Source: Alphaproteobacteria bacterium (GTDB lineage: Bacteria > Pseudomonadota > Alphaproteobacteria > TMED109). From it: a stretch of DNA of 64,000 nucleotides. The notes under the pieces are model-generated. The model searched no databases, had not been told where the DNA came from, and saw nothing but the letters and a program-made list of their open reading frames with translations. Positions 1 to 64,000 of the stretch are shown here, piece by piece. The first letter of the stretch is position 1. Each line of letters opens with the position of its first letter. The DNA lies in contig JAJDYI010000053.1 of NCBI GenBank assembly GCA_022825235.1, positions 1 through 64,000 on the forward strand, written 5' to 3'. Made by a program: the position numbers and the translations under genes.

Positions 1-242
1 CTGCCACTGGCCGCCACCACCAAAACCTGCCAACCTCCCGACGGCGGACCGCCCACACCGGCGGCCTGAACGTCACCTCGGCCCACCGGAGAACACGAGC
101 ACACCCAGACGCTTGTTACACCACGTGCGGGGACACGATCGTCGGCCGCCGGCCCGAAGCGCTGAACCGTCGGCTCGCGTCACGGGCTTCGTCAGCGGTC
201 GGCCTTCGATCGTTTGCCGCGTGCGGACGGTGGGCGGGCTGG

Positions 243-1262
243 TCAGTGGAGCAAGCGGTTCTGCAACAGGTGTTCGGCAATCTGCACCGCATTGAGGGCC
301 GCGCCCTTGCCGACATTGTCCGCGACGGTCCAGAACTGCAGGCCGTGATCCACCGTCGGATCGGTGCGGATCCGCGACACGAACACGGGATCTTCGTGAA
401 CGCAGTCGATTGGGGTCGCGTACATCTGCATGTCGTCCGCATCGACGACTTCAACCCCCGGGGCAGACATGAGCGCCTCCGTCGCATCGGCAGGTGACAC
501 TGGCCCTGCGAACTCGACGTTCACCGCCTCCGCGTGGCCGATGAACACCGGCACCCGTACGCAGGTCGCGGCGAGTGCGATGTCCGGGTCGAGGATCTTC
601 CGCGTCTCATGCACCATTTTCCATTCCTCGCGCGTCGACCCGTCATCCTCGAACACGTCGATGTGCGGGACCACGTTGAAGGCAATGCGTCGGGGCAGCC
701 GCTCGATCGCTGCCTGTTCGTTGAACAGTTCCCCTCGGACCTGGGCTTCGAGCTCTTCCATTGCCCCGAGGCCGGCCCCCGAGACCGACTGGTACGTCGA
801 GACCACCACGCGTCGGATGGGGACGATGTCGTGCAGGGGCTTGAGTGCCACCACCAGCTGTATCGTCGAGCAATTGGGGTTGGCGACAATGTTCCGGTTC
901 CCCACCTGCCGCAACGCATCGGCGTTGACTTCCGGAACCACGAGTGGGACGTCCTCGTCCATGCGGAAACAGGAGGAGTTGTCCACCACGACGGCGCCGG
1001 CTGCCGCGGCCCGCGGTGCGTGTTCGGCGGAGATGCTTCCGCCCGCTGAAAACAGGGCGAGATCGGTTTCGGCGAAGTCGAAGTCCGCGAGCGTCTGAAC
1101 CTTCAGCGCAGGCCCCTCGCCGTACGACACTTCGCGGCCGTGCGAGCGTGACGACGCCAGCGCGACGACCGACGAAGCCGGGAAGCTCCGTGCGTCCAGT
1201 GTGTGCAGCATCCGCCGACCGACCGCGCCGGTCGCCCCCACCACGGCAACCCGGACGCTCAT
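243..1262 (-). CDS. asd: Aspartate-semialdehyde dehydrogenase
   Basis: Cytosolic enzyme that reduces aspartyl phosphate to aspartate semialdehyde with NADPH, the branch point to lysine/diaminopimelate, threonine and methionine. The protein opens with the nucleotide-binding GATGAVG loop (about residues 9-15). It carries the nucleophile Cys131 in NPNCSTIQ, the SVSGAGLGAMEEL stretch and His243 in VFIGHAEAV. Its length of 339 residues is normal for the family. A GTG codon two codons further upstream (1268) could also start it; the ATG at 1262 was chosen. It is the last gene of the run that starts at rpsP, 28 bases after leuB, so two amino-acid pathways are read behind ribosomal protein genes. Confidence 0.95.
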   Translation of the reverse strand: MSVRVAVVGATGAVGRRMLHTLDARSFPASSVVALASSRSHGREVSYGEGPALKVQTLADFDFAETDLALFSAGGSISAEHAPRAAAAGAVVVDNSSCFRMDEDVPLVVPEVNADALRQVGNRNIVANPNCSTIQLVVALKPLHDIVPIRRVVVSTYQSVSGAGLGAMEELEAQVRGELFNEQAAIERLPRRIAFNVVPHIDVFEDDGSTREEWKMVHETRKILDPDIALAATCVRVPVFIGHAEAVNVEFAGPVSPADATEALMSAPGVEVVDADDMQMYATPIDCVHEDPVFVSRIRTDPTVDHGLQFWTVADNVGKGAALNAVQIAEHLLQNRLLH

Positions 1263-1290
1263 GGCCACACGGTCCGCGTCCGGTGCGGGT

Positions 1291-2403
1291 TCACGCGGCC
1301 AGCCGGTCGAGTTCAGCGCAGATGGCGCGGCCCATGTACTCGGTGGACACGGCGGTGAGGCCCGGCTGGAGTATGTCCGCCGTCCGCAGCCCGCGGTCGA
1401 GCACGTTGCCGACGGCCTGCTCGATCAAATCGGCGTCCTCGTCCTGGTCCAGCGAATGCCGGAGCAACATGGCGAGCGAGAGGACCATGGCAATGGGATT
1501 GGCCTTGCCCTCGCCGGCGATGTCCGGCGCGCTACCGTGGACCGGCTCGTACAGGGCCGCCCGGCTGCCGCCGGGTCCCGGTGCGCCGAGCGAGGCGGAC
1601 GGAAGCATGCCGAGCGAGCCCGTGAGCTGGGCCGAGATGTCCGAGAGCAGGTCACCGAACAGGTTGCTGGTGACGACGACATCGAACTGGTGTGGATCAC
1701 GAACCAGCTGCATGGCGCAGTTGTCGGCGTACATGTGGTGGAGGTCGACGTCGGCGTAGTCCGCGTCCCGGAGCGTCTGGATCTCTTCGCGCCAGAGGCC
1801 GCCCGATTCCATCACGTTGGCTTTTTCGACCGAATGGACCTTGCCTTGACGCCCCCTTGCGAGCTCGAAGGCAACCGCGCCCACCCGCCGGATTTCCGGT
1901 GTGGTGTAGACCTCGGTGTTGACCCCGCGCCGGGTTCCGTCCGGGAGCGTTTCGACGCCGCGCGGCTCACCGAAGTAGATGCCGCCGGTGAGCTCGCGGA
2001 TGATCATCAGGTCGAGGCCGCGCAGGACGTCGGCCTTCAGGCTGGAGGCATCGCTCAGCGCGTCGAACACCTTGGCCGGTCGCAGGTTGGCAAATAGGTC
2101 GAGGCTCTTTCGAAGACCCAGGATGGCCCGTTCCGGCCGGAGGGAGAAATCCAGCGAGTCCCACCGCGGGCCGCCGACGGCCCCGAGCAGCACGGCGTCT
2201 GCCGCCCGGGCGGCCTCGAGCGTCGAGTCCGGCAGGGGATGGCCGGTGGCGTCATAGGCGGCTCCGCCGACCTGTGCCTCCGAAAGGTCGAAACCGACCG
2301 ACCGGCGCCGGTCGAGCCAGTCCACCACGCGCAGGGCCTCGCCCGCCACTTCCGGTCCAATCCCGTCCCCGGCAAGGAGGACGACGCGTCGATTGCTGGT
2401 CAT
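1291..2403 (-). CDS. leuB: 3-isopropylmalate dehydrogenase
   Basis: Third step of leucine synthesis: NAD-dependent oxidation and decarboxylation of 3-isopropylmalate to 2-oxoisocaproate. The 370-residue protein shows the family landmarks in order: [11 protein letters not shown] at the N terminus, GAVGGPRW near residue 95, the [13 protein letters not shown] segment near 137, the conserved YADNCAMQL region, [15 protein letters not shown], and the nucleotide-binding [15 protein letters not shown]. The usual Arg of TRGG is Leu-Thr here (LTGG), a common variant. Its ATG overlaps the leuD stop by four bases, so translation is probably coupled. Confidence 0.96.
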
Positions 2404-3023
2404 GCCCGCGCTCCGGGAGCCAGCCAGGCCCGGGAATCGGCCGCCCGCGCCTCGTACGCCTCGATGGCCGCGGTGCGTTCGAGCGTGAGACCGATATCGT
2501 CGAGCCCGTTCAGCAGGCAGTGCCGCCGGTGATCATCGATCGTGAAGGACACGACCGCGCCGTTCGCCCGCGTAATGGTGCGGTCTTGGAGATCGACCGT
2601 CATGCGCGCGCTCTCCGGTGCGCCGGCATCCTGCATCAGGGTCTCGACATCCGCCTCGGGCAAGGCGATCAGAAGAATTCCGTTCTTCGCGCTGTTGTTG
2701 AAGAAAATGTCGGCGAACGAAGGCGCCACCACACACCGGATTCCGAAGTCGGCAAGCGCCCAGGGAGCGTGCTCGCGCGACGAACCGCAGCCGAAATTGG
2801 TGCCCGCGATCAGGATCTCGGCATCCCGCCAAGGGGGGCGGTTGAGCACGAACGAGTCGATTTCCGCTCCATTCTCCGTGCACCGGCGCTCGTGGAAGAG
2901 GTACTGGCCCAGGCCGGTGCGCCGGATCGTTTTCAGGAACTGCTTCGGGATGATCATGTCGGTGTCGACATTGGCCATGGGGAGGGCGGCAGCGACCCCC
3001 TCCAGTCGTACGAACGCTTCCAT
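2400..3023 (-). CDS. leuD: 3-isopropylmalate dehydratase small subunit
   Basis: Small, swivelling subunit of isopropylmalate isomerase; with LeuC it converts 2- to 3-isopropylmalate. The 207-residue product has [16 protein letters not shown] near residue 17 and the substrate-loop motif [13 protein letters not shown] near residue 75, both typical of LeuD. The open frame runs further upstream, but homology begins at MEAFVRLEG, whose ATG at 3023 shares one base with the leuC stop (TGATG). I therefore chose this start. The small-subunit gene directly follows the large one and precedes leuB. Confidence 0.95.
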
Positions 3024-4447
3024 CAGGCGGTCCCCCCGGCCAGTGCCCGGTGATCCGCAATCGTCCCAAGGATGGCGCTGGCCGCGGCAGTCGCGGGGCT
3101 GGCGAGGTGGGTGCGCCCGCCGCGCCCCTGGCGGCCCTCGAAGTTGCGGTTGGAAGTCGAGACGCAGCGTTCGCCGGGCGAGAGCTGATCGGGGTTCATG
3201 CCAAGACACATCGAGCAGCCGGGCTCGCGCCAGTCGAAGCCGGCGTCGATCAGGATTCGGTCGAGGCCCTCGGCTTCGGCCTGCTCCTTCACGAGCCCCG
3301 ATCCCGGCACGATCATGGCGTGCACGCTGTCGGCCACGCTCCGGCCGTGGGCTATCGCGGCGGCCGCCCGGATGTCCTCAATTCGGGCGTTGGTGCACGA
3401 GCCGATGAAGACGCGATCGATGGGCACCTCGGCGAGCGGCGTGCCGGGCTCGAGATTCATGTAGGCGAGCCCACGCTCCATGATCTCGCGGCGGTCCGGG
3501 TCCGAGACGACCGCCGGGTCCGGCACCACCGCGTCAATCGCCACCGCGTCCTGGGGACTCGTTCCCCAGGTCACGTGCGGCTTCAGCTCGGCAACGTCGA
3601 TCTCCACGTCGCGGTCGAAGGTGGCACCCGGGTCGGTCGGCAGCGTACGCCAATCCGCGCAGGCAGCCTCCCAAGCGTCACCGGCGGGTGCCATCGGCCG
3701 CCCGTCGAGGTAGGCGAACGTCGTCGCGTCGGGGGCGATCAACCCCGCCCGCGCCCCGGCCTCGATCGACATGTTGCAGACCGTCATGCGCCCTTCCATC
3801 GACAGCGCGCGGATTGCCGCGCCGGCGTACTCGATCACGTGGCCGGTCCCTCCGGCCGCGCCGATGCGGCCGATCACGCTGAGGATCAGGTCCTTGGCGT
3901 CGACGCTGACCGGTGGCTGACCGGTGATGGTGATCCGCATGGTTTTCGGCCGGCGCTGGAGCAGCGTCTGCGTGGCCAGCACATGCTCGACCTCACTGGT
4001 GCCGATCCCGAAGGCGAGTGCGCCGAACGCACCGTGGGTCGCCGTGTGGCTGTCGCCGCAGACGACCGTCGTGCCGGGAAGCGTGAAGCCCTGTTCGGGG
4101 CCGATGACGTGCACGATTCCCTGCCGGGAATCGAGCAGCGGCAGGTACGGGATCCCGAACTCGCGGACGTTGTCCTCAAGCGTCTCGACCTGCAGGCGCG
4201 CGGTCTCGTCCGCGATTCCGCGCACGCGGCCCTCGGTGGGCACATTGTGGTCGGCGACCGCCAACGCCAGTTCCGGGCGCCGGACCGGCCGTCCAGCTAC
4301 CCGCAACCCTTCGAAAGCCTGCGGGCTGGTGACCTCGTGGACCAGATGACGGTCGATATAGAGGAGGGTGACGCCATCGTCGCGGGTTTCGACGACGTGG
4401 CGGTCCCAGATCTTCGCAAAGAGGGTTTGCGGGCCGTCGGCGGGCAC
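3023..4447 (-). CDS. leuC: 3-isopropylmalate dehydratase large subunit
   Basis: Large, iron-sulfur subunit of isopropylmalate isomerase (aconitase superfamily). The 474-residue protein carries the three cluster-ligand cysteines Cys351 ([12 protein letters not shown]), Cys411 and Cys414 (GCSMCLGMN). It also has [29 protein letters not shown] earlier in the chain and the [17 protein letters not shown] start typical of LeuC. The start codon is GTG at 4447, eight bases after the rplS stop. It heads the leuCDB block within the rpsP-to-asd run. Confidence 0.96.
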
Positions 4448-4455
4448 GGCGAACG

Positions 4456-4860
4456 TCAGTCCTCGCCGGCCGGCGCCGGCTTGGCCGCGCGGCCCACCGC
4501 GGTCCGACGGCGTTCGCGGATGCGCGCCGACTTCCCGGAGCGCTCGCGCAGGTAGTAGAGCTTCGCACGCCGCACGCGTCCCTGGCGCACGACCTCGATG
4601 CTCTCGATGATCGGCGCGTACAGCGGAAAGACGCGTTCCACGCCTTCGCCGTAGCTCACCTTCCGCACGGTGAACGTGGAACCCATGCCACGGCTGGTGC
4701 GGCTGATGCAGACGCCTTCAAATGCCTGCACCCGCTGGCGCGAACCCTCCGTCACGCGGACGCTGACCCGTACGGTGTCACCCGGCCTGAATTCAGGTGC
4801 CGATTGCCGCGCCTTGGCCTCGGCAATCTGCTCGCGCTCGATCGCGTCGATGACGTTCAT
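4456..4860 (-). CDS. rplS: 50S ribosomal protein L19
   Basis: Ribosomal protein L19, located at the 30S-50S interface. The 134-residue product has the typical N-terminal helix ([17 protein letters not shown]), the [16 protein letters not shown] strand, and the basic C-terminal core [19 protein letters not shown] followed by KLYYLR. A short C-terminal extension rich in Ala and Pro follows. The ATG at 4860 overlaps the trmD stop by four bases, and homology begins exactly there although the frame is open upstream. The gene order rpsP-rimM-trmD-rplS is the classic one, apart from an inserted gene after rpsP. Confidence 0.96.
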
Positions 4861-5603
4861 CGCTCGTTCTCCTGGCCGCCTCCGGGGCCGGTTGGGCGGC
4901 GGGTCCGCAGGTGCTCCCGCCAAAGGTCCGGGCGTCGGGCCCGGGTACTCTCTTCCGCCGCGGCGCGCCGCCAGCGCGCGATCTCGGCGTGGTCGCCCGA
5001 TACCAGCACCGCCGGGGGCGTGCGACCCTCGAAGACGCGGGGCCGCGTGTACTGGGGGTGCTCGAGCAACCCGTCCTCGAACGATTCGTCCGCCAGGCGT
5101 TCGACCGTCCCGGTCACCCCGGGCAGCAAGCGCACGGCCGCGTCGATGACCACCAGCGCTCCCGGCTCCCCGCCGGACAGCACGTAGTCGCCGACTGAGA
5201 TCTCCTCCACGTCCCGCGCCTCGAGGAAGCGCTCGTCGATTCCCTCGTAGCGACCGCACACGAGGCGCACTCCCGGTTCGGCCGCGAGGGCCCGGATTCG
5301 CGCCTGCGTCAGCGGCTGCCCACGAGCGGACAGCGCCAGCGCCGGCCCTGGTGCCGCGACATGCGCGTCAAGCGCGGCGGCAAGGACATCGGGGCGCATC
5401 ACCATGCCCCCGCCGTCCCCGAAGGCCGGCCCGTCCACGGAAGCGTGTTTATCGCTTGCGTAGCGCCGAATGTCCACCGTCTCGAGGGACCAGATGCCGG
5501 CTTCCTTGGCGCGACCCGCCAGCGAATGCCCGAGCGGCCCCGGAAACATCTCGGGAAAGATCGTGAAGACGGTGGCCTGCCAGGGTGCATCACGTGTCGT
5601 CAT
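4857..5603 (-). CDS. trmD: tRNA (guanine-N1-)-methyltransferase
   Basis: SAM-dependent SPOUT enzyme that makes m1G37 in tRNAs reading CNN and related codons, preventing frameshifting. The 248-residue protein shows [10 protein letters not shown] at the N terminus, [13 protein letters not shown], the trefoil-knot SAM loop [11 protein letters not shown] and the [20 protein letters not shown] segment, and PQYTRP near the C terminus. The upstream open frame is not homologous, so I started it at the ATG at 5603. That start overlaps the rimM end by 14 bases; the stop overlaps rplS. Confidence 0.96.
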
Positions 5604-6189
5604 GGTGCGAGCCGGGGGTCGGGGGTCGGGACGGCGGCGGCGGCGTTCCGGAAGAGAACCAGACGGCGTCCGCGCGCAGGACACCGCCGTCGATGTCGAC
5701 CCCGGGCACCGCGTCGGCGGTGAACGGCACGAAGACGGACGCCCCCGCAAGCGGCTGGACTTCCAGAAGGTCGCCGGCGCCGAAATTGTGCACGGCGACC
5801 ACGGTGCCCTGCGCCCGGTCGTCGGTGTCGCGGACGCTGAGGCCGATCAGATCGGCATGGAAGTAGCTGCTGGCATCGGGCGCACGAAGCCGGTCGCGGG
5901 ACACTGCAAGTTCGCTCCCGACGAGGTCGGTGGCCGCAGCTCTGTCATTGATGCCGTCGAGTTGGCAGAGCGCATGGCGGCCGACGGTAGCCAGGATCCG
6001 CACCCGGGTGGCACGGCCGTCCGGCAGGAACACCGGGCCGGCTGTGGTCAGGCTGTCGGCCGATTCACCGTACAGCCGGCAGCGTACGGCGCCCCGCACG
6101 CCATGCGCACGGACCACGCATGCGAGCGCGATTCGGCCGGCCGCAGACGAATCCTCCGCCGGGACGTCGCTGCGCATCGTGCGGCTCAC
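5590..6189 (-). CDS. rimM: 16S rRNA processing protein RimM
   Basis: Assembly factor for the 30S head domain that binds ribosomal protein S19. The 199-residue product has the N-terminal RimM barrel ([35 protein letters not shown]) and a C-terminal PRC barrel ([43 protein letters not shown]). A Pro-rich tail of about 20 residues follows. The start is GTG at 6189, with an AAGG nine bases upstream; an ATG at 6177 is an alternative. It is positioned between the NnrU-like gene and trmD. Confidence 0.93.
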
Positions 6190-6211
6190 GCTGCGGCGCC
6201 TTCAAGCGGGC

Positions 6212-6763
6212 CTACAGGAGATTGCCGCGCGCCAGCCCGTGAAGCCACCCGATGATGACGGCCGCCAGGAGGGAGACCGAAAGCCCCAGCAGGTCAAGGT
6301 GGAGCGGCGCCACGCGACTCGACTTCGGCGGACCCCAGCCCTCCACCAGGACCCATGTCAGCGCCCAGGCCCCCAGGCCGCCAAACAGCACGAGGCTGTG
6401 GAGGGCCGCGCCATGCAGCAAGTGGCCGCAGCTCCACAGGACCACGGCGGCCAGCTGCGGGTGCCGGACCCATCGCCGGAGCCGCGACGGGTAGACGCTC
6501 GACAGGAACAGGACGACGGAAGCGAAGGCGAGCGCGGTGCCGAGCCAGGCGATCGATGGCGGGACCGCGTAGACCGGCATGACGGGGGCACTTCGCCAGC
6601 CCCAGACCATGAGGCCCACGGCGACCAGTGCGACCAGGGCGAAAACCACCCGGTAGGGTATCTCGCCCAGGATGCGGGTGAGGGAGGCGCGGGCCGAGCC
6701 GCGCGCCATGGGCAGGAGGTGCAGGGCTATGAAGAGCGCGACACCGGCCGCGAGCGCGGACAT
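6212..6763 (-). CDS. NnrU-family integral membrane protein
   Basis: The 183-residue product belongs to the NnrU family, polytopic inner-membrane proteins found near denitrification genes in some species; their biochemical role is not settled. The sequence shows about five hydrophobic segments (roughly residues 2-20, 38-55, 68-88, 108-145, 158-178) with the RHPQLAAVVLWSCGHLL motif in the middle, characteristic of this family. It begins three bases after rpsP and ends 22 bases before rimM, so it is read with the ribosomal genes. No nitrite or nitric-oxide reductase gene is in the window, so no denitrification role can be argued here. Confidence 0.85.
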   Translation of the reverse strand: MSALAAGVALFIALHLLPMARGSARASLTRILGEIPYRVVFALVALVAVGLMVWGWRSAPVMPVYAVPPSIAWLGTALAFASVVLFLSSVYPSRLRRWVRHPQLAAVVLWSCGHLLHGAALHSLVLFGGLGAWALTWVLVEGWGPPKSSRVAPLHLDLLGLSVSLLAAVIIGWLHGLARGNLL

Positions 6764-6766
6764 GGG

Positions 6767-7093
6767 TCAGGCGGCGGGTTCAGCCGGCGGATCTTCGGAG
6801 TCGTCTGCCGAGGCGGGAGCCGGGCCGAACTTGGCTGGACGCGGCAGCGCCCCGGCGTCGACGAGAAACCGCTTGATCCGGTCGGTGGGATTGGCGCCAC
6901 GTTCCATCCAGTGCTGGATCCGCTCGAGATCGAGGCTGACGCGGTCCTTGTCATCCTTGGGCCGCAACGGGTGGTACGCACCCACGCGCTCGATGAACCG
7001 GCCGTCGCGCGGGCTCCGGGAGTCCGCCACGACAATCCGGTAGTGGGGGTTCTTCTTGGCCCCGCCACGGCTCAAACGAATCTTCAGCGACAT
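6767..7093 (-). CDS. rpsP: 30S ribosomal protein S16
   Basis: Ribosomal protein S16 of the small subunit. The 108-residue product has the canonical N terminus [20 protein letters not shown], then [23 protein letters not shown] and the [16 protein letters not shown] helix, ending in an acidic Pro/Ala-rich tail common in alphaproteobacteria. Homology starts at the ATG at 7093; the frame extends only three codons further. It is the first gene of the long minus-strand run, about 105 bases behind a recognisable promoter. Confidence 0.96.
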
Positions 7094-7197
7094 GCCGTGC
7101 ACTCAGAAGGAACAGGAGCGAACGCCCGGGGGTGCGCAAGGGCATCTCGTTGCCGCCTGGCAGGGTGCGCGGGTGGCTGTAGGCGTTCGTGCCAGCC

Positions 7198-7226
7198 TGT
7201 TTATGCGAGCGCCTGCGCGGAGTCAA
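7198..7226 (-). promoter_or_regulatory. Candidate sigma-70 promoter for the rpsP run
   Basis: Read on the minus strand, TTGACT (7226-7221) matches the -35 consensus at five of six bases. It is followed after 17 bases by TAAACA (7203-7198), or after 15 bases by CATAAA as an alternative -10. It lies about 105 bases before the rpsP start in the only sizeable gap before that gene, and it stands out from the very GC-rich surroundings. Predicted from sequence only. Confidence 0.5.
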
Positions 7227-7265
7227 TTGCGCGGCTGGGCCGAGGCGGCCTGCGGGCGGGCTCCC

Positions 7266-8075
7266 CTACGGGGCGCCGAGCGCCAGCCATGCCAGGAGAC
7301 CGGCCAGCACGAACCGGTAGACCACGAACGGGAGGAAGCTCCGCTGCCGCAGCCAACGCATCAGCAGCCAGATCGCGGCGAGCGCGGCGACGAACGCCAC
7401 CACCAGCACCGTGGCTGCCGCCGTGATCAACCCGGCATCGCCGTGCCGGGCGAGGTCCCACGCCTCCACGGCGGTGGCGCCGGCGATCGCCGGCAGGCCC
7501 AGTACGAATGCCACGTTGGCCGAGGCCGTCCGGTCCCAGCCGGCCATCCTCGCTGCAGTCATCACGCACCCGGCCCGGCTCGCCCCGGGGATCAGGGCGA
7601 GGACCTGCATGACGCCGATAAACCAGTAGGCAACAAACCCGTTCGCCGGCCCGGCCGGCACGCGCAACCAGCCGCGGTCCGCCGCCAGCAGGAGCAGGCC
7701 CCCGCCCGCGGTGGCGGCCGCCATCACGGGAAGCTGGGCAAGCGTGGCCGAGGGGATCTGGAGAGCAACTACCGCACCGGCCACGAACAGGGGAACGGTC
7801 GCCGCGAGAATTCGGAGCGCCTCCCGGGCGTGCGCCCGGTCGCTGCGGCCGAGTCCGAGCATCGCGAGCCCGCTTGCCAGTCTGGCGACCTGGCTGCGAC
7901 AGGCCACGATGACGGCGACCAGGGTCCCCGTGTGGCTGGCGACCACCAGGACCCGCCCGGCCTCAGGCCATGCAAAGATCTCTTCCAGCGCGTAGAGATG
8001 CGCCGAGGAACTCACGGGAAGAAACTCCGTGGCGCCCTGCACGAACCCGTAGATCAGCAGTTCGAGCGTGGTCAC
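7266..8075 (-). CDS. uppP: Undecaprenyl-diphosphatase
   Basis: Inner-membrane enzyme that dephosphorylates undecaprenyl diphosphate to recycle the lipid carrier for peptidoglycan and other surface polymers. The 269-residue protein is strongly hydrophobic, with about eight membrane segments. It contains both family motifs: GATEFLPVSSSAH near residue 14 and PGASRAGCVMTAARMAGW near residue 164. The second normally reads PGxSRSG, so Ser is replaced by Ala here, but the catalytic Arg is kept. The start is GTG. It stands alone between rpsP and gpsA, and overexpression of this family gives bacitracin resistance. Confidence 0.92.
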   Translation of the reverse strand: MTTLELLIYGFVQGATEFLPVSSSAHLYALEEIFAWPEAGRVLVVASHTGTLVAVIVACRSQVARLASGLAMLGLGRSDRAHAREALRILAATVPLFVAGAVVALQIPSATLAQLPVMAAATAGGGLLLLAADRGWLRVPAGPANGFVAYWFIGVMQVLALIPGASRAGCVMTAARMAGWDRTASANVAFVLGLPAIAGATAVEAWDLARHGDAGLITAAATVLVVAFVAALAAIWLLMRWLRQRSFLPFVVYRFVLAGLLAWLALGAP

Positions 8076-8242
8076 GGCGCGCCTTCTGCACCGGGCGGCC
8101 CGCCGAAGCCCGGTCGGTGGTCCGCGCGCGTGCCGGACGACGGGGAGCGCTCGCGGGTCGGCAAGGTCCGGACCGGGCGCCCGGGGCGCCTCAGCGGTGC
8201 GGCGCGCGCCCGGGGTCCCGCCGTCGGCCCGGCGCGGATCAT

Positions 8243-9241
8243 TCAGGCGGCCTCGCCGTCATGGCGATGCGGCCGCGCGAGCAGCGCCGCCGCCACCGCC
8301 CGGAGGTCTGCACCAGCCTCGAGAACCTGCTCGACGGCTTCCGCGATCGGCATGTCGACGTCGAGGCGCCGGGCGAGCTGCCGGATGGCGCCGGCGCTGG
8401 CGACGCCCTCCACGACCGCCCGCCCCCGGCCCGGCAGGTCCGCCGTCCTCCGGTCGACCCCGAGACGATGGCCGAATGCATAGTTCCGGGACGCGGGACT
8501 GGTGCACGTCAGCACGATGTCGCCGACTCCCGCCAGGCCGGCAAGGGTTTCGGGTCGTCCCCCGCACGCCACCCCGAGCCGCCGGATTTCCGCCATGCCG
8601 CGCGCGATCAGCGTGGCGCGGGCGTTTTCGCCGTAGCCGGCACCCATGGCGATGCCGCAGGCGATGGCCAGCACGTTCTTGGCAGCCCCCCCGATCTGCG
8701 TCCCTATCAGGTCGTCGTTCACGTAGATCCGCAGCGCTGATCCGGCCAACAGATCCGGAACCCGTTTCGCGAGACCGGTGTCGGCGGTGGCGAGAGCCAG
8801 CGCGGTCGGCAATCCGCGAGCCACCTCGCCCGCGAACGACGGTCCCGAGAGAACGGCCACCCGGGCCGCCGGCAGGACGTCGGCCACGACCTCACTCATC
8901 AGGTAGCCGCTGGTGCATTCGATTCCCTTGGCGCAGAGCACCAGGCCGGCATCAGCGGGGACCGATCCGCTGAGGAGCGACATGACGGTGCGGACGTGCT
9001 GGGCAGGGACGGCGATGACCATGACATCGGCCGCCGCATCGTGCAGGACCGAGGTGGCGCGGAGCTCGGGCGGCAATTCGATGCCCGGCAGCAGCTCCGG
9101 ATTGCGGTGGGCCTGGTTGATGGAGTCCGCCACTTCCTGGCGCCGTGCCCACAGCGTGACCTCGCCGGCGGTGGTACGGGCCAGCACGGCTCCCAGGGCA
9201 GTGCCCCACGCCCCGGCGCCAATGACCGCAACGCGCGTCAA
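8243..9241 (-). CDS. gpsA: Glycerol-3-phosphate dehydrogenase [NAD(P)+]
   Basis: Cytosolic enzyme that reduces dihydroxyacetone phosphate to sn-glycerol 3-phosphate for phospholipid synthesis. The 332-residue protein starts with the Rossmann loop VAVIGAGAWGTALG and has the AKGIE segment, GPSFAGEVARGLPTA, the catalytic-lysine region GTQIGGAAKNVLAIACGI, and LAGVGDIVLTCTSPASRN. The start is TTG at 9241: a perfect GGAGG lies six bases upstream and TTGA overlaps the tsaD stop by four bases. The longer upstream open frame has no homology. Expression is thus coupled to tsaD. Confidence 0.94.
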   Translation of the reverse strand: MTRVAVIGAGAWGTALGAVLARTTAGEVTLWARRQEVADSINQAHRNPELLPGIELPPELRATSVLHDAAADVMVIAVPAQHVRTVMSLLSGSVPADAGLVLCAKGIECTSGYLMSEVVADVLPAARVAVLSGPSFAGEVARGLPTALALATADTGLAKRVPDLLAGSALRIYVNDDLIGTQIGGAAKNVLAIACGIAMGAGYGENARATLIARGMAEIRRLGVACGGRPETLAGLAGVGDIVLTCTSPASRNYAFGHRLGVDRRTADLPGRGRAVVEGVASAGAIRQLARRLDVDMPIAEAVEQVLEAGADLRAVAAALLARPHRHDGEAA

Positions 9242-10281
9242 GCGGAGCCTCCGTCGAGTGGCCAGCGCGCCCGGGACGGCTCTTCGAGCGCGGACACCGC
9301 GCCGTCCGCCAGGCGCTCGAGCCCGGCCCACGCCACCATCGCCGCGTTGTCCGTGCACAAATGGATCGGCGGCGCAATCAGACGCATGCCCTGGCTGGCC
9401 GCGGCCCCGGACAACCGCGCCCGCAATGCCTGATTTGCCGCGACGCCCCCGGCCAAGACCACGACGGTCCCTGACGCATGCAACCTCCGGAAGGCGCGTA
9501 CCGCCTGTTCCAGGCGATCGGCCAGGGTTTCGACGATGGCCTTCTGGAAGGAGGCCGCGAGATCTGCACGGGTGTCGTCATCGAGCGGGCGGGCTCCCTC
9601 TCGTGCCACCGCATGGACCAGTGCAGTCTTGAGGCCGCTGAAGGACATGTCGGCGCTCGCCTTGCCAGCCAGGGGACGGGGGAGCGGAAAGCGGTCAGGA
9701 TCGCCGTTGCGCGCCGCCCGCTCAATGGCCGGCCCCCCGGGGAATCCCAGACCCAGCAGCCGGGCGGCCTTGTCGAAGGCCTCTCCGGCGGCATCGTCTC
9801 GGGTGGTGCCGAGCAGCGCGTGCTGGCCCACGCCGGCCACCGCCACGAACTGGCTGTGCCCGCCCGACACGAGCAGGGCCAGATAGGGAAATTCCAGACG
9901 ATCGGTGAGTCGCGGCGTAAGCGCGTGCGCCTCGAGGTGGTTCACGGCGACGTATGGCAGGTCGTGCACGAGCGCGATGCACTTCGCGGTCACGGTACCC
10001 ACGAGGACGCCGCCGAGCAGGCCGGGGCCGGCCGTGGCAGCGACCGCGTCAAGGGCTTCCCACGGGCACTCCGCCTGGCGGAGGGCCTCCTGTACCGTCA
10101 GATCCAGTCGTTCGGCGTGGCTCCGGGCAGCGAGTTCGGGCACCACCCCCCGGAATGGGGAGTGCTGGGCGTGCTGCGACAAGATGACGTTCGCACGGAT
10201 CCGGCGCCGGGAATCGACGACGGCCGCGGCGGTCTCGTCGCAGCTGCTCTCGATTCCCAAGACGACCCGGTCGGGTTCCAT
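9238..10281 (-). CDS. tsaD: tRNA N6-threonylcarbamoyladenosine synthase TsaD
   Basis: Catalytic subunit that, with TsaB and TsaE, transfers the threonylcarbamoyl group to A37 of ANN-reading tRNAs. The 347-residue protein has VLGIESSCDETAAAVVD at the N terminus, the metal-binding His115 and His119 in NHLEAH, the SGGHS nucleotide loop near residue 139, FDKAARLLGLGFPGGP, and VLAGGVAAN near the C terminus. An excellent GGAGG precedes the ATG by eight bases. The tsaD-gpsA pairing, with overlapping ends, is common in proteobacteria. Confidence 0.96.
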   Translation of the reverse strand: MEPDRVVLGIESSCDETAAAVVDSRRRIRANVILSQHAQHSPFRGVVPELAARSHAERLDLTVQEALRQAECPWEALDAVAATAGPGLLGGVLVGTVTAKCIALVHDLPYVAVNHLEAHALTPRLTDRLEFPYLALLVSGGHSQFVAVAGVGQHALLGTTRDDAAGEAFDKAARLLGLGFPGGPAIERAARNGDPDRFPLPRPLAGKASADMSFSGLKTALVHAVAREGARPLDDDTRADLAASFQKAIVETLADRLEQAVRAFRRLHASGTVVVLAGGVAANQALRARLSGAAASQGMRLIAPPIHLCTDNAAMVAWAGLERLADGAVSALEEPSRARWPLDGGSA

Positions 10282-10318
10282 GGTGTCAGCCTCCGCGACG
10301 TCTCCGCGTGCTCCGGCC

Positions 10319-10337
10319 GCCCGGCGAACGGCCGGGC
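10319..10337 (-). terminator. Possible terminator hairpin after the mandelate-racemase-like gene
   Basis: Perfect inverted repeat GCCCGGC / GCCGGGC with a five-base loop, 32 bases beyond the stop of the enolase-superfamily gene and 38 bases before tsaD on the same strand. No T-run follows, so it may be a weak or factor-assisted terminator, or simply a GC-rich chance hairpin. Confidence 0.35.
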
Positions 10338-10368
10338 TCCGGCGGCTCCGCAGCGTCCGGGGGTAGGG

Positions 10369-11454
10369 TCAAGCGGCGAGGCTGCGGACGGCGGCCTCGT
10401 CCCACTCGATCCCGGTCCCGGGCGCGGTCGTCACCTGCACTTGGCCGTCCCGCACCACCAGCGGCTCCGCCAGGAAGGGCGACGCCCATTCAACGTACTC
10501 GAGCCAGTGGGCGCCCGGCGTGACCCGCATGAGGTGAGACGACACTTCCGGAAACAGATGCGTTGAGACGGGGAGGTCAGCCTCATGGGCGATGGCCGCC
10601 GCGCGCATCCAGCCAGTCACGCCGCCGATGCGTTGCGCGTCCGGCATCACGAAATCTGCTGCGTCGGCGTCCGCCGCGGCCTGGAGGTCCGTGGGGCCGT
10701 AGAAGTTCTCACCGATCTGGATCGGGGTCGCGACGGTTTCACGGAGTTCGCGACAACCGTCGAGGTCCGCGTAGGGGATTGGCTCCTCGAACCAGACCAG
10801 GCCCAGGTCGTCGAGCACGGGCAGGCGCCGAAGCGCCTCGCGCCGCGAGAGGCCCTGGTTGAAGTCCGACATCAGCAGGCAGTCGTCGGGGATGGCATCG
10901 CGCACGGCTTCAAAGGCGGCCACGTCTCCGTTCACGTGGTCCCGGCCGAAGCGTATCTTCATCGCCCGGAAGCCGCCGTCGAGCAATTCCACCGCCTGGG
11001 CGGCGACCGCGTCAGGCGCCATCAGTCCGAGCCCGTTCGAGTTGTAGGCGCGCACCGGCCCCGGCGTTCCGCCGAGAAACGCGGCCAGCGGCAGGCCCGC
11101 GGCGCGCGCGCAGGCGTCCCAGGCGGCCATGTCGAAGCCCGAGATCGCCTGGAACGCGATGCCCTGCGGTCCGTACAGGTTGAGTTCGCGCACGAGGTCG
11201 TCGTAGAGGGTCGCCGGGGTGCACGGCCGCCCCTTGACCATGGCTTCGACCTCTTCCAGCACGGTCGCCAGCAGGCGTGCTCCGTTGGGCCGGTAGCCGA
11301 ACAGGTAGCTCCGCCCCGTAACCCCCTCTTCGGTGTGCAGGTCGATCAACAGGAACGGTGTCGTGGTGAACGTGCCGATCTTGGTGGCAAGGGGGCGGCG
11401 CAAGGGCACTTGGACGGCGCGCGTCGCGACGGAACGGATGGTGAGCGGGTGCAT
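10369..11454 (-). CDS. Mandelate racemase/muconate lactonizing enzyme family protein
   Basis: Enolase-superfamily enzyme that removes a proton alpha to a carboxylate; such proteins act as racemases or sugar-acid dehydratases. The 361-residue chain aligns with P. putida mandelate racemase at a constant offset of two. The metal ligands are Asp197, Glu223 and Glu249 (SDFNQ, WFEEP, QIGEN), the Asp272/His299 dyad lies in PDAQRIGGVTGW and STHLFPE, and Glu319 in HWLE. The first catalytic Lys (Lys166) is present, but the second Lys of the KxK motif is Arg168 (KIRF). The true substrate is therefore unknown. It follows an SDR gene, with a 47-base gap, in a sugar-acid-like catabolic cluster. Confidence 0.85.
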   Translation of the reverse strand: MHPLTIRSVATRAVQVPLRRPLATKIGTFTTTPFLLIDLHTEEGVTGRSYLFGYRPNGARLLATVLEEVEAMVKGRPCTPATLYDDLVRELNLYGPQGIAFQAISGFDMAAWDACARAAGLPLAAFLGGTPGPVRAYNSNGLGLMAPDAVAAQAVELLDGGFRAMKIRFGRDHVNGDVAAFEAVRDAIPDDCLLMSDFNQGLSRREALRRLPVLDDLGLVWFEEPIPYADLDGCRELRETVATPIQIGENFYGPTDLQAAADADAADFVMPDAQRIGGVTGWMRAAAIAHEADLPVSTHLFPEVSSHLMRVTPGAHWLEYVEWASPFLAEPLVVRDGQVQVTTAPGTGIEWDEAAVRSLAA

Positions 11455-11501
11455 GCTGACTCCTGGGTCGATGCGATGTGCGGCGAGACCGGGGTGCCGG
11501 G

Positions 11502-12242
11502 TCAGTACGTGGTGCGCCCGCCCGAAAGATCGAAGGCCGCGGCCGTCGAGAAGGAGCACTCTTCCGACGAGAGCCACGCGATCAGGGCGGCGGCCTCTTC
11601 CGGGCGCCCCATGCGACCGAGCGGAATGCGTTCGACCATATACTTGACCTGCGCGTCCGTGACCTGACCCAGGATGGGGGTCTCGATCACCGCCGGGGTG
11701 ATGCAGTTCACGAGCACGCCGCTGCCGGCCACTTCCTTGCCCAGCGCCCGCGTGAAGGTGATCACGCCCGCCTTCGACGCACTGTAGTGGGCGGCGTTCG
11801 GATTGCCTTCCTTGCCCGCTACGGAGGCGATGTTGACGATCCGGCCATAGCCCGAGCCCTGCATGTGCGGCAGGACAGCCCGGCAGCAGAGGAACGTGCC
11901 CGTGAGATTGACCTCGATCACGCGCCGCCATTCGGCCGGATCCGCTTCTACGACCGGCGCGATGTCCCCGGCGATTCCGGCGCAGTTCACCAGGATGTCG
12001 ATGCGCCCGTGCCGTTCCGCCGCCGCCGCGGCTGCCGCCGCGACTGCCTCGTCATCGGCGACGCTGAGGGTGGTCGCACGCCCGCCGGTGGCGCTGGCGG
12101 TTTCCGCGAGGCCTTCGGCCGCCGCGTCCCAAAGTTCGAGGGCCGCTCCGTCCGCGCCGAGACGTGTTGCCGTCGCGCGGCCGATACCGCTGGCGGCCCC
12201 CGTCACGACGGCGACGCGGCCCTGGAGATCGATCTGGTTCAT
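11502..12242 (-). CDS. SDR family NAD(P)-dependent oxidoreductase
   Basis: Classical short-chain dehydrogenase of 246 residues: cofactor loop TGAASGIG near residue 14, NCAG at about 86, Asn112, Ser140 and the Tyr153/Lys157 pair in YSASK, and the C-terminal GGRTTY. The similarity is to FabG-like 3-oxoacyl reductases and sugar or polyol dehydrogenases; the substrate cannot be read from sequence. An AAGGAG box precedes the ATG at 12242 by six bases, which fixes the start. It lies between a HisD-family gene and the mandelate-racemase-like gene, so oxidation of a hydroxyl on a sugar-acid or related substrate is plausible. An alanine-rich stretch (residues 67-75) is unusual. Confidence 0.85.
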   Translation of the reverse strand: MNQIDLQGRVAVVTGAASGIGRATATRLGADGAALELWDAAAEGLAETASATGGRATTLSVADDEAVAAAAAAAAERHGRIDILVNCAGIAGDIAPVVEADPAEWRRVIEVNLTGTFLCCRAVLPHMQGSGYGRIVNIASVAGKEGNPNAAHYSASKAGVITFTRALGKEVAGSGVLVNCITPAVIETPILGQVTDAQVKYMVERIPLGRMGRPEEAAALIAWLSSEECSFSTAAAFDLSGGRTTY

Positions 12243-12448
12243 GGACAACTCCTTGTCTTGATCCGGGTACCCGCGGGCAGCTGTCGGCGTCAGGGCCGGA
12301 AGCGGCAGCTTCGTCGCGTTCGCGAACGGGCGCGGGCCTCGCCGGATTCCGCTGCACAATGCCCGGTCCCGACGGCGCGCCGGGAGTTTCGCACGCCCGG
12401 ACCGTTGGCGCATCCAGACCCTGCCGCGTTCAGGCCGGGGCGTCGGAT

Positions 12449-12480
12449 CCGCGTCAACACAGGGCTGCTGTTGGACGCGG
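12449..12480 (-). terminator. Possible terminator hairpin after the HisD-family gene
   Basis: Inverted repeat with arms CCGCGTCAACA and TGTTGGACGCGG, eleven pairs with one bulged base and a nine-base loop. It lies 34 bases past the stop of the HisD-family gene within the 271-base gap before the next gene on the strand. There is no T-run, so function is uncertain. Confidence 0.35.
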
Positions 12481-12513
12481 TGCTCCGCCCCGGCCGGGCA
12501 AGATCTGCCGGCG

Positions 12514-13827
12514 CTAGTCGGCGCCGGGAAGCGCCTCCAGTCCCCGGACGTTCATCCCGCCGTACCGACGCAGGCGGATATCCGCCTGTTCCTTGTGACC
12601 GGCGAAATGCTCGAGGGCGCAGAGGCGGGAGCAGTATTCCCCGACCGTGACCGACGCTTCCTCGGTGATCCGTTGGTAGGTGCAGGTCTTGATGAACTTC
12701 CCGACCCACAAGCCGCCGGTGTAGCGGGCCGCCCGGCGGGTCGGCAGCGTGTGGTTGGTGCCGATCACCTTGTCCCCGTACGACACGTTGGTCTCCGGGC
12801 CGAGGAAGAGCGCGCCGTAGTTCGTCAGGCGATCGAGGAAGTACTGGGGGTCCCGAGTCATCACCTGGACGTGTTCGGCGGCGAGGTCGTCCGCGACCGC
12901 GACCATTTCGTCCAATCCGTCGCACACGATCACCTGACCGTAGTCGCGCCACGCCTGCCCGGCCGTCTCGGCCGTGGCCAGGGTCCCGAGCTGCCGCTCG
13001 ATTTCGGCCAGCGTGTCGCGTGCGAGGGCTTCCGAATCGGTCAGCAGGATGGCCGGCGAAGTGGGGCCGTGTTCCGCCTGCCCGAGCAGGTCGGCCGCGC
13101 ACAATTCCCCGTCGACGGAATCGTCGGCGATGACCAGCGTCTCGGTGGGCCCGGCAAAGAGGTCGATGCCGACCCGGCCGAAAAGTTGCCGCTTGGCTTC
13201 GGCCACGAACATGTTTCCCGGCCCGACCAGCATGTCGACCGGCGCGATCGTTTCGGTGCCGAGCGCCATCGCGCCGACCGCCTGCACGCCACCGAGACAG
13301 TAGATCTCGTCGGCGCCGCCGAGATCCTGGGCCACGACGATGGCGGGATTCGGCTCGCCCTCGTAGGGTGGCGCGCACGTGATGATCCGCTGCACGCCGG
13401 CGACCTTGGCCGTCACCACGCTCATGTGCGCCGAGGCGACCATCGGATACTTGCCGCCGGGTACGTAGGATCCGACGCTGTTGATCGGGATGTTCTTGTG
13501 CCCAAGGACGACGCCCGGCATCGTCTCATGCTCCACGTCCTGGAGCGCGGCCCGCTGGATCGAGGCGAAGTTGCGGATCTGCGCCTGTGCGAACTCGATA
13601 TCGGCGCGTTCGCGCGAACTGACGCGGGCATAGCAGGCGTCGATTGCCGCCCGATCGAGACGGAACGTAGGCGGCGACCAGCGGTCGAAACGTTCGGAGT
13701 ACTCGCGGACCGCGGCGTCCCCGCGCGTTTCGATCTGGGCCAGAATGTCCTCGACGGTCCGACGTACCTTGGCGTCGGCGTCGGCCTTGGCGTCATCGCT
13801 GATCCCGGTCTTGAGATGGCGGGCCAT
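12514..13827 (-). CDS. HisD-family zinc-dependent alcohol dehydrogenase
   Basis: Member of the histidinol dehydrogenase family, 437 residues. The four zinc ligands are present (Gln250 and His253 in GQAEHG, Asp352 in SYGDKV, His411 in AGHKEQ), as is the catalytic pair Glu318-His319. The C-terminal region [13 protein letters not shown] differs from biosynthetic HisD, and no other his gene is nearby. Instead it is divergent from an SDR and adjoins an enolase-superfamily enzyme. HisD paralogues in such settings oxidise other alcohols, for example HpsN with dihydroxypropanesulfonate. I therefore call it a catabolic paralogue, though a true histidinol dehydrogenase cannot be excluded. The ATG at 13827 was chosen where homology begins. 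Confidence 0.8.
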
Positions 13828-13896
13828 GGTGCATGTCCGGGGTTGAATTGGCCGGCGATCGTAGCACGCTGCTGCGCACCGGAATCGGGGGTCAGG

Positions 13897-14667
13897 ATGA
13901 GCGAGATGGACGGAACACAACAGGAACTGCCGGTCTGGGCCCGGGGCGTCGAAGGTCAGGTTGCCCTGGTCACGGGGGCCGGCCGGGGCCTGGGCCGGGC
14001 GTGCGCCCTGGCCCTGGCGGAGGCGGGCGCCGCCGTCGTGGCGGTGGCCCGGACGGAAGCCGACCTGCACAGCCTGGCCGCCGAGGCCCGTCGGCCGGTG
14101 GAGACCTGGGTCGAGGATGTGACGGGGGAGGCGCTGCTGCGCCGCATCGAGCGACTGGACCGCCTCGACGTGCTGGTCAACAACGCCGGCACGAACCGGC
14201 CGCAGCCGTTCCCGGAGGTCACCGACGCAGCACTTGACCAGCTGCTGGACCTCAACGTGCGGTCCGCCTTCCGGGTTGCCCGGAGTGCTGCGCGCGTGAT
14301 GCTCCGCCGAAAGTCCGGGTCGATCATCCACATGAGTTCCCAGATGGGGCACGTCGGCGCCGTCGAGCGAACCGTGTACTGCATGACCAAGCACGCGATC
14401 GAGGGTCTGAGCAAGGCGATGGCCGTGGAACTCGGACCGCAGGGAATTCGCGTCAACGCGGTGGCGCCGACGTTCATCGAGACGCCGATGACGCGCCCCT
14501 ATCTCGAGGATCCTGCCTTCGCCGAATTCGTCCGCAGCATGATCAAGATGGATCGGTTCGGGAGCGTGGATGACGTGGCGGCCGCCGTCCTCTACCTGGC
14601 CTCGCCGGCATCGGGCATCGTGACCGGCACCAGCCTCAGAGTCGACGGCGGCTGGACTGCGCACTGA
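13897..14667 (+). CDS. SDR family oxidoreductase
   Basis: Short-chain dehydrogenase of 256 residues with cofactor loop TGAGRGLG (about residues 26-33), NNAG near 96, Asn120, Ser148, and the Tyr161/Lys165 pair in YCMTK; the C terminus ends VDGGWTAH. It resembles gluconate 5-dehydrogenase or other 3-oxo reductases; the substrate is unknown. Translation most likely starts at the ATG at 13897 with GGGGGTCAGG just before it. It is divergent from the HisD-family gene across 69 bases, which must hold both promoters, and converges on the pdxA-like gene. Confidence 0.85.
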
Positions 14668-14683
14668 TGGTGCCCCGGTGGTC

Positions 14684-15667
14684 TCAGGCCGGAGCAGGCT
14701 TCTCCGCCAGTCGTTCGGCGTAGCGCAGCGTGGCGTGCAGGTTGTCGGGCCTCGCCACCCCCTGCCAGGCAATGTCGAAGGCGGTTCCGTGATCGACCGA
14801 GACGCGGAGGACCGGCAATCCCAGGGTGACGTTCACCGCCTGATCGAACGCGTTCAACTTGACCGGGATGTGCCCCTGGTCGTGGTACTGGGCGACGATC
14901 AGGTCGGCTTCGCCCGCGGCTCCCAGCCTGAAGACCGTGTCCGGCGGATGCGGGCCGGTGACGTCGAGGCCCGCTGCACGGGCCGACTCCACGGCGGGTG
15001 CGATTTCCGTGGCGTCCTCTGATCCGAGAATGCCACCCTCGCCAGCATGGGGGTTGAGCCCGGCAACCCGGACCCGCGGCTGCCGAAGCCCCAGACGCAG
15101 CAGGTGCCGGACACCGGTGTGGATGGCGTCCAGGACCCGCTCCGTGCGCACACGCTCGATCGCCTCCCGAAGCGGGACGTGCGCCGAGACGTGAATGACC
15201 GCGAAATCCGGGGCGGCGAGCAGCATGAAGGGATTGTCGATGCCGCACAGGTGCGCCAGCAATCCGGTGTGCCCGTCATAGGGATGACCGGCGAGGTGCA
15301 GCGCTTCCTTGGAAATCGGGGCGGTCACGATGACGTCGATGGCGCCGGCGCGGGCGAGTTCGACAGCCCGCACCACCGCCGCGTGGCTCGCGGCCCCGCC
15401 GGCGGCCGACGCGACGCCGGCCGGGCCGGAACGGGCCGGGGCGCCCGTATCCTCGAGTAGGCACCCCCGGAGCGAATCCGGTTCCCGTCCGAACGTGTTC
15501 TGCGCCCGTCGGAGGGCGTCGATGGCGCCGATGACGGCGATTTGGCGCCGTTTGGCTTCCGGCAAGGCCTCCAGGGCCTTGACCACGATTTCCGGTCCGA
15601 CCCCGCCGGGATCCCCAAGCGTGATGCCGAAGCGGCAGCCGCGAAAGCGCTCCGGGGCGTCAGGCAT
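14684..15667 (-). CDS. PdxA-family 4-phosphate dehydrogenase (PdxA2-like)
   Basis: NAD-dependent oxidative decarboxylase family of 4-hydroxythreonine-4-phosphate dehydrogenase, 327 residues. [17 protein letters not shown] opens the protein, and the three metal histidines are His163 (SAHVPL), His207 (NPHAGEGG) and His262 (YHDQG). The [14 protein letters not shown] and [13 protein letters not shown] segments are those of the PdxA2 branch, which acts on D-threonate or D-erythronate 4-phosphate, rather than of biosynthetic PdxA. The partner kinase (DUF1537 family) is not in the window. The start at 15667 is where homology begins; an upstream ATG-type start at 15706 is possible. B6 synthesis remains an alternative role. 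Confidence 0.82.
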
Positions 15668-15985
15668 GCGGCAGGTCCTCGCGGTTGAGGCACGGGCGGG
15701 CGTCACGGACCCGCACTATGGGGGAGCGAGAGGCTCGGGGCCAGACGGGACCGGGGGCCGGGGAAGCCAGGCGCAGATGCCGCACATCAGGCCCGTCAAG
15801 GCCCGGGGAAGGCCTTCGGCACGGGCCTGTGGGACACGCCTGCTTGCGATGCCACGAGCGGTCATGGAGGCAACGACTTGCGGCGCGAACCGGAATAGGA
15901 TTTTATCCGATGGTACATGTGCCACTGTCGACGGCGCGCGGGAATGGTTCCGGCCCCCGCCGTCATCCGTGTACTCTGGCTTTGG
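15668..15985. other. 318-base intergenic region
   Basis: No gene is supported here. It separates pdxA2 (reading left) from tRNA-Glu (reading right). Near the tRNA there is a weak TACTCT (15972-15977) that could be its -10 element, with TTCCGG 18 bases upstream. A short inverted repeat GGAT/ATCC lies in the AT-richer stretch around 15898-15908. Confidence 0.4.
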
Positions 15986-16061
15986 GTCCCCTTCGTCTAG
16001 TGGTCTAGGACGCCGCCCTTTCACGGCGGAAACACGGGTTCGAGTCCCGTAGGGGGCACCA
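15986..16061 (+). tRNA. tRNA-Glu (anticodon TTC)
   Basis: Complete cloverleaf. The acceptor stem GTCCCCT pairs with AGGGGGC (16051-16057, one T-G pair), followed by discriminator A and an encoded CCA (16059-16061). The anticodon stem CCGCC/GGCGG encloses the loop CTTTCAC, with anticodon TTC at 16020-16022. The T-arm has GGGTTCGAGTCCC. The identity is glutamate, and its 3' end faces an integrase relic. Confidence 0.97.
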
Positions 16062-16422
16062 AGCCACCTCTTCAGACATTTCCGGAATGTCGACAAACGA
16101 GAACCGCTCGCGGGGTGGCATCCGGTCGCGGCACATCCCGCGTCAAGTGTGTGATTCCTGTGGCCGGTCGATGCGGTCCGCGAGTTGCAGATCATCCCTG
16201 CGCGGGGCGGGAACGCTCGTATACGCGGGCTGGTCTAGGTGTCCGGCGCACCGGTGACGTCTTCGCCAGTGTGGTGCCAGGGCAGATTGAGCACTTCGCC
16301 CCGAAGGCACCCGGTGAGCGCCAGCAGCCGGAGCGCACGCACCAACGTACTGCGGTCGCAGCGACCGGTTGCCCCCGGCCAGCCGTCGTGATTTGTTACA
16401 TTCAGGTTTTCCGAGGGTGCAC
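16062..16422. other. 361-base region between tRNA-Glu and the beta-barrel gene
   Basis: Holds the tyrosine-recombinase relic described separately and otherwise no intact gene. Base composition is less GC-rich than in neighbouring genes, especially near 16062-16110 and 16388-16410. A possible extended -10 element, TG-T-TACATT (16394-16402), lies 20 bases before the beta-barrel gene start. Confidence 0.4.
16235..16387 (-). pseudogene. Tyrosine recombinase (integrase) fragment
   Basis: Reading the minus strand from 16387 to a TAG at 16235-16237 gives about 50 codons without a start. Their middle portion, LVRALRLLALTGC followed by LRGEVLNLPW, closely follows the box I region of phage-type tyrosine recombinases (usual form: A-RLLLLTGCRRGEILNLRW). 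The Arg expected right after TGC is Leu here, so the catalytic Arg is lost or displaced. The rest of the catalytic domain, including the H-x-x-R and Tyr motifs, is absent. It is a decayed remnant beside a tRNA gene, the typical attachment site for such elements. Confidence 0.65.
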
Positions 16423-17370
16423 ATGCGAAGATTCTGCACGCGGAAATCGGGAGCGGTTACGGTCGCCGTGGCAGTCGCCCTCGCAATGGGGTTGGCCGGC
16501 ACGGCGGCGGCAGAGTCCGCGCGGGGCTTCTATCTGAGCCAGTCGCTCGGACTCAATCTTGCTCCCGAGGTCGAACTTCGGGGCAACAGCAACGATCGGG
16601 CCAGCCGGTGCGACGAGTTCATCAACCCCCGGTACGCCGAGGTCCCGGGCTGCACCGATCCCAACCGGGGATCGGGAGCCGGCTGGAGCTCCTCCTTCGA
16701 CGACGCCACCGGGCTGCTAGCGGGGACCGCGATCGGCTACCGGTTCACTTGGCGGCTGCGTGCCGAAGTGGAGTGGTTCTACCGCAGGTCTGCATACGAT
16801 CAGACCTCGCCGGTCTCGAGCGCGACCGGTGACACGCTCGGCAAGCTCGACGGCGAGATCCAGCGGGCCGACAACCGTATCGGTACCGTCTCGTCCCAAG
16901 CTATTTTCGGCAACGTGTACGTCGACTTCCCCCGCCAGGGCCGCCTGACGCCGTACGTCGGCTTCGGTGTCGGCGTAGGTCGTTCGAAGCTGGACTATGG
17001 CGATCTCTGGGCGCGCAATCCGGATCCCGCCGCCATCGGCACCGCGGCCGGTCTGCCGAATGAGCAAGAGGTCCGGCGCAACCTGGCCGCGACGACCACC
17101 AGCAAGCAGGGCAAACTCGACGACCGGTTGACCGGGTATCAGATCGTGGGCGGGGTCGACTATGCAATGTCGGATTCGATGTCGATCGGCCTGAAGGTTC
17201 GCTGGGTCCGGCTCGGCCAGTTCGTGGCGGAGGGAATCGCGTGGGAGCGGCTCCGCAGCCACCAGTCGCAGTTGCGGCTCGACGGGAGCGAGCCGGTCAC
17301 GTTCCGCATCCGGACCGCCGATGCCCTCTCGTTCGCGGGAGTGAGCCTGGAGATGCGCTACACGTTCTGA
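16423..17370 (+). CDS. Outer-membrane beta-barrel protein
   Basis: The 315-residue product has a Sec signal peptide (basic start MRRFCTRK, hydrophobic core, cleavage near AAA-ES at about residue 30). A string of alternating strands follows: FYLSQSLGLNL, GTAIGYRFTWRLRAEVEWFY, ANVYVDF-type and TPYVGFGVGVG, GYQIVGGVDYAM, SIGLKVRWVRLG, FAGVSLEMRYTF. The terminal Phe after alternating hydrophobic residues is the usual signal for outer-membrane assembly. The pattern fits the OmpW/Opa-like porin superfamily; the ligand is unknown. The start at 16423 follows a GAGGG box. It stands next to the integrase relic. Confidence 0.8.
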   Translation: MRRFCTRKSGAVTVAVAVALAMGLAGTAAAESARGFYLSQSLGLNLAPEVELRGNSNDRASRCDEFINPRYAEVPGCTDPNRGSGAGWSSSFDDATGLLAGTAIGYRFTWRLRAEVEWFYRRSAYDQTSPVSSATGDTLGKLDGEIQRADNRIGTVSSQAIFGNVYVDFPRQGRLTPYVGFGVGVGRSKLDYGDLWARNPDPAAIGTAAGLPNEQEVRRNLAATTTSKQGKLDDRLTGYQIVGGVDYAMSDSMSIGLKVRWVRLGQFVAEGIAWERLRSHQSQLRLDGSEPVTFRIRTADALSFAGVSLEMRYTF

Positions 17371-17458
17371 CACAGCTGGTGCGCGGATTGCCGGCGTCTG
17401 ATGCGCTATGGTGTCGCGGTCACAAGAGGGCCGTGACCGTGTTCCCCAGTATGTTGTC

Positions 17459-18142
17459 ATGATCGGCGACCCGCTCGCCCTTCGGATCCACACGCCGGTC
17501 GGCCGTGCAACGCCGGAGCAAGTGGCGGCAGTGGCCGACGCGCCGACCAGTTTCCTGGCCGACGCCCAGCAGGGCTGGAACTGCATGGATGCAGCGATCC
17601 GGCCGCTGGATCCGGACATGCGCTTCGTTGGTGTCGCCGTGACCGCCGCCGGCGGGCCGCGCGACAATCTTGCGGCGATAGCGGCCCTTGACCTTGTGGC
17701 GCCCGGCGACGTGCTGGTGCTGGCCACCGGGTGCGACCGGAGCGGTGCTGTCATCGGCGACCACTATGCTGCGGTCGCCAAACAGAAGGGCGTTGTCGGA
17801 ATTGTTACCGATGGAATGGTACGGGACGCGGCGGGTATCCGCGCCAAGGGTCCGCCCGTGTTTTCGTGCGGCCTCAGGCCAAACAGCGGCTACCGAAACG
17901 GCCCTGGAGAGTTGAACGGAACCGTCAGCGTGGGAGAGGTGGCGGTTCATCCAGGGGACATCGTGGTGGCTGACGAAGACGGCGTCGTGGTGGTCCCCCA
18001 CGTTCATGCCGAGCGGGTAATTGCTGCGCTGGCAGAAGTGCAGGCAAAGGAAGACGTGCTTGAGGGGAAGATTGCACGTGGGGAACTCACCACTCTGTGG
18101 GACCGCGCCCGCTACCTCGAGCGCGGCGTCGAAGAGCTCTAG
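17459..18142 (+). CDS. RraA-like protein / 4-hydroxy-4-methyl-2-oxoglutarate aldolase family
   Basis: RraA-fold protein of 227 residues. Family features visible are AVTAAGGPRDNLA, the GDHYAAVAKQKGVVGIVTDGMVRD segment with the conserved Gly-Asp and Arg-Asp that bind pyruvate and metal, and GEVAVHPGDIVVADEDGVVVVP. Homologues include HMG/CHA aldolases that split 4-hydroxy-2-oxo acids to pyruvate, and RraA, the RNase E regulator. With a dehydrogenase and an HpaI-type aldolase directly downstream, an aldolase role is likelier here. The start at 17459 is chosen at GDPLALR; an in-frame ATG at 17408 is possible. No strong ribosome-binding site is seen for either. Confidence 0.82.
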   Translation: MIGDPLALRIHTPVGRATPEQVAAVADAPTSFLADAQQGWNCMDAAIRPLDPDMRFVGVAVTAAGGPRDNLAAIAALDLVAPGDVLVLATGCDRSGAVIGDHYAAVAKQKGVVGIVTDGMVRDAAGIRAKGPPVFSCGLRPNSGYRNGPGELNGTVSVGEVAVHPGDIVVADEDGVVVVPHVHAERVIAALAEVQAKEDVLEGKIARGELTTLWDRARYLERGVEEL

Positions 18143-18153
18143 GGGACGCGAAC

Positions 18154-19134
18154 ATGGCGAATCAGCGCAAGGTAATGTTGGTGCAGGGCATGCCCGACGA
18201 GGGACGCGCCCTTCTCGAGGCTCGTGACGATGTACTGGTCGAGGATTGCTCCAACGACGAGGTCGATACGCTACTCGAGCGACTGGGCGACGTGGCGGCA
18301 GTGACTTTGCGCACGACGGTCTGCGATCGGGAATTCATCGCGGCGGCACCGAACCTCGAGGTGGTGTCGCGCTTCGGGGTCGGGTTCGATTCGGTGGACG
18401 TCGAGGCCCTGACCGAGCGGGGTATCCCGCTGCTGATCGCGGGGGAATCCAATTCGCGGTCGGTCGCCGAGCACGCTGTCTTCCTGATGATGGCGCTTGC
18501 CAAGCGCTCTCTTTATTTCCATGGCACGGTCCAAGGCCGTCGGTTCCAGGAGCGCTTCGGGACCGACCTGGAAAACGTCGAGCTATTCGGCAAGCGGCTG
18601 CTCGTCATCGGGTTCGGCCGAATCGGGACGCGCACGACGGCGATCTGCAAGGGACTGGGAATGGCGGTCGATGTCTTTGACCCCTACATCGAGAGTGCCG
18701 CCGTGGAGCAGGCAGGCGCCCGCCGCGTCGCGCACCTCGAGGAGGCCCTGCCGCTGGCGGATTTCGTCACCGTCCACTGTCCGCGCAATGCCGAGACCGA
18801 AGGCCTGATCGACGCGTCGGCGCTTGCCCGGATGAAATCGTCCGCGATTCTCGTCAACACCGCCCGGGGCGGCATCATCGAGGAGGCGGCGCTGGTCGAC
18901 GCGCTTCGCGCCGGCGGCATCCGGGCCGCCGGGCTCGATGTCTTCGATTCGGAGCCGCCGCCGGATGATCATCCTCTGCTCGATCTAGAGAACGTGCTGT
19001 TCTCGCCGCACGTGGCCGGCATCACGAGCGAATCCATGCGAGCCATGGCCGAGGTCACCTGCCAGAACGTGCTGGATGCGTTCGATGGCCGGATCAAGCC
19101 TGCGCATATCGTCAATCCCGAAGTTCTGGAGTAG
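18154..19134 (+). CDS. D-2-hydroxyacid dehydrogenase (SerA-like)
   Basis: NAD-dependent D-2-hydroxyacid dehydrogenase of 326 residues. The C-terminal catalytic half holds the cofactor loop VIGFGRIGTRT (about residues 152-162). The catalytic Arg lies in NTARGGIIEEAALVDAL, followed by Glu in FDSEPPP and His in FSPHVAGIT. No ACT domain follows, unlike many phosphoglycerate dehydrogenases. It is 11 bases after the RraA-like gene and 5 bases before the HpaI-type aldolase, so the three are one operon. Interconversion of a 2-oxo acid and 2-hydroxy acid is expected; the substrate is unknown. Confidence 0.87.
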   Translation: MANQRKVMLVQGMPDEGRALLEARDDVLVEDCSNDEVDTLLERLGDVAAVTLRTTVCDREFIAAAPNLEVVSRFGVGFDSVDVEALTERGIPLLIAGESNSRSVAEHAVFLMMALAKRSLYFHGTVQGRRFQERFGTDLENVELFGKRLLVIGFGRIGTRTTAICKGLGMAVDVFDPYIESAAVEQAGARRVAHLEEALPLADFVTVHCPRNAETEGLIDASALARMKSSAILVNTARGGIIEEAALVDALRAGGIRAAGLDVFDSEPPPDDHPLLDLENVLFSPHVAGITSESMRAMAEVTCQNVLDAFDGRIKPAHIVNPEVLE

Positions 19135-19139
19135 GAACC

Positions 19140-19910
19140 ATGCGCGAGAACGCCGTTCAGAAGATCTGGCAGGAGGGGGGCGCAGTCGTGAACGGCTGGC
19201 TGTCCATTCCGAACAGTTTCGCAGCCGAGGTCATGGGGGGGTGCGGATGGGATTCCGTGACCGTCGACCTCCAGCACGGGCTGAGTGACTTCTCCGACAC
19301 CGTCCAGATGCTGCAGGCCCTGTCGACCACCCCGGTGACGCCGCTCACCCGCGTTCCGACTCTGGAACCCGGCATCATCGGCAGGCTCCTGGACGCCGGC
19401 AGCTACGGGATCATCTGCCCGATGGTCAATACGCCCGAGCAGTGCGCGCAGCTGGTTTCCTACTGCAAGTACGCCCCCGAGGGAGTCCGAAGCTTCGGCC
19501 CGATCCGGGCGGCGATCTACGGGGGGCCCGACTATCTGGACAAGGCGAACGAGACCATCCTGGCGATTGCGATGGTGGAAACCGCGGAGGCGGTCGCCAA
19601 CGTGGATGCGATCGTTGCGACGCCGGGCCTCGACGGGATCTACGTGGGCCCGTCGGACCTCGCGCTGTCGCTCGGCGAAAGACCCCAGATGGATACCGAC
19701 AATCCAGTCGTCACCGAGGCCATGGCGACCATCCTGGCGGCGGCCCAGCGCGCCGGCGTGCCGACCGGGCTGCACTGCCTGGGCCCGGAGTACGCGCTGC
19801 AGAAGATCCGGGAAGGGTTCCAGTTCGTCTCGATCGCGAATGACACACGCATCCTGACCGCTGCCGCGCAGGACCAGATCGCCACCATCCGGCAGGGCCT
19901 CGCCGACTGA
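19140..19910 (+). CDS. HpcH/HpaI-family aldolase
   Basis: Class II (metal-dependent) 2-oxo-3-deoxy acid aldolase of 256 residues, releasing pyruvate. Landmarks are NGWLSIPNSFAAEVM, the DSVTVDLQHGLSDF segment with the conserved DxQHG, the metal-binding region around AMVETAEAVANV (Glu) and GIYVGPSDLALSLG (Asp), and LHCLGPEYALQKI. It resembles 4-hydroxy-2-oxoheptanedioate and 2-dehydro-3-deoxyglucarate aldolases. A GGAG-type box precedes the ATG. It is the last gene of the RraA/dehydrogenase/aldolase operon. Confidence 0.88.
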   Translation: MRENAVQKIWQEGGAVVNGWLSIPNSFAAEVMGGCGWDSVTVDLQHGLSDFSDTVQMLQALSTTPVTPLTRVPTLEPGIIGRLLDAGSYGIICPMVNTPEQCAQLVSYCKYAPEGVRSFGPIRAAIYGGPDYLDKANETILAIAMVETAEAVANVDAIVATPGLDGIYVGPSDLALSLGERPQMDTDNPVVTEAMATILAAAQRAGVPTGLHCLGPEYALQKIREGFQFVSIANDTRILTAAAQDQIATIRQGLAD

Positions 19911-19971
19911 ACGCGCTGCATCGCCGGGAGACGAGATTCGGGCGTTGTCCCGAAACGATCGTGAGCGGGAC

Positions 19972-21756
19972 GTGACGGCCCCGGCAACCGGGGAGGCGCC
20001 GCTTCCGGCCCTTCGCCGCCACGTCGCGGAGGCCGTGCGCCGGATCGTCAGCACATCGGCGGCCCCGGACGGGGACTGGGAGCAGCTGCTGCAGCGCGCC
20101 GTGACACTGAGTCCGCCGCGCGACCCTGCGCACGGGGACCTCGCGACCAATGCCAGCCTGGTCTTGGCGAAGCGGGTCGGGATGGATCCGCGCGCGTTCG
20201 CCGGGCGTCTGGCCGATGCGCTGCCGGGGGCGGCCGGCATCGTGTCCGCAGAGCCCGCAGGTCCCGGTTTCGTCAATCTCCGGATCGCGCCTTCGGCCTG
20301 GATTCCGGCCCTGCGGGCGGCGGTGGCTGCCGGCGCCGACTACGGGCGCTCCGCGATGGGCCGGGCCAAGCCGGTCAATGTCGAGTTCGTCTCAGCCAAC
20401 CCCACCGGTCCGCTGCACGTCGGCCACGGGCGCGGGGCCGTGCTGGGCGACGCCATGGCTGCGCTCCTGGCATTCGCTGGCTTCGATGTGACTCGCGAGT
20501 ACTACGTCAATGATGCCGGCGGCCAGATCGACCAGCTGGCCCGCTCCATCCACCACCGGTACCGCATGGCGGCCGGCGTCGAGGAGTCATTGCCGGGGGA
20601 GGGGCTGTATCCCGGCGAGTACCTTGCGCCGGTAGCGGAAAGGGAGCTTGCGGCGGACGGCGGCGAAGCAGTCGCCGCTGCGGAGGACGCGTGGCTGGAG
20701 AGATTCCGGAAGGCCGGAATTCGCGAGATGATGAAGCTGATTGACCGGGATCTGGAACGGCTCGGGATTCGCTTCGACGTCTTCGTGTCGGAACGTGAGC
20801 TTCGGGACGCGGGTCGCGTCGACGAGGCCGTCGCCGTGCTGGAACAGCGGGACCTCGTCTACACCGGCGTACCCCCACGGCCGAAGGGCGCGGCAGGAGA
20901 GGCCTGGGAACCCCGCCCGCAGCTCCTCTTTCGCGCCAGCCGTTTCGGTGACGACGCCGACCGGCCGCTGCGCCGGGCCAACGGTGAATGGACGTATTTT
21001 GCGGGAGACCTCGCTTACCACTTCGACAAGTACCGGCGCGGCTTCCGCGGGCAGATCAACGTGTGGGGCGCCGATCACGGCGGCTACGCGAAACGCGTGC
21101 GGGCGGGGCTTTCCGCGCTCAGCGGGGACGCCGCGGACCTTGACGTCAAGTTCTGCCAGCTCGTCCGGGTGACGCGGGCCGGCCAGCCGGTGCGGATGTC
21201 GAAACGCGACGGCAACATCGTCACCCTCGAATCCGTCCTGCGCGAGGTCGGCCCCGACGTGTTTCGATTCCTTATGCTAATGCGGCGGCCCGACGCGCCG
21301 CTGGATTTCGACCTGTCGGAGGCCGTGCGCCAGTCGAAGGACAATCCGGTCTACTACGTCCAGTATGCGCACGCCCGGATCTGCTCGGTCTTCCGACGGG
21401 TCGCGGAACACGGAGAGCTGCAGGGTCTTGAGGTCCATGCCGAGGCTGAACCGACGATCCTCACGGATCCGCGGGAAGTGGCGCTGATGCGCGAAGTCGC
21501 GCTCTGGCCCGAACAGGTGGAGGCGGCAGCGCGCGCGCGCGAGCCGCACCGCATCGCCTTCCAGCTTTCCGAGCTCGCGGCCCGCTACCACGCGCTCTGG
21601 ACCGCCGGCGCCCGTGGCGAGCCGTCGTTGCGAACACTGCTGCCGGAGGACCGGCCGCGCACGGCCGCGCGTCTGCTGCTGGCCGACGCGGTCCGGGCCG
21701 TGCTGCGTGCCGGCCTGTCCATCCTGGGGGTGACACCGGCGGAGGAGATGCGATGA
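19972..21756 (+). CDS. argS: Arginyl-tRNA synthetase
   Basis: Class I synthetase charging tRNA-Arg. The 594-residue protein has the N-terminal Add-1 domain, the HIGH variant HVGHGRG (in ANPTGPLHVGH, about residue 149), FAGDLAYHFDKYRRG, the KMSKS variant MSKRDGN, and a C-terminal DALR anticodon-binding domain (YVQYAHARICSV). I started it at the GTG at 19972; a TTG nine codons upstream (19945) is also open and cannot be excluded. It heads the operon that runs through the SPOR protein, nagZ, the M50 protein, scpA and scpB. Confidence 0.94.
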   Translation: MTAPATGEAPLPALRRHVAEAVRRIVSTSAAPDGDWEQLLQRAVTLSPPRDPAHGDLATNASLVLAKRVGMDPRAFAGRLADALPGAAGIVSAEPAGPGFVNLRIAPSAWIPALRAAVAAGADYGRSAMGRAKPVNVEFVSANPTGPLHVGHGRGAVLGDAMAALLAFAGFDVTREYYVNDAGGQIDQLARSIHHRYRMAAGVEESLPGEGLYPGEYLAPVAERELAADGGEAVAAAEDAWLERFRKAGIREMMKLIDRDLERLGIRFDVFVSERELRDAGRVDEAVAVLEQRDLVYTGVPPRPKGAAGEAWEPRPQLLFRASRFGDDADRPLRRANGEWTYFAGDLAYHFDKYRRGFRGQINVWGADHGGYAKRVRAGLSALSGDAADLDVKFCQLVRVTRAGQPVRMSKRDGNIVTLESVLREVGPDVFRFLMLMRRPDAPLDFDLSEAVRQSKDNPVYYVQYAHARICSVFRRVAEHGELQGLEVHAEAEPTILTDPREVALMREVALWPEQVEAAARAREPHRIAFQLSELAARYHALWTAGARGEPSLRTLLPEDRPRTAARLLLADAVRAVLRAGLSILGVTPAEEMR

Positions 21757-22418
21757 GCCGGGTCACCGGACTTGTGGCTGCCGCCGTGGTCGTCGGCGGA
21801 TTCGGCATCGGGGCCTGGATGTATTTCGAGGGCTACCTCGGGACGCCCGACCAGGCCGTCGACGCGGTTCCGGTGGTGGAGCCGTTGCCGGAGCCGATCC
21901 GCCAGCGCCCGGAGGACCCGGGTGGGTACCAGGCCGACACCCGTGGTAGCGCGCTGCTTGAGGGCGTCGCCACGGAACCCGAAACCGGCCCGGAGCGACT
22001 GCTGCCGAGCTTCGAGGAACCAATGGCCCGGCCGCGCGCCGAGCCGCCTGTTCCCGAAACCGAACCGGCGCCGGATGCAGTCCCGGAGCCGGACGAAACG
22101 GCAGGCAGCGCGGCGCCCGTCGAGGAACCGCTGGAACTCCCCGAACCGCGCCATCCGCACAGCGCCTGGAAGGCGTCCATTCAGCTCCTGGCGATCCGGT
22201 CGCGCGACCGCGCCGTGGTCGAGGCCCAGCGCCTGCTGGCCGCCCATCCCGACGTGTTCGGCATCCTCGATTTTCGGGTCAGGGAGTTCAAGGTGTCGGA
22301 GCAGGAGCGGGTGCAGCGCCTGCAGGCCGGTCCCTTCGAGACCCGGAAGGCCGCGGGCGAGGTCTGCAATGTGCTGGAGAAGCGGGGCGTGCCCTGTTTC
22401 GTCGCCAAGGGGCAGTGA
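21753..22418 (+). CDS. SPOR domain-containing protein
   Basis: Bitopic inner-membrane protein of 221 residues. It has an N-terminal membrane anchor (residues 5-26, VTGLVAAAVVVGGFGIGAWMY), a long Pro/Glu-rich periplasmic linker (about 35-125), and a C-terminal SPOR domain (about 132-218; IQLLAIRSRDRAVVEAQRLLAAH and VQRLQAGPFETRKAA). SPOR domains bind denuded septal glycan, so a cell-division or wall-remodelling role is likely. The ATG overlaps the argS stop by four bases, and the stop overlaps nagZ likewise. Its place between argS and nagZ is a typical alphaproteobacterial arrangement. Confidence 0.88.
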   Translation: MSRVTGLVAAAVVVGGFGIGAWMYFEGYLGTPDQAVDAVPVVEPLPEPIRQRPEDPGGYQADTRGSALLEGVATEPETGPERLLPSFEEPMARPRAEPPVPETEPAPDAVPEPDETAGSAAPVEEPLELPEPRHPHSAWKASIQLLAIRSRDRAVVEAQRLLAAHPDVFGILDFRVREFKVSEQERVQRLQAGPFETRKAAGEVCNVLEKRGVPCFVAKGQ

Positions 22419-23428
22419 CGCTCCCGGTCATTTTCGGCATCGCCGGAACGGAGCTGCGTCCCGAAGAGCAGGCTTTCATCGCGGAAGCCCGTCCCTTCGG
22501 TTTCATCCTGTTCGCCCGGAACCTCGACACGCCGGCGCAGACGACGGGGCTCGTCGGCGCGCTCCGGGAAGCGGTCGGGTCGGACGCGCCGGTCCTGATT
22601 GACCAGGAAGGCGGCCGCGTGCAGCGGCTGGGCTCACCGCATGTGCCAGCCTATCCCCCGGCCGGAGCGTACGGGGAGCTGGCGACGCGTGACCTCGCGA
22701 GGTCGGTCCAGGCGACCCGGACCGGGCACGCCCTGCTGGGCCGCGACCTCGCACGCGTGGACATCGACGTGAACTGCGCGCCGGTCCTCGACCTGCTGGT
22801 CGAGGGGGGTCATGCAGTCATCGGCGACCGGGCGTTCGCCGCCGACCCCGACGTCGTGGCGACGCTGGGTCGGGCGGCCATCGACGGGCTCGGCCGAGCT
22901 GGAGTCCTCCCGGTGATCAAGCACATCCCCGGGCACGGCCGCGCCGCCGCCGACAGTCATGATCGGCTGGCGGTCGTCGACGCGCCGGCAGCGGTTCTCG
23001 ACACCACCGACTTCGTGCCGTTCCGGGCACTTCGGGACGCGCCGGTCGCAATGACGGCCCACGTGGTGTACTCGGCCTTTGATGCCGACCTCCCCGTGAC
23101 GGTGTCGCGCACCGGGATCCAGGAGATCGTGCGCCGGCGCATCGGGTTCGAAGGCATGCTGATCTCCGACGACCTTTGCATGGGTGCGCTGACCGGTCCC
23201 GTGGAGCAGCGGGCCTGCGCGGCACTCGCTGCCGGGTGCGACGTCGTGCTCCACTGCAATGGCCGGCTTGACGAAATGGCGGCCGTAGCCCGGTCACTGC
23301 CCCCCATGAGCGATGAGGCCTCTGCCCGCTGGCGCACGGCCCTGGCATGGCTTGCGGCGCGCCGGGCGCCGGAGCGGATGCGCGGCCTCGACTTCGAGAC
23401 CCTGCGCGAGCTGCTGCCGCATGCTTGA
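22415..23428 (+). CDS. nagZ: Beta-N-acetylhexosaminidase
   Basis: Glycoside hydrolase family 3 enzyme that removes N-acetylglucosamine from anhydromuropeptides in cytoplasmic wall recycling. The 337-residue protein shows PFGFILFARNLDTP, the substrate-binding LIDQEGGRVQRL, DVNCAPVLDLL, the KHIPGHG motif with the mobile His of the NagZ loop (KHIPGHGRAAADSHD), and the nucleophile Asp in MLISDDLCMGAL. The GTG start overlaps the SPOR stop (GTGA). Its neighbour with a peptidoglycan-binding SPOR domain suits a wall-maintenance operon. Confidence 0.94.
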   Translation: MTLPVIFGIAGTELRPEEQAFIAEARPFGFILFARNLDTPAQTTGLVGALREAVGSDAPVLIDQEGGRVQRLGSPHVPAYPPAGAYGELATRDLARSVQATRTGHALLGRDLARVDIDVNCAPVLDLLVEGGHAVIGDRAFAADPDVVATLGRAAIDGLGRAGVLPVIKHIPGHGRAAADSHDRLAVVDAPAAVLDTTDFVPFRALRDAPVAMTAHVVYSAFDADLPVTVSRTGIQEIVRRRIGFEGMLISDDLCMGALTGPVEQRACAALAAGCDVVLHCNGRLDEMAAVARSLPPMSDEASARWRTALAWLAARRAPERMRGLDFETLRELLPHA

Positions 23429-24107
23429 TCAGGCCGGCACCATTGCCTACACGGTTTCGGTGTGGGCGCTGCCGGCCCTGACGGCGATTACGCTGCACGA
23501 GGCGGCGCACGGCTACGTCGCGGAGCAGTTCGGCGACGACACGGCGCGTCGGGCGGGGCGCGTCAGTCTCAACCCCCTGCGCCACGTCGATCCGGTCGGG
23601 ACGGTCCTGCTGCCGCTCGTGCTCCTGCTGGTTTCACCGCTGGTGTTCGGCTACGCGAAACCCGTGCCCGTGCGGTTTTTCCGCCTGAACCCGAGGCGGC
23701 TGGGGATCGCGGTGGTGGCGCTGGCGGGGCCTGCCATGAATCTCGCACTGGCACTACTGGCGGCGCTCCTCCTGCACCTGGTCCCGAGCGTGCCCGTCGG
23801 TGGCCGGTGGGTCGCCGACAATCTGGTGAATGCGCTGTGGATCAACGTGCTGCTCGCCCTTCTCAACCTGCTCCCGCTGTTGCCGCTGGACGGCGGGCGC
23901 GTGCTCTACGCCGCGTTGCCGCCCGGGTGGGCGCGTCGCTGGGCCGGGACGGAGCGCTACGGGTTTCCGGTGCTGCTGGGGGGCCTTGTGGCCGTGCCGC
24001 TGGCAGCGTCGGCATTGGGGGCAGAACTCCCCATATTTCGGTGGATTCTTGGCGAACCGGCCCAATATGTGGTATCCATCATCGTTCGCATGGTGGGGCT
24101 TTCGTGA
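23421..24107 (+). CDS. Site-2 protease family (M50) membrane protein
   Basis: Intramembrane zinc metalloprotease-like protein of 228 residues. The zinc site His-Glu-x-x-His is read as LHEAAHGYVAE near residue 26. The second motif, NLLPLLPLDGGR (about 150-161), supplies the third ligand Asp. There are about five membrane segments and no PDZ or CBS domain, matching the compact Rv-type/YwhC-like S2P branch. The start at 23421 lies inside the last eight bases of nagZ; homology begins there. The stop overlaps scpA. The substrate is unknown. Confidence 0.88.
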   Translation: MLDQAGTIAYTVSVWALPALTAITLHEAAHGYVAEQFGDDTARRAGRVSLNPLRHVDPVGTVLLPLVLLLVSPLVFGYAKPVPVRFFRLNPRRLGIAVVALAGPAMNLALALLAALLLHLVPSVPVGGRWVADNLVNALWINVLLALLNLLPLLPLDGGRVLYAALPPGWARRWAGTERYGFPVLLGGLVAVPLAASALGAELPIFRWILGEPAQYVVSIIVRMVGLS

Positions 24108-24907
24108 TCGCTCCCGTTCCCGAGTTCGAAGAAGATCAGCCGCAGCGGCGGCCGGCTCCGGACGCATTCTTCCTGTCGTTGGGCGCGTACGAGGGGCCGA
24201 TCGACCTGCTGCTCACGCTCGCGCGCCGCCAGAAGGTGGATCTGGCCGAAATCTCGATGCTGGAGCTGGCGGAGCAGTACCTCGCGTTCGTCGAGGGCGC
24301 GCGCCGCCTCAATCTCGAGGTCGCCGCCGCGCACCTGGTGACAGCAGCGTGGCTCGCCTACATGAAGTCGCGCCTGCTGCTCCCGGAATCCGATGAAGAG
24401 CAGTTGACCGGCGAGGAGCTGGCTGAGGCGCTGCGGTTTCGCATGGTTCGCCTGGATGCGATGCGCCGCCACGGCGAGCTGCTGTTTCGACGGCCGCTGC
24501 TCGGGCGCGACCGCCACGCCCGCGGCGAGGCGCAGCCCCCCGCCGAGAAGGTGTCGACCACGGTCGACGCGACCTTCCACGACCTGATCCTGGCCTATGC
24601 CGGCATTTGCCGCCGCCGTCAGCCGCCGGCGCTCGCGGTTCGGCCGAAGCGCCTCTATTCGGTCAAGACCGCGACCGGCTGGATCCGAAACCGGCTCTCC
24701 GGCCTGCAGGAATGGGCAACGCTTGCCGGCTTCCTGCCCCGAGACGACCCGTCGGCGTTCCGTCGGTCGGCCTATGCATCCGTCTTTGTGGCAAGCCTCG
24801 AGCTGGTTCGGGGGGGCGAGCTGGACATGCGGCAGTCGCGGCCGTTTGGCCCGGTCCTGGTGCGTTCGCGCGCGAGCTCCAACGGAGATTCAACCCATGC
24901 CGCATGA
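24104..24907 (+). CDS. scpA: Segregation and condensation protein A
   Basis: Kleisin subunit of the SMC-ScpAB condensin complex that organises and segregates the chromosome. The 267-residue product has the N-terminal helical SMC-neck-binding region (GAYEGPIDLLLTLARRQKVDLAEIS, LEVAAAHLVTAAWLAYMKSRLLLP) and a C-terminal winged helix. The GTG start overlaps the M50 stop by four bases; the much longer upstream open frame is the shadow of the preceding genes. It overlaps scpB by 11 bases. Confidence 0.92.
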   Translation: MIAPVPEFEEDQPQRRPAPDAFFLSLGAYEGPIDLLLTLARRQKVDLAEISMLELAEQYLAFVEGARRLNLEVAAAHLVTAAWLAYMKSRLLLPESDEEQLTGEELAEALRFRMVRLDAMRRHGELLFRRPLLGRDRHARGEAQPPAEKVSTTVDATFHDLILAYAGICRRRQPPALAVRPKRLYSVKTATGWIRNRLSGLQEWATLAGFLPRDDPSAFRRSAYASVFVASLELVRGGELDMRQSRPFGPVLVRSRASSNGDSTHAA

Positions 24908-25634
24908 ATCCGTGGATATTCTGGCCCGAGGGGGGACGAGCGAGCCGAACACCGTTGCCGAGGTGTCCGGGTCGGTCGTGCCGTCCATGGCCGGTCCCGC
25001 TGTGGGCGCCGAGGCGATGGATGCGCGGGGGACCGATCCCGCGATGTTCGACGCGTGTCGCGTCACGGAGGCGCTGCTCTTCGCCAGCGCGTCCCCGGTC
25101 CGAACGAACGAGATCGCCCGCGTGCTGCCGGCAGACACCGCCGTGTCGGAGGTGCTGACGGTCCTGCGTGAGCACTACAAGGGCCGTGGCGTGGAGCTTG
25201 CCAAGGTCGGGAACGCCTGGGCATTCCGGACTGCAAGCGACGTCGCCGACCGGCTGACCGTGGAAAAGGTCCGGCGGCGGAAGCTGTCCCGAGCCGGCTT
25301 GGAAACGCTCGCGATTGTCGCCTATCACGCTCCCGTCACGCGGGCCGAGATCGAAGAAATCCGCGGCGTGACCGTCAGCCCCGGTACCTTGGACATTCTG
25401 TTCGAGGAAGGTTGGATCGAGCCGCGGGGCCGGAAGCAGGTACCCGGCCGTCCGACGACATGGCAGACGACCGCGGCGTTCCTGGACCACTTCGGCCTCG
25501 AATCCCGGAACGACTTGCCAGGGCTTCGCGATCTCCGCAAGGCGGGCCTGCTGTCTCCGGCCCCGAATTCCCCCGTGGCCCTGCCCGGCGAACCGGACGA
25601 GGCCGCCATGGAGGGATGGAAGAACACCGCCTAG
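24897..25634 (+). CDS. scpB: Segregation and condensation protein B
   Basis: Partner of ScpA and SMC, made of two winged-helix domains. The 245-residue product has an unusual Gly/Ala/Pro-rich leader of about 50 residues before the first domain (VTEALLFASASPVRTNEIARVL). The second domain carries the signature LSRAGLETLAIVAYHAPVTRAEIEEIRGV, then RGRKQVPGRPTTWQTTAAFLDHFGL. The ATG at 24897 was chosen; an internal ATG near residue 40 would remove most of the leader. It ends the argS operon and converges on the CCA-enzyme gene. Confidence 0.92.
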   Translation: MPHESVDILARGGTSEPNTVAEVSGSVVPSMAGPAVGAEAMDARGTDPAMFDACRVTEALLFASASPVRTNEIARVLPADTAVSEVLTVLREHYKGRGVELAKVGNAWAFRTASDVADRLTVEKVRRRKLSRAGLETLAIVAYHAPVTRAEIEEIRGVTVSPGTLDILFEEGWIEPRGRKQVPGRPTTWQTTAAFLDHFGLESRNDLPGLRDLRKAGLLSPAPNSPVALPGEPDEAAMEGWKNTA

Positions 25635-25699
25635 CCGCCGGCGAGACAGGGGTTCGCGGCGCAGCCTGACGGCGTCCGCGTCCTACCGCCGGGCACCGG

Positions 25700-26989
25700 T
25701 CAGAGAACCCGGCGCCGGAGCTCCTCGAGGCAGCGGTCCCGTCCGGACGCGAAGTCGCCGTCCGCCCACCATGCCTCCACCGCGCGGAGAAGGGCCCGGC
25801 GTCTCGGGCCCGGCGGCACCCCGAGCCCGACCACGTCGTCGCCGCCGAGCGGGAAGGCCGGCGGATCCCATGTCTGCATGTGCCGGGCGAGCCGGAGGAC
25901 GGTGTCCGGGGTGGGGGCGCCGGTTCGCGCCGCGCCCAGGAGCAGGCCGTCAAGGGCCCGGCTGCGCCCGCCGGCTTCCCAGACCAGTCGCCGGGCCTGG
26001 GGACAGGTGTTCGCAGGCGCGCCGCCCGCCGCGGCCTTGCGGAGGCGGCGGGACTCGGCCCTCGTCAGCCGCAGGCGGGCACTGGCGTCCGCGGCGGCGG
26101 AAACGGTATCGACCACGGCGCAGAGCCGCCGTCCGGAATCCTCGAGACCGAGCAGGCGTTCGAGACTCACCAGCCGGCGTAGCGTCCGGAGCCGTCGCCT
26201 TGCCGTCGGGGATGCCGGATTGCTCCAGTCGCCCACCACCCGCTGGAGCGTGCCGGTCGCGGCCATCGCCTCCACCGCCGGCACCGGCTGCTCGGCCGCC
26301 AGCAGCCGCAGCAGTTCCGCCCGCAGGCGCTCGCCGGATACGTGCCGCAGGCCCGGGAGCGCCTTGGCGATCGCGTTCAGGTTCACGCGATCGTGCGTGG
26401 GCCCTCCGAACCACGCGAACATGCGGAAATACCGGAGGATTCGGAGGTAGTCCTCGTGGATGCGGTGGGCGGCCATGCCGATGAAGCGCACGTGCCCGCG
26501 CGCCAGATCCCGGAGTCCGAGGTCGCCCGCCCCGAACACCCGGAGGTCGGGGCCGGCGTAGAGCGCGTTGATCGTGAAGTCGCGGCGCTCGGCATCGGCG
26601 ATCCAATCCTCCGAGAAGGCGACCTCAGCGCTCCTTCCGAATGTCCGGACGTCGCGGCGCAGGGTCGTGACCTCCACTGCGCCGGGCTCTCCGCGGGGGG
26701 GCAGCGCCGTGATCGTGCCGTGCGCAATGCCCGTCGCAGCCGTTCGCACTCCCGCCCGGCGAAGGCGTTTCTGCACCTCCGGCGGCGGGTGCACCGTGGC
26801 CACGTCGATATCGAGTGTGTCGCGAGGTCGCGTCAGCAGGGCATCGCGGACGCATCCGCCCACGAACAGCGCACCCGGTCGGGCGGCGCGCATGTCGAGG
26901 GCAGCCATCACCTGCGTGACGAGCGGGCGGTCCAGCCAGGCGGGCGCGTTCGGGATCCGGCCAATCGCCTCGAGGGTACGGGCCGTCAC
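25700..26989 (-). CDS. CCA tRNA nucleotidyltransferase / poly(A) polymerase family
   Basis: Nucleotidyltransferase-superfamily enzyme of 429 residues, class II, adding CCA to tRNA 3' ends or A-tails to RNA. It has LFVGGCVRDALL with the following DTLDIDVAT metal-binding Asp pair, the ERRDFTINALYAG segment and HIREDYLRILRYFRM-like HEDYLRILRYFRMFAWFG helix, then a helical body and tail. The GTG start at 26989 overlaps the DUF6111 stop. Because many alphaproteobacteria have a single such gene here, CCA addition is the likelier role, but the two activities are hard to tell apart by sequence. Confidence 0.88.
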   Translation of the reverse strand: MTARTLEAIGRIPNAPAWLDRPLVTQVMAALDMRAARPGALFVGGCVRDALLTRPRDTLDIDVATVHPPPEVQKRLRRAGVRTAATGIAHGTITALPPRGEPGAVEVTTLRRDVRTFGRSAEVAFSEDWIADAERRDFTINALYAGPDLRVFGAGDLGLRDLARGHVRFIGMAAHRIHEDYLRILRYFRMFAWFGGPTHDRVNLNAIAKALPGLRHVSGERLRAELLRLLAAEQPVPAVEAMAATGTLQRVVGDWSNPASPTARRRLRTLRRLVSLERLLGLEDSGRRLCAVVDTVSAAADASARLRLTRAESRRLRKAAAGGAPANTCPQARRLVWEAGGRSRALDGLLLGAARTGAPTPDTVLRLARHMQTWDPPAFPLGGDDVVGLGVPPGPRRRALLRAVEAWWADGDFASGRDRCLEELRRRVL

Positions 26990-27264
26990 GGTTCGACGTG
27001 GCCGGGGATGATGCGTCCGTCCTCGTATTTCGGCGGCACGTACGTCCCCTCGGGCGACGCACCGGTGGACAACCGGAAGAAGGCGAGGCCGAGGCCCAGG
27101 ACCAGCAGGCCGGAAAATGCGATCCAGCCCCACGGCGCCTCGCGCCAGCTCGGCGCTGCCTTCCCCGCCTTCCCGGCCCGTCGACGGGCAAGGTAGTACC
27201 AGACTGCGAACAGGATGACGGGAACCAGAAACGGAAGGATGCGGACCAGGAGAGTGCGGATCAC
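26986..27264 (-). CDS. DUF6111 family membrane protein
   Basis: Small inner-membrane protein of 92 residues with two membrane segments (about residues 3-24 and 45-66) separated by a basic loop. It ends in a conserved-looking soluble tail, GTYVPPKYEDGRIIPGHVEP. It matches DUF6111, a family of unknown function found in alphaproteobacteria beside CCA-enzyme and Nudix genes, as here. The GTG start at 27264 overlaps the Nudix stop (GTGA) and its own stop overlaps the CCA-enzyme GTG. The longer upstream frame is spurious. Confidence 0.8.
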   Translation of the reverse strand: MIRTLLVRILPFLVPVILFAVWYYLARRRAGKAGKAAPSWREAPWGWIAFSGLLVLGLGLAFFRLSTGASPEGTYVPPKYEDGRIIPGHVEP

Positions 27265-27944
27265 GGCAGTCGGATCCTTTCGAACAGGTTCACCAGCATC
27301 CTCGCCGTCGCGCCCCAGATGCGGTGTTCCTGCCAGCGGATGTCGTAGAACCGGAACGTCCCGTAGGTGGTTGCGCGCGTCCCTTCGGTGTGGTTGTCCG
27401 GGTCGAGCAGGTAGGCGAGCGGCACTTCGAATGCATCCGCCACCTCCCGCTTCGCGAGGCTCAGGGTGAAGCCGGGGGTGATGCGGCCGACCACCGGCAT
27501 GACCGAGTAGCCGGTGCCGGTGATGCACGTGTCGAGGCGGCCGATCACTTTCACGTGGTGGCGGGCGAGCCCGATCTCTTCCTCCGTTTCGCGGAGCGCG
27601 CAGGCGACCGCGTCAGCGTCCTGGGGTTCGACCACGCCGCCCGAGAAACTCACCTGCGAGGGGTGTCTCGGAAGGTCGTCGGCTCGCCTTGTCAGCAGGA
27701 TGGTCGGACCGTCCGGTCGGTCCACCAGGCCCACCAGGACAGCCGCGGGGATCAGGTTTTCCAGCAGGCTGTCGGGCAGCTCCGCGTCACCGATGACCGC
27801 CGGAATGACGCGTGCGGGCAGCGCGCGCTGGAGGCGGATCTGGATCTCGTCGAGGGCCAGGGTGGGGGAAATGGTGGTGTTCGCTCGCACGGCAACAGAC
27901 GGGTGGGGACGACGATTGGGCAGGTGCGCTTGGCAGGTGATCAT
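27261..27944 (-). CDS. Nudix hydrolase, CoA pyrophosphatase type
   Basis: Nudix enzyme of 227 residues. The UPF0035 lead-in LLTRRADDLPRHPSQVSFSGG is followed by the Nudix box GGVVEPQDADAVACALRETEEEIGL with the REtEEEIGL metal-binding core. This pairing is specific to CoA diphosphatases such as NudL, which split CoA or oxidised CoA to phosphopantetheine and adenosine 3',5'-bisphosphate. I chose the ATG at 27944; alternatives lie at 27971 and further inside. It heads the Nudix/DUF6111/CCA-enzyme operon and is divergent from the small membrane protein gene. Confidence 0.88.
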   Translation of the reverse strand: MITCQAHLPNRRPHPSVAVRANTTISPTLALDEIQIRLQRALPARVIPAVIGDAELPDSLLENLIPAAVLVGLVDRPDGPTILLTRRADDLPRHPSQVSFSGGVVEPQDADAVACALRETEEEIGLARHHVKVIGRLDTCITGTGYSVMPVVGRITPGFTLSLAKREVADAFEVPLAYLLDPDNHTEGTRATTYGTFRFYDIRWQEHRIWGATARMLVNLFERIRLP

Positions 27945-28069
27945 AGTGGGATCGCGGCACCATCCGGCCACCCGGGCGCCGGTCGGCGTCGCGCGGCTCG
28001 GTCGACTCCGGTAGATTGGCGGGCCAGGCAGTCGAACGGGCGAATCCGTGTCGACGGGGGGCCGTGCTC

Positions 28070-28354
28070 ATGACGCGCACGATCGGTCGGGCCGCGCTGG
28101 TCCTGGGAGCGGTGGCCTTGGGCCTGGCACTGTTTGGCGTCGGACCCTCGATCGCCCGGATTTGGTCACAACTGCACGCCAACAGCCTGGTCGGCCTGCA
28201 GGGATTCGTGGACCGGACGCTCGACCCCGACCCGGGGAATCCAACGATCTGGTTTGACCAGGTGCTGCCGATCCTGGCCAGCAGCGTCTTCTACCCGGTC
28301 GCGGTCGTGCTCGGCATCATCGCTATCGCCGTCCTGGCGACGAGCCGGTCGTAG
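28070..28354 (+). CDS. Small two-span membrane protein, unknown function
   Basis: I do not recognise this 94-residue protein. It has a basic start (MTRTIGR), a first hydrophobic segment (residues 8-27), an external loop of about 38 residues containing VDRTLDPDPGNPTIW, and a second hydrophobic segment (about 66-90) ending in a short basic tail. Codon use resembles the surrounding genes, so it is probably real. It is divergent from the Nudix gene and converges on the amidase gene. No ribosome-binding site is obvious apart from a GGGGG at 28057-28061. Confidence 0.6.
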   Translation: MTRTIGRAALVLGAVALGLALFGVGPSIARIWSQLHANSLVGLQGFVDRTLDPDPGNPTIWFDQVLPILASSVFYPVAVVLGIIAIAVLATSRS

Positions 28355-28360
28355 GCACCG

Positions 28361-28383
28361 GCGGCGCGTTCGTGGGGCGCCGC
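28361..28383. terminator. Possible bidirectional terminator hairpin
   Basis: Perfect seven-base inverted repeat GCGGCGC / GCGCCGC with a nine-base loop, seven bases beyond the stop of the small membrane protein and between two convergent genes. It lacks a T-run on either strand, so this is only a candidate. Confidence 0.3.
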
Positions 28384-28448
28384 GGGCAATTCGTCGGATC
28401 GGGGACGTCCCTGGTCGAAGCGCCAGCCGGCCCTGACACGACTGACGG

Positions 28449-29897
28449 TTACGCGCGGACCGCGGCGACGTCCGCCCCCACGTCTCGCGGATGCGCGCTG
28501 ACATGGGTGGGCATGGTGAACGGATTGGCCCGCTCGTAGGCCCGGCAGGCGCGCAGGATCCGTTCATCGTCGAACTTTCGCGCCACGACCTGCACGGCGG
28601 CCGGCATGCCGTTGGTCGCGAACCCGCAGGGAAGCGCAGCAGCCGGCTGTTGGGTGAGATTGAACGGATAGGTGAAAGGCGACCACTCCCACCAGCGGGT
28701 CATGCCGCTGTCGCTGGGGACCTCGTGGCCCACTTCGAACGCCGTCAGCGGCAACTGCGGCGTCATCAGGAGGTCATGGTGCTCATGGAATGCGCGCATA
28801 TGGCGACCGAGCGCATCGCGCTGCTGTTCCGCCCGACGATAGGCAAGCGCCGACACGGACCTGCCCTGTTCCGCAAGCTCGAGGATCGGGGGATCGACAA
28901 GGTCCCGCTGGGCCGGTGAGAGCCCGTCCGTGGCCAGCGCGAGCGCGACCGTCCACAGGGTCACCATCACGCCGATGGGATCGTCGAATCCCGGATCCTT
29001 CTCCACGACTATGGCGCCTCGTTCGGCGAACCACTGGACCGCTGCATCGACCTGCGCGGTGACCTGCGGATCGACCTTGGCGTAGCCCAGGGACCGGCTG
29101 TAGGCGATCCGGAGCCCGGCTACATCGGCATCGTCCGAGGTCCCGGGTGCGACCGGGTGCGCGAGCGGGACCGCCTGCCAGTCGCGGGTGTCCGGCTGGG
29201 AAATGATCTCCAGCATCAGGCAGGCATCGCTTACCGTTCGCGTGATCGGACCCTGGTGCCACAGCGTGCCCGCCGGTGAATGCGGGTGGACTGGTACGGC
29301 GCCAAATGTGGGCTTGTGACCGAACAGTCCGCAGAATCCCGCCGGCATGCGGATCGATCCGCCGCCGTCGGTGGCGAGATGCAGCGTGCCCATGCCCAGG
29401 GCCGCCGCCGCCGCCGCCCCGCCGCTGGAGCCGCCCGGGGTCCGGGCGGGGTCCCAGGGGTTGGCGGTGGTGCCGGTGAGGGGGCTGTCGGTCACGCCCT
29501 TCCAGCCGAACTCGGGGGTCGTGGTCTTCCCGATGAACACGGCTCCGGCTTCGCGCAGGCGGGCGACGGGCGGAGCGTCGACGTCCCAGGGCTGGTCGGC
29601 CTCGATGGTCCGTGACCCGCGCCGGGTCGGCCATCCCTTGACGAGGATCAGGTCCTTGACGGTGGTGGGCACGCCGTCGACCGGACCGAGCGGCCGGTCT
29701 TCGCGCCATCGGCGCTCGGACTCGCGGGCGGCTGCCAGCGCGCTGTCGGCATCGACCACGCAGAAGGCGTTGTAGGTCTCGTCGAGGGACTGGATCCGGT
29801 CGAGAACCGCCTGCGTCGCTTCGACCGGAGAGAAGCGGCCCGTACGAAATCCGCGGGTGAGTTCCCGGGCGGACATCATGTGGAGGGCATTCGACAT
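28449..29897 (-). CDS. Amidase (amidase signature family)
   Basis: Amidase-signature hydrolase of 482 residues acting on a carboxamide. The Ser-cisSer-Lys triad is visible: Lys in PTTVKDLILVKG (about residue 83), the Gly/Ser-rich signature PGGSSGGAAAAAALGMG, and the nucleophile Ser in TDGGGSIRMPAGFCG. The GatA partner genes are absent and the C-terminal half differs from GatA, so it is a stand-alone amidase. The ATG at 29897 was preferred over a GTG at 29909. It lies downstream of the molybdenum hydroxylase, separated by a strong hairpin; a substrate relation is possible but unproven. Confidence 0.86.
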   Translation of the reverse strand: MSNALHMMSARELTRGFRTGRFSPVEATQAVLDRIQSLDETYNAFCVVDADSALAAARESERRWREDRPLGPVDGVPTTVKDLILVKGWPTRRGSRTIEADQPWDVDAPPVARLREAGAVFIGKTTTPEFGWKGVTDSPLTGTTANPWDPARTPGGSSGGAAAAAALGMGTLHLATDGGGSIRMPAGFCGLFGHKPTFGAVPVHPHSPAGTLWHQGPITRTVSDACLMLEIISQPDTRDWQAVPLAHPVAPGTSDDADVAGLRIAYSRSLGYAKVDPQVTAQVDAAVQWFAERGAIVVEKDPGFDDPIGVMVTLWTVALALATDGLSPAQRDLVDPPILELAEQGRSVSALAYRRAEQQRDALGRHMRAFHEHHDLLMTPQLPLTAFEVGHEVPSDSGMTRWWEWSPFTYPFNLTQQPAAALPCGFATNGMPAAVQVVARKFDDERILRACRAYERANPFTMPTHVSAHPRDVGADVAAVRA

Positions 29898-29940
29898 CGC
29901 GTGCTGCACCAGGGAGGACGTTCGCTGCGATCATGCAGTA

Positions 29941-29974
29941 CCGGAGCCGCGCGGCCAGGGCCGCGCGGCTCCGG
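29941..29974 (-). terminator. Strong terminator-like hairpin after the molybdenum hydroxylase operon
   Basis: Perfect 15-base inverted repeat (CCGGAGCCGCGCGGC and its complement) with a four-base loop CAGG. It begins 15 bases past the stop of the large hydroxylase subunit and lies 44 bases before the amidase start. No clear T-run follows. Position and perfection suggest a terminator or transcript-stabilising stem between the two units. Confidence 0.65.
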
Positions 29975-29988
29975 CTGCAGCGATGGGA

Positions 29989-32427
29989 TCAGGTCGCCTG
30001 GATGGCAGCCTTCACCGCGTCCGCCGTGATGGGCATGTGCCGCATGCGCACCCCCACGGCGTTGAACACCGCGTTGGCCACGGCCGGTGCGACCACGGTC
30101 GACGAGGGCTCGCCGACGCCGCTCGGGTGGTTCCCCGACTCGACGATCTCGACGTCGATCTCGGGCACCTGGCTCAACCGGATCGGCAGGTAGGTGTCGA
30201 AGTTGTGCTGTTCGAAGGCGCCGTCCCTGACGGTAAGGCGCTCGCTCAGCACCTGACTTGCCCCCCAGAGCGCCGCGCCCTTGATCTGGGCAACGGCGTT
30301 GACGGGGTTGATCGCGATCCCCATGTCCATGGCAATCGTGAGCTTCTGCAAGTCGATCTCGCCACTTTCCGGATCAACCGAGACCTCGGCGACCCCGGCC
30401 ACCCAGGTCGGGCTCTGCCGTTCCTCGGCGGCCGAGACGGCGAGGCCCATGCCGTGGTTCTTCGGCATGCGCTTGCCGTATCCCGCCTTGCCGGCGGCGA
30501 CCCGAAGGACGTTGGCCAGTCGCTTGGCGCCGCCTACCGTCGCTGACTCGTAGGGGATCCAGCTGTTCTCGGCGGGCCAGGGCAGCGAAATCCACAGCCG
30601 GTCCATGTAGTAGTCGGAGCCGGTGCCGGGTTCGTAGCCGGCGTTGGGAATGCCGCGGCTGCCGCCTTCGCCCGTCAGCATCGAGAGACGGAGGTCCAGC
30701 GGGTCCTTGCCCAGGCGGTGGGCCACCTCGTCGAGGAACGATTCCACCACGAAGTAGTTGTACGAGTTGGAGACGGTCCGGAGAGCCGACGCCTGCACGG
30801 CCCAGGTGGTCTGGTCGTGATTGATGGCGCGCACCCGGTGGTTGGCCAGCGTGTACCAGTGGTCGCTGCCGCCGATCGACCATTGGTCGATGTCGCGGCC
30901 CGAGCCGTCGTCCGCATCCAGCTGGAGCCAGTCGCTCCCGTATGCCTTGCCCACGGAGAACCGCGGACCCATGTAGCCGCACACGATGTCGTGCTGCATG
31001 GCGGTGAAGGCGCCGCCCTGGATGGAGCCGCGCAGCTTGTGGAGCGTCGGCGTCCGCGGGAAGCTGGTGGCGAAGGTGGTCTCGCGGGTCTGGATCAGCT
31101 TGACCGGCCGGGCGACCTGGTGAGAGCAGTAGGCTGCGGCGAGAATCTCGTCGTAGTCCTGTTTCCCGCCGAAGCCGCCGCCCAGCACGCGCTGGTGCAC
31201 CACCACCTTGATCTCCTCCGCGGGCTTGCCGAGGAAGTGCGCGAGGTAGGCGGTAAGGGTCATCCGGGCGAATGACGTGCTCTGCGTGCCGGTATGCACG
31301 TGCCAGGTGTCCCCGACCTGGTGCACGGTGGCGTTGAGCGGCTCCATGGTCGCGTGCACCACCATGTCGGTGGTGTACTCGGCCTCCAGCACCTCGTCGG
31401 CGTTGGCCAGGCTGCCGTCGACGTCACCCTGGTCCACCCACGGGGCCCCCATTTCGGGATCCGCCTGGAGGGCCCGGTACTCCGTGAGCAACCCCTCCAG
31501 CGACACGTCGCCGTGGGGACCGGCGTCCCATTCGACTTCCAGCGCCTTGGCCGCGTTCATCGCGGCCGGGAACGTCTCCGCGATCGCGACGACCCAGCCG
31601 GTGCACTTGCCGAAGCTGTCGTCCACGGTGACGGCCTGGATGTAGCCGGGAATGGACTGCGCCTTGGTGTCGTCGACCGACAGCGCCTTCGCTCCGTACC
31701 GTGCCCGCGGCAGCACCAGGGCGCCGTAGGCCATGTTCGGGATGAACACGTCGATCCCGTAACGCGCGCTGCCGTTGGTCTTCGAGGGAATGTCGTGCGC
31801 GGGCATCGACTGCCCGATGATCTTGTAGTCCGCCGGGTCCTTGCGCGGGATGTCGCGGAAGTCGTCGGGGTACGCGAACCGTCGCTCGATGGTCGTCTGC
31901 GAGAGGATTTCGCTGTACGCGATCGACCGCCCGGACACGCTGTCGGTGACCCGGCTGTTAGCCGCGACCGCGTCCTCGACGTCGGTCCCGAGGAGCGCGG
32001 CGCCCGCCTCGACGAGCGCGATGCGGCCCGCGGCACCGGAGCGCGACAGGCGGTCAAACTCGGTGGTGACGCTGCCGCTGTTCACGGTGTAGGCGAGGCC
32101 GTACACGGCGAAGTTCTCGGCACTTCCCTCCGGGTAGTCGAGCGTCACGTGCTGCCAGTCCACCTCCAGCTCGTCCGCCACGATCTGGGCGAGCGCGGTG
32201 CCGATGTGCTGGCCCATCTCGGACTTCACGATATGGACGGTGGTATGGCCGTTCGGCATCATCGTGAACCAGATGGAGGGCGTGAAGGCCTCCGCCGCTT
32301 CCGTGGCGGCCCGGGCCCCCGGGATCGTGCCGGTCGTGAAGCCGATGCCGAGCGCAAGCCCCGATCCGGTTGCCATCGACCGGACGATGAAGTCCCGTCG
32401 TGACAGTTGCGTGTCTGTGGTACTCAT
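29989..32427 (-). CDS. Molybdopterin-binding subunit of an IorB-type aldehyde/N-heterocycle oxidoreductase
   Basis: Large subunit of the xanthine-oxidase superfamily, 812 residues. A twin-arginine signal (SRRDFIVRSMATGSGLALG, Arg10-Arg11) implies export of the folded, cofactor-loaded enzyme. Downstream are the family segments VVHATMEPLNATV, RVLGGGFGGKQ, and GVGEPSSTVVAPAVANAV near the C terminus, where the catalytic Glu of the molybdenum site sits (GVGEP). The architecture, with a separate two-cluster iron-sulfur subunit and no FAD subunit, matches IorAB isoquinoline oxidoreductase and related periplasmic dehydrogenases. Electrons probably go to a cytochrome. The substrate is unknown. The start at 32427 lies one base after the small-subunit stop. 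Confidence 0.88.
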   Translation of the reverse strand: MSTTDTQLSRRDFIVRSMATGSGLALGIGFTTGTIPGARAATEAAEAFTPSIWFTMMPNGHTTVHIVKSEMGQHIGTALAQIVADELEVDWQHVTLDYPEGSAENFAVYGLAYTVNSGSVTTEFDRLSRSGAAGRIALVEAGAALLGTDVEDAVAANSRVTDSVSGRSIAYSEILSQTTIERRFAYPDDFRDIPRKDPADYKIIGQSMPAHDIPSKTNGSARYGIDVFIPNMAYGALVLPRARYGAKALSVDDTKAQSIPGYIQAVTVDDSFGKCTGWVVAIAETFPAAMNAAKALEVEWDAGPHGDVSLEGLLTEYRALQADPEMGAPWVDQGDVDGSLANADEVLEAEYTTDMVVHATMEPLNATVHQVGDTWHVHTGTQSTSFARMTLTAYLAHFLGKPAEEIKVVVHQRVLGGGFGGKQDYDEILAAAYCSHQVARPVKLIQTRETTFATSFPRTPTLHKLRGSIQGGAFTAMQHDIVCGYMGPRFSVGKAYGSDWLQLDADDGSGRDIDQWSIGGSDHWYTLANHRVRAINHDQTTWAVQASALRTVSNSYNYFVVESFLDEVAHRLGKDPLDLRLSMLTGEGGSRGIPNAGYEPGTGSDYYMDRLWISLPWPAENSWIPYESATVGGAKRLANVLRVAAGKAGYGKRMPKNHGMGLAVSAAEERQSPTWVAGVAEVSVDPESGEIDLQKLTIAMDMGIAINPVNAVAQIKGAALWGASQVLSERLTVRDGAFEQHNFDTYLPIRLSQVPEIDVEIVESGNHPSGVGEPSSTVVAPAVANAVFNAVGVRMRHMPITADAVKAAIQAT

Positions 32428-32428
32428 G

Positions 32429-32893
32429 TCAGGCCTCGCTTCCGGCAATCTCGGCGGCGCGTTCGACGGCGCCGACGATGCTCGAATAGGTTGCGCAGCG
32501 GCACAGGTTCCCGTCCATGGCCTCGACGATCTCGTCACGGCTGGGCGCGGGATTGGCAGCGATCAGCGCTGCCGCCTGCATGATCTGCCCGGACTGGCAG
32601 TAGCCGCACTGCGGTACCTGCATTTCGACCCATGCTTGCTGGACCGGGTGGCTGTCGGCGTAATGCAGGCCTTCGATGGTGGTGATCGAGGTCCCTTCGA
32701 CATCGCCAGCCTGGACCATGCACGATCGCACCGCCTCGCCATTGACGTGGACAGTGCAGGAGCCGCACAGGCCAATTCCGCATCCGTATTTCGTTCCAGC
32801 GAGACGCAGTTCCTCCCGAATAATCCACAGGAGCGGCGTATCCGGAGGGGCGTCCACGAGGTAGCTGTATCCGTTGATGGTCAAGGCAACCAT
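32429..32893 (-). CDS. [2Fe-2S] subunit of the molybdenum hydroxylase (IorA-type)
   Basis: Iron-sulfur subunit of 154 residues with two [2Fe-2S] clusters. The plant-ferredoxin type uses Cys38, Cys43, Cys46 and Cys58 (CGIGLCGSC); the helical type uses Cys96, Cys99, Cys131 and Cys133 (CGYCQSG, LCRC). It passes electrons from the molybdenum centre. GGAGGAG stands eight bases before the ATG at 32893, which decides the start over an upstream TTG. It has no signal of its own, so it presumably travels through the Tat system with the large subunit. It is divergent from an AraC-type regulator. Confidence 0.93.
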   Translation of the reverse strand: MVALTINGYSYLVDAPPDTPLLWIIREELRLAGTKYGCGIGLCGSCTVHVNGEAVRSCMVQAGDVEGTSITTIEGLHYADSHPVQQAWVEMQVPQCGYCQSGQIMQAAALIAANPAPSRDEIVEAMDGNLCRCATYSSIVGAVERAAEIAGSEA

Positions 32894-33114
32894 CGGCAAA
32901 TCTCCTCCTCAAGGTTCATTCGGCGCGCCCGCCTGCGCGTGGCGCAGCAGTACGCGCGACATGCCCGATCCAACCCAATCCAAGGCCGAAACTGCGCGCA
33001 ATCCGGATCGCGCCAGCGGTATCCGGATTCCGCCAGAAGGCGCGACGATCGTCGATTCCGGGCGGCTGCTTGTCGGTCAGCATCACGCTTCATATGCTGA
33101 ACCGGGAAACCGCC

Positions 33115-34119
33115 ATGGGTCCGACGACGACAGCTCGCCCGGTTCGACCGCTTTCGCGCTACCAGATCGCCGCGACTCGCCGCGCCGATGAGGCGGCTTC
33201 ATTCATCTCCAGCACCTACTGCGGCCACGAGATCCGGTTTCCGGATCGGACGGCCAGCCTCCGCTTCCGTCTCTGCGAAGCTCCCCTGGCGCGGATGTCC
33301 GTCGGCGCCCTCTCCTTCGACGCCGAGATCGGGTACGACCTGGGCGAAACCGAGATCTTCTACCTCGTCCAGCTCGCCGCTTCGGGCACGATCCGGTATG
33401 TCAACGGCAATGAACTCTGTGTCGTGACCCCCCGCCAGGGCATGGTCACATCGCCCACGCGGCCGCTGTCGATCCACTACGGGCCCAGCTCCTGCGGACT
33501 GATCGTGAAGATCCGCCGCCGCGCCCTGGAACGGCACCTGCAGGTCCTGACCGGCGCGCCGCTCACGGCGCCGCTGACGTTCGACCCCCGGTTCGGCCCG
33601 CAGTTCGGGGGTCGCTACCGGCGGGTGCTGCGGTTCCTGCTGGACGATCTCGAGGCGGGCAGCTCGCTGGGCGACCATCCGATACTGGTCACCAACGTGG
33701 AAGACACGCTGATGACGGCCCTGCTCGTCGGGCAGCCGCACAACTACTCGCGGCAATTCGAAGCCAGGCCGCCGGATGTCGCCCCTCGACAGCTGCGGGA
33801 GGTCGAAGACTACATCCGCGCCCATGCCGCAGAGCCGCTGTCGATCGACGACCTGGTTCGCTACTCGGGCATCAGCGGCCGTTCGCTGTTCCGCGCCTTC
33901 CGCAGCTGCCGCCGCACCTCACCGATGGCGTTCCTGCGAGCGGTGCGGCTCGACGATGCGCGGGCGCGGCTGCTGGCGGCCGCGCCGGGCGATTCGGTGA
34001 CCGACATCGCCCTCGAATGCGGCTTCGAACACCTTGGACGCTTCAGCAAGGAATACGCACGCCGCTTCGCGGAAGCACCGTCCACGACGCTGCGCCGTGC
34101 ACGGTGCCGGCGGGGTTGA
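33115..34119 (+). CDS. AraC-family transcriptional regulator
   Basis: Regulator of 334 residues. The N-terminal half (about residues 20-200) matches the AraC-binding-like cupin region of AraC regulators that sense aromatic or amine compounds. The C-terminal 100 residues form the two helix-turn-helix AraC domain (LSIDDLVRYSGISGRSLFRAFRS, then DSVTDIALECGFEHLGRFSKEYARRF). The ATG at 33115 follows a GGGAA; in-frame starts at 33094 and 33070 are alternatives. It is transcribed away from the molybdenum hydroxylase operon across about 220 bases and is its most likely activator. Confidence 0.87.
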   Translation: MGPTTTARPVRPLSRYQIAATRRADEAASFISSTYCGHEIRFPDRTASLRFRLCEAPLARMSVGALSFDAEIGYDLGETEIFYLVQLAASGTIRYVNGNELCVVTPRQGMVTSPTRPLSIHYGPSSCGLIVKIRRRALERHLQVLTGAPLTAPLTFDPRFGPQFGGRYRRVLRFLLDDLEAGSSLGDHPILVTNVEDTLMTALLVGQPHNYSRQFEARPPDVAPRQLREVEDYIRAHAAEPLSIDDLVRYSGISGRSLFRAFRSCRRTSPMAFLRAVRLDDARARLLAAAPGDSVTDIALECGFEHLGRFSKEYARRFAEAPSTTLRRARCRRG

Positions 34120-34249
34120 CAGGCTTCCCCCGCCGCGGCTGATCAGCGACACGGATAGGAGGCCTGTCCGGGCGCGGGCGCCGGCGGGTCTACCGCCGAG
34201 CGGGCATGTCCCCTATAGCTAAGGGCTTCGCGCGCCGGGGAGACGCTCC

Positions 34250-35032
34250 ATGGATTTGGGACTGCGTGGCAAGACGGTGCTGGTCACCGGATCGTCAAAG
34301 GGAATCGGGCTCGGCTGCGCCGAGCTGTTTGCCGCCGAGGGCGCCAGCCTGCACCTGGCCGCCCGCAGCGCGGATTTGCTGGAGACGCGCCGCCAGGCGA
34401 TCCGCGCCTCCCATCAGGTGGACGTGCAGGTGCATTCCATCGACCTCGCCGCCCGCGGATCGGCCGAGGAGCTGGCCGAGCGCTGCGGTGATGTCGACAT
34501 CCTGGTGAACAATGCCGGCGCGATTCCCGGCGGTTCGGTCGACCAGGTCGACGATTCGAGGTGGCGCGAGGCATGGGACCTGAAGGTGTTCGGCTACATC
34601 AACGTCACCCGTCAGTACTTCGCGCGCATGCGGGCGCGCGGCGGCGGCACGATCGTGAACGTGATCGGCCTCGCCGGCGAAAGCTATGACGCAAACTACA
34701 TTGCCGGGACCGCGGGCAACGCGTCCCTGATGGCGTTCACGCGTGGGGTCGGCAGCACCAGCATCGATCAGGGCGTGCGCGTCCTCGGCGTCAACCCGGG
34801 CGCCGTCGAGACCGACCGCATCCGCTCCCTGTTCGCCAGCAAGGCCGAGACCGAGCTCGGCGACCGCGAGCGGTGGCGGGAATTTCTCTCGAAGGCGCCG
34901 CTCGGGCGGGCTGCTTCCGTCGAGGAGGTCGCGAACGTGGTGGTCTTCCTCGCATCCGAACGCGCGAGCTACCTGAGCGGGATCATCGTCACCGTCGACG
35001 GCGGCCGCGCGGCCCGCGGCGGAACCTTCTGA
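34250..35032 (+). CDS. Atypical short-chain dehydrogenase lacking catalytic residues
   Basis: SDR-fold protein of 260 residues. The cofactor loop TGSSKGIG (about 13-20) and NNAG (87-90) are intact, as is the C-terminal VDGG. In the active site, however, the usual Asn is Lys112, the Ser position is Gly140 (VNVIGLAG), and the Lys of Tyr-x-x-x-Lys is Thr154 (NYIAGTAGN); only Tyr150 remains. The GTAGNASLMAFTR segment resembles a divergent SDR branch seen in other proteobacteria. It may bind NAD(P) without classical chemistry or use a different mechanism. It stands alone on the plus strand. Confidence 0.8.
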   Translation: MDLGLRGKTVLVTGSSKGIGLGCAELFAAEGASLHLAARSADLLETRRQAIRASHQVDVQVHSIDLAARGSAEELAERCGDVDILVNNAGAIPGGSVDQVDDSRWREAWDLKVFGYINVTRQYFARMRARGGGTIVNVIGLAGESYDANYIAGTAGNASLMAFTRGVGSTSIDQGVRVLGVNPGAVETDRIRSLFASKAETELGDRERWREFLSKAPLGRAASVEEVANVVVFLASERASYLSGIIVTVDGGRAARGGTF

Positions 35033-35145
35033 CGGGACGCCCCACCGGGCCGCACGGCTCACCGGAGGAAGCAGTGGTTTCGGGACGCCGCGAGCTTGGT
35101 GCGATCAGCGCCGCCTGCGCCTGCCCGGGAACGGTCTGCCGATCC

Positions 35146-35649
35146 TTACGCCTCGACCGGGGTTGACGGCGAGTCCTTGGCCCGCTGCCAGGCGTCGAGT
35201 TTGTCCCGAGCCCCATTCCGGTCCGGGTCCAGCATGTCGTCGTGGCCGGCGCGTTTCGCGCAGAGTTCGATGACGTAACCGTTCGGGTCGCGGAAGTAGA
35301 TCGACTCCACGATGCCGTGGTCGGACGGTCCCCGGGTCTCGATCCCTGCCTTCCTGCCCTTGGCGAGCATCGCCTGCAGGTCTTCGGGCGAGACTTCGAG
35401 CGCGATGTGAAGGTCGAAGTCGCGCTGAGCCTTGAACTCGAACGGCTCTTCCGGTGCTTCGAAGAACGCGAGGAAGGAGCCGTCGTCGAGCCGGTAGAAG
35501 GTGTGCAGCACCTGCGCCCGCCGGCCCGTCTTGGTGGTTCCGATGGCCAGGGCCTCGGCCAACGGAAGGCCCAGGAATTCCTCGTAGAAGACCCGGGTCT
35601 CCTCCGAATCACGACAGCGGTAGGCGTTGTGATGAAGTTGCCTGATCAT
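35146..35649 (-). CDS. VOC family (glyoxalase/dioxygenase-like) protein
   Basis: Single-module vicinal-oxygen-chelate protein of 167 residues, with two beta-alpha-beta-beta-beta units. The predicted metal ligands are a His near residue 6-7 (RQLHHNAYRC), His in FDLHIALEV near 81, and Glu in GYVIELCAK near 130, with YFRDPNGYVIEL the typical closing strand. The family covers glyoxalase I, extradiol dioxygenases and fosfomycin-resistance proteins; the exact reaction cannot be assigned. A charged tail follows the domain. I started it at the ATG at 35649, where homology begins. Confidence 0.82.
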   Translation of the reverse strand: MIRQLHHNAYRCRDSEETRVFYEEFLGLPLAEALAIGTTKTGRRAQVLHTFYRLDDGSFLAFFEAPEEPFEFKAQRDFDLHIALEVSPEDLQAMLAKGRKAGIETRGPSDHGIVESIYFRDPNGYVIELCAKRAGHDDMLDPDRNGARDKLDAWQRAKDSPSTPVEA

Positions 35650-35804
35650 GGTCTCATGTCCCCGGTTGGATGCCGCCGCGCCCATGTTGTATGGCCTGCT
35701 CCCGGGGCGTCAATCTCGCCGGAGACAGTGCGCGCGTCCGGTGCGTGGGAGCGCGCCTCCCGGCGATGGAGCGGCCGCGTCCGCAGACGGGCCGGGCCGC
35801 CCGG

Positions 35805-37300
<1,496 letters not shown>

Positions 37301-37301
<1 letters not shown>

Positions 37302-38410
37302 CAGTCGAGGTAGCCGAGGTCGCGCCAGACCGAGAAACGTTCCCGGAACTCGTTCAACGAAGCCAGCGCCTTGGCGAAGTCGGCGTCCTTCTCCGCCTCC
37401 TCGATGGCGACCTGCTCCCACGCCGTCTTGTAGGCGTCCAGGAAGTCTTCATTCCAGCGCTTCAGCTGGACGCCCTGTTCCTCGAAGTACTCGAGCGCGG
37501 GCACCTGCAGCGCCTCGCCCTGGGCGAGGCCGCGCTGCACCAGGTCGCCGCATGCCATCGTCAGCAGGCTCTGCTGGCTGAGCGACAGTTCGTTCCAGCC
37601 GTCCAGGTTGTACATCACGTCCGCCCAGGTCGACTGCTGGTGCCAGCCCGGGAAGTAGTAGAACTTCGCGATCTGCTCGAAGCCGAAATTGCGGTCGATG
37701 GCGGGGCTGGAGAACTCGGTGGCGTCGATCGTCCCCAGCTCCAGTGCCGGGTAGATGTCGCCGCCCGCGAGCAGCTGGGTGGATACCCCGACCTTCTCCA
37801 TGACCTTGGCGCCCAGCGCGAAGAACCGCATTTTCAGGCCCCGGAGGTCATCGAGCGTGCGGATTTCCTGCCGGAACCAGCCGGACGCCTCGGGCGGCAG
37901 GATCATGCAGAGCGTGCTCTTGATGTTGTGCTTGAGATACAGCTCGTCGAGCAGCTCCTGGCCGCCGCCGAAGTACATCCACGCCATGTACTCGGGTGCC
38001 GCTGGGCCGAAGGGGATCGACGCGAAGAGCTGCAGCGCGGGCACCTTCCCGGCCCAGAAGCCGGGCGTCGCCCAGCCGGCATCCACGCCGCCCGAGGCGA
38101 CGGCGTCAAAGATCTCGAGGGGCGGCACGAGCGCACCCGGCTCGAAGAACCGGATGTCGAGGCTTCCGTTTGACGCAGTGCGGATGCGCTCCAGCATCTC
38201 CTTCATCGAAGGGCCGATGATCGGCGTGGTGCCGGCATACGCACTCGCCATCTTCCACCGGACCGCCGCCGGGGCTTCCGCGGTTTCGGACGTGGTTGCG
38301 GACGTGCCCGCGGTCATTTCCGACTCGCCGAACAAGGCAGGGCGCACCGCGAGTCCGATGACGATCCCGACCACCAAAACGACCAGTACGGCCAGCTTTC
38401 CTCGATCCAT
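37301..38410 (-). CDS. TRAP transporter solute-binding protein (DctP family)
   Basis: Periplasmic or membrane-tethered binding protein of 369 residues. An N-terminal hydrophobic segment (about 5-28) is followed by a low-complexity Thr/Ala linker and the DctP fold: VRWKMASAYAGTTPIIG, FEPGALVPPLEIFDAVASGGVDAGWATPGFW, the Arg-containing LDDLRGLKMRFF, and GTIDATEFSSPAIDRNFGF. These resemble TakP-like proteins that bind 2-oxo acids. No DctQ or DctM permease gene occurs in the window. GGGAG lies six bases before the ATG at 38410, deciding the start. It is co-translated with mmsA downstream. Confidence 0.87.
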
Positions 38411-38455
38411 CACGTACTCCCAGTTCGGCACGTCGATAACGCAGCAAGGCCTTTA

Positions 38456-38464
38456 ATTGTATCA
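38456..38464 (-). promoter_or_regulatory. Candidate extended -10 promoter for the TRAP/mmsA operon
   Basis: On the minus strand the sequence TG-A-TACAAT matches an extended -10 element at TGn plus five of six bases. It lies 46 bases before the TRAP binding-protein start and overlaps the stop codon of the antiporter gene upstream. No good -35 box is seen, as is usual for extended -10 promoters. The short AT-rich patch contrasts with the GC-rich surroundings. Confidence 0.4.
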
Positions 38465-39400
38465 GTAGCTGCCGGCGTATAACGCGCCGAGGTACAGGAC
38501 CTGCAGGAGCACCAGGCCCGCGCCGACACCGCGGTGCAAGGAGCGTCCGAGGGTGAGAAACCCCGCGAGGAACAGGGTTGTGCCCAGCAGGACGGCCAGA
38601 TCCAGCGGCGTGAGAACGCCCTGCATGGCGAGCGGGTGTGCGAGGGCGGCGGCGCCCGTGACGCCCAGCAGGTTGAACATGTTGCTGCCGAGAATGCCGC
38701 CCAGCGCGAGTCCGCCCTGCCGGCGGAGGGCGGCGAGGGCGGTCACCGTGACCTCGGGCAGCGACGTGCCAATCGCGACGATGGAGAGCCCGATCACCGC
38801 CTCGGCCACGCCGAACGCGCGCGCGAGGCCGCTCGCTCCGGCCACCAGCGCCTCCGCGCCTCCCGCCACCATGGCGAGGCTCGCCACGATCACGACCGCG
38901 CTCCAGGCGAGCGACTGCGTCGCCGGCTCGCCCGCCGCCCGCGCCATGTCGGCGCCGGCGCGTCGGATGGAGTGCATCGTCGTGGCCGCCAGCGCCGCGA
39001 CCAGTGCGAGCCCTCCGAGCCGGCCCAGCACGTCAGCCCAGAGGGCCAGTCCCGCGAAGCCCACCGTGGCGACCAGCATGACCAGCGCATCGGGCCGCAG
39101 GTCGCGGGTGCCGGCAAGCGGCCGGCACGCCGCGGCGACTCCCACGGCCAGCAGGACATTGGCGATGTTCGAGCCGGCGACGTTCCCCAGGATGATGCCC
39201 GCGTGGTTGCCGATCGACGCCCGTACCGCCACGACCAGCTCGGGGAACGAGGTGCCGAACGCGACGACGCTCGCGCCGATCACGAAAGGGGCGACCCGCA
39301 GACGCGTGGCGGTGGCGACGGAGGCGCGCACCAGCAGTTCGCCGCCGCCGACCAGCAGGCCGATCCCGACGACCACGGCCCCCAGATGCAGGAACAGCAC
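38462..39400 (-). CDS. Calcium/sodium antiporter (CaCA family, YrbG-like)
   Basis: Inner-membrane exchanger of 312 residues with about ten membrane segments and the two inverted alpha-repeats of the CaCA family. Repeat one has VVAFGTSFPELVVAV with GNVAGSNIANVLL; repeat two has IVAIGTSLPEVTVTA with GGILGSNMFNLLGV. The Glu in each GTSxPE binds the cations. The GTG start at 39400 is seven bases after the sdhB stop, so the gene is read with the succinate dehydrogenase operon although no functional link is known. Confidence 0.9.
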   Translation of the reverse strand: MLFLHLGAVVVGIGLLVGGGELLVRASVATATRLRVAPFVIGASVVAFGTSFPELVVAVRASIGNHAGIILGNVAGSNIANVLLAVGVAAACRPLAGTRDLRPDALVMLVATVGFAGLALWADVLGRLGGLALVAALAATTMHSIRRAGADMARAAGEPATQSLAWSAVVIVASLAMVAGGAEALVAGASGLARAFGVAEAVIGLSIVAIGTSLPEVTVTALAALRRQGGLALGGILGSNMFNLLGVTGAAALAHPLAMQGVLTPLDLAVLLGTTLFLAGFLTLGRSLHRGVGAGLVLLQVLYLGALYAGSY

Positions 39401-39407
39401 CGGCGCG

Positions 39408-40184
39408 TCAGCGCCGTTGCTGGATGCGGCGTTTGATGTCGCTGATGGCGCGGGCCGGGTTGAGACCCTTCGGACAGGTCTTGGTGCAGTTCATGATCGT
39501 GTGGCAGCGGTACAGCCGGAACGGGTCTTCCAGCGCGTCGAGCCGCTCGCCCTCCGCCTCGTCGCGACTGTCCTGCAGCCAGCGCGCCGCCTGCAGGAGC
39601 GTGGCCGGACCGAGGTAGCGGTCCCCGTTCCACCAGTAGCTCGGGCAACTGGTGCTGCAGCAGAAGCACAGGATGCACTCGTACAGCCCGTCGAGCTTGC
39701 GACGGTCCTCCTCGGACTGCAGGCGTTCCCTGGCCGGCGGCGGCGATTCGGTCTTCATCCATGGCTCGACGAGCGCGTACTGCGCGTAGGCGTCGGTCAG
39801 ATCGGGAACCAGGTCCCTGATCACCGGCATGTGCGGCAGCGGGTAGACCTTGACCGGGCCCCGGACGTCGTCGATCGCCTTCGTGCAGGCCAGCGTGTTG
39901 GTTCCGTCGATGTTCATGGCGCACGAACCGCACACCCCCTCGCGGCAGGACCGGCGGAAGGCGAGGGTGGAGTCGAGGGAATTCTTGATCTCGATCAGGG
40001 CGTCCAGCACCATCGGCCCGCTCCGGTCCAGATCGACCTCAAAGGAATCGAGCTGGGGCGGTTCGCCGCTGTCGGGGGAATAGCGGTACACCCGGAATTC
40101 ACGCACATTGCGGGCGCCGTCCGGCGCCGGAATCCGCCGTCCGGGCCGTACCTGGGAACCTCTGGGAAGTCTGAACGCCACCAT
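39408..40184 (-). CDS. sdhB: Succinate dehydrogenase iron-sulfur subunit
   Basis: Iron-sulfur subunit of complex II, 258 residues, linking the flavin to the membrane quinone site. Cluster ligands are visible in three groups: [2Fe-2S] in [17 protein letters not shown], [4Fe-4S] in [16 protein letters not shown], and [3Fe-4S] in [18 protein letters not shown]. The ATG at 40184 is where homology begins; the upstream frame is a shadow. It is 16 bases after sdhA. Confidence 0.96.
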
Positions 40185-40200
40185 CGTTGCGTTTTCCTCG

Positions 40201-41991
40201 CTAGTAGACGCGCGGCTTGGGGGGAATGGTGTCGATGTCCGGTGAATCCGTGTCGAGATGCACCGGGCGCGCGGCACATTCGGCGCGGCCGTCACGGAAC
40301 CATGCCAGCGTGTGGGTCAGCCAGCTTTCGTCGTCGCGGTCGGGGTAGTCCTCGCGGGCGTGCGCCCCCCGGCTCTCGGTCCGGTGCAGGGCCGAACCGA
40401 TGGTCACGGCCGCCTGTTGCAGCAGGTTTTCCAGTTCGAGGGTTTCCACGAGATCGGTGTTCCAGATCAGCGAGCGGTCGGTGACCCGGACGTCCCCCAG
40501 CTGTCGCCATGCCTCGGCGATCTTGTCGACTCCCTCCGTGAGGCTGTCGCCGGTCCGGAACACGGCGCAATGGTCCTGCATGGCGCGCTGCATCTGCAGG
40601 CGCAGTTCGGCCGTCGGCGTCCCTCCCTCCGCGTGGCGAAAGCCGTCAAAGCGGGCGAGGATGGCATCCTCGGCCTCCTGCAGGGGCGCCCGGCCAGGAG
40701 CGTGGGGCTGCTGCGTGGCGGCGATCCGGTTCGCGCAGGCCCGGCCGAAAATCACCAGGTCGAGCAGCGAGTTCGATCCGAGCCGGTTGGCGCCGTGGAC
40801 CGAGACGCACGCCGCTTCGCCGGCGCTCATCAATCCCGGGACGGCGGCGTCCGGGTCGTCTGCGCTCCCCGTCACGGTCTCTCCGGTATGGAGTACGGGG
40901 ATCCCGCCCATGTTGTAATGGCAGGTCGGGAGCACGGGAATCGGTTCACGGGTGACGTCGACGCCGCCGAAAATGCGGGCCAAATCCGCGATTCCCGGCA
41001 GCCGTTCCGCGATGACGTCAGCGTCGAGGTGTTCCAGGTGCAGATGTACGTGATCCTGGTGCTCCCCGACGCCGCGGCCCGCACGGAGTTCGAGAGTGAT
41101 CGACCGGCTCACCACGTCGCGCGACGCGAGGTCCCTGGTGCTGGGCGCGTAGCGCTCCATGAAGCGCTCTCCCTCCGAGTTCGTGAGGTAGCCGCCTTCG
41201 CCGCGCACGCCTTCGCTGATGAGGCAGCCGGCGCCGTAGATCCCGGTCGGGTGGAACTGCACGAATTCCATGTCCTGGAGCGGCAGCCCGGCGCGCAGGA
41301 CCATCGCGTTGCCGTCACCGGTGCAGATGTGCGCGGACGTGCAGGAGAAGTAGACGCGCCCGTAGCCGCCGGTGGCCAGGATCACGGTGTGCGCCCGGAA
41401 ACGGTGCAGCGTGCCATCGTCCAGCTTCCAGGCCAGTACCCCGTGGCAGACGCCGTCGGCATCCATCAGGAGGTCCAGCACGAAGAATTCGATGAAGAAC
41501 TCGGCGGCGTTGCGGAGCGACTGCTGGTACAGGGTGTGCAGGATCGCATGGCCGGTCCGGTCGGCTGCCGCACACGTGCGCTGCGCCGCCGGACCTTCGC
41601 CGAATTCGGTCGTCATGCCGCCGAAAGCGCGCTGGTAGATCCGTCCGTCGGGAATCCGGGAGAAGGGCACGCCGTAGTGTTCGAGTTCGATGACGGCGTC
41701 CGTGGCCTCGCGGCACATGTACGCGATCGCATCCTGATCGCCGAGCCAGTCCGACCCCTTGACGGTGTCGTACATGTGCCAGCGCCAGTCATCCGCACCC
41801 ATGTTGCCGAGCGCTGCACTGATCCCGCCTTGCGCGGCCACCGTGTGGCTGCGCGTCGGGAACACCTTGGTCAGGCAGGCCGTACGGAAGCCGCGCTCGG
41901 CCAGTCCGAGCGTGGCGCGGAGTCCCGCGCCGCCGGCGCCGACCACCACGACGTCGTAGGCGTGGTCGACGATGTCGTAGCCACGCGCCAT
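40201..41991 (-). CDS. sdhA: Succinate dehydrogenase flavoprotein subunit
   Basis: Flavoprotein subunit of complex II, 596 residues, oxidising succinate to fumarate. The N-terminal FAD loop is [18 protein letters not shown]. The covalent FAD His is in [18 protein letters not shown], and [21 protein letters not shown] contributes the substrate Thr/Glu/Arg region. [15 protein letters not shown] and [14 protein letters not shown] follow. The length is typical. The start at 41991 shares one base with the sdhD stop (TGATG). It lies in the operon sdhC-sdhD-sdhA-sdhB. Confidence 0.96.
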
Positions 41992-42374
41992 CACACTCCC
42001 CCGTAGCCGGCCCGCAGGACCGCCAGCCCGGCCCCGGCCGCCGCCAGCCACGCAATCCCCGCGCAGACGGCGAGGACCACCGTGCGTGACCCGGGCGCCG
42101 GCACGTAGTCCTCGACGACGACCCTGATGCCGAGCCAGCCGTGGTAGAAGCCGAAGCCCACCAGCAGCACGAGCAGCACCGAATTGACGGGTCGGGCCAT
42201 CCAGGCGACGAACTCGCCGTGGCCGGCACCGACGAGGCAGGGCACCGACCATGCGAACCAGGCGCCCAGAAGCGCCAGCGCCACCGCGGTCACGCGCTGC
42301 ATCCACCAGTGATGCGCCCCTTCGTGCGCGGATCCGTGCCCTCGCACCCGCGCCAGGGGGGGGCGAAGACTCAC
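41991..42374 (-). CDS. sdhD: Succinate dehydrogenase membrane anchor subunit
   Basis: Cytochrome b small subunit of 127 residues with three membrane segments (about 30-50, 60-80, 95-118). The sequence [17 protein letters not shown] leads the first helix, as in other SdhD proteins, and [19 protein letters not shown] carries the haem-region His. The GTG start at 42374 forms a GTGA overlap with the sdhC stop. The length and position in the sdh operon support the call. Confidence 0.92.
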
Positions 42375-42757
42375 GATGCCGACACTCCGAGCCAGAACAG
42401 CACCGTCAGGACCGCCGTGAGGCCGACCACGAACCAGCCGGACCTCCGGACGTTCGCCATCTCGAATCCGAATCCGGCGTCCCAGCAAAGGTGCCGCACC
42501 CCGTTGGCCAGGTGGTAGAAGAACGCGACCGACACGGCGACCAGGAACGCGCATCCGATGAGGCTGCCGAGGGCCGAGGTGGCGACCGCGAACGCCGCCT
42601 GCCCGGCCGCGGCCGCCCCGAGGAACGCCGCGAGCGCCACCATCCCGAGGGCCAGGAACAGCCCGGAGAGACGGTGCAGGATCGACAGAACCGACGTGAT
42701 CTCAGGCCGGTAGACCGACAGGTGGGGTGACAGGGGGCGTCGCGTGGGGTCCGGCAT
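42371..42757 (-). CDS. sdhC: Succinate dehydrogenase cytochrome b556 subunit
   Basis: Large cytochrome b subunit of 128 residues anchoring complex II and forming the ubiquinone site. The N-terminal signature [26 protein letters not shown] is diagnostic, with the quinone-site Ser and Arg in LSILHRLSG. The haem ligand His lies in [15 protein letters not shown]. Three membrane helices are visible. The ATG at 42757 is chosen at MPDPTRRP; the upstream open frame is unrelated. It is the first gene of the operon. Confidence 0.94.
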
Positions 42758-43107
42758 GCGGGACTCCGTGGGGGATCCGGGGCGATGCCGGAAGGGGACG
42801 GGCGGCAAGATACCAGAGGCGGGGCAGGTTGCGCAGAACCGACGCCCCTGTCGCCGCTGCCGGCTGCGGGTCCGCCCGGTTCCTCGCCGCCCCTGCCGCG
42901 CGCCTGGACGAGGGGCGTCCGGGCCGGCGGAAGCCGGCCGGTACGACCGGGTACAGGCGGCTGCGCGCCCGCGCCATCGGCCCTCCTGCCCGGGGTGCGC
43001 GCACCGCCCCAGTTGGTTACCTTGAGGCGGCAAGCCGGTCCGGGCGGTGCGTCCTGCAGGAAATCCGGGCTCGGCCTCGTCGCCATGGCTCTAACGGAGT
43101 ACCTCCC
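42758..43107. other. 350-base divergent intergenic region
   Basis: Separates sdhC (leftward) from a hypothetical gene (rightward) and should hold promoters for both; I could not pick convincing boxes in this very GC-rich sequence. At 42922-42939 there is a perfect stem GGCCGGC/GCCGGCC closed by a GGAA tetraloop when read as plus-strand RNA, a GNRA-type loop. No open frame here has convincing homology. Confidence 0.4.
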
Positions 43108-43608
43108 TTGTCATCTTCCGGCGACCCCCTTCTCCACGCCATTCTCCCTGAATCCTTCGCCGGCGACGCGCTTGCCCCGACGGCCGCCGACTTCGAAGCC
43201 GCCGTCGTTTCCGCCATCGGGTACCAGGCCATCGACGTGGAAACGGACGACAACGGGTACGACGGCGGCGGCCTGATCCGCGCCGTCAGCCTGGACCATG
43301 TGCTGCTGATCCTCGGCCTGCCCGCCCGTTGCTATCCGCTCGAGCAGCCGGCCCGCCTCAAGGCGTTCGTTGAAAAGCAGCAGATCTACGTCCACGAGCA
43401 ATTCGAATCCATGCTTGGCAACACGACGCTGGCGGCGTGGCGCACGGCCGTCGTGGACGGCAACCGCTGGCACCTGCACTACACCGCGCGGTCGACCGGC
43501 GCCTTCTCGTTTCATGCCCACCCGGCCTACTATCCGGCCGTCCTGCCCCCCAAGCCGGCCGCGATCCGCTACTTCCTGCGCCGGCACGTCTTCCAGCTGG
43601 GGCAGTGA
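43108..43608 (+). CDS. Conserved-looking hypothetical protein
   Basis: I do not recognise this 166-residue protein. It is soluble, with no signal or membrane segment. The middle reads as an alpha/beta domain ([25 protein letters not shown] near residues 39-63, [15 protein letters not shown]). The C-terminal part is rich in aromatic residues ([23 protein letters not shown]) and ends RRHVFQLGQ. The TTG start at 43108 is supported by a GGAG eight bases upstream, although the frame is open further up. It precedes thyX by ten bases and is likely co-transcribed with it. Confidence 0.65.
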
Positions 43609-43618
43609 GCTCCGGCCC

Positions 43619-44539
43619 GTGACGGCTTCGACCCCTGCGGACGATGCGACCACGGGCCGGCCGGTCGTCCCGGCCATCGAAGCCATCCTCGGGCGCGAAT
43701 ATCCCGTGCTGGATCACGGGTTCATCCGCGTGGTCGACTACATGGGGGATGACGCGGCGGTCGTGCAGGCGGCGCGCGTTTCCTACGGAGCGCGCACGCG
43801 CCGGGTCCGCGAGGACCGCGGCCTGATCCGCTACCTGATGCGCCATCGGCACACGACCCCGTTCGAGATGTGTTCCATCAAGTTCCACGTGAAGCTGCCG
43901 ATCTTCGTGGCCCGGCAATGGATCCGCCATCGCACGGCATCGGTCAACGAGTACTCGGCCCGCTATTCGGTCCTTGATCGCGAGTTCTACGTGCCGGCGC
44001 CGGAGGACCTGGCCGAGCAGTCCAGATCCAATGCGCAGGGGCGCGATGAACACGTGCCGGCGGGCGTTGCCGGGGAGGTCAGACGGCTGCTGGAGGAGGA
44101 CGCACGCCACGCCTACGACCGCTACGAATGGCTCCTCAACGAGAAACCCGACGGGACGCCCGTCGACCCGGCCCGGCCCGGCCTGGCCCGCGAGATCGCC
44201 CGAATCAATCTGCCGCTGTCCACGTACACGCAGTGGTACTGGAAGGTTAACCTGCACAACCTGCTGCACTTCCTGCAGCTGCGGGCGGACCCCCACGCGC
44301 AGACCGAGATTCGGGTCTATGCGGAGGCGATGCTCGGCATCGTGCAGCGCTGGGTGCCGCAGGTCGCGGAGGCGTTCGAGGACTACCGGCTGGGGGCCGC
44401 CGAGCTGTCGGGCCCCATGCTGAAGGTGGTCAGGGCCTGGCTGGCGGGCGAACCGGTGGACCGGGAGGCGAGCGGGCTCGGCCTGCGCGAATGGCGCGAA
44501 CTGCACGCGCTCCTGGGGCGCGAGCTGCCGCCCGCCTAG
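43619..44539 (+). CDS. thyX: Flavin-dependent thymidylate synthase
   Basis: FAD-dependent enzyme making dTMP from dUMP with methylenetetrahydrofolate and NADPH; it replaces ThyA in many bacteria. The 306-residue protein has the ThyX signature [15 protein letters not shown] (Arg103, His104, Arg105, Ser113), [20 protein letters not shown], and the C-terminal [22 protein letters not shown] stretch with the dUMP-binding residues. It is longer than average owing to an insert around 130-165. The start is the GTG at 43619. It converges on the Mrp-family gene. Confidence 0.94.
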
Positions 44540-44548
44540 CGGCGGCCT

Positions 44549-45673
44549 TCAGTCGAAGCTGATCTCCGGCATCGAAGCGGTGTCGGCCTCCTGCAGGACC
44601 GCGGCGATCCGATCGGCCACCTCGACGAAGGCCCGGGCCTCGGCGCTCTCGGGCGCGGTGGCCACGATCGGCTGGCCCTGATCGGACGTTTCCCGGATCC
44701 TGAGGTGGAGCGGGATGCCGCCCAGGAACGGGACCTGCATGGCGGCTGCCGCCTGTTCGGCGCCGCCGTGAGCGAAGATCTCGGTGCGCGCGCCGCATTT
44801 CGGGCAGGCGAACCAGCTCATGTTCTCGATGAAACCCAGGACCGGCACGTCGACCCGGCGAAACATGTTCAGTCCCTTGCGGGCGTCGATGAGTGCGATG
44901 TCCTGCGGCGTCGACACGATCACGGCGCCACGGAGGGGCACGCGTTGCGACATCGTGAGCTGCACGTCCCCCGTGCCGGGCGGCATGTCGACCAGCAGGA
45001 CGTCGAGCTCGCCCCACTCCACGTCCCGGAGCAGCTGTTCCAGCGCTCCCTGCACCATGGGACCCCGCCAGATCATGGGCCGTTCCTCGTCCACCATGAA
45101 TCCGATCGACATGACCTTGATCCCGTACCCGGCCATCGGCCGGATGCGGCGGTCGTCGATCGCATGCGGCCGGCCGGAAATCCCCATGAGGCGCGGCTGG
45201 GAGGGACCGTAGATATCGGCATCCAGGATGCCGACCTCCAGCCCCTGGCGGCGCATGGCCAGGGCCAGGTTGGCGGTGACGGTCGATTTGCCGACGCCGC
45301 CCTTGCCGCTGGCGACGGCAATGATCGAGCGGACGCCCGGCAGGGAGATGGCGTGTGCGCTGGCGCCCGGCCCCGCCGGCGCCTGCGGCCTCCGTTCGGC
45401 GGTCAGCACCGCGCTTACCGACGCCACCCCGGGGAGCGACAGGACCGCCTGCTCGCAGGCGCGGCGCACGACCTCCAGCGCCTTGGCCCGTGCCGGCTCG
45501 GCCTCCAGGGCAAAGGCGACGTTGCCGTCCCGGATGGCGATCTCCTGCACCATTCCGAGACTGATGACGTCCTGATTGCGGGCGGGGTCCTTGACGCCGG
45601 TCAGGGCGGAGCGCACGTCGGCTTCGGTGATGGTCGGCACGAGCACCTTCCGCTTGGCCGCAGGGGGCCGCAT
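44549..45673 (-). CDS. Mrp/ApbC/NBP35 family iron-sulfur carrier ATPase
   Basis: P-loop ATPase of 374 residues that loads [4Fe-4S] clusters onto target proteins. An N-terminal MIP18/DUF59 domain (about residues 14-90) is joined to the ATPase domain with the deviant Walker A motif GKGGVGKST near residue 120. ILDADIYGPSQPRLMG, the LLVDMPPGTGDVQL Walker B region and the cluster-binding CPKC pair in SWFACPKCG follow. The start is the ATG at 45673. No neighbour shows the client; the nearby sdh, pet and leu iron-sulfur enzymes are obvious candidates in general terms. Confidence 0.93.
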   Translation of the reverse strand: MRPPAAKRKVLVPTITEADVRSALTGVKDPARNQDVISLGMVQEIAIRDGNVAFALEAEPARAKALEVVRRACEQAVLSLPGVASVSAVLTAERRPQAPAGPGASAHAISLPGVRSIIAVASGKGGVGKSTVTANLALAMRRQGLEVGILDADIYGPSQPRLMGISGRPHAIDDRRIRPMAGYGIKVMSIGFMVDEERPMIWRGPMVQGALEQLLRDVEWGELDVLLVDMPPGTGDVQLTMSQRVPLRGAVIVSTPQDIALIDARKGLNMFRRVDVPVLGFIENMSWFACPKCGARTEIFAHGGAEQAAAAMQVPFLGGIPLHLRIRETSDQGQPIVATAPESAEARAFVEVADRIAAVLQEADTASMPEISFD

Positions 45674-45806
45674 GGCCGGCGGCCGTCACGGCAACGAGCC
45701 TGCTTGGAGGCAGTCTAGTAGATTTTGGCACGCCGCCTGCCAACGTGCCGCGCCGGGGCCAGGCGTCCCGCCGGCGCACCGACTGCCAGCCCGTCCGCGC
45801 TTTGCT

Positions 45807-46493
45807 TCAGGCGGTGGGGAAGCCCGGATAGCAGGCGCTGTGGTCGCCGGCGTGGTTGGCGAAGCCCGGACGCGTGAGGATGCCCCGGGGAGGCACGTAG
45901 CTCCGGATCTCGCGGCGCGGTCGCCGGTTCCGCCACGTCAGGTTGAACGCAGCGTTGTTAGGAAAGAAGCACATTTCCGAGTACGGCAGCCGGTCGTGGA
46001 TGAACCATGCCAGCGGCCGCCAGTCGCCGGTGGCCCGGTATGCCGCCGAGTCGATGAACCACGGGATCACGACACAGGCCGTGGCACCGATGCAGCCGTC
46101 CGCACCGCGGTGATCCCAGATGTGCTTCGCGTGGGTCCTGGCATTGCGGGCGCAGCTCAGCCCGTGCCGGTTGCCGTACCGGTTGACCGCTGCGCTCCGG
46201 AAGGCGGAGCGAACCGTGACGTGCCCGAAGATCTCGCGAAGCGGCTCCAGAAGATGCTCGCAGAGCCCCCTGCCTGCTTCGATCGCCAGTTCGGGCGTGT
46301 TCGGAATGTTGGGTATGCCGTGGACCGCGGAGACCTCCGAGTACAGGAAGTCACGCATGAAGAAGTGCTTGGACAGCCGGACGCGGCCGAAGTTCTCCAG
46401 GGTCCGGACGGTGTTCCTCTGCAGGGCAGGGGAGGCGGCGTCCGCCTGCCGGTCGGCGAAACGCTTCAACGCCCCGAAGCGGTTCTGCTGCAT
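45807..46493 (-). CDS. Peptidase M15-like protein, unknown function
   Basis: Cytosolic-looking protein of 228 residues, without a signal peptide. The segment VTVRSAFRSAAVNRYGN (about residues 92-108) resembles the substrate-binding SxxRS...N motif of M15/VanY-type DD-peptidases. It is followed by HIWDHRGADG, a possible metal-binding His-to-Asp pair, and by PLAWFIHDRLPYSEM with a further His. Homologues in alphaproteobacteria are usually left as hypothetical. GGGAG seven bases upstream supports the ATG at 46493. The metal site and activity are inference; it may be an inactive relative. Confidence 0.6.
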   Translation of the reverse strand: MQQNRFGALKRFADRQADAASPALQRNTVRTLENFGRVRLSKHFFMRDFLYSEVSAVHGIPNIPNTPELAIEAGRGLCEHLLEPLREIFGHVTVRSAFRSAAVNRYGNRHGLSCARNARTHAKHIWDHRGADGCIGATACVVIPWFIDSAAYRATGDWRPLAWFIHDRLPYSEMCFFPNNAAFNLTWRNRRPRREIRSYVPPRGILTRPGFANHAGDHSACYPGFPTA

Positions 46494-46549
46494 CCTTGTG
46501 CTCCCTTCCCGGGCCCCGGCCGCCTGCCGTCGACCGGCGCACCGCGAGT

Positions 46550-47077
46550 TCACGGATGGAGACGGCGCAGGTGCTTGCGTGCCCGCGCCGCCACCGATTT
46601 CCGCCGGTCGGCTGACAGGCGTTCGAGGTGCGGCCGCAGCCACTGCCGCAGGCTCGGGTCTTCCGACGCCCAGCGGGACAGGGTCTCCACGGTTGCATTG
46701 AGCACGATCCAGTCGTCATGCGCAGACAGGTTGCGCTGCATGATCGCGAGGGCGCCCGCTCGCTGGGCGGAATCCATGTCGGGGGCCAACCGGTCGAAGA
46801 ACTGGGCGAGGGTCCACTGCGCGGAAGCCTGGTCGAGTTCGCCGACCTCGTTGATCAGCCGGTCGATGTAGGGAACCAGGAGGTCGTGGCGTTCTGCCTC
46901 CACGCGCTTGAGCGCATTCGAGGTGCGCAGCCGGACCACGGGGTCGGCGGCGGCGTAGCACGCGAAGAGTTCGGCAAATCGTGCCGGGCGGGCCAGGACG
47001 GACGCCACGACTTCCAGGGTCCGCCCGAGTGAGTTCGGGTGGCCGCCCGCCAGCATGTTCTCGAAGCGCTCGCCCAT
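46550..47077 (-). CDS. HEAT-repeat-like helical protein
   Basis: Soluble protein of 175 residues, almost entirely predicted helix. It has repeating helical pairs of HEAT character: FAELFACYAAADPVVRLRTSNALKRV, LIDRLINEV then QASAQWTLAQFF, and RNLSAHDDWIVLNATVETLSRWAS. Such repeats mediate protein contacts; no enzymatic motif is visible. It lies 117 bases downstream of nrdA and 56 bases before the M15-like gene on the same strand. No function is assigned. Confidence 0.65.
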   Translation of the reverse strand: MGERFENMLAGGHPNSLGRTLEVVASVLARPARFAELFACYAAADPVVRLRTSNALKRVEAERHDLLVPYIDRLINEVGELDQASAQWTLAQFFDRLAPDMDSAQRAGALAIMQRNLSAHDDWIVLNATVETLSRWASEDPSLRQWLRPHLERLSADRRKSVAARARKHLRRLHP

Positions 47078-47194
47078 GATGCGGTTCGCCGTCCGGCGGC
47101 TGCGGGGCGGTGGGGGAGCAGGCGAACTAGGACGGGAACGGCCGTCTCGGTCCGTGCCCCGGCCCTCGGTCCCGTTGCCCTGGCGGCACAGGCG

Positions 47195-49060
47195 CTACTG
47201 GCAGGCCAGGCATTCCTCGTAGTCGACCGGTTCCTCGGAAGCCGCGGCAACCTCGGGTATGGCTTCCTGGTCGGAGCGCTGCAGCGACATGGAGCGCAGG
47301 TAGTAGAGGCTCTTCACGCCGCGCTTCCACGCCTGGAAATGCAGGTGGTGGAGGTCCCGCTTGTGGACGTTGGCGGGCAGAAACAGGTTCAGCGACTGCG
47401 ACTGGCAGATGTAGGGCGCCCGGTCGGCCGCCAGTTCCACCACCCACCGCTGGTCGATCTCGAAAGCGGTGCGGAACACCGCCTTTTCGTCATCGTCGAG
47501 GAAGTCCAGATGCTGGACGGAGCCCTGACGGGTCGTGATCGACGACCACACGTCGTCGGTGTCGCGCCCCTTCCTCTCGAGCAGCTTCTGGAGGTAGACG
47601 TTTCGCACCGGAAACGCGCCCGAGAGAGTCTTGTGAAGGAAGGCGTTCGCCGCGAAGGGCTCGATGCCGGGCGACGTGCCGCCGCAGATGATGGAGATCG
47701 AAGCGGTCGGCGCGATCGCGAGCTTGTTCGAGAACCGCTCCATGGCGCCGGCATCCCGGGCGTCGGGGCAGGGACCCTTTTCCTGGGCGAGGATGCGCGA
47801 TGCCGCGTCGGCGCGGGCCCGAAGATCCCTGAAGATCTTCCGGTTCCAGGCCTTGGCCGCGGCGGACTCGAACGGCAGTCCGTGGGCCTGCAGGAACGAA
47901 TGGAATCCCATCACCCCGAGCCCCACGCTGCGTTCCCGCTCCGACGCGTACCGGGCGTTGGCCATGGATTCGGGCGCGTTCTGGATAAAGCCTTCGAGCA
48001 CGTTGTCCAGGAACCGCATGACATCCTCGATGAAGAGCGGGTCGTCCTTCCACTCGTCGTAGCGCTCGAGGTTGACCGATGACAGGCAGCAGGTCGCAGT
48101 GCGCTCGCGATCGAAGTGATCCGGGCCGGTCGGCAGCGTGATTTCCGAACAGAGGTTCGAGGTGCGGACGTTGAGGCCCAGGAAGCGGTGATGCTCCGGG
48201 ACAGCCCGGTTCACGTGGTCGATGAACAGCAGGTAAGGCTCGCCGGTTTCCACGCGCGCGGTCAGGATGCGGACCCAGAGCGCCCGGGCCGACACGTTCC
48301 GGCGGGCCTGCTGGTCACGCGGGCTGACGAGCTCCCATTCGCCGTCCGCCTCGACGGCGCGCATAAAGGCGTCGGGAAGCACGACCCCGTGGTGCAGGTT
48401 CGGCGCCTTGCGGTGCGGGTCGCCGCCGGTGGGGCGCCGGATCTCGACGAATTCCTCGATCTCCGGATGGCTGACCGGCAGGTAGACGGCGGCGCTGCCC
48501 CGGCGCAGGCTTCCCTGGCTGATCGCCAGGGTCAGGGAATCCATGACCCGGATGAAGGGGATGATGCCGGAGGTCTGGCCGTTCTGGCCGACCTGCTCGC
48601 CGATGGAACGCAGGTTGCCCCAGTAGCTGCCGATCCCGCCGCCGCGCGCGGCGAGCCAGACATTCTCGTTCCAAAGATCGACGATTCCCTCAAGGCTGTC
48701 GCTCGCCTCGTTCAGGAAGCAGGAGATCGGGAGGCCGCGTGACGTGCCGCCGTTGGAGAGCACCGGAGTCGACGGCATGAACCAGAGATTGGAAATGTAG
48801 TCGTACAGGCGCTGGGCATGTCCGTCGTCATCGGCGAACGTGCTCGCGACACGGGCAAACATGGTCTGGATCGTTTCGTTCGGCAGCGTGTAACGATCCC
48901 GGAGGACCGATTTGCCGAATTCCGTGAGGTGCGTGTCGCGGTCGTCGCGCGGAGAGACCCGCCTTCCGCCAGGGACCTGAATCGCATCCTGGTCTCGACC
49001 GAAAAGCTTGTCGGGCAGCACCGCTGCAGGAGGCACACGCTCTTCGATCATCCCATCCAT
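47195..49060 (-). CDS. nrdA: Ribonucleoside-diphosphate reductase alpha subunit (class I)
   Basis: Catalytic subunit reducing ribonucleotides to deoxyribonucleotides, 621 residues. Active-site residues are Cys114 (PISCFLNEAS), Asn302, Cys304 and Glu306 (SNLCSEITLP), and the partner region with Cys324 (CCLSSVNL). The C-terminal redox pair is Cys617/Cys620 (ECLACQ). There is no N-terminal ATP cone, so overall allosteric inhibition by dATP through that domain is not expected. The beta subunit gene nrdB is not next to it and not in the window. The ATG at 49060 was chosen; Met4 is an alternative. Confidence 0.93.
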   Translation of the reverse strand: MDGMIEERVPPAAVLPDKLFGRDQDAIQVPGGRRVSPRDDRDTHLTEFGKSVLRDRYTLPNETIQTMFARVASTFADDDGHAQRLYDYISNLWFMPSTPVLSNGGTSRGLPISCFLNEASDSLEGIVDLWNENVWLAARGGGIGSYWGNLRSIGEQVGQNGQTSGIIPFIRVMDSLTLAISQGSLRRGSAAVYLPVSHPEIEEFVEIRRPTGGDPHRKAPNLHHGVVLPDAFMRAVEADGEWELVSPRDQQARRNVSARALWVRILTARVETGEPYLLFIDHVNRAVPEHHRFLGLNVRTSNLCSEITLPTGPDHFDRERTATCCLSSVNLERYDEWKDDPLFIEDVMRFLDNVLEGFIQNAPESMANARYASERERSVGLGVMGFHSFLQAHGLPFESAAAKAWNRKIFRDLRARADAASRILAQEKGPCPDARDAGAMERFSNKLAIAPTASISIICGGTSPGIEPFAANAFLHKTLSGAFPVRNVYLQKLLERKGRDTDDVWSSITTRQGSVQHLDFLDDDEKAVFRTAFEIDQRWVVELAADRAPYICQSQSLNLFLPANVHKRDLHHLHFQAWKRGVKSLYYLRSMSLQRSDQEAIPEVAAASEEPVDYEECLACQ

Positions 49061-49757
49061 GTTGCTGCTTTACCCCAATAATTGCGACTGGAAGGAACGA
49101 ACCTCACCCGACGGACGAGAATCAAGATGTTGAACCCGGATCCTACATGAGTGGAACATGCGGTGCTCGTGACTCTCCCGGAAAGGACATTCTCGACGTT
49201 CAACCCGGACGAGCGGCACCCGTGCATCCGAACAAATGATCACGGTACCGTACCACAGTTTGGCAGCCCTGAAAACATCAAATCGGCGCCTGCGCGAAGC
49301 TGGATATAAGGCTCTGTTTGGAAGCAGTTTGCCGCGAGGCCGGGTGTCCGGACCGGCTCCGGAGGTTGGCGCTGCCACCGTGGATGCCTGGCGTGCCAGG
49401 AAACCCGATCCGTACCTGCACACCGCTTGACGCGTTCCGGCTCCGGCCGTCGCCCGGGGCCATTCGACACCGTGTCCGGCCACCGGCGCGCGGGCGGTCC
49501 CGGGCCCGGACCGCGGCCGGACGGCCCGCCGGGCGGGGCGCACACGGCGCCGCCCGGGAGGCCGGTTCCTTGCCGGCGGCAGGGCGGATGGCCTGCCGGA
49601 GGCCCCGGCCCTATGTTGCATCCAGCGGCCATGCGCCGCCGGAAGATTGGGATCATGGCCGTGCTGGCATGCCACCCCCTTGCAAATTGGCGGGTCTCGG
49701 CTACAAACGAGCCCGGCCCGCACGAACCGGCGTTGGCCTAGGACCCTTCCCAGTCGT
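49061..49757. other. 697-base divergent intergenic region
   Basis: The longest gap in the window, between nrdA (leftward) and petA (rightward). The nrdA side (49061-49320) is distinctly less GC-rich and is where promoters would be expected; I see no convincing NrdR box. The stretch 49430-49630 is extremely GC-rich and includes an imperfect hairpin with arms GGGCGG (49531-49536) and CCGCCC (49550-49555). Short open frames here lack homology and coding character. Confidence 0.45.
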
Positions 49758-50285
49758 ATGTCGAATCCAGCTGCTCCAGCGGCGGCTTCGAGCCGCCGTG
49801 ATTTCCTGAATATTGCCTCCGGTGCGTTCGGCACCGTTGCCGCCGGGTGCGCCACCTGGCCGCTCATCGACCAGATGAATCCGTCTGCCGACGTGCAGGC
49901 GCTGGCCACGGTTGACATCGACCTTGCTGGCCTCGAGCCGGGCCACAGCCGCACCGTGCTGTGGCGCGGGGCTCCCGTGTTCGTGCGCCATCGAACGCCC
50001 GAGGAGATCGAGCAGGCCGCGGCGGACGACGCCGCCGACCTCCCTGATCCGGCGACCGACGCCAGCCGGGTGGAGGACCCTCGCTTTCTGGTGCTGGTCG
50101 GGGTGTGCACCCATCTCGGATGCATCCCGATCGGCGGGGGACAAGGCGAGTATCAGGGCTGGTTCTGCCCCTGCCACGGTTCGCACTACGACACGTCGGG
50201 CCGGATCCGCAAGGGACCGGCACCGAAGAACCTGGCGGTGCCGCCGTACCGCTTCGTTGACGACACCACGATCCGGGTCGGCTAG
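49758..50285 (+). CDS. petA: Ubiquinol-cytochrome c reductase Rieske iron-sulfur subunit
   Basis: Rieske subunit of the cytochrome bc1 complex, 175 residues. The N terminus carries a twin-arginine motif and membrane anchor ([20 protein letters not shown]), used for Tat insertion. The [2Fe-2S] ligands are in VCTHLGCIP and CPCHGSHYD, which also hold the stabilising disulfide cysteines, and [14 protein letters not shown] closes the cluster domain. The ATG at 49758 is the point where homology starts. It is the first gene of petABC. Confidence 0.96.
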
Positions 50286-50290
50286 GCGCC

Positions 50291-51511
50291 ATGTGGAGTA
50301 CCGGTCTCGTGACGCGGGTGGTGCGCTGGATCGACTACCGCCTGCCGCTGTTCTCGGCGGCGCGGCATTCGCTGATCGAGTACCGCACCCCCCGCAACCT
50401 GAACGCGTTCTGGAACTTCGGCTCCCTCGCCGGGTTCTTCCTTGTGGTGCAGATCGTGACCGGTGTGGTGCTGGCCATGCACTACACGCCGCACGTCGAC
50501 CATGCCTTCGACAGCGTGCAGCACATCATGCGGGACGTGAACTACGGCTGGCTGATTCGGTCCGTGCACGCCAACGGCGCCTCGTTTTTCTTCATCTGCG
50601 TGTACATCCACATCTTCCGGGGCCTGTACTACGGCTCCTACAAGGAACCCAGGGAACTGCTGTGGTGGCTGGGCATCATCATCCTGATCGTGATGATGAT
50701 GAGTGCGTTCATGGGATACGTGCTGCCCTGGGGCCAGATGAGCTTCTGGGGCGCCACGGTCATCACCAACCTGTTCTCAGCGATTCCCGGCATCGGGCCG
50801 GCAATTGTCGAATGGCTGTGGGGCGGCTTCTCGGTCGACAACCCGACCCTCAACCGGTTCTTCGCGCTGCACTACCTGATGCCGTTCGTCATCGTCGCGC
50901 TGGTCTTCCTCCACATCGTCGCGCTGCACCGGCACGGCTCGAACAACCCGCTGGGCGTCAACCCCGGGGCGCCCAAGGACACCATTCCCTTCCACCCGTA
51001 CTACACCGTGAAGGACCTCGTCGGGCTGGGCATGGCCCTCGTCTTCTTCGCCGGCGTGGTGTTCTACGCCCCCGACAGCCTGGGTCATCCGGACAACTAC
51101 ATTCCGGCCGACCCGCTCCTGACGCCGCCGCACATCGTGCCCGAGTGGTACTTCCTGCCGTTCTACGCCATTCTGCGGGCCATCCCGCACAAGCTGGGCG
51201 GCGTGATCGCGATGTTCGGCGCGATCCTGATCCTGTTCGCGCTCCCCTGGCTGGACAGCTCGAAGGTCCGGAGCGCCGCGTTCCGGCCGGTGTACCGCTG
51301 GTTATTCTGGCTGTTTGCCGCGGACACGCTGCTGCTCGGCTGGATCGGGGCGAAGCCGCCGGAAGGCATCTACATCACGATCGGCAGAATCGCGACGTTC
51401 TACTACTTCGCGCATTTCCTCGTGCTGATCCCGGTGGTCGGCCGGATCGAGCGCTCGCGACAGCTGCCCGAGAGTATCTACGGCCACCAGCACGGGAGCC
51501 GGGATCCATGA
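50291..51511 (+). CDS. petB: Cytochrome b of the bc1 complex
   Basis: Polytopic haem-b subunit of 406 residues forming the quinol and quinone sites. Haem ligands come in two His pairs, each 14 residues apart, in [21 protein letters not shown] and in the FALHYLMPF to FLHIVALH helix. The quinol-site PEWY motif appears as [14 protein letters not shown]. About eight membrane helices follow the family pattern, and there is no fused cytochrome c1. It starts five bases after petA and its stop overlaps petC by four bases. Confidence 0.96.
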
Positions 51512-52287
51512 CGCGATGGCAGGTGCTGGCCACCGTTGGCCTGTTCGCAGCTCTGTCGGTCGCGCCGTCTGCCCGCGCAGCCACCGACGGACCTGCGCCG
51601 CCGTCGATCGAGTTTTCGTTCGACGGTCCGTTCGGCCGGCTCGACCGCGCCGCCGCCATTCGCGGGTTCGAGGTGTACCGGAACGTCTGCGCCGTCTGCC
51701 ACGGGCTTCGTTACATGGCGTGGCGCAACCTGGCGGAACTGGGTTTCGCCGAGGACGATATCCGCCGGCTGGCCGCGGACACGCTGGTCCTGGACGGGCC
51801 GGACGACACGGGCGAGATGTTCGAACGCGCGGGCCGTCCATCCGATCCCCTGATCCCCGAACCCTTTCCGAATGCGAAGGCCGCTGCTGCGGCCAACAAC
51901 GGCGTGGCGCCGCCCGACCTCTCGCTCAAGGTCCTGGAACGCGGGGCTCCGTACGTCTACGGCATCCTCATCGGCTACGAGGATCCGCCCGAAGGCGTGG
52001 ACACGGGGGCCTCCTACTACAACGCGTATTTTCCGGGCTCGGTGATCGCCATGCCGCAGCCGCTCTGGGGCGAGGACGTCACGTACGCGGACGGCACGGC
52101 GGCCACCATTGAGCAGGAGGCGCACGATGTGGCGACCTTCCTGGCCTGGGCGGCCGACCCGAGCGCCGACGAGCGGAAACGCATGGGTCTCCGGGTGCTG
52201 GTCTTCCTGCTGGTGATGACCGGCGTGTTCTACGCTACCTACAGGCGCACCTGGAAACCGGTAAAGCGCGGCGACGACGACCTCTGA
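51508..52287 (+). CDS. petC: Cytochrome c1
   Basis: Haem-c subunit of the bc1 complex, 259 residues. It has a cleavable signal peptide ([24 protein letters not shown]), the haem-binding CAVCH (about residues 56-60) with [14 protein letters not shown], and the axial Met in [12 protein letters not shown]-terminal membrane anchor ([17 protein letters not shown]) ends in a basic tail. The ATG start overlaps the petB stop (ATGA). It passes electrons to a soluble or membrane cytochrome c not encoded here. Confidence 0.95.
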
Positions 52288-52296
52288 TCGAGACGG

Positions 52297-53172
52297 TCAG
52301 CCCCTGAGGACGCGCCCGGCCACCGCATCGAGTTTCGCAGCGAGATCCGGGTCGCGCGCCTCCGGCGGTGTGATGATGGCCGCATCGAGGGCGCGGTAGG
52401 CGGGATCGGAACCGTCCCAGTCGGTGCCTGCAGCTGTCTTCGCGAACGCTTCGACGAGCGTCCGGGCGCGGGCAGCGTTATCCAGCAGCACGCCGACGAC
52501 CTGTTCGACCGTGACGGCCTCGTGGTCCGGATGCCAGCAGTCGTAGTCGGTCATCATCGCGACGCTGGCGTAGGCGATCTCGGCCTCGCGCGCCAGCTTC
52601 GCCTCGGGCATGTTGGTCATCCCGATCACGTCGCAGCCCCAGGACCGGTAGAGGTCCGATTCCGCGCGGGTCGAGAACTGCGGACCTTCCATTGCCAGGT
52701 AGGTACCGCCGTCGACCGCAGGGATGCCGGCTGCACCGGACGCGTCGGCGAGCAGGCGGCGGAGGCGGTCCGATGTGGGGTGCGCCATGGAGACGTGGGC
52801 CACGAGACCCGGACCGAAGAAACTCTTCACGCGCGCGAAGGTGCGATCGATGAACTGGTCGACCAGCACGAACGTGCCCGGCGGCAGGTTTTCCCGGAGG
52901 CTGCCGGCCGCCGAGAGGGCGATGATGTCGGTGACGCCGGTCCGCTTCAGCGCATCGATGTTCGCCCGGAAATTGAGGCTGCTGGGCGGGATGCGGTGGC
53001 CGCGGCCGTGCCGCGGCAGGAATCGGAACTCCAGTCCGTGCAGCTGACCGTGCAGGATCGCGTCGGACGGTGCCCCGAAGGGCGTGCTGACGGACTTCCA
53101 GCTTGGCGACTCCAGCGAATCGAGCTCGTAGATGCCGCTCCCGCCAAGGACCCCGAAAACAGGTTGCGCCAT
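52297..53172 (-). CDS. mtnP: S-methyl-5'-thioadenosine phosphorylase
   Basis: Purine nucleoside phosphorylase-family enzyme of 291 residues splitting methylthioadenosine to adenine and methylthioribose 1-phosphate in methionine salvage. Visible are GVLGGSGIYEL at the N terminus, PRHGRGHRIPPSSLNFRAN (phosphate site), LSAAGSLRENLPPG, GGTYLAMEGPQFSTRAES, and MTNMPEAKLAREAEI. MTDYDCWH marks 6-amino-purine specificity through its Asp residues. The start at 53172 lies two bases after the FKBP stop, so it is part of the hydrolase-FKBP-mtnP operon. Confidence 0.93.
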   Translation of the reverse strand: MAQPVFGVLGGSGIYELDSLESPSWKSVSTPFGAPSDAILHGQLHGLEFRFLPRHGRGHRIPPSSLNFRANIDALKRTGVTDIIALSAAGSLRENLPPGTFVLVDQFIDRTFARVKSFFGPGLVAHVSMAHPTSDRLRRLLADASGAAGIPAVDGGTYLAMEGPQFSTRAESDLYRSWGCDVIGMTNMPEAKLAREAEIAYASVAMMTDYDCWHPDHEAVTVEQVVGVLLDNAARARTLVEAFAKTAAGTDWDGSDPAYRALDAAIITPPEARDPDLAAKLDAVAGRVLRG

Positions 53173-53174
53173 GA

Positions 53175-53612
53175 CTAGAAATCGGCCACGGAGAGCACCT
53201 CGATCTCGAAGACCAGCGTCGCGTTCGGAGGGATCACCCCGCGCGCCGCGCCGTGTTCCCCGTAGGCCATGTCGGGCGGGATCACGAGGCATCGTTGTCC
53301 GCCGACGCGCATGCCGACGACGCCGGCATCCCAGCCCGGAATGACGAAACCTTCGCCGAGCGGGAAGTTGAAGGGCCGCTGACGGTTCCGGGAACTGTCG
53401 AACTGCAGCCCCCGCGCCAGGCAGGGGTCGCCGGTCGCCGCCGCGGGGTCGAACAGCCATCCCGTGTAGTGCACGCTCACCCCCCGGCCTGCCTCGGCGA
53501 CGCGGCCGTCGCCGGCCTGCAGATCGACGACGACGAGTTCCGCGGGCGGTTCGATGGCATGGGCGAACCAGGGCGCCAAGATCGCGGCGGCGACAACGGC
53601 GGCCCGCGTCAT
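53175..53612 (-). CDS. Secreted FKBP-type peptidyl-prolyl isomerase
   Basis: FK506-binding-protein isomerase of 145 residues with a signal peptide (MTRAAVVAAAILAPWFAHA), so it probably acts in the periplasm. The single FKBP domain shows GVSVHYTGWLFD, FDSSRNRQRPFNFPLGEGFVIPGWDAGVVGMRVGG and YGEHGAARGVIPPNATLVFEIEVLSV, covering the usual Tyr, Phe, Asp, Trp and Ile active-site positions. A short insert with a Cys (ATGDPCLARG) breaks the first strands. The ATG overlaps the dienelactone hydrolase stop by four bases. Confidence 0.92.
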   Translation of the reverse strand: MTRAAVVAAAILAPWFAHAIEPPAELVVVDLQAGDGRVAEAGRGVSVHYTGWLFDPAAATGDPCLARGLQFDSSRNRQRPFNFPLGEGFVIPGWDAGVVGMRVGGQRCLVIPPDMAYGEHGAARGVIPPNATLVFEIEVLSVADF

Positions 53613-54292
53613 TGCACTTCTTCCCGGGCTACGTGCCGGGCAAGGAACGCGAGGGTGCGTGCATTGGCGGCTTCGGCCGAGGCGGGATGGTAGCTGCCGC
53701 GCGCGGTACACGCGAAACCATGATCGCCGTCATACACGTGAATGTCGGCATCGGTGGCGAAGGCGCGGATTTTCTCGACGTCCCCCGGTGGGATGGACGC
53801 GTCGCTGTCTCCGAAATGCATCTGCACGGGGACCTTCGCCGGTTGGTCGAGCAGGGCCGCGATCTGTCCGCCGTAATAGCAGACGGCCGCCTCCATGCCG
53901 TAGCCCCGGCAGGCACTGAGCCACGACAGCGAGCCCCCGTAGCAGAAGCCGATCACGCCGACCCTGTAGTCGATCAGCAGGGTGGCCACGCAGGTCTGAA
54001 TGTCCATGACCGGGAGGTCCCAGCCCGCCTGGGTCTTGAGTTCCCGTCCGCGCTCGACGTCCGACGCCTCGTAGCCGAGCTCGATGCCCGGCTCGATCCG
54101 GTGGAAGAGATCCGGGGCGTAGCACACGTAGCCGGCCTCGGCGAACTGGTCGGCGACGCTGCGGACGTACGGGTTGACGCCGAAGATTTCCTGGATGACC
54201 ACCAGCGAGCCCCGGCGGATCCCGGCCGGCTCGGCGAGGTAGACGGGAAGGCTGGTGTCATCGGCGGCGCGAACCGCGATCATGGATCCCAT
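53609..54292 (-). CDS. Dienelactone hydrolase family protein
   Basis: Alpha/beta hydrolase of 227 residues. The Cys-Asp-His triad of dienelactone hydrolase is present: nucleophile Cys in GVIGFCYGGSLSW, Asp in the FGDSDASIPP region and His in YDGDHGFAC; QEIFGVNPYVRSV carries the conserved Glu. Family members open lactones such as carboxymethylenebutenolide or serve as general esterases; no ring-cleavage genes are nearby, so the substrate is open. The ATG at 54292 was preferred to one at 54283. It heads the operon with FKBP and mtnP. Confidence 0.88.
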   Translation of the reverse strand: MGSMIAVRAADDTSLPVYLAEPAGIRRGSLVVIQEIFGVNPYVRSVADQFAEAGYVCYAPDLFHRIEPGIELGYEASDVERGRELKTQAGWDLPVMDIQTCVATLLIDYRVGVIGFCYGGSLSWLSACRGYGMEAAVCYYGGQIAALLDQPAKVPVQMHFGDSDASIPPGDVEKIRAFATDADIHVYDGDHGFACTARGSYHPASAEAANARTLAFLARHVAREEVQ

Positions 54293-54686
54293 GGAGGTCA
54301 CATCCGATTTGGGCCAGGGGCTGGCGGCGGTCCCGCCGGAGCGGGCAGCGCGCTTTGTAGCCCGGCCGGGGCCGGGTTTCCAGAGGAGCGCGTCCGCATA
54401 GGACTCCGCCCGGACGCAGTGTGTTGGGCCGCAGGCATCGCACGGAGCGCCGCCCAGGCCATCTGCCTGCACAAATGACAGGCACTGTTCAAGCAATAGG
54501 CAGATGACAAGAGTTAGTGATCAATATTCATGCGAATAGTAAGCATCTGTGCGCGCTGTTTTCAGGCAACCGGTGCACCCTCCGTCGCCGGGTTGGCATG
54601 AAACTTGCTTTCTGCAGGGCGTGGTGCAGTCCGCGAAGCGGCCCCGGACACGGGTGGGTGCGCACCAGACTTGACGGAGAATTCCC
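54293..54686. other. 394-base divergent region upstream of urtA
   Basis: Between the dienelactone hydrolase gene (leftward) and urtA (rightward). It contains an AT-rich tract at 54500-54545, unusual for this window, and the sigma-54-type promoter listed separately. A GGTGCACC palindrome sits at 54572-54579; it is close to an NtrC half-site but rather near the promoter. No coding sequence is supported. Confidence 0.45.
54593..54609 (+). promoter_or_regulatory. Sigma-54 (RpoN) type promoter for urtABCDE-ureDABCE
   Basis: The sequence TTGGCATGAAACTTGCT matches the -24/-12 consensus TTGGCACG-N4-TTGCW with the exact spacing between GG and GC; only the C of CACG differs. It lies 78 bases before the urtA start, giving a leader of about 65 bases. 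Sigma-54 control with NtrC is well known for nitrogen-scavenging genes, which suits urea uptake and urease. Confidence 0.72.
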
Positions 54687-55976
54687 ATGGTTCGAAACCA
54701 GCGTTACGTGGTCTTCGCAGGCTTGTTGGCCGCGTCGACCGCACTGAGCGGCGCGGCGCAGGCCGACACGATCAAGGTCGGCGTCCTGCATTCGCTCTCG
54801 GGCACGATGGCCATTAGCGAGACCACGCTGAAGGACACGATGCTGATGCTCATCGAGGAGCAGAACAGCAAGGGCGGTCTGCTCGGCAAGATGCTGGAGC
54901 CGGTCGTGGTCGACCCCGCGTCGAACTGGCCCCTGTTCGCCGAGAAGGCCCGCGAGCTGATCGAGCAGCATGAGGTGGCCGTCATCTTCGGCAACTGGAC
55001 GTCGGTCTCGCGCAAGTCCGTGCTGCCCGTGATCGAGGAACTCAACGGGCTACTGTTCTACCCCGTCCAGTACGAAGGGGAAGAGAGTTCGCGGAACGTG
55101 TTCTACACTGGTGCCGCCCCGAACCAGCAGGCCATTCCCGCGGTCGACTACCTCCTCAGCGAGGACGGTGGCGGCGCCGAGCGGATCGTGCTGCTGGGCA
55201 CCGACTACGTGTACCCGCGCACGACCAACAAGATCCTCCGCGCCTACCTGAACGGCAAGGGGATTGCGGACGAGGACATCCTCGAGAATTACACCCCGTT
55301 CGGGCACGCCGACTGGCAGACGATCGTGGCGGACGTCAAGAAGTTCGCCTCCGAGGGCAAGCAGACGGCAGTGGTCTCGACCATCAACGGCGACGCCAAC
55401 GTTCCCTTCTACAAGGAGCTGGCCAACCAGGGAATCATGGCCGAGGACATCCCGGTCGTCGCCTTCTCGGTCGGCGAGGAGGAGCTGGCCGGTCTCGACA
55501 CCGAGCCGCTCGTTGGCCACCTCGCGGCGTGGAACTACTTCATGAGCGTCGAGACCGACGAGAACGAGGCCTTCATCGAAAAGTGGCACGGGTTCATCGG
55601 TGACGAGGACCGCGTGACGAACGACCCCATGGAAGCGCACTACATCGGCTTCAACATGTGGGTGCAGGCGGTGCAGCAGGCCGGCACGGTCGAGGTCGAT
55701 GCCGTTCGGCAGGCCATGTATGGCCAGACCTTCAAGAACCTGACCGGCGGCATCGCCGTGATGAACACCAACCACCACCTGTCGAAGCCGGTGCTCATCG
55801 GCGAGATCCAGTCCGACGGCCAGTTCGAGACGGTCTGGGAAACCGAGGGCGTGGTCAAGGGTGACGCCTGGTCGGACTTCATTCCCGAGAGCGCGAAGCT
55901 GACCGCCGACTGGACCTTCCCGTGGGTCTGCGGCAACTGCGAGGCTCCGAAGTTCGAAGCTATCGTCGACATGTAG
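54687..55976 (+). CDS. urtA: Urea ABC transporter substrate-binding protein
   Basis: Periplasmic urea-binding protein of the high-affinity UrtABCDE importer, 429 residues. A signal peptide (cleavage near AQA-DT, about residue 26) precedes the amide/urea-binding fold: IKVGVLHSLSGTMAISETTLKD, DPASNWPLFAEKARELI, FGNWTSVSRKSVLPVIEE, LFYPVQYEGEESSRNVFYTG, and the C-terminal WTFPWVCGNCEAPKFEA. These features separate UrtA from branched-chain amino-acid binding proteins. It is first behind the sigma-54-type promoter and is followed by a large hairpin before urtB. Confidence 0.95.
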   Translation: MVRNQRYVVFAGLLAASTALSGAAQADTIKVGVLHSLSGTMAISETTLKDTMLMLIEEQNSKGGLLGKMLEPVVVDPASNWPLFAEKARELIEQHEVAVIFGNWTSVSRKSVLPVIEELNGLLFYPVQYEGEESSRNVFYTGAAPNQQAIPAVDYLLSEDGGGAERIVLLGTDYVYPRTTNKILRAYLNGKGIADEDILENYTPFGHADWQTIVADVKKFASEGKQTAVVSTINGDANVPFYKELANQGIMAEDIPVVAFSVGEEELAGLDTEPLVGHLAAWNYFMSVETDENEAFIEKWHGFIGDEDRVTNDPMEAHYIGFNMWVQAVQQAGTVEVDAVRQAMYGQTFKNLTGGIAVMNTNHHLSKPVLIGEIQSDGQFETVWETEGVVKGDAWSDFIPESAKLTADWTFPWVCGNCEAPKFEAIVDM

Positions 55977-55984
55977 GCAGCGCA

Positions 55985-56026
55985 CCCGGTCCGGGGCGGC
56001 GGGGACCCCCTGCCGCCCTGACCGGG
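55985..56026 (+). terminator. Large compound hairpin between urtA and urtB
   Basis: Two nested perfect inverted repeats: outer CCCGGTC (55985-55991) with GACCGGG (56020-56026), inner GGGCGGC (55994-56000) with GCCGCCC (56012-56018), enclosing a G4-A-C5 loop. It starts eight bases after the urtA stop. No strong T-run follows, so partial termination or protection of the urtA transcript is more likely than a full stop, as is common after binding-protein genes in ABC operons. Confidence 0.6.
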
Positions 56027-56094
56027 ACGGGCGCTATTGTTCCGCTCTCTCTGCCGGCCGCTGGCCGGCGTCCAACGCCCGGACACCCGCCGCC

Positions 56095-57741
56095 ATGCCG
56101 ACACGCGGTTTCGCCCTGCCGTCCCTGGCTGCCCTGCTGTCGTGCATGGCGTTTCTCGCCGCCGTCGCCGGCGGTGCGCCGGCGAGCCAGGCGGCGACCC
56201 TGGAAGAAGCGCTCCAGGGATTGGCGGCCAAGAGCTACAAGGAGCGTGCGGTCGGCGTCGAGGTGCTCGCGGCGACCGGGCACCCGAGGGCCATCCCGAT
56301 CCTCGAGGCCATGGCGAAGGGCCAGCTGTTTGTCCGCAAGGCCGACGGCTCCATCGTCATCGGCGACAAGACCGGCAAGGTGTACGCGCTGACCGACGCC
56401 GTGGACGGCACGGCGGTCGGCGATGCAAAGAAGAAAGAACTCAAGAAGGTCAAGGTCAACAATCGCCTGCGAGGCGTGATCAGGACCGCGCTCGGAGGCC
56501 TGACTCTGCTCTCCAGCGATCCGCGCCAGCGGGAGCAGGCGGCGGCGGCGGTGTTTGCGGCTCGGGACGCGGGCGCGCTCGAGACGGTGGAGCAGGCGAT
56601 CGCCCGGGAAGAGGACGCGGGCCTGCTCGATCAGCTGACGCTCGCCAAGGCGGCCATCGAGAGCAATCCGGAATTCCAGCGGGACATCCGGCTGGCGGCC
56701 GTGGCACGCCTCTCCGATTCGGCGCTCCCGGAAGTCCGGTCGCTGCTGGCGAGCCTCAGCCACGAAGACGAAGCGGACGCCGAGGTGCGGGCGGCGGCGG
56801 CGGCGGCGCTGGAGGCCGTCGAGCGCGACCTCGCCTTCTGGAACCTGCTGGGTGCCATCTTCCAGGGGCTCAGCCTGGGTTCGGTCCTGCTGCTGGCCGC
56901 GGTGGGGCTCGCCATCACCTTCGGGGTGATGGGCGTGATCAACATGGCCCATGGCGAGCTGGTGATGCTTGGCGCCTATACGACCTTCGTGGTCCAGGAC
57001 ATCTTCCGCGACCTCGCCCCGGGCAGTCTCGACTATTCCCTGGCGGTGGCCGTGCCGGCTGCCTTTCTGGTCGCGGGCGCCGCCGGCGTCGCGATCGAGC
57101 GCGGCGTCATCCGCTGGCTCTACGGACGGCCGTTCGAGACCCTGCTCGCCACTTGGGGTTTGAGCCTGATCCTGCAGCAGCTGGTCCGGACGGTATTCGG
57201 CCCCACCAACCGCGAGGTCTCGAGCCCCTCGTGGCTGAGCGGGGCATTCGAGACCGCGACGGGCCTGGTGCTGCCCTACAACCGGGTCGCCATCATCGTC
57301 TTCAGCCTGCTGGTGGTCGGGGCCATCGCGCTGGTCCTGCGCCGGACCGCACTGGGGCTGTACATGCGGGCGGTGACCCAGAACCGGTCGATGGCGTCGT
57401 CCATGGGCATCCGGACCGGCTGGGTGGATGCGGCCACCTTCGGGCTGGGCGCGGGCATCGCCGGGGTGGCCGGCGTCGCGCTCAGCCAGATCGACAACGT
57501 GAGCCCCAATCTCGGACAGGCCTACATCGTGGACAGTTTCATGGTGGTGGTCTTCGGCGGGGTCGGCAACCTCTGGGGGACTCTGGTCGGCGCCATGAGC
57601 CTCGGGGTCATCAACAAGTTCCTGGAGCCGTTTGCCGGTGCGGTGCTCGCCAAGATCCTGGTGTTGGTGGCCATCATCCTGTTCATCCAGAAGCGACCGC
57701 GCGGCCTGTTCGCCCTCAAGGGCCGGGCCGTGGAGAGCTGA
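56095..57741 (+). CDS. urtB: Urea ABC transporter permease UrtB
   Basis: Inner-membrane permease, 548 residues. A signal-like segment (about 10-35) is followed by a roughly 200-residue soluble N-terminal region with HEAT-like repeats (LQGLAAKSYKERAVGVEVLAATG, AIPILEAMAKGQLF, LSDSALPEVRSLLASL), a hallmark of UrtB compared with LivH. The LivH-type permease then has about eight helices: FGVMGVINMAHGELVMLGAY, VAIDR-like VAIERGVIRWLYGR, and VVFGGVGNLWGTLVGAM. It begins 118 bases after urtA, beyond the hairpin. Confidence 0.94.
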   Translation: MPTRGFALPSLAALLSCMAFLAAVAGGAPASQAATLEEALQGLAAKSYKERAVGVEVLAATGHPRAIPILEAMAKGQLFVRKADGSIVIGDKTGKVYALTDAVDGTAVGDAKKKELKKVKVNNRLRGVIRTALGGLTLLSSDPRQREQAAAAVFAARDAGALETVEQAIAREEDAGLLDQLTLAKAAIESNPEFQRDIRLAAVARLSDSALPEVRSLLASLSHEDEADAEVRAAAAAALEAVERDLAFWNLLGAIFQGLSLGSVLLLAAVGLAITFGVMGVINMAHGELVMLGAYTTFVVQDIFRDLAPGSLDYSLAVAVPAAFLVAGAAGVAIERGVIRWLYGRPFETLLATWGLSLILQQLVRTVFGPTNREVSSPSWLSGAFETATGLVLPYNRVAIIVFSLLVVGAIALVLRRTALGLYMRAVTQNRSMASSMGIRTGWVDAATFGLGAGIAGVAGVALSQIDNVSPNLGQAYIVDSFMVVVFGGVGNLWGTLVGAMSLGVINKFLEPFAGAVLAKILVLVAIILFIQKRPRGLFALKGRAVES

Positions 57742-57744
57742 GCC

Positions 57745-58890
57745 ATGCCGGTCAGGTCGGTGCTCGTGGACCTTTTCGCCGGCAACCGGGGCGGCCAGAT
57801 CCTGCTGGCCGTGCTGCTCGGGGCTGCCGTGGTGGTGCCGGTCTCCAACCTGCTGCTGCCTGCGGATTCCGCCCTGCACGTGCCGACGTATGTCGTCAGC
57901 CTGATGGGCAAGTACCTGACGTTCGCGCTGCTGGCCCTGAGCGTCGACCTGATCTGGGGCTACGCCGGCGTGCTCAGTCTCGGCCACGGCGCGTTCTTCG
58001 CGCTCGGCGGGTACGCCATGGGCATGTACATGATGCGCCAGATCGGGGAGCGGGGGGTCTACGGACACCCGGTCTTGCCGGATTTCATGGTGTTCCTCGA
58101 CTGGAAGGAACTGCCGTGGTACTGGCACGGCTTCGACTGGTTCCCGTTCGCGATGGTGATGGCCCTGCTGGTACCGGGGGCGCTGGCGCTGGTCTTCGGC
58201 TGGTTCGCGTTCCGCTCGCGGGTGACCGGCGTCTACCTCTCGATCATCACCCAGGCCATGACGTTCGCGCTGATGCTCGCGTTCTTCCGCAACGACATGG
58301 GTTTCGGCGGCAACAACGGGCTCACCGACTTCAAGGACCTGCTGGGCTTCAGCCTGCAGGCCGACGGCACGCGCGTCGCGCTCTTCTGCGCCAGCGCCGT
58401 GGCGGTCGCGGCCGCGTACCTGCTGTGCCGCTTCGTGGTCCGCAGCCGGGCCGGCAGGGTGCTGGTCGCCGTGCGCGACGCCGAAGCCCGCGTCCGGTTC
58501 CTCGGCTACCGGGTCGAGCACTACAAGCTCTTCGTCTTCGTGCTCTCGGCCATGCTGGCCGGGCTGGCAGGGGCGCTCTACGTTCCGCAGGTCGGCATCA
58601 TCAACCCGTCCGAGTTCGCCCCGGCGGCGTCGATCGAGATCGTGGTCTGGGTCGCGGTCGGCGGCCGGGGCTCCCTGTACGGCGCCGTGCTCGGCGCGAT
58701 CCTCGTCAACTACGCGAAGACGGTCTTCACCGGCGTCCTGCCCGACATGTGGCTGTTCGTCCTGGGGGCGCTGTTCATCGCCGTGACCCTGTTCCTGCCG
58801 AAGGGAATCGTCGGGACGGTGCCGGTCTTCGGCCGGGCGGGGGCGCGGCGCTGGCCGCGCCGGCGGCGGCCTCCCGAGCCGGCCCCGTGA
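57745..58890 (+). CDS. urtC: Urea ABC transporter permease UrtC
   Basis: Second permease subunit, 381 residues, LivM-like with about ten membrane helices. Typical are LSVDLIWGYAGVLSLGHGAFFALGGYAMGMYM, FRSRVTGVYLSIITQAMTFALML, NNGLTDFKDLLGF, and ARVRFLGYRVEHYKLFVFVLSAMLAGLAGALY. The UrtC-specific long loop with LPDFMVFLDWKELPWYW is present. It starts three bases after the urtB stop and overlaps urtD by four bases. Confidence 0.95.
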   Translation: MPVRSVLVDLFAGNRGGQILLAVLLGAAVVVPVSNLLLPADSALHVPTYVVSLMGKYLTFALLALSVDLIWGYAGVLSLGHGAFFALGGYAMGMYMMRQIGERGVYGHPVLPDFMVFLDWKELPWYWHGFDWFPFAMVMALLVPGALALVFGWFAFRSRVTGVYLSIITQAMTFALMLAFFRNDMGFGGNNGLTDFKDLLGFSLQADGTRVALFCASAVAVAAAYLLCRFVVRSRAGRVLVAVRDAEARVRFLGYRVEHYKLFVFVLSAMLAGLAGALYVPQVGIINPSEFAPAASIEIVVWVAVGGRGSLYGAVLGAILVNYAKTVFTGVLPDMWLFVLGALFIAVTLFLPKGIVGTVPVFGRAGARRWPRRRRPPEPAP

Positions 58891-59660
58891 GCGCGGTACC
58901 CGTCCAGGCCCGGCCGGAGCTGCACGACACCATCCTGTACCTGGACGGGGTGTCGGTGTCCTTTGACGGTTTCAAGGCGCTGAACGATCTCAGCTTCTAC
59001 GTGGAGGTGGGCGAGCTCCGGGCCGTCATCGGCCCGAACGGAGCGGGCAAGACGACCATGATGGACGTGGTCACGGGCAAGACCCGTCCGGACCGCGGCC
59101 GCGTGGAGTTCAACGGCGGCACCGACCTCACGCAGCTGGACGAGGCGGCGATCGCCAACCTCGGAATCGGCCGGAAATTCCAGAAGCCCACCGTGTTCGA
59201 GGAACACACCGTCTTCGACAACCTCGAGCTCGCCCTCGCGGGCAACCGCGGCGTGTTCGGCAGCCTCTTCGCCCGCCTCCGGGCCGGCTCACGCGAGCGG
59301 ATCGAGCAGGTGCTCGAGACCACTGCCCTGGTGCCCCACCAGAAACGCCGCGCGGGCGACCTGTCCCACGGCCAGAAGCAATGGCTCGAGATCGGCATGC
59401 TGCTCATGCAGGACCCTGAGCTGCTGCTCGTCGACGAGCCGGCGGCCGGCATGACCGACGAGGAGACCGAGCAGACGGCGGCGCTGCTGACCCGCATCGC
59501 GGGCACGCGTTCGGTGGTCGTGGTGGAGCACGACATGGCGTTCGTGCGGGGACTGGACTGTCGGGTCACCGTGCTGCACGAGGGCGCGGTCCTGGCCGAG
59601 GGGGCCCTCGATGCCGTGCAGAACGATGCGCGGGTGGTCGAGGTCTACCTGGGGCGCTAG
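58887..59660 (+). CDS. urtD: Urea ABC transporter ATP-binding protein UrtD
   Basis: LivG-like ATPase of 257 residues on the cytoplasmic face of the importer. Walker A is GPNGAGKTT (about residues 49-57), the signature is LSHGQKQWLEIGM, and Walker B is LLLVDEPAAGMTDEE, with the switch His in VVVVEHDMAFV. IGRKFQKPTVFEEHTVFDNLEL is a UrtD trait. The GTG start at 58887 overlaps the urtC stop. The N-terminal 15 residues are variable. Confidence 0.95.
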   Translation: MSAVPVQARPELHDTILYLDGVSVSFDGFKALNDLSFYVEVGELRAVIGPNGAGKTTMMDVVTGKTRPDRGRVEFNGGTDLTQLDEAAIANLGIGRKFQKPTVFEEHTVFDNLELALAGNRGVFGSLFARLRAGSRERIEQVLETTALVPHQKRRAGDLSHGQKQWLEIGMLLMQDPELLLVDEPAAGMTDEETEQTAALLTRIAGTRSVVVVEHDMAFVRGLDCRVTVLHEGAVLAEGALDAVQNDARVVEVYLGR

Positions 59661-59662
59661 CC

Positions 59663-60358
59663 ATGCTGCAGGTCGAATCCATCGATCTCCACTACGGGGC
59701 GAGCCAGGCGCTGCGCCGGGTCAGCCTGAGTGCGGCGCCGGGCCGGGTCACCTGCGTGATGGGGCGGAACGGCGTGGGCAAGACCACGCTGCTCCGGGCC
59801 ATCGTCGGCCAGCAGATGGTGAGCGCCGGACGCATCGTGTGGGAGGACGCCGACATCACGTCGCTGGCCGCGCATCAGCGCGCGGCGCGCGGGATCGCCT
59901 ACGTGCCCCAGGGGCGGGAGATCTTCCCGCTGCTGAGCGTCCGCGAGAACCTCTACACCGGTTACGCCTCGCTGCCCCGGCCGACCCGCACGCTCCCGGA
60001 CGAGATCTTCCATCTCTTTCCCGTCCTGCGGGACATGCTCGGCCGCCGCGGCGGCGACCTGTCCGGCGGCCAGCAGCAGCAGCTGGCGATTGCCCGCGCG
60101 CTGGTGATGCGGCCCCGGCTGCTCGTGCTCGACGAGCCGACGGAAGGCATCCAGCCATCGATCATCAAGGACATCGAGCGGGTGATCCGGACGCTGGCGG
60201 CGCGCGGCGACATGGCCATCCTCTTGGTCGAGCAGTACTTCGAGTTTGCGCGCGACCTGGCCGACGACTTCATCGTGATGGAGCGCGGGGAAGTGGTGCT
60301 GTCGGGCACGTCCGAAGACATGGTGGAGGACGATGTCCGCCGTCGCCTCACCGTCTGA
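59663..60358 (+). CDS. urtE: Urea ABC transporter ATP-binding protein UrtE
   Basis: LivF-like ATPase of 231 residues, partner of UrtD. Walker A is GRNGVGKTT (about residues 34-42), the Q-loop region is GIAYVPQGREIFPLLSVRENL, the signature is LSGGQQQQLAIARAL and Walker B is LLVLDEPTEGIQPSII. It begins two bases after urtD. Its last 26 bases overlap the start of ureD, physically fusing the transporter and urease operons. Confidence 0.95.
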   Translation: MLQVESIDLHYGASQALRRVSLSAAPGRVTCVMGRNGVGKTTLLRAIVGQQMVSAGRIVWEDADITSLAAHQRAARGIAYVPQGREIFPLLSVRENLYTGYASLPRPTRTLPDEIFHLFPVLRDMLGRRGGDLSGGQQQQLAIARALVMRPRLLVLDEPTEGIQPSIIKDIERVIRTLAARGDMAILLVEQYFEFARDLADDFIVMERGEVVLSGTSEDMVEDDVRRRLTV

Positions 60359-61193
60359 CACGCCGCGGCCCGGCCGGGGTGTCCACGGCGTGGCCGAGGT
60401 CGGCTTCGCCGGTGCCGGCCCGGCGCCCCTGCGCCACCTGTACCAGCGGGACCCGATGCGCGTCCTGTTCCCGGCCCAGCCCGCCGCCGAACCGCCGCTG
60501 GCGGCGCTCGTGACCACGTCGGGCGGCCTCGTCGGCGGCGACCGGATCGACGTCGCGGTGTCCGTCGACGACGGGGCGGCGGCGGTCGTGGCCGCGCAGG
60601 CGGCGGAGAAGGTGTACCGCTCGCGCGGCGCGGACTGCCGGATCGACATCCGCCTGCAGGCCGCCGCGGGGACGTGGCTCGAATGGCTGCCCCAGGAGAC
60701 CATCCTGTTCGACCGGGCGCGGCTGCGACGGCGGGTTTGCATCGGCCTGGCAACCGGGGCCCGCGTCCTGGCCGGTGAGTTCCTGGTGCTGGGACGGATC
60801 GCGTCGGGCGAGCGGATGACACGGGGCCTGGTCCGGGAGGCCTGGGAGGTTCGCCGGAACGGCGACCTCGCCTGGGCGGACGCGCTCCATGTCGAGGACG
60901 ATCTGCCGGCCGTCCTCGACCACCCGGCCGGCTTCGGCGGGGCCCGGGCCGTCGCCTGCGCCGTCTACGCTGCCGACGACGCCGGCGCCCGGCAGCCGCT
61001 GGCCCGGCAGTTGCTGGCCGACCTGCCGGCGGGCGTGCGGGCCGGGGCCACGGTCGTGAACGGCGTGCTGGTCGTACGCTGGCTCGCGGACCGCGGCGAC
61101 GCCGTCCGTACCGCATTCGCGGCCTTCTGGGCCGGGTTCCGCGCCGAGGTTGCGGGCCTCGCCGCGACCCTGCCCCGGCTCTGGCACGTCTGA
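60333..61193 (+). CDS. ureD: Urease accessory protein UreD
   Basis: Scaffold protein of urease maturation, 286 residues; with UreF and UreG it delivers nickel to the apo-urease. Family features are LVTTSGGLVGGDRIDV, AAEKVYRSRGADCRIDI, WLEWLPQETILFDRARLRRRV and LGRIASGERMTRGLVREAWEV. It starts inside the end of urtE, so urea import and breakdown are coupled at translation. ureA follows after 15 bases. Confidence 0.94.
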   Translation: MSAVASPSDTPRPGRGVHGVAEVGFAGAGPAPLRHLYQRDPMRVLFPAQPAAEPPLAALVTTSGGLVGGDRIDVAVSVDDGAAAVVAAQAAEKVYRSRGADCRIDIRLQAAAGTWLEWLPQETILFDRARLRRRVCIGLATGARVLAGEFLVLGRIASGERMTRGLVREAWEVRRNGDLAWADALHVEDDLPAVLDHPAGFGGARAVACAVYAADDAGARQPLARQLLADLPAGVRAGATVVNGVLVVRWLADRGDAVRTAFAAFWAGFRAEVAGLAATLPRLWHV

Positions 61194-61208
61194 TCCAGGA
61201 GAACCTGC

Positions 61209-61511
61209 ATGAACCTTTCACCGCGGGAGAAGGACAAGCTGCTCGTCGCGATGGCGGCCCTTGTGGCGCGCCGCCGGTTCGAGCGCGGCGTCCGGCTGAA
61301 CTATCCCGAGGCGGTCGCCCTGATCACCGACTACATCGTCGAGGGGGCGCGGGACGGGGCGTCGGTCGCCGATCTGATGCGCGACGGCACGAGCGTCCTG
61401 CGCCGCGATCAGGTCATGGAGGGGGTGGCCGACATGATCCCCGAGATCCAGGTCGAGGCCACGTTCCCCGACGGCACGAAGTTGGTCACGGTGCACCAGC
61501 CCATCCGCTGA
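61209..61511 (+). CDS. ureA: Urease gamma subunit
   Basis: Smallest structural subunit of urease, 100 residues, matching the family length exactly. [23 protein letters not shown] opens it, followed by [31 protein letters not shown] and [31 protein letters not shown]. An AGGAG box precedes the ATG. Subunits gamma, beta and alpha are separate here, as usual outside plants and Helicobacter. Confidence 0.97.
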
Positions 61512-61527
61512 ACCAGGGAGATTGCCG

Positions 61528-61839
61528 ATGATTCCCGGCGAGATCATTGCGGCGGCCGGAACGCTGCTCCTTAACGCGGAGGCCGAGGCCATCACGATCA
61601 CGGTGGCCAACACCGGCGACCGGCCCATCCAGGTCGGCTCGCACTACCACTTCTACGAGGTCAACACCGCCCTCGAATTCGACCGCGCGGCCGCCCGGGG
61701 CCGTCGCCTCGACATTCCCGCCGGGACCGCGATGCGCTTCGAGCCGGGCCAGCAGCGCGAGGCCAGACTGATTCCCTACGCCGGTGCCCGGGTGGTCCGG
61801 GGGTTCAATGCCCGGGTCCAGGGCCCGCTGGAGGACTGA
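61528..61839 (+). CDS. ureB: Urease beta subunit
   Basis: Second structural subunit of urease, 103 residues. [59 protein letters not shown] and [14 protein letters not shown] are characteristic. A TTG two codons upstream is in frame, but the GGGAG box eight bases before the ATG at 61528 favours that ATG. It stands 16 bases after ureA and three bases before ureC. Confidence 0.96.
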
Positions 61840-61842
61840 GCC

Positions 61843-63549
<1,707 letters not shown>

Positions 63550-63563
63550 GCCGGTTGGTGGCG

Positions 63564-64000
63564 ATGCGGCACGCGATCTCGGTGTTGCGCCGCGGCGCAT
63601 GGACGCCGCCGGCGGCCGGGCCGACGGTGACCCTCGGGCACGACGACCGGCAGCGTCGCCGGGCGCGGTTGCGCGGCGATGACGGCGAGCCGTTGCTCCT
63701 CGACCTGGAAGCGCCGTCCCGTCTGGAGGACGGGGACGGACTGGCACTGGCGGACGGCGGGACCGTGCGGGTCCGGGCCGCCGCTGAACCGGTGGTCGAT
63801 ATCCGCTGCTCGTCGCCCGCCCACGCGGCGCGGATCGCCTGGCACATCGGCAACCGTCATGCGCCGCTGCAGGTCCTCGCCGACGGCGGCCTCCGGATCC
63901 AGGAGGACCACGTGCTGGCGGCCATGGCGGAAGGGCTGGGCGCGACCACCGAGCGGCGGCGAGCTCCGTTCTCGCCGGAGCCGGGCGCGTACGCGCACAC
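63564..64000 (+). CDS. ureE: Urease accessory protein UreE (partial, cut by window end)
   Basis: Nickel-binding metallochaperone for urease. About 145 codons are visible and the frame is still open at the window edge. The N-terminal domain (VTLGHDDRQRRRARLRGDDGEPLLLDL) is followed by the C-terminal metal-binding domain with AWHIGNRHAPLQV and LRIQEDHVLAAMAEGLGA, all typical of UreE. The His-rich tail, if any, lies beyond the window. It starts 14 bases after ureC; ureF and ureG are expected next. Confidence 0.9.
   Translation, partial: MRHAISVLRRGAWTPPAAGPTVTLGHDDRQRRRARLRGDDGEPLLLDLEAPSRLEDGDGLALADGGTVRVRAAAEPVVDIRCSSPAHAARIAWHIGNRHAPLQVLADGGLRIQEDHVLAAMAEGLGATTERRRAPFSPEPGAYAH

Follow-up and report, generated by a model that had tools for sequence, protein, structure and literature searches.

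Mandelate racemase (MR) of Pseudomonas putida is the textbook case of two-base proton transfer, with Lys166 as one of the two bases. Among its solved relatives, BRADO_4202 of Bradyrhizobium (3TOY/3TTE) was solved with mandelic acid; none of the papers listed by a literature search on it contains the EFI target numbers, and the string '3tte' appears once, in a protein-structure survey (PMC8120156). The 'enolase' 3UGV of alphaproteobacterium BAL199 (EFI target 501650) is a further solved relative, for which we found no function, none of the papers listed by our search naming 3UGV. The L-talarate/galactarate dehydratases 2PP0 and 2OG9/3CB3, also of the MR subgroup, dehydrate acid sugars. A general expansion of the MR family has been described in SAR202, and that paper raises both racemisation and beta-elimination (PMC6946804).

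Here, we describe a gene in an alphaproteobacterial window (the whole 64,000-nucleotide stretch of DNA analysed) in which the KxK motif of MR, Lys164 and Lys166, reads KxR. The best explanation of our data is that its predicted product, P0001, is a working Mg-dependent enzyme of the MR lineage that belongs to a large KxR group. Our literature search found nothing on such a group, but the search was weak, as 'KxK motif' combined with 'enolase superfamily', a current term, also returned nothing. If most of the MR lineage has Arg at site 166, the KxR group is a natural test of arginine replacing a lysine base, and the signature residue of MR would be a later change.

The gene, its product and the spread of KxR

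The gene and its motif are located as follows.

10369..11454, minus strand: MR-lineage enzyme with KxR motif, 361 aa; Pfam MR_MLE_N and MR_MLE_C above cut-off; 3ugv E 4e-112, MR E about 1e-80
10951..10959, minus strand: codons AAG ATA CGC for K166-I167-R168, with R168 at 10951-10953

The gene lies on the minus strand, which an earlier note on this DNA had not given; read on the plus strand, 10369-11454 contains an internal stop. Both domains of the MR subgroup of the enolase superfamily, N- and C-terminal, pass their Pfam cut-offs in P0001, whose nearest solved protein is 3ugv, followed by P. putida MR. The K166R mutant of MR, 1mdl, scores about one bit higher against P0001 than the wild type does. 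An AlphaFold2 model (mean pLDDT 95.7) places KIR at the end of strand 164-168 and superposes on 3ugv with a TM score of 0.97 and on MR with 0.96. Two more KxR genes occur in the source genome: a paralogue (L002, G000:C77:25516-26580) with 53% identity to the window gene and a distant one (L006, G000:C51:69094-69909) with 30%.

P0001 residues K166, R168, D197, N199, E223, E249, D272, H299 and E319 pair with MR K164, K166, D195, N197, E221, E247, D270, H297 and E317, so that the numbering is offset by two at every catalytic position. The Mg ligands and the His299-Asp272 dyad, by which we judged membership of the MR subgroup, are intact, and the assignment to the MR lineage made in the earlier note is upheld. 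MR's own S-face base, Lys166, by which we judged an MR enzyme proper, is replaced by Arg168 (codon CGC), as that note had also read from its alignment. The sequence establishes the fold family of P0001; it likewise shows that the metal ligands (D197/E223/E249), K166, E319 and the dyad of His299 and Asp272 are present and that Arg168 is invariant across the sampled group.

An alignment placing lysine at position 168 was looked for, and none was obtained: the column holds Arg in 107/107 rows, of which 80 come from named genomes and 25 from the window's family, the other two being the window gene and 3ugv. This leaves the claim standing and excludes chance or sequencing error as the source of Arg168. 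These rows comprise 103 distinct ones (three loci repeat genomes already in the set and L072 matches 3ugv) and include a distant paralogue (L057) and a locus with a stop within the translated stretch (L105). The named-genome search used an alignment of family members, and the best 80 of 519 relatives were taken; by their titles, these are mainly Alpha- and Betaproteobacteria and, in small numbers, Gammaproteobacteria and bins from other phyla.

Because the queries behind this set were themselves KxR, MR was also used as a query. In 385 genomes of the class it matched 52 places in 42 genomes; 45 of these places were read, giving 33 KxR and 12 KxK, and five of the remaining seven had already been read as KxR. 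In 398 genomes of the phylum it matched 16 places, 10 KxR and 6 KxK, five of which are also in the class set. The KxR arginine is encoded by CGN in 121 of the 142 codons read and by AGA or AGG in the other 21. KxR is the rule within a large unnamed group of bacterial MR relatives, and mandelate racemisation should not be assumed for KxR proteins annotated as mandelate racemase.

Lid residues, neighbouring genes and the predicted reaction

The lid of P0001 combines cationic R19 and K25 with hydrophobic L22, I26 and F29. In MR, the hydrophobic lid and pocket residues for the aryl group include Val22, Ala25, Val26 and Val29, according to PMC9835602. Site 25 is Ala in 93% of 15 KxK rows, whereas about 93% of the 27 rows in the clade that contains the window gene have Lys, Arg or His there. 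R19 and K25 argue against an aryl substrate. The genes nearby include the following.

11502..12242, minus strand: SDR1, short-chain dehydrogenase (Pfam adh_short and adh_short_C2), 47 bp upstream of the MR-lineage gene
12514..13827, minus strand: dehydrogenase of the HisD superfamily with a third type of motif, GKYPM (Pfam PF00815), 271 bp upstream of SDR1
13897..14667, plus strand: SDR2, divergent SDR, its start being one of four candidates
17459..18142, plus strand: RraA-like aldolase-family protein (Pfam PF03737)
18154..19134, plus strand: D-2-hydroxyacid dehydrogenase-like protein (Pfam PF02826, PF00389)
19140..19910, plus strand: HpcH/HpaI-type aldolase (Pfam PF03328; hydroxyketoacid aldolase 6r62, E 3e-61)

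The last three stand in a row on the plus strand (17459-19910) and probably form a small catabolic operon. Farther along, the called genes at 61209-63549 (plus strand) begin with residues resembling urease subunits and are putative urease genes. An orthologue of P0001 occurs in six of the seven genomes of the genus at 86-96% identity, G026 having only a paralogue. SDR1, the HisD-like gene and SDR2 adjoin the orthologue in 6/6 of these distinct genomes (L058 repeats L036), and the RraA/dehydrogenase/aldolase block is present in five of the six, the sixth contig ending before it.

We tentatively place dehydration first among the possible reactions of P0001, at somewhat less than even odds, and favour a charged (anionic) or polyhydroxy acid as the substrate. 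This preference rests on the neighbours and the cationic lid residues, not on the arginine. In addition, among outgroup enzymes whose reaction is known, the nearest are talarate/galactarate dehydratases and a cycloisomerase, which we count in favour of dehydration. Two features of the locus count against it: the HisD-like gene, 271 bp from SDR1, may be a separate unit, and the aldolase block lies about 8 kb away from the MR-lineage gene. The NCBIfam talarate/galactarate dehydratase model NF047820 gives P0001 220.1 bits, far below its cut-off of 500, which also counts against it.

The HisD-like protein is read as a predicted dehydrogenase of a primary alcohol, and would fit as a partner because HisD-type enzymes turn an alcohol into the carboxylate that an MR-lineage enzyme needs. 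It would supply a 2-hydroxy acid, whose carboxylate and 2-hydroxyl would bind Mg. His299 with Asp272 would then remove the alpha-proton to give a Mg-held enediolate, while Arg168 would keep the opposite face positively charged and may relay a proton there. Departure of the beta-hydroxyl would yield a 2-keto-3-deoxy acid, which the HpaI-type aldolase could cleave. With R19 and K25 making the lid cationic, the substrate would be expected to have a tail that is anionic or polyhydroxy and not a phenyl ring.

Alternatively, P0001 could racemise or epimerise a 2-hydroxy acid, with His299 serving the R face and Arg168 acting as S-face base or acid in the manner of MR Lys166. We regard this as possible, though doubtful. 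Arginine is in general a weak base, and the K166R mutant of MR is said to be much slower than the wild type. Nevertheless, by its PDB title (1mdl) this mutant was co-crystallised with (R)-mandelate, and PMC9835602 reports its use in isotope-effect experiments, so that arginine at this site does not rule out racemisation. The earlier note had held two-base racemisation doubtful and dehydration likelier; we retain its preference for dehydration, on the neighbourhood and lid residues, while the loss of the lysine proves insufficient by itself.

Two relatives in or next to the window's 27-row clade, from distantly related bacteria, bear on the same question. In Acetobacter nitrogenifigens (L123, 9986-13570) and Bradyrhizobium dw_78 (L127, 9974-14648), the KxR gene is followed by genes for an aldehyde dehydrogenase (called in L123 only as a 117-aa fragment), a benzoylformate decarboxylase (664.9 and 649.7 bits, respectively; cut-off 493) and a 144-aa protein. 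These operons fit a mandelate-like route and speak for a racemase, but the same three enzymes fit equally well as a chain of dehydratase, keto-acid decarboxylase and aldehyde dehydrogenase. Moreover, whole-genome searches matched FMN-dependent hydroxyacid dehydrogenases in both genomes, but none within the fetched stretches, and the window combines a cationic lid with the lack of a benzoylformate decarboxylase.

Benzoylformate decarboxylase was also considered as a general partner of KxR genes and rejected. It exceeds the cut-off in 5/385 class genomes; by-eye comparison of the class genomes found it together with an MR-lineage gene in G385 alone, about 340 kb apart; in that genome a TPP enzyme matched below the cut-off at a distance of about 20 kb from the MR-lineage gene. 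Conserved neighbours in general gave no clue to a single substrate. Genes were called and clustered in the window and 106 loci (the MR-lineage gene was uncalled in nine loci; search coordinates were used for eight and L056 was dropped), and the most widespread neighbour cluster occurred in no more than 12 loci. An operon scan of the 99 loci outside the genus found 53 without a close same-strand neighbour and 101 neighbour genes in the others, and a Pfam tally of 53 of these 101 genes found no family in more than two members. In the family's other genera (L043-L055), the gene immediately upstream of the KxR gene is of HAD type at 12 of 13 loci; this HAD-type gene was not used as a clue because the window lacks it. 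In some of these loci the HAD-type gene is preceded by molybdenum-hydroxylase maturation genes.

Direction of the exchange between lysine and arginine

Two rooted trees were built, one of 53 rows and one of 71 rows with columns 164-166 omitted. Distant, short or broken rows (L004-L008, L102 and L105) were removed, as were L057 (second tree only) and rows more than 68% (first tree) or 72% (second tree) identical to a retained row. The two trees agree. All outgroup rows are KxK: the talarate/galactarate dehydratase 2og9, the cycloisomerase 5xd7, 2ovl and L003, with 2pp0 in the second tree only. KxR rows occupy a basal set (L176-L178), the window's 27-row clade (100/94) and positions around MR, and a KxK clade made up of MR and 13 relatives (96/94) is nested inside KxR. 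L167, an additional KxK row, may or may not represent a second return to lysine, as support is weak at the forks where the MR clade meets adjacent rows (58/29 to 95/66).

At a probability of roughly 0.75, KxR is the older state inside the lineage and Lys166 of MR most likely a later return. Textbook MR thus seems to have evolved from inside the KxR group, and the change probably took place in MR and not in the window gene. The earlier note had described the motif as KxK changed to KxR; the arginine at the site is confirmed, whereas a departure from an MR-like ancestor is at odds with trees in which KxR is older and the KxK clade of MR lies inside it. The residues at MR sites 138 and 321 lend the proposed direction partial support: Asn and Trp are found almost throughout both KxR sets, while in KxK rows site 138 is mostly Asp and site 321 is variable.

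An unlikely alternative to KxR as the older state is that Lys changed to Arg many times independently and that MR never lost its lysine. A change from AAG to AGG takes a single base, 21 of the 142 KxR codons are AGA or AGG, and the forks near MR are weak. Moreover, Asn138 and Trp321, found in KxR rows as well as in 2pp0 and 2og9, are by eye absent from 2ovl and 5xd7. However, eight gains are needed if lysine is barred from returning, against a minimum of three changes, and the large majority of KxR codons are CGN. In addition, an AU test rejects KxR as a single clade (p=0.004), in a comparison whose group was picked after the tree was seen and whose tree included the long-branched L057 and the trait columns.

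It is more speculative, and to us rather improbable, that arginine acts naturally as an S-face residue for proton transfer in one large branch of the enolase superfamily, and that MR, on taking up aryl substrates, regained Lys166 from an Arg ancestor and with it acquired Asp138 and a neutral lid. If so, the classic K166R mutant would stand near the ancestral state at site 166.

The HisD-like neighbour and comparison with known systems

The HisD-like neighbour scores 376.7 bits against the 2,3-dihydroxypropanesulfonate (DHPS) dehydrogenase 8v35 and 286.4 against HisD 4g07; TIGR00069, scanned inside a longer frame, gives 454.3 bits (cut-off 243.8). According to PMC11382572, HpsN carries the motif GRY[A/S]H with a sulfonate-binding His, and HisD carries GSAPL. 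The neighbour has GKYPM, which matches neither, and retains the HisD-type catalytic Glu, His and Asp named in that paper. The motif was readable in 30 of 34 HisD-like loci, where it is G[KR][YF]P[ML] and His is never the last residue. Relatives with this third motif (L191-L224) are common in Alphaproteobacteria and on plasmids, where they are annotated hisD; in four of 257 plasmid records examined, the genes around them encode LacI or other regulators, SDRs, sugar transporters and, in one case, an aldolase.

The HpsN-like neighbour had prompted a DHPS/sulfolactate pathway as our main reading, in which P0001 would act on sulfolactate from an HpsN-type enzyme; it was dropped when the HpsN motif proved absent. 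The best scores of the neighbour do fall on DHPS dehydrogenases and a cationic lid would suit a sulfonate, but GKYPM and the missing final His in the 30 relatives read make this pathway very improbable. No Xsc above cut-off was found in the source genome, which also counts against it, and a literature search linking mandelate racemase with sulfolactate, as weak as that for the KxR group, found nothing. That P0001 is a decayed or inactive protein is scarcely credible: its one supporting point is a motif different from that of MR, while the frame is open, five orthologues in the genus are 86-96% identical, every metal and acid/base position is kept and the Arg is fixed in the sampled group.

Compared with known systems, P0001 is closest to 3UGV, with which it shares KxR, the same catalytic set, 49% identity and the fold (TM 0.97); they differ at site 52, where 3UGV has Glu and the window protein Phe, and the title of 3UGV gives Mg only. 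P. putida MR is 38% identical (TM 0.96) and has the same metal ligands, His-Asp dyad, K164 and E317, but carries Lys166, Asp138, Ala19 and Ala25 where P0001 has Arg, Asn, Arg and Lys. BRADO_4202 (39% identity) also belongs to the MR lineage but is KxK with Asp at 138, and the talarate/galactarate dehydratases 2PP0 and 2OG9/3CB3 (28-31% identity) likewise differ in being KxK. The MR mutant K166R (1MDL) shares with P0001 an arginine at the equivalent place; there it is a laboratory mutation in an MR background, whereas in P0001 it is native and accompanied by Asn138 and by Trp at MR site 321.
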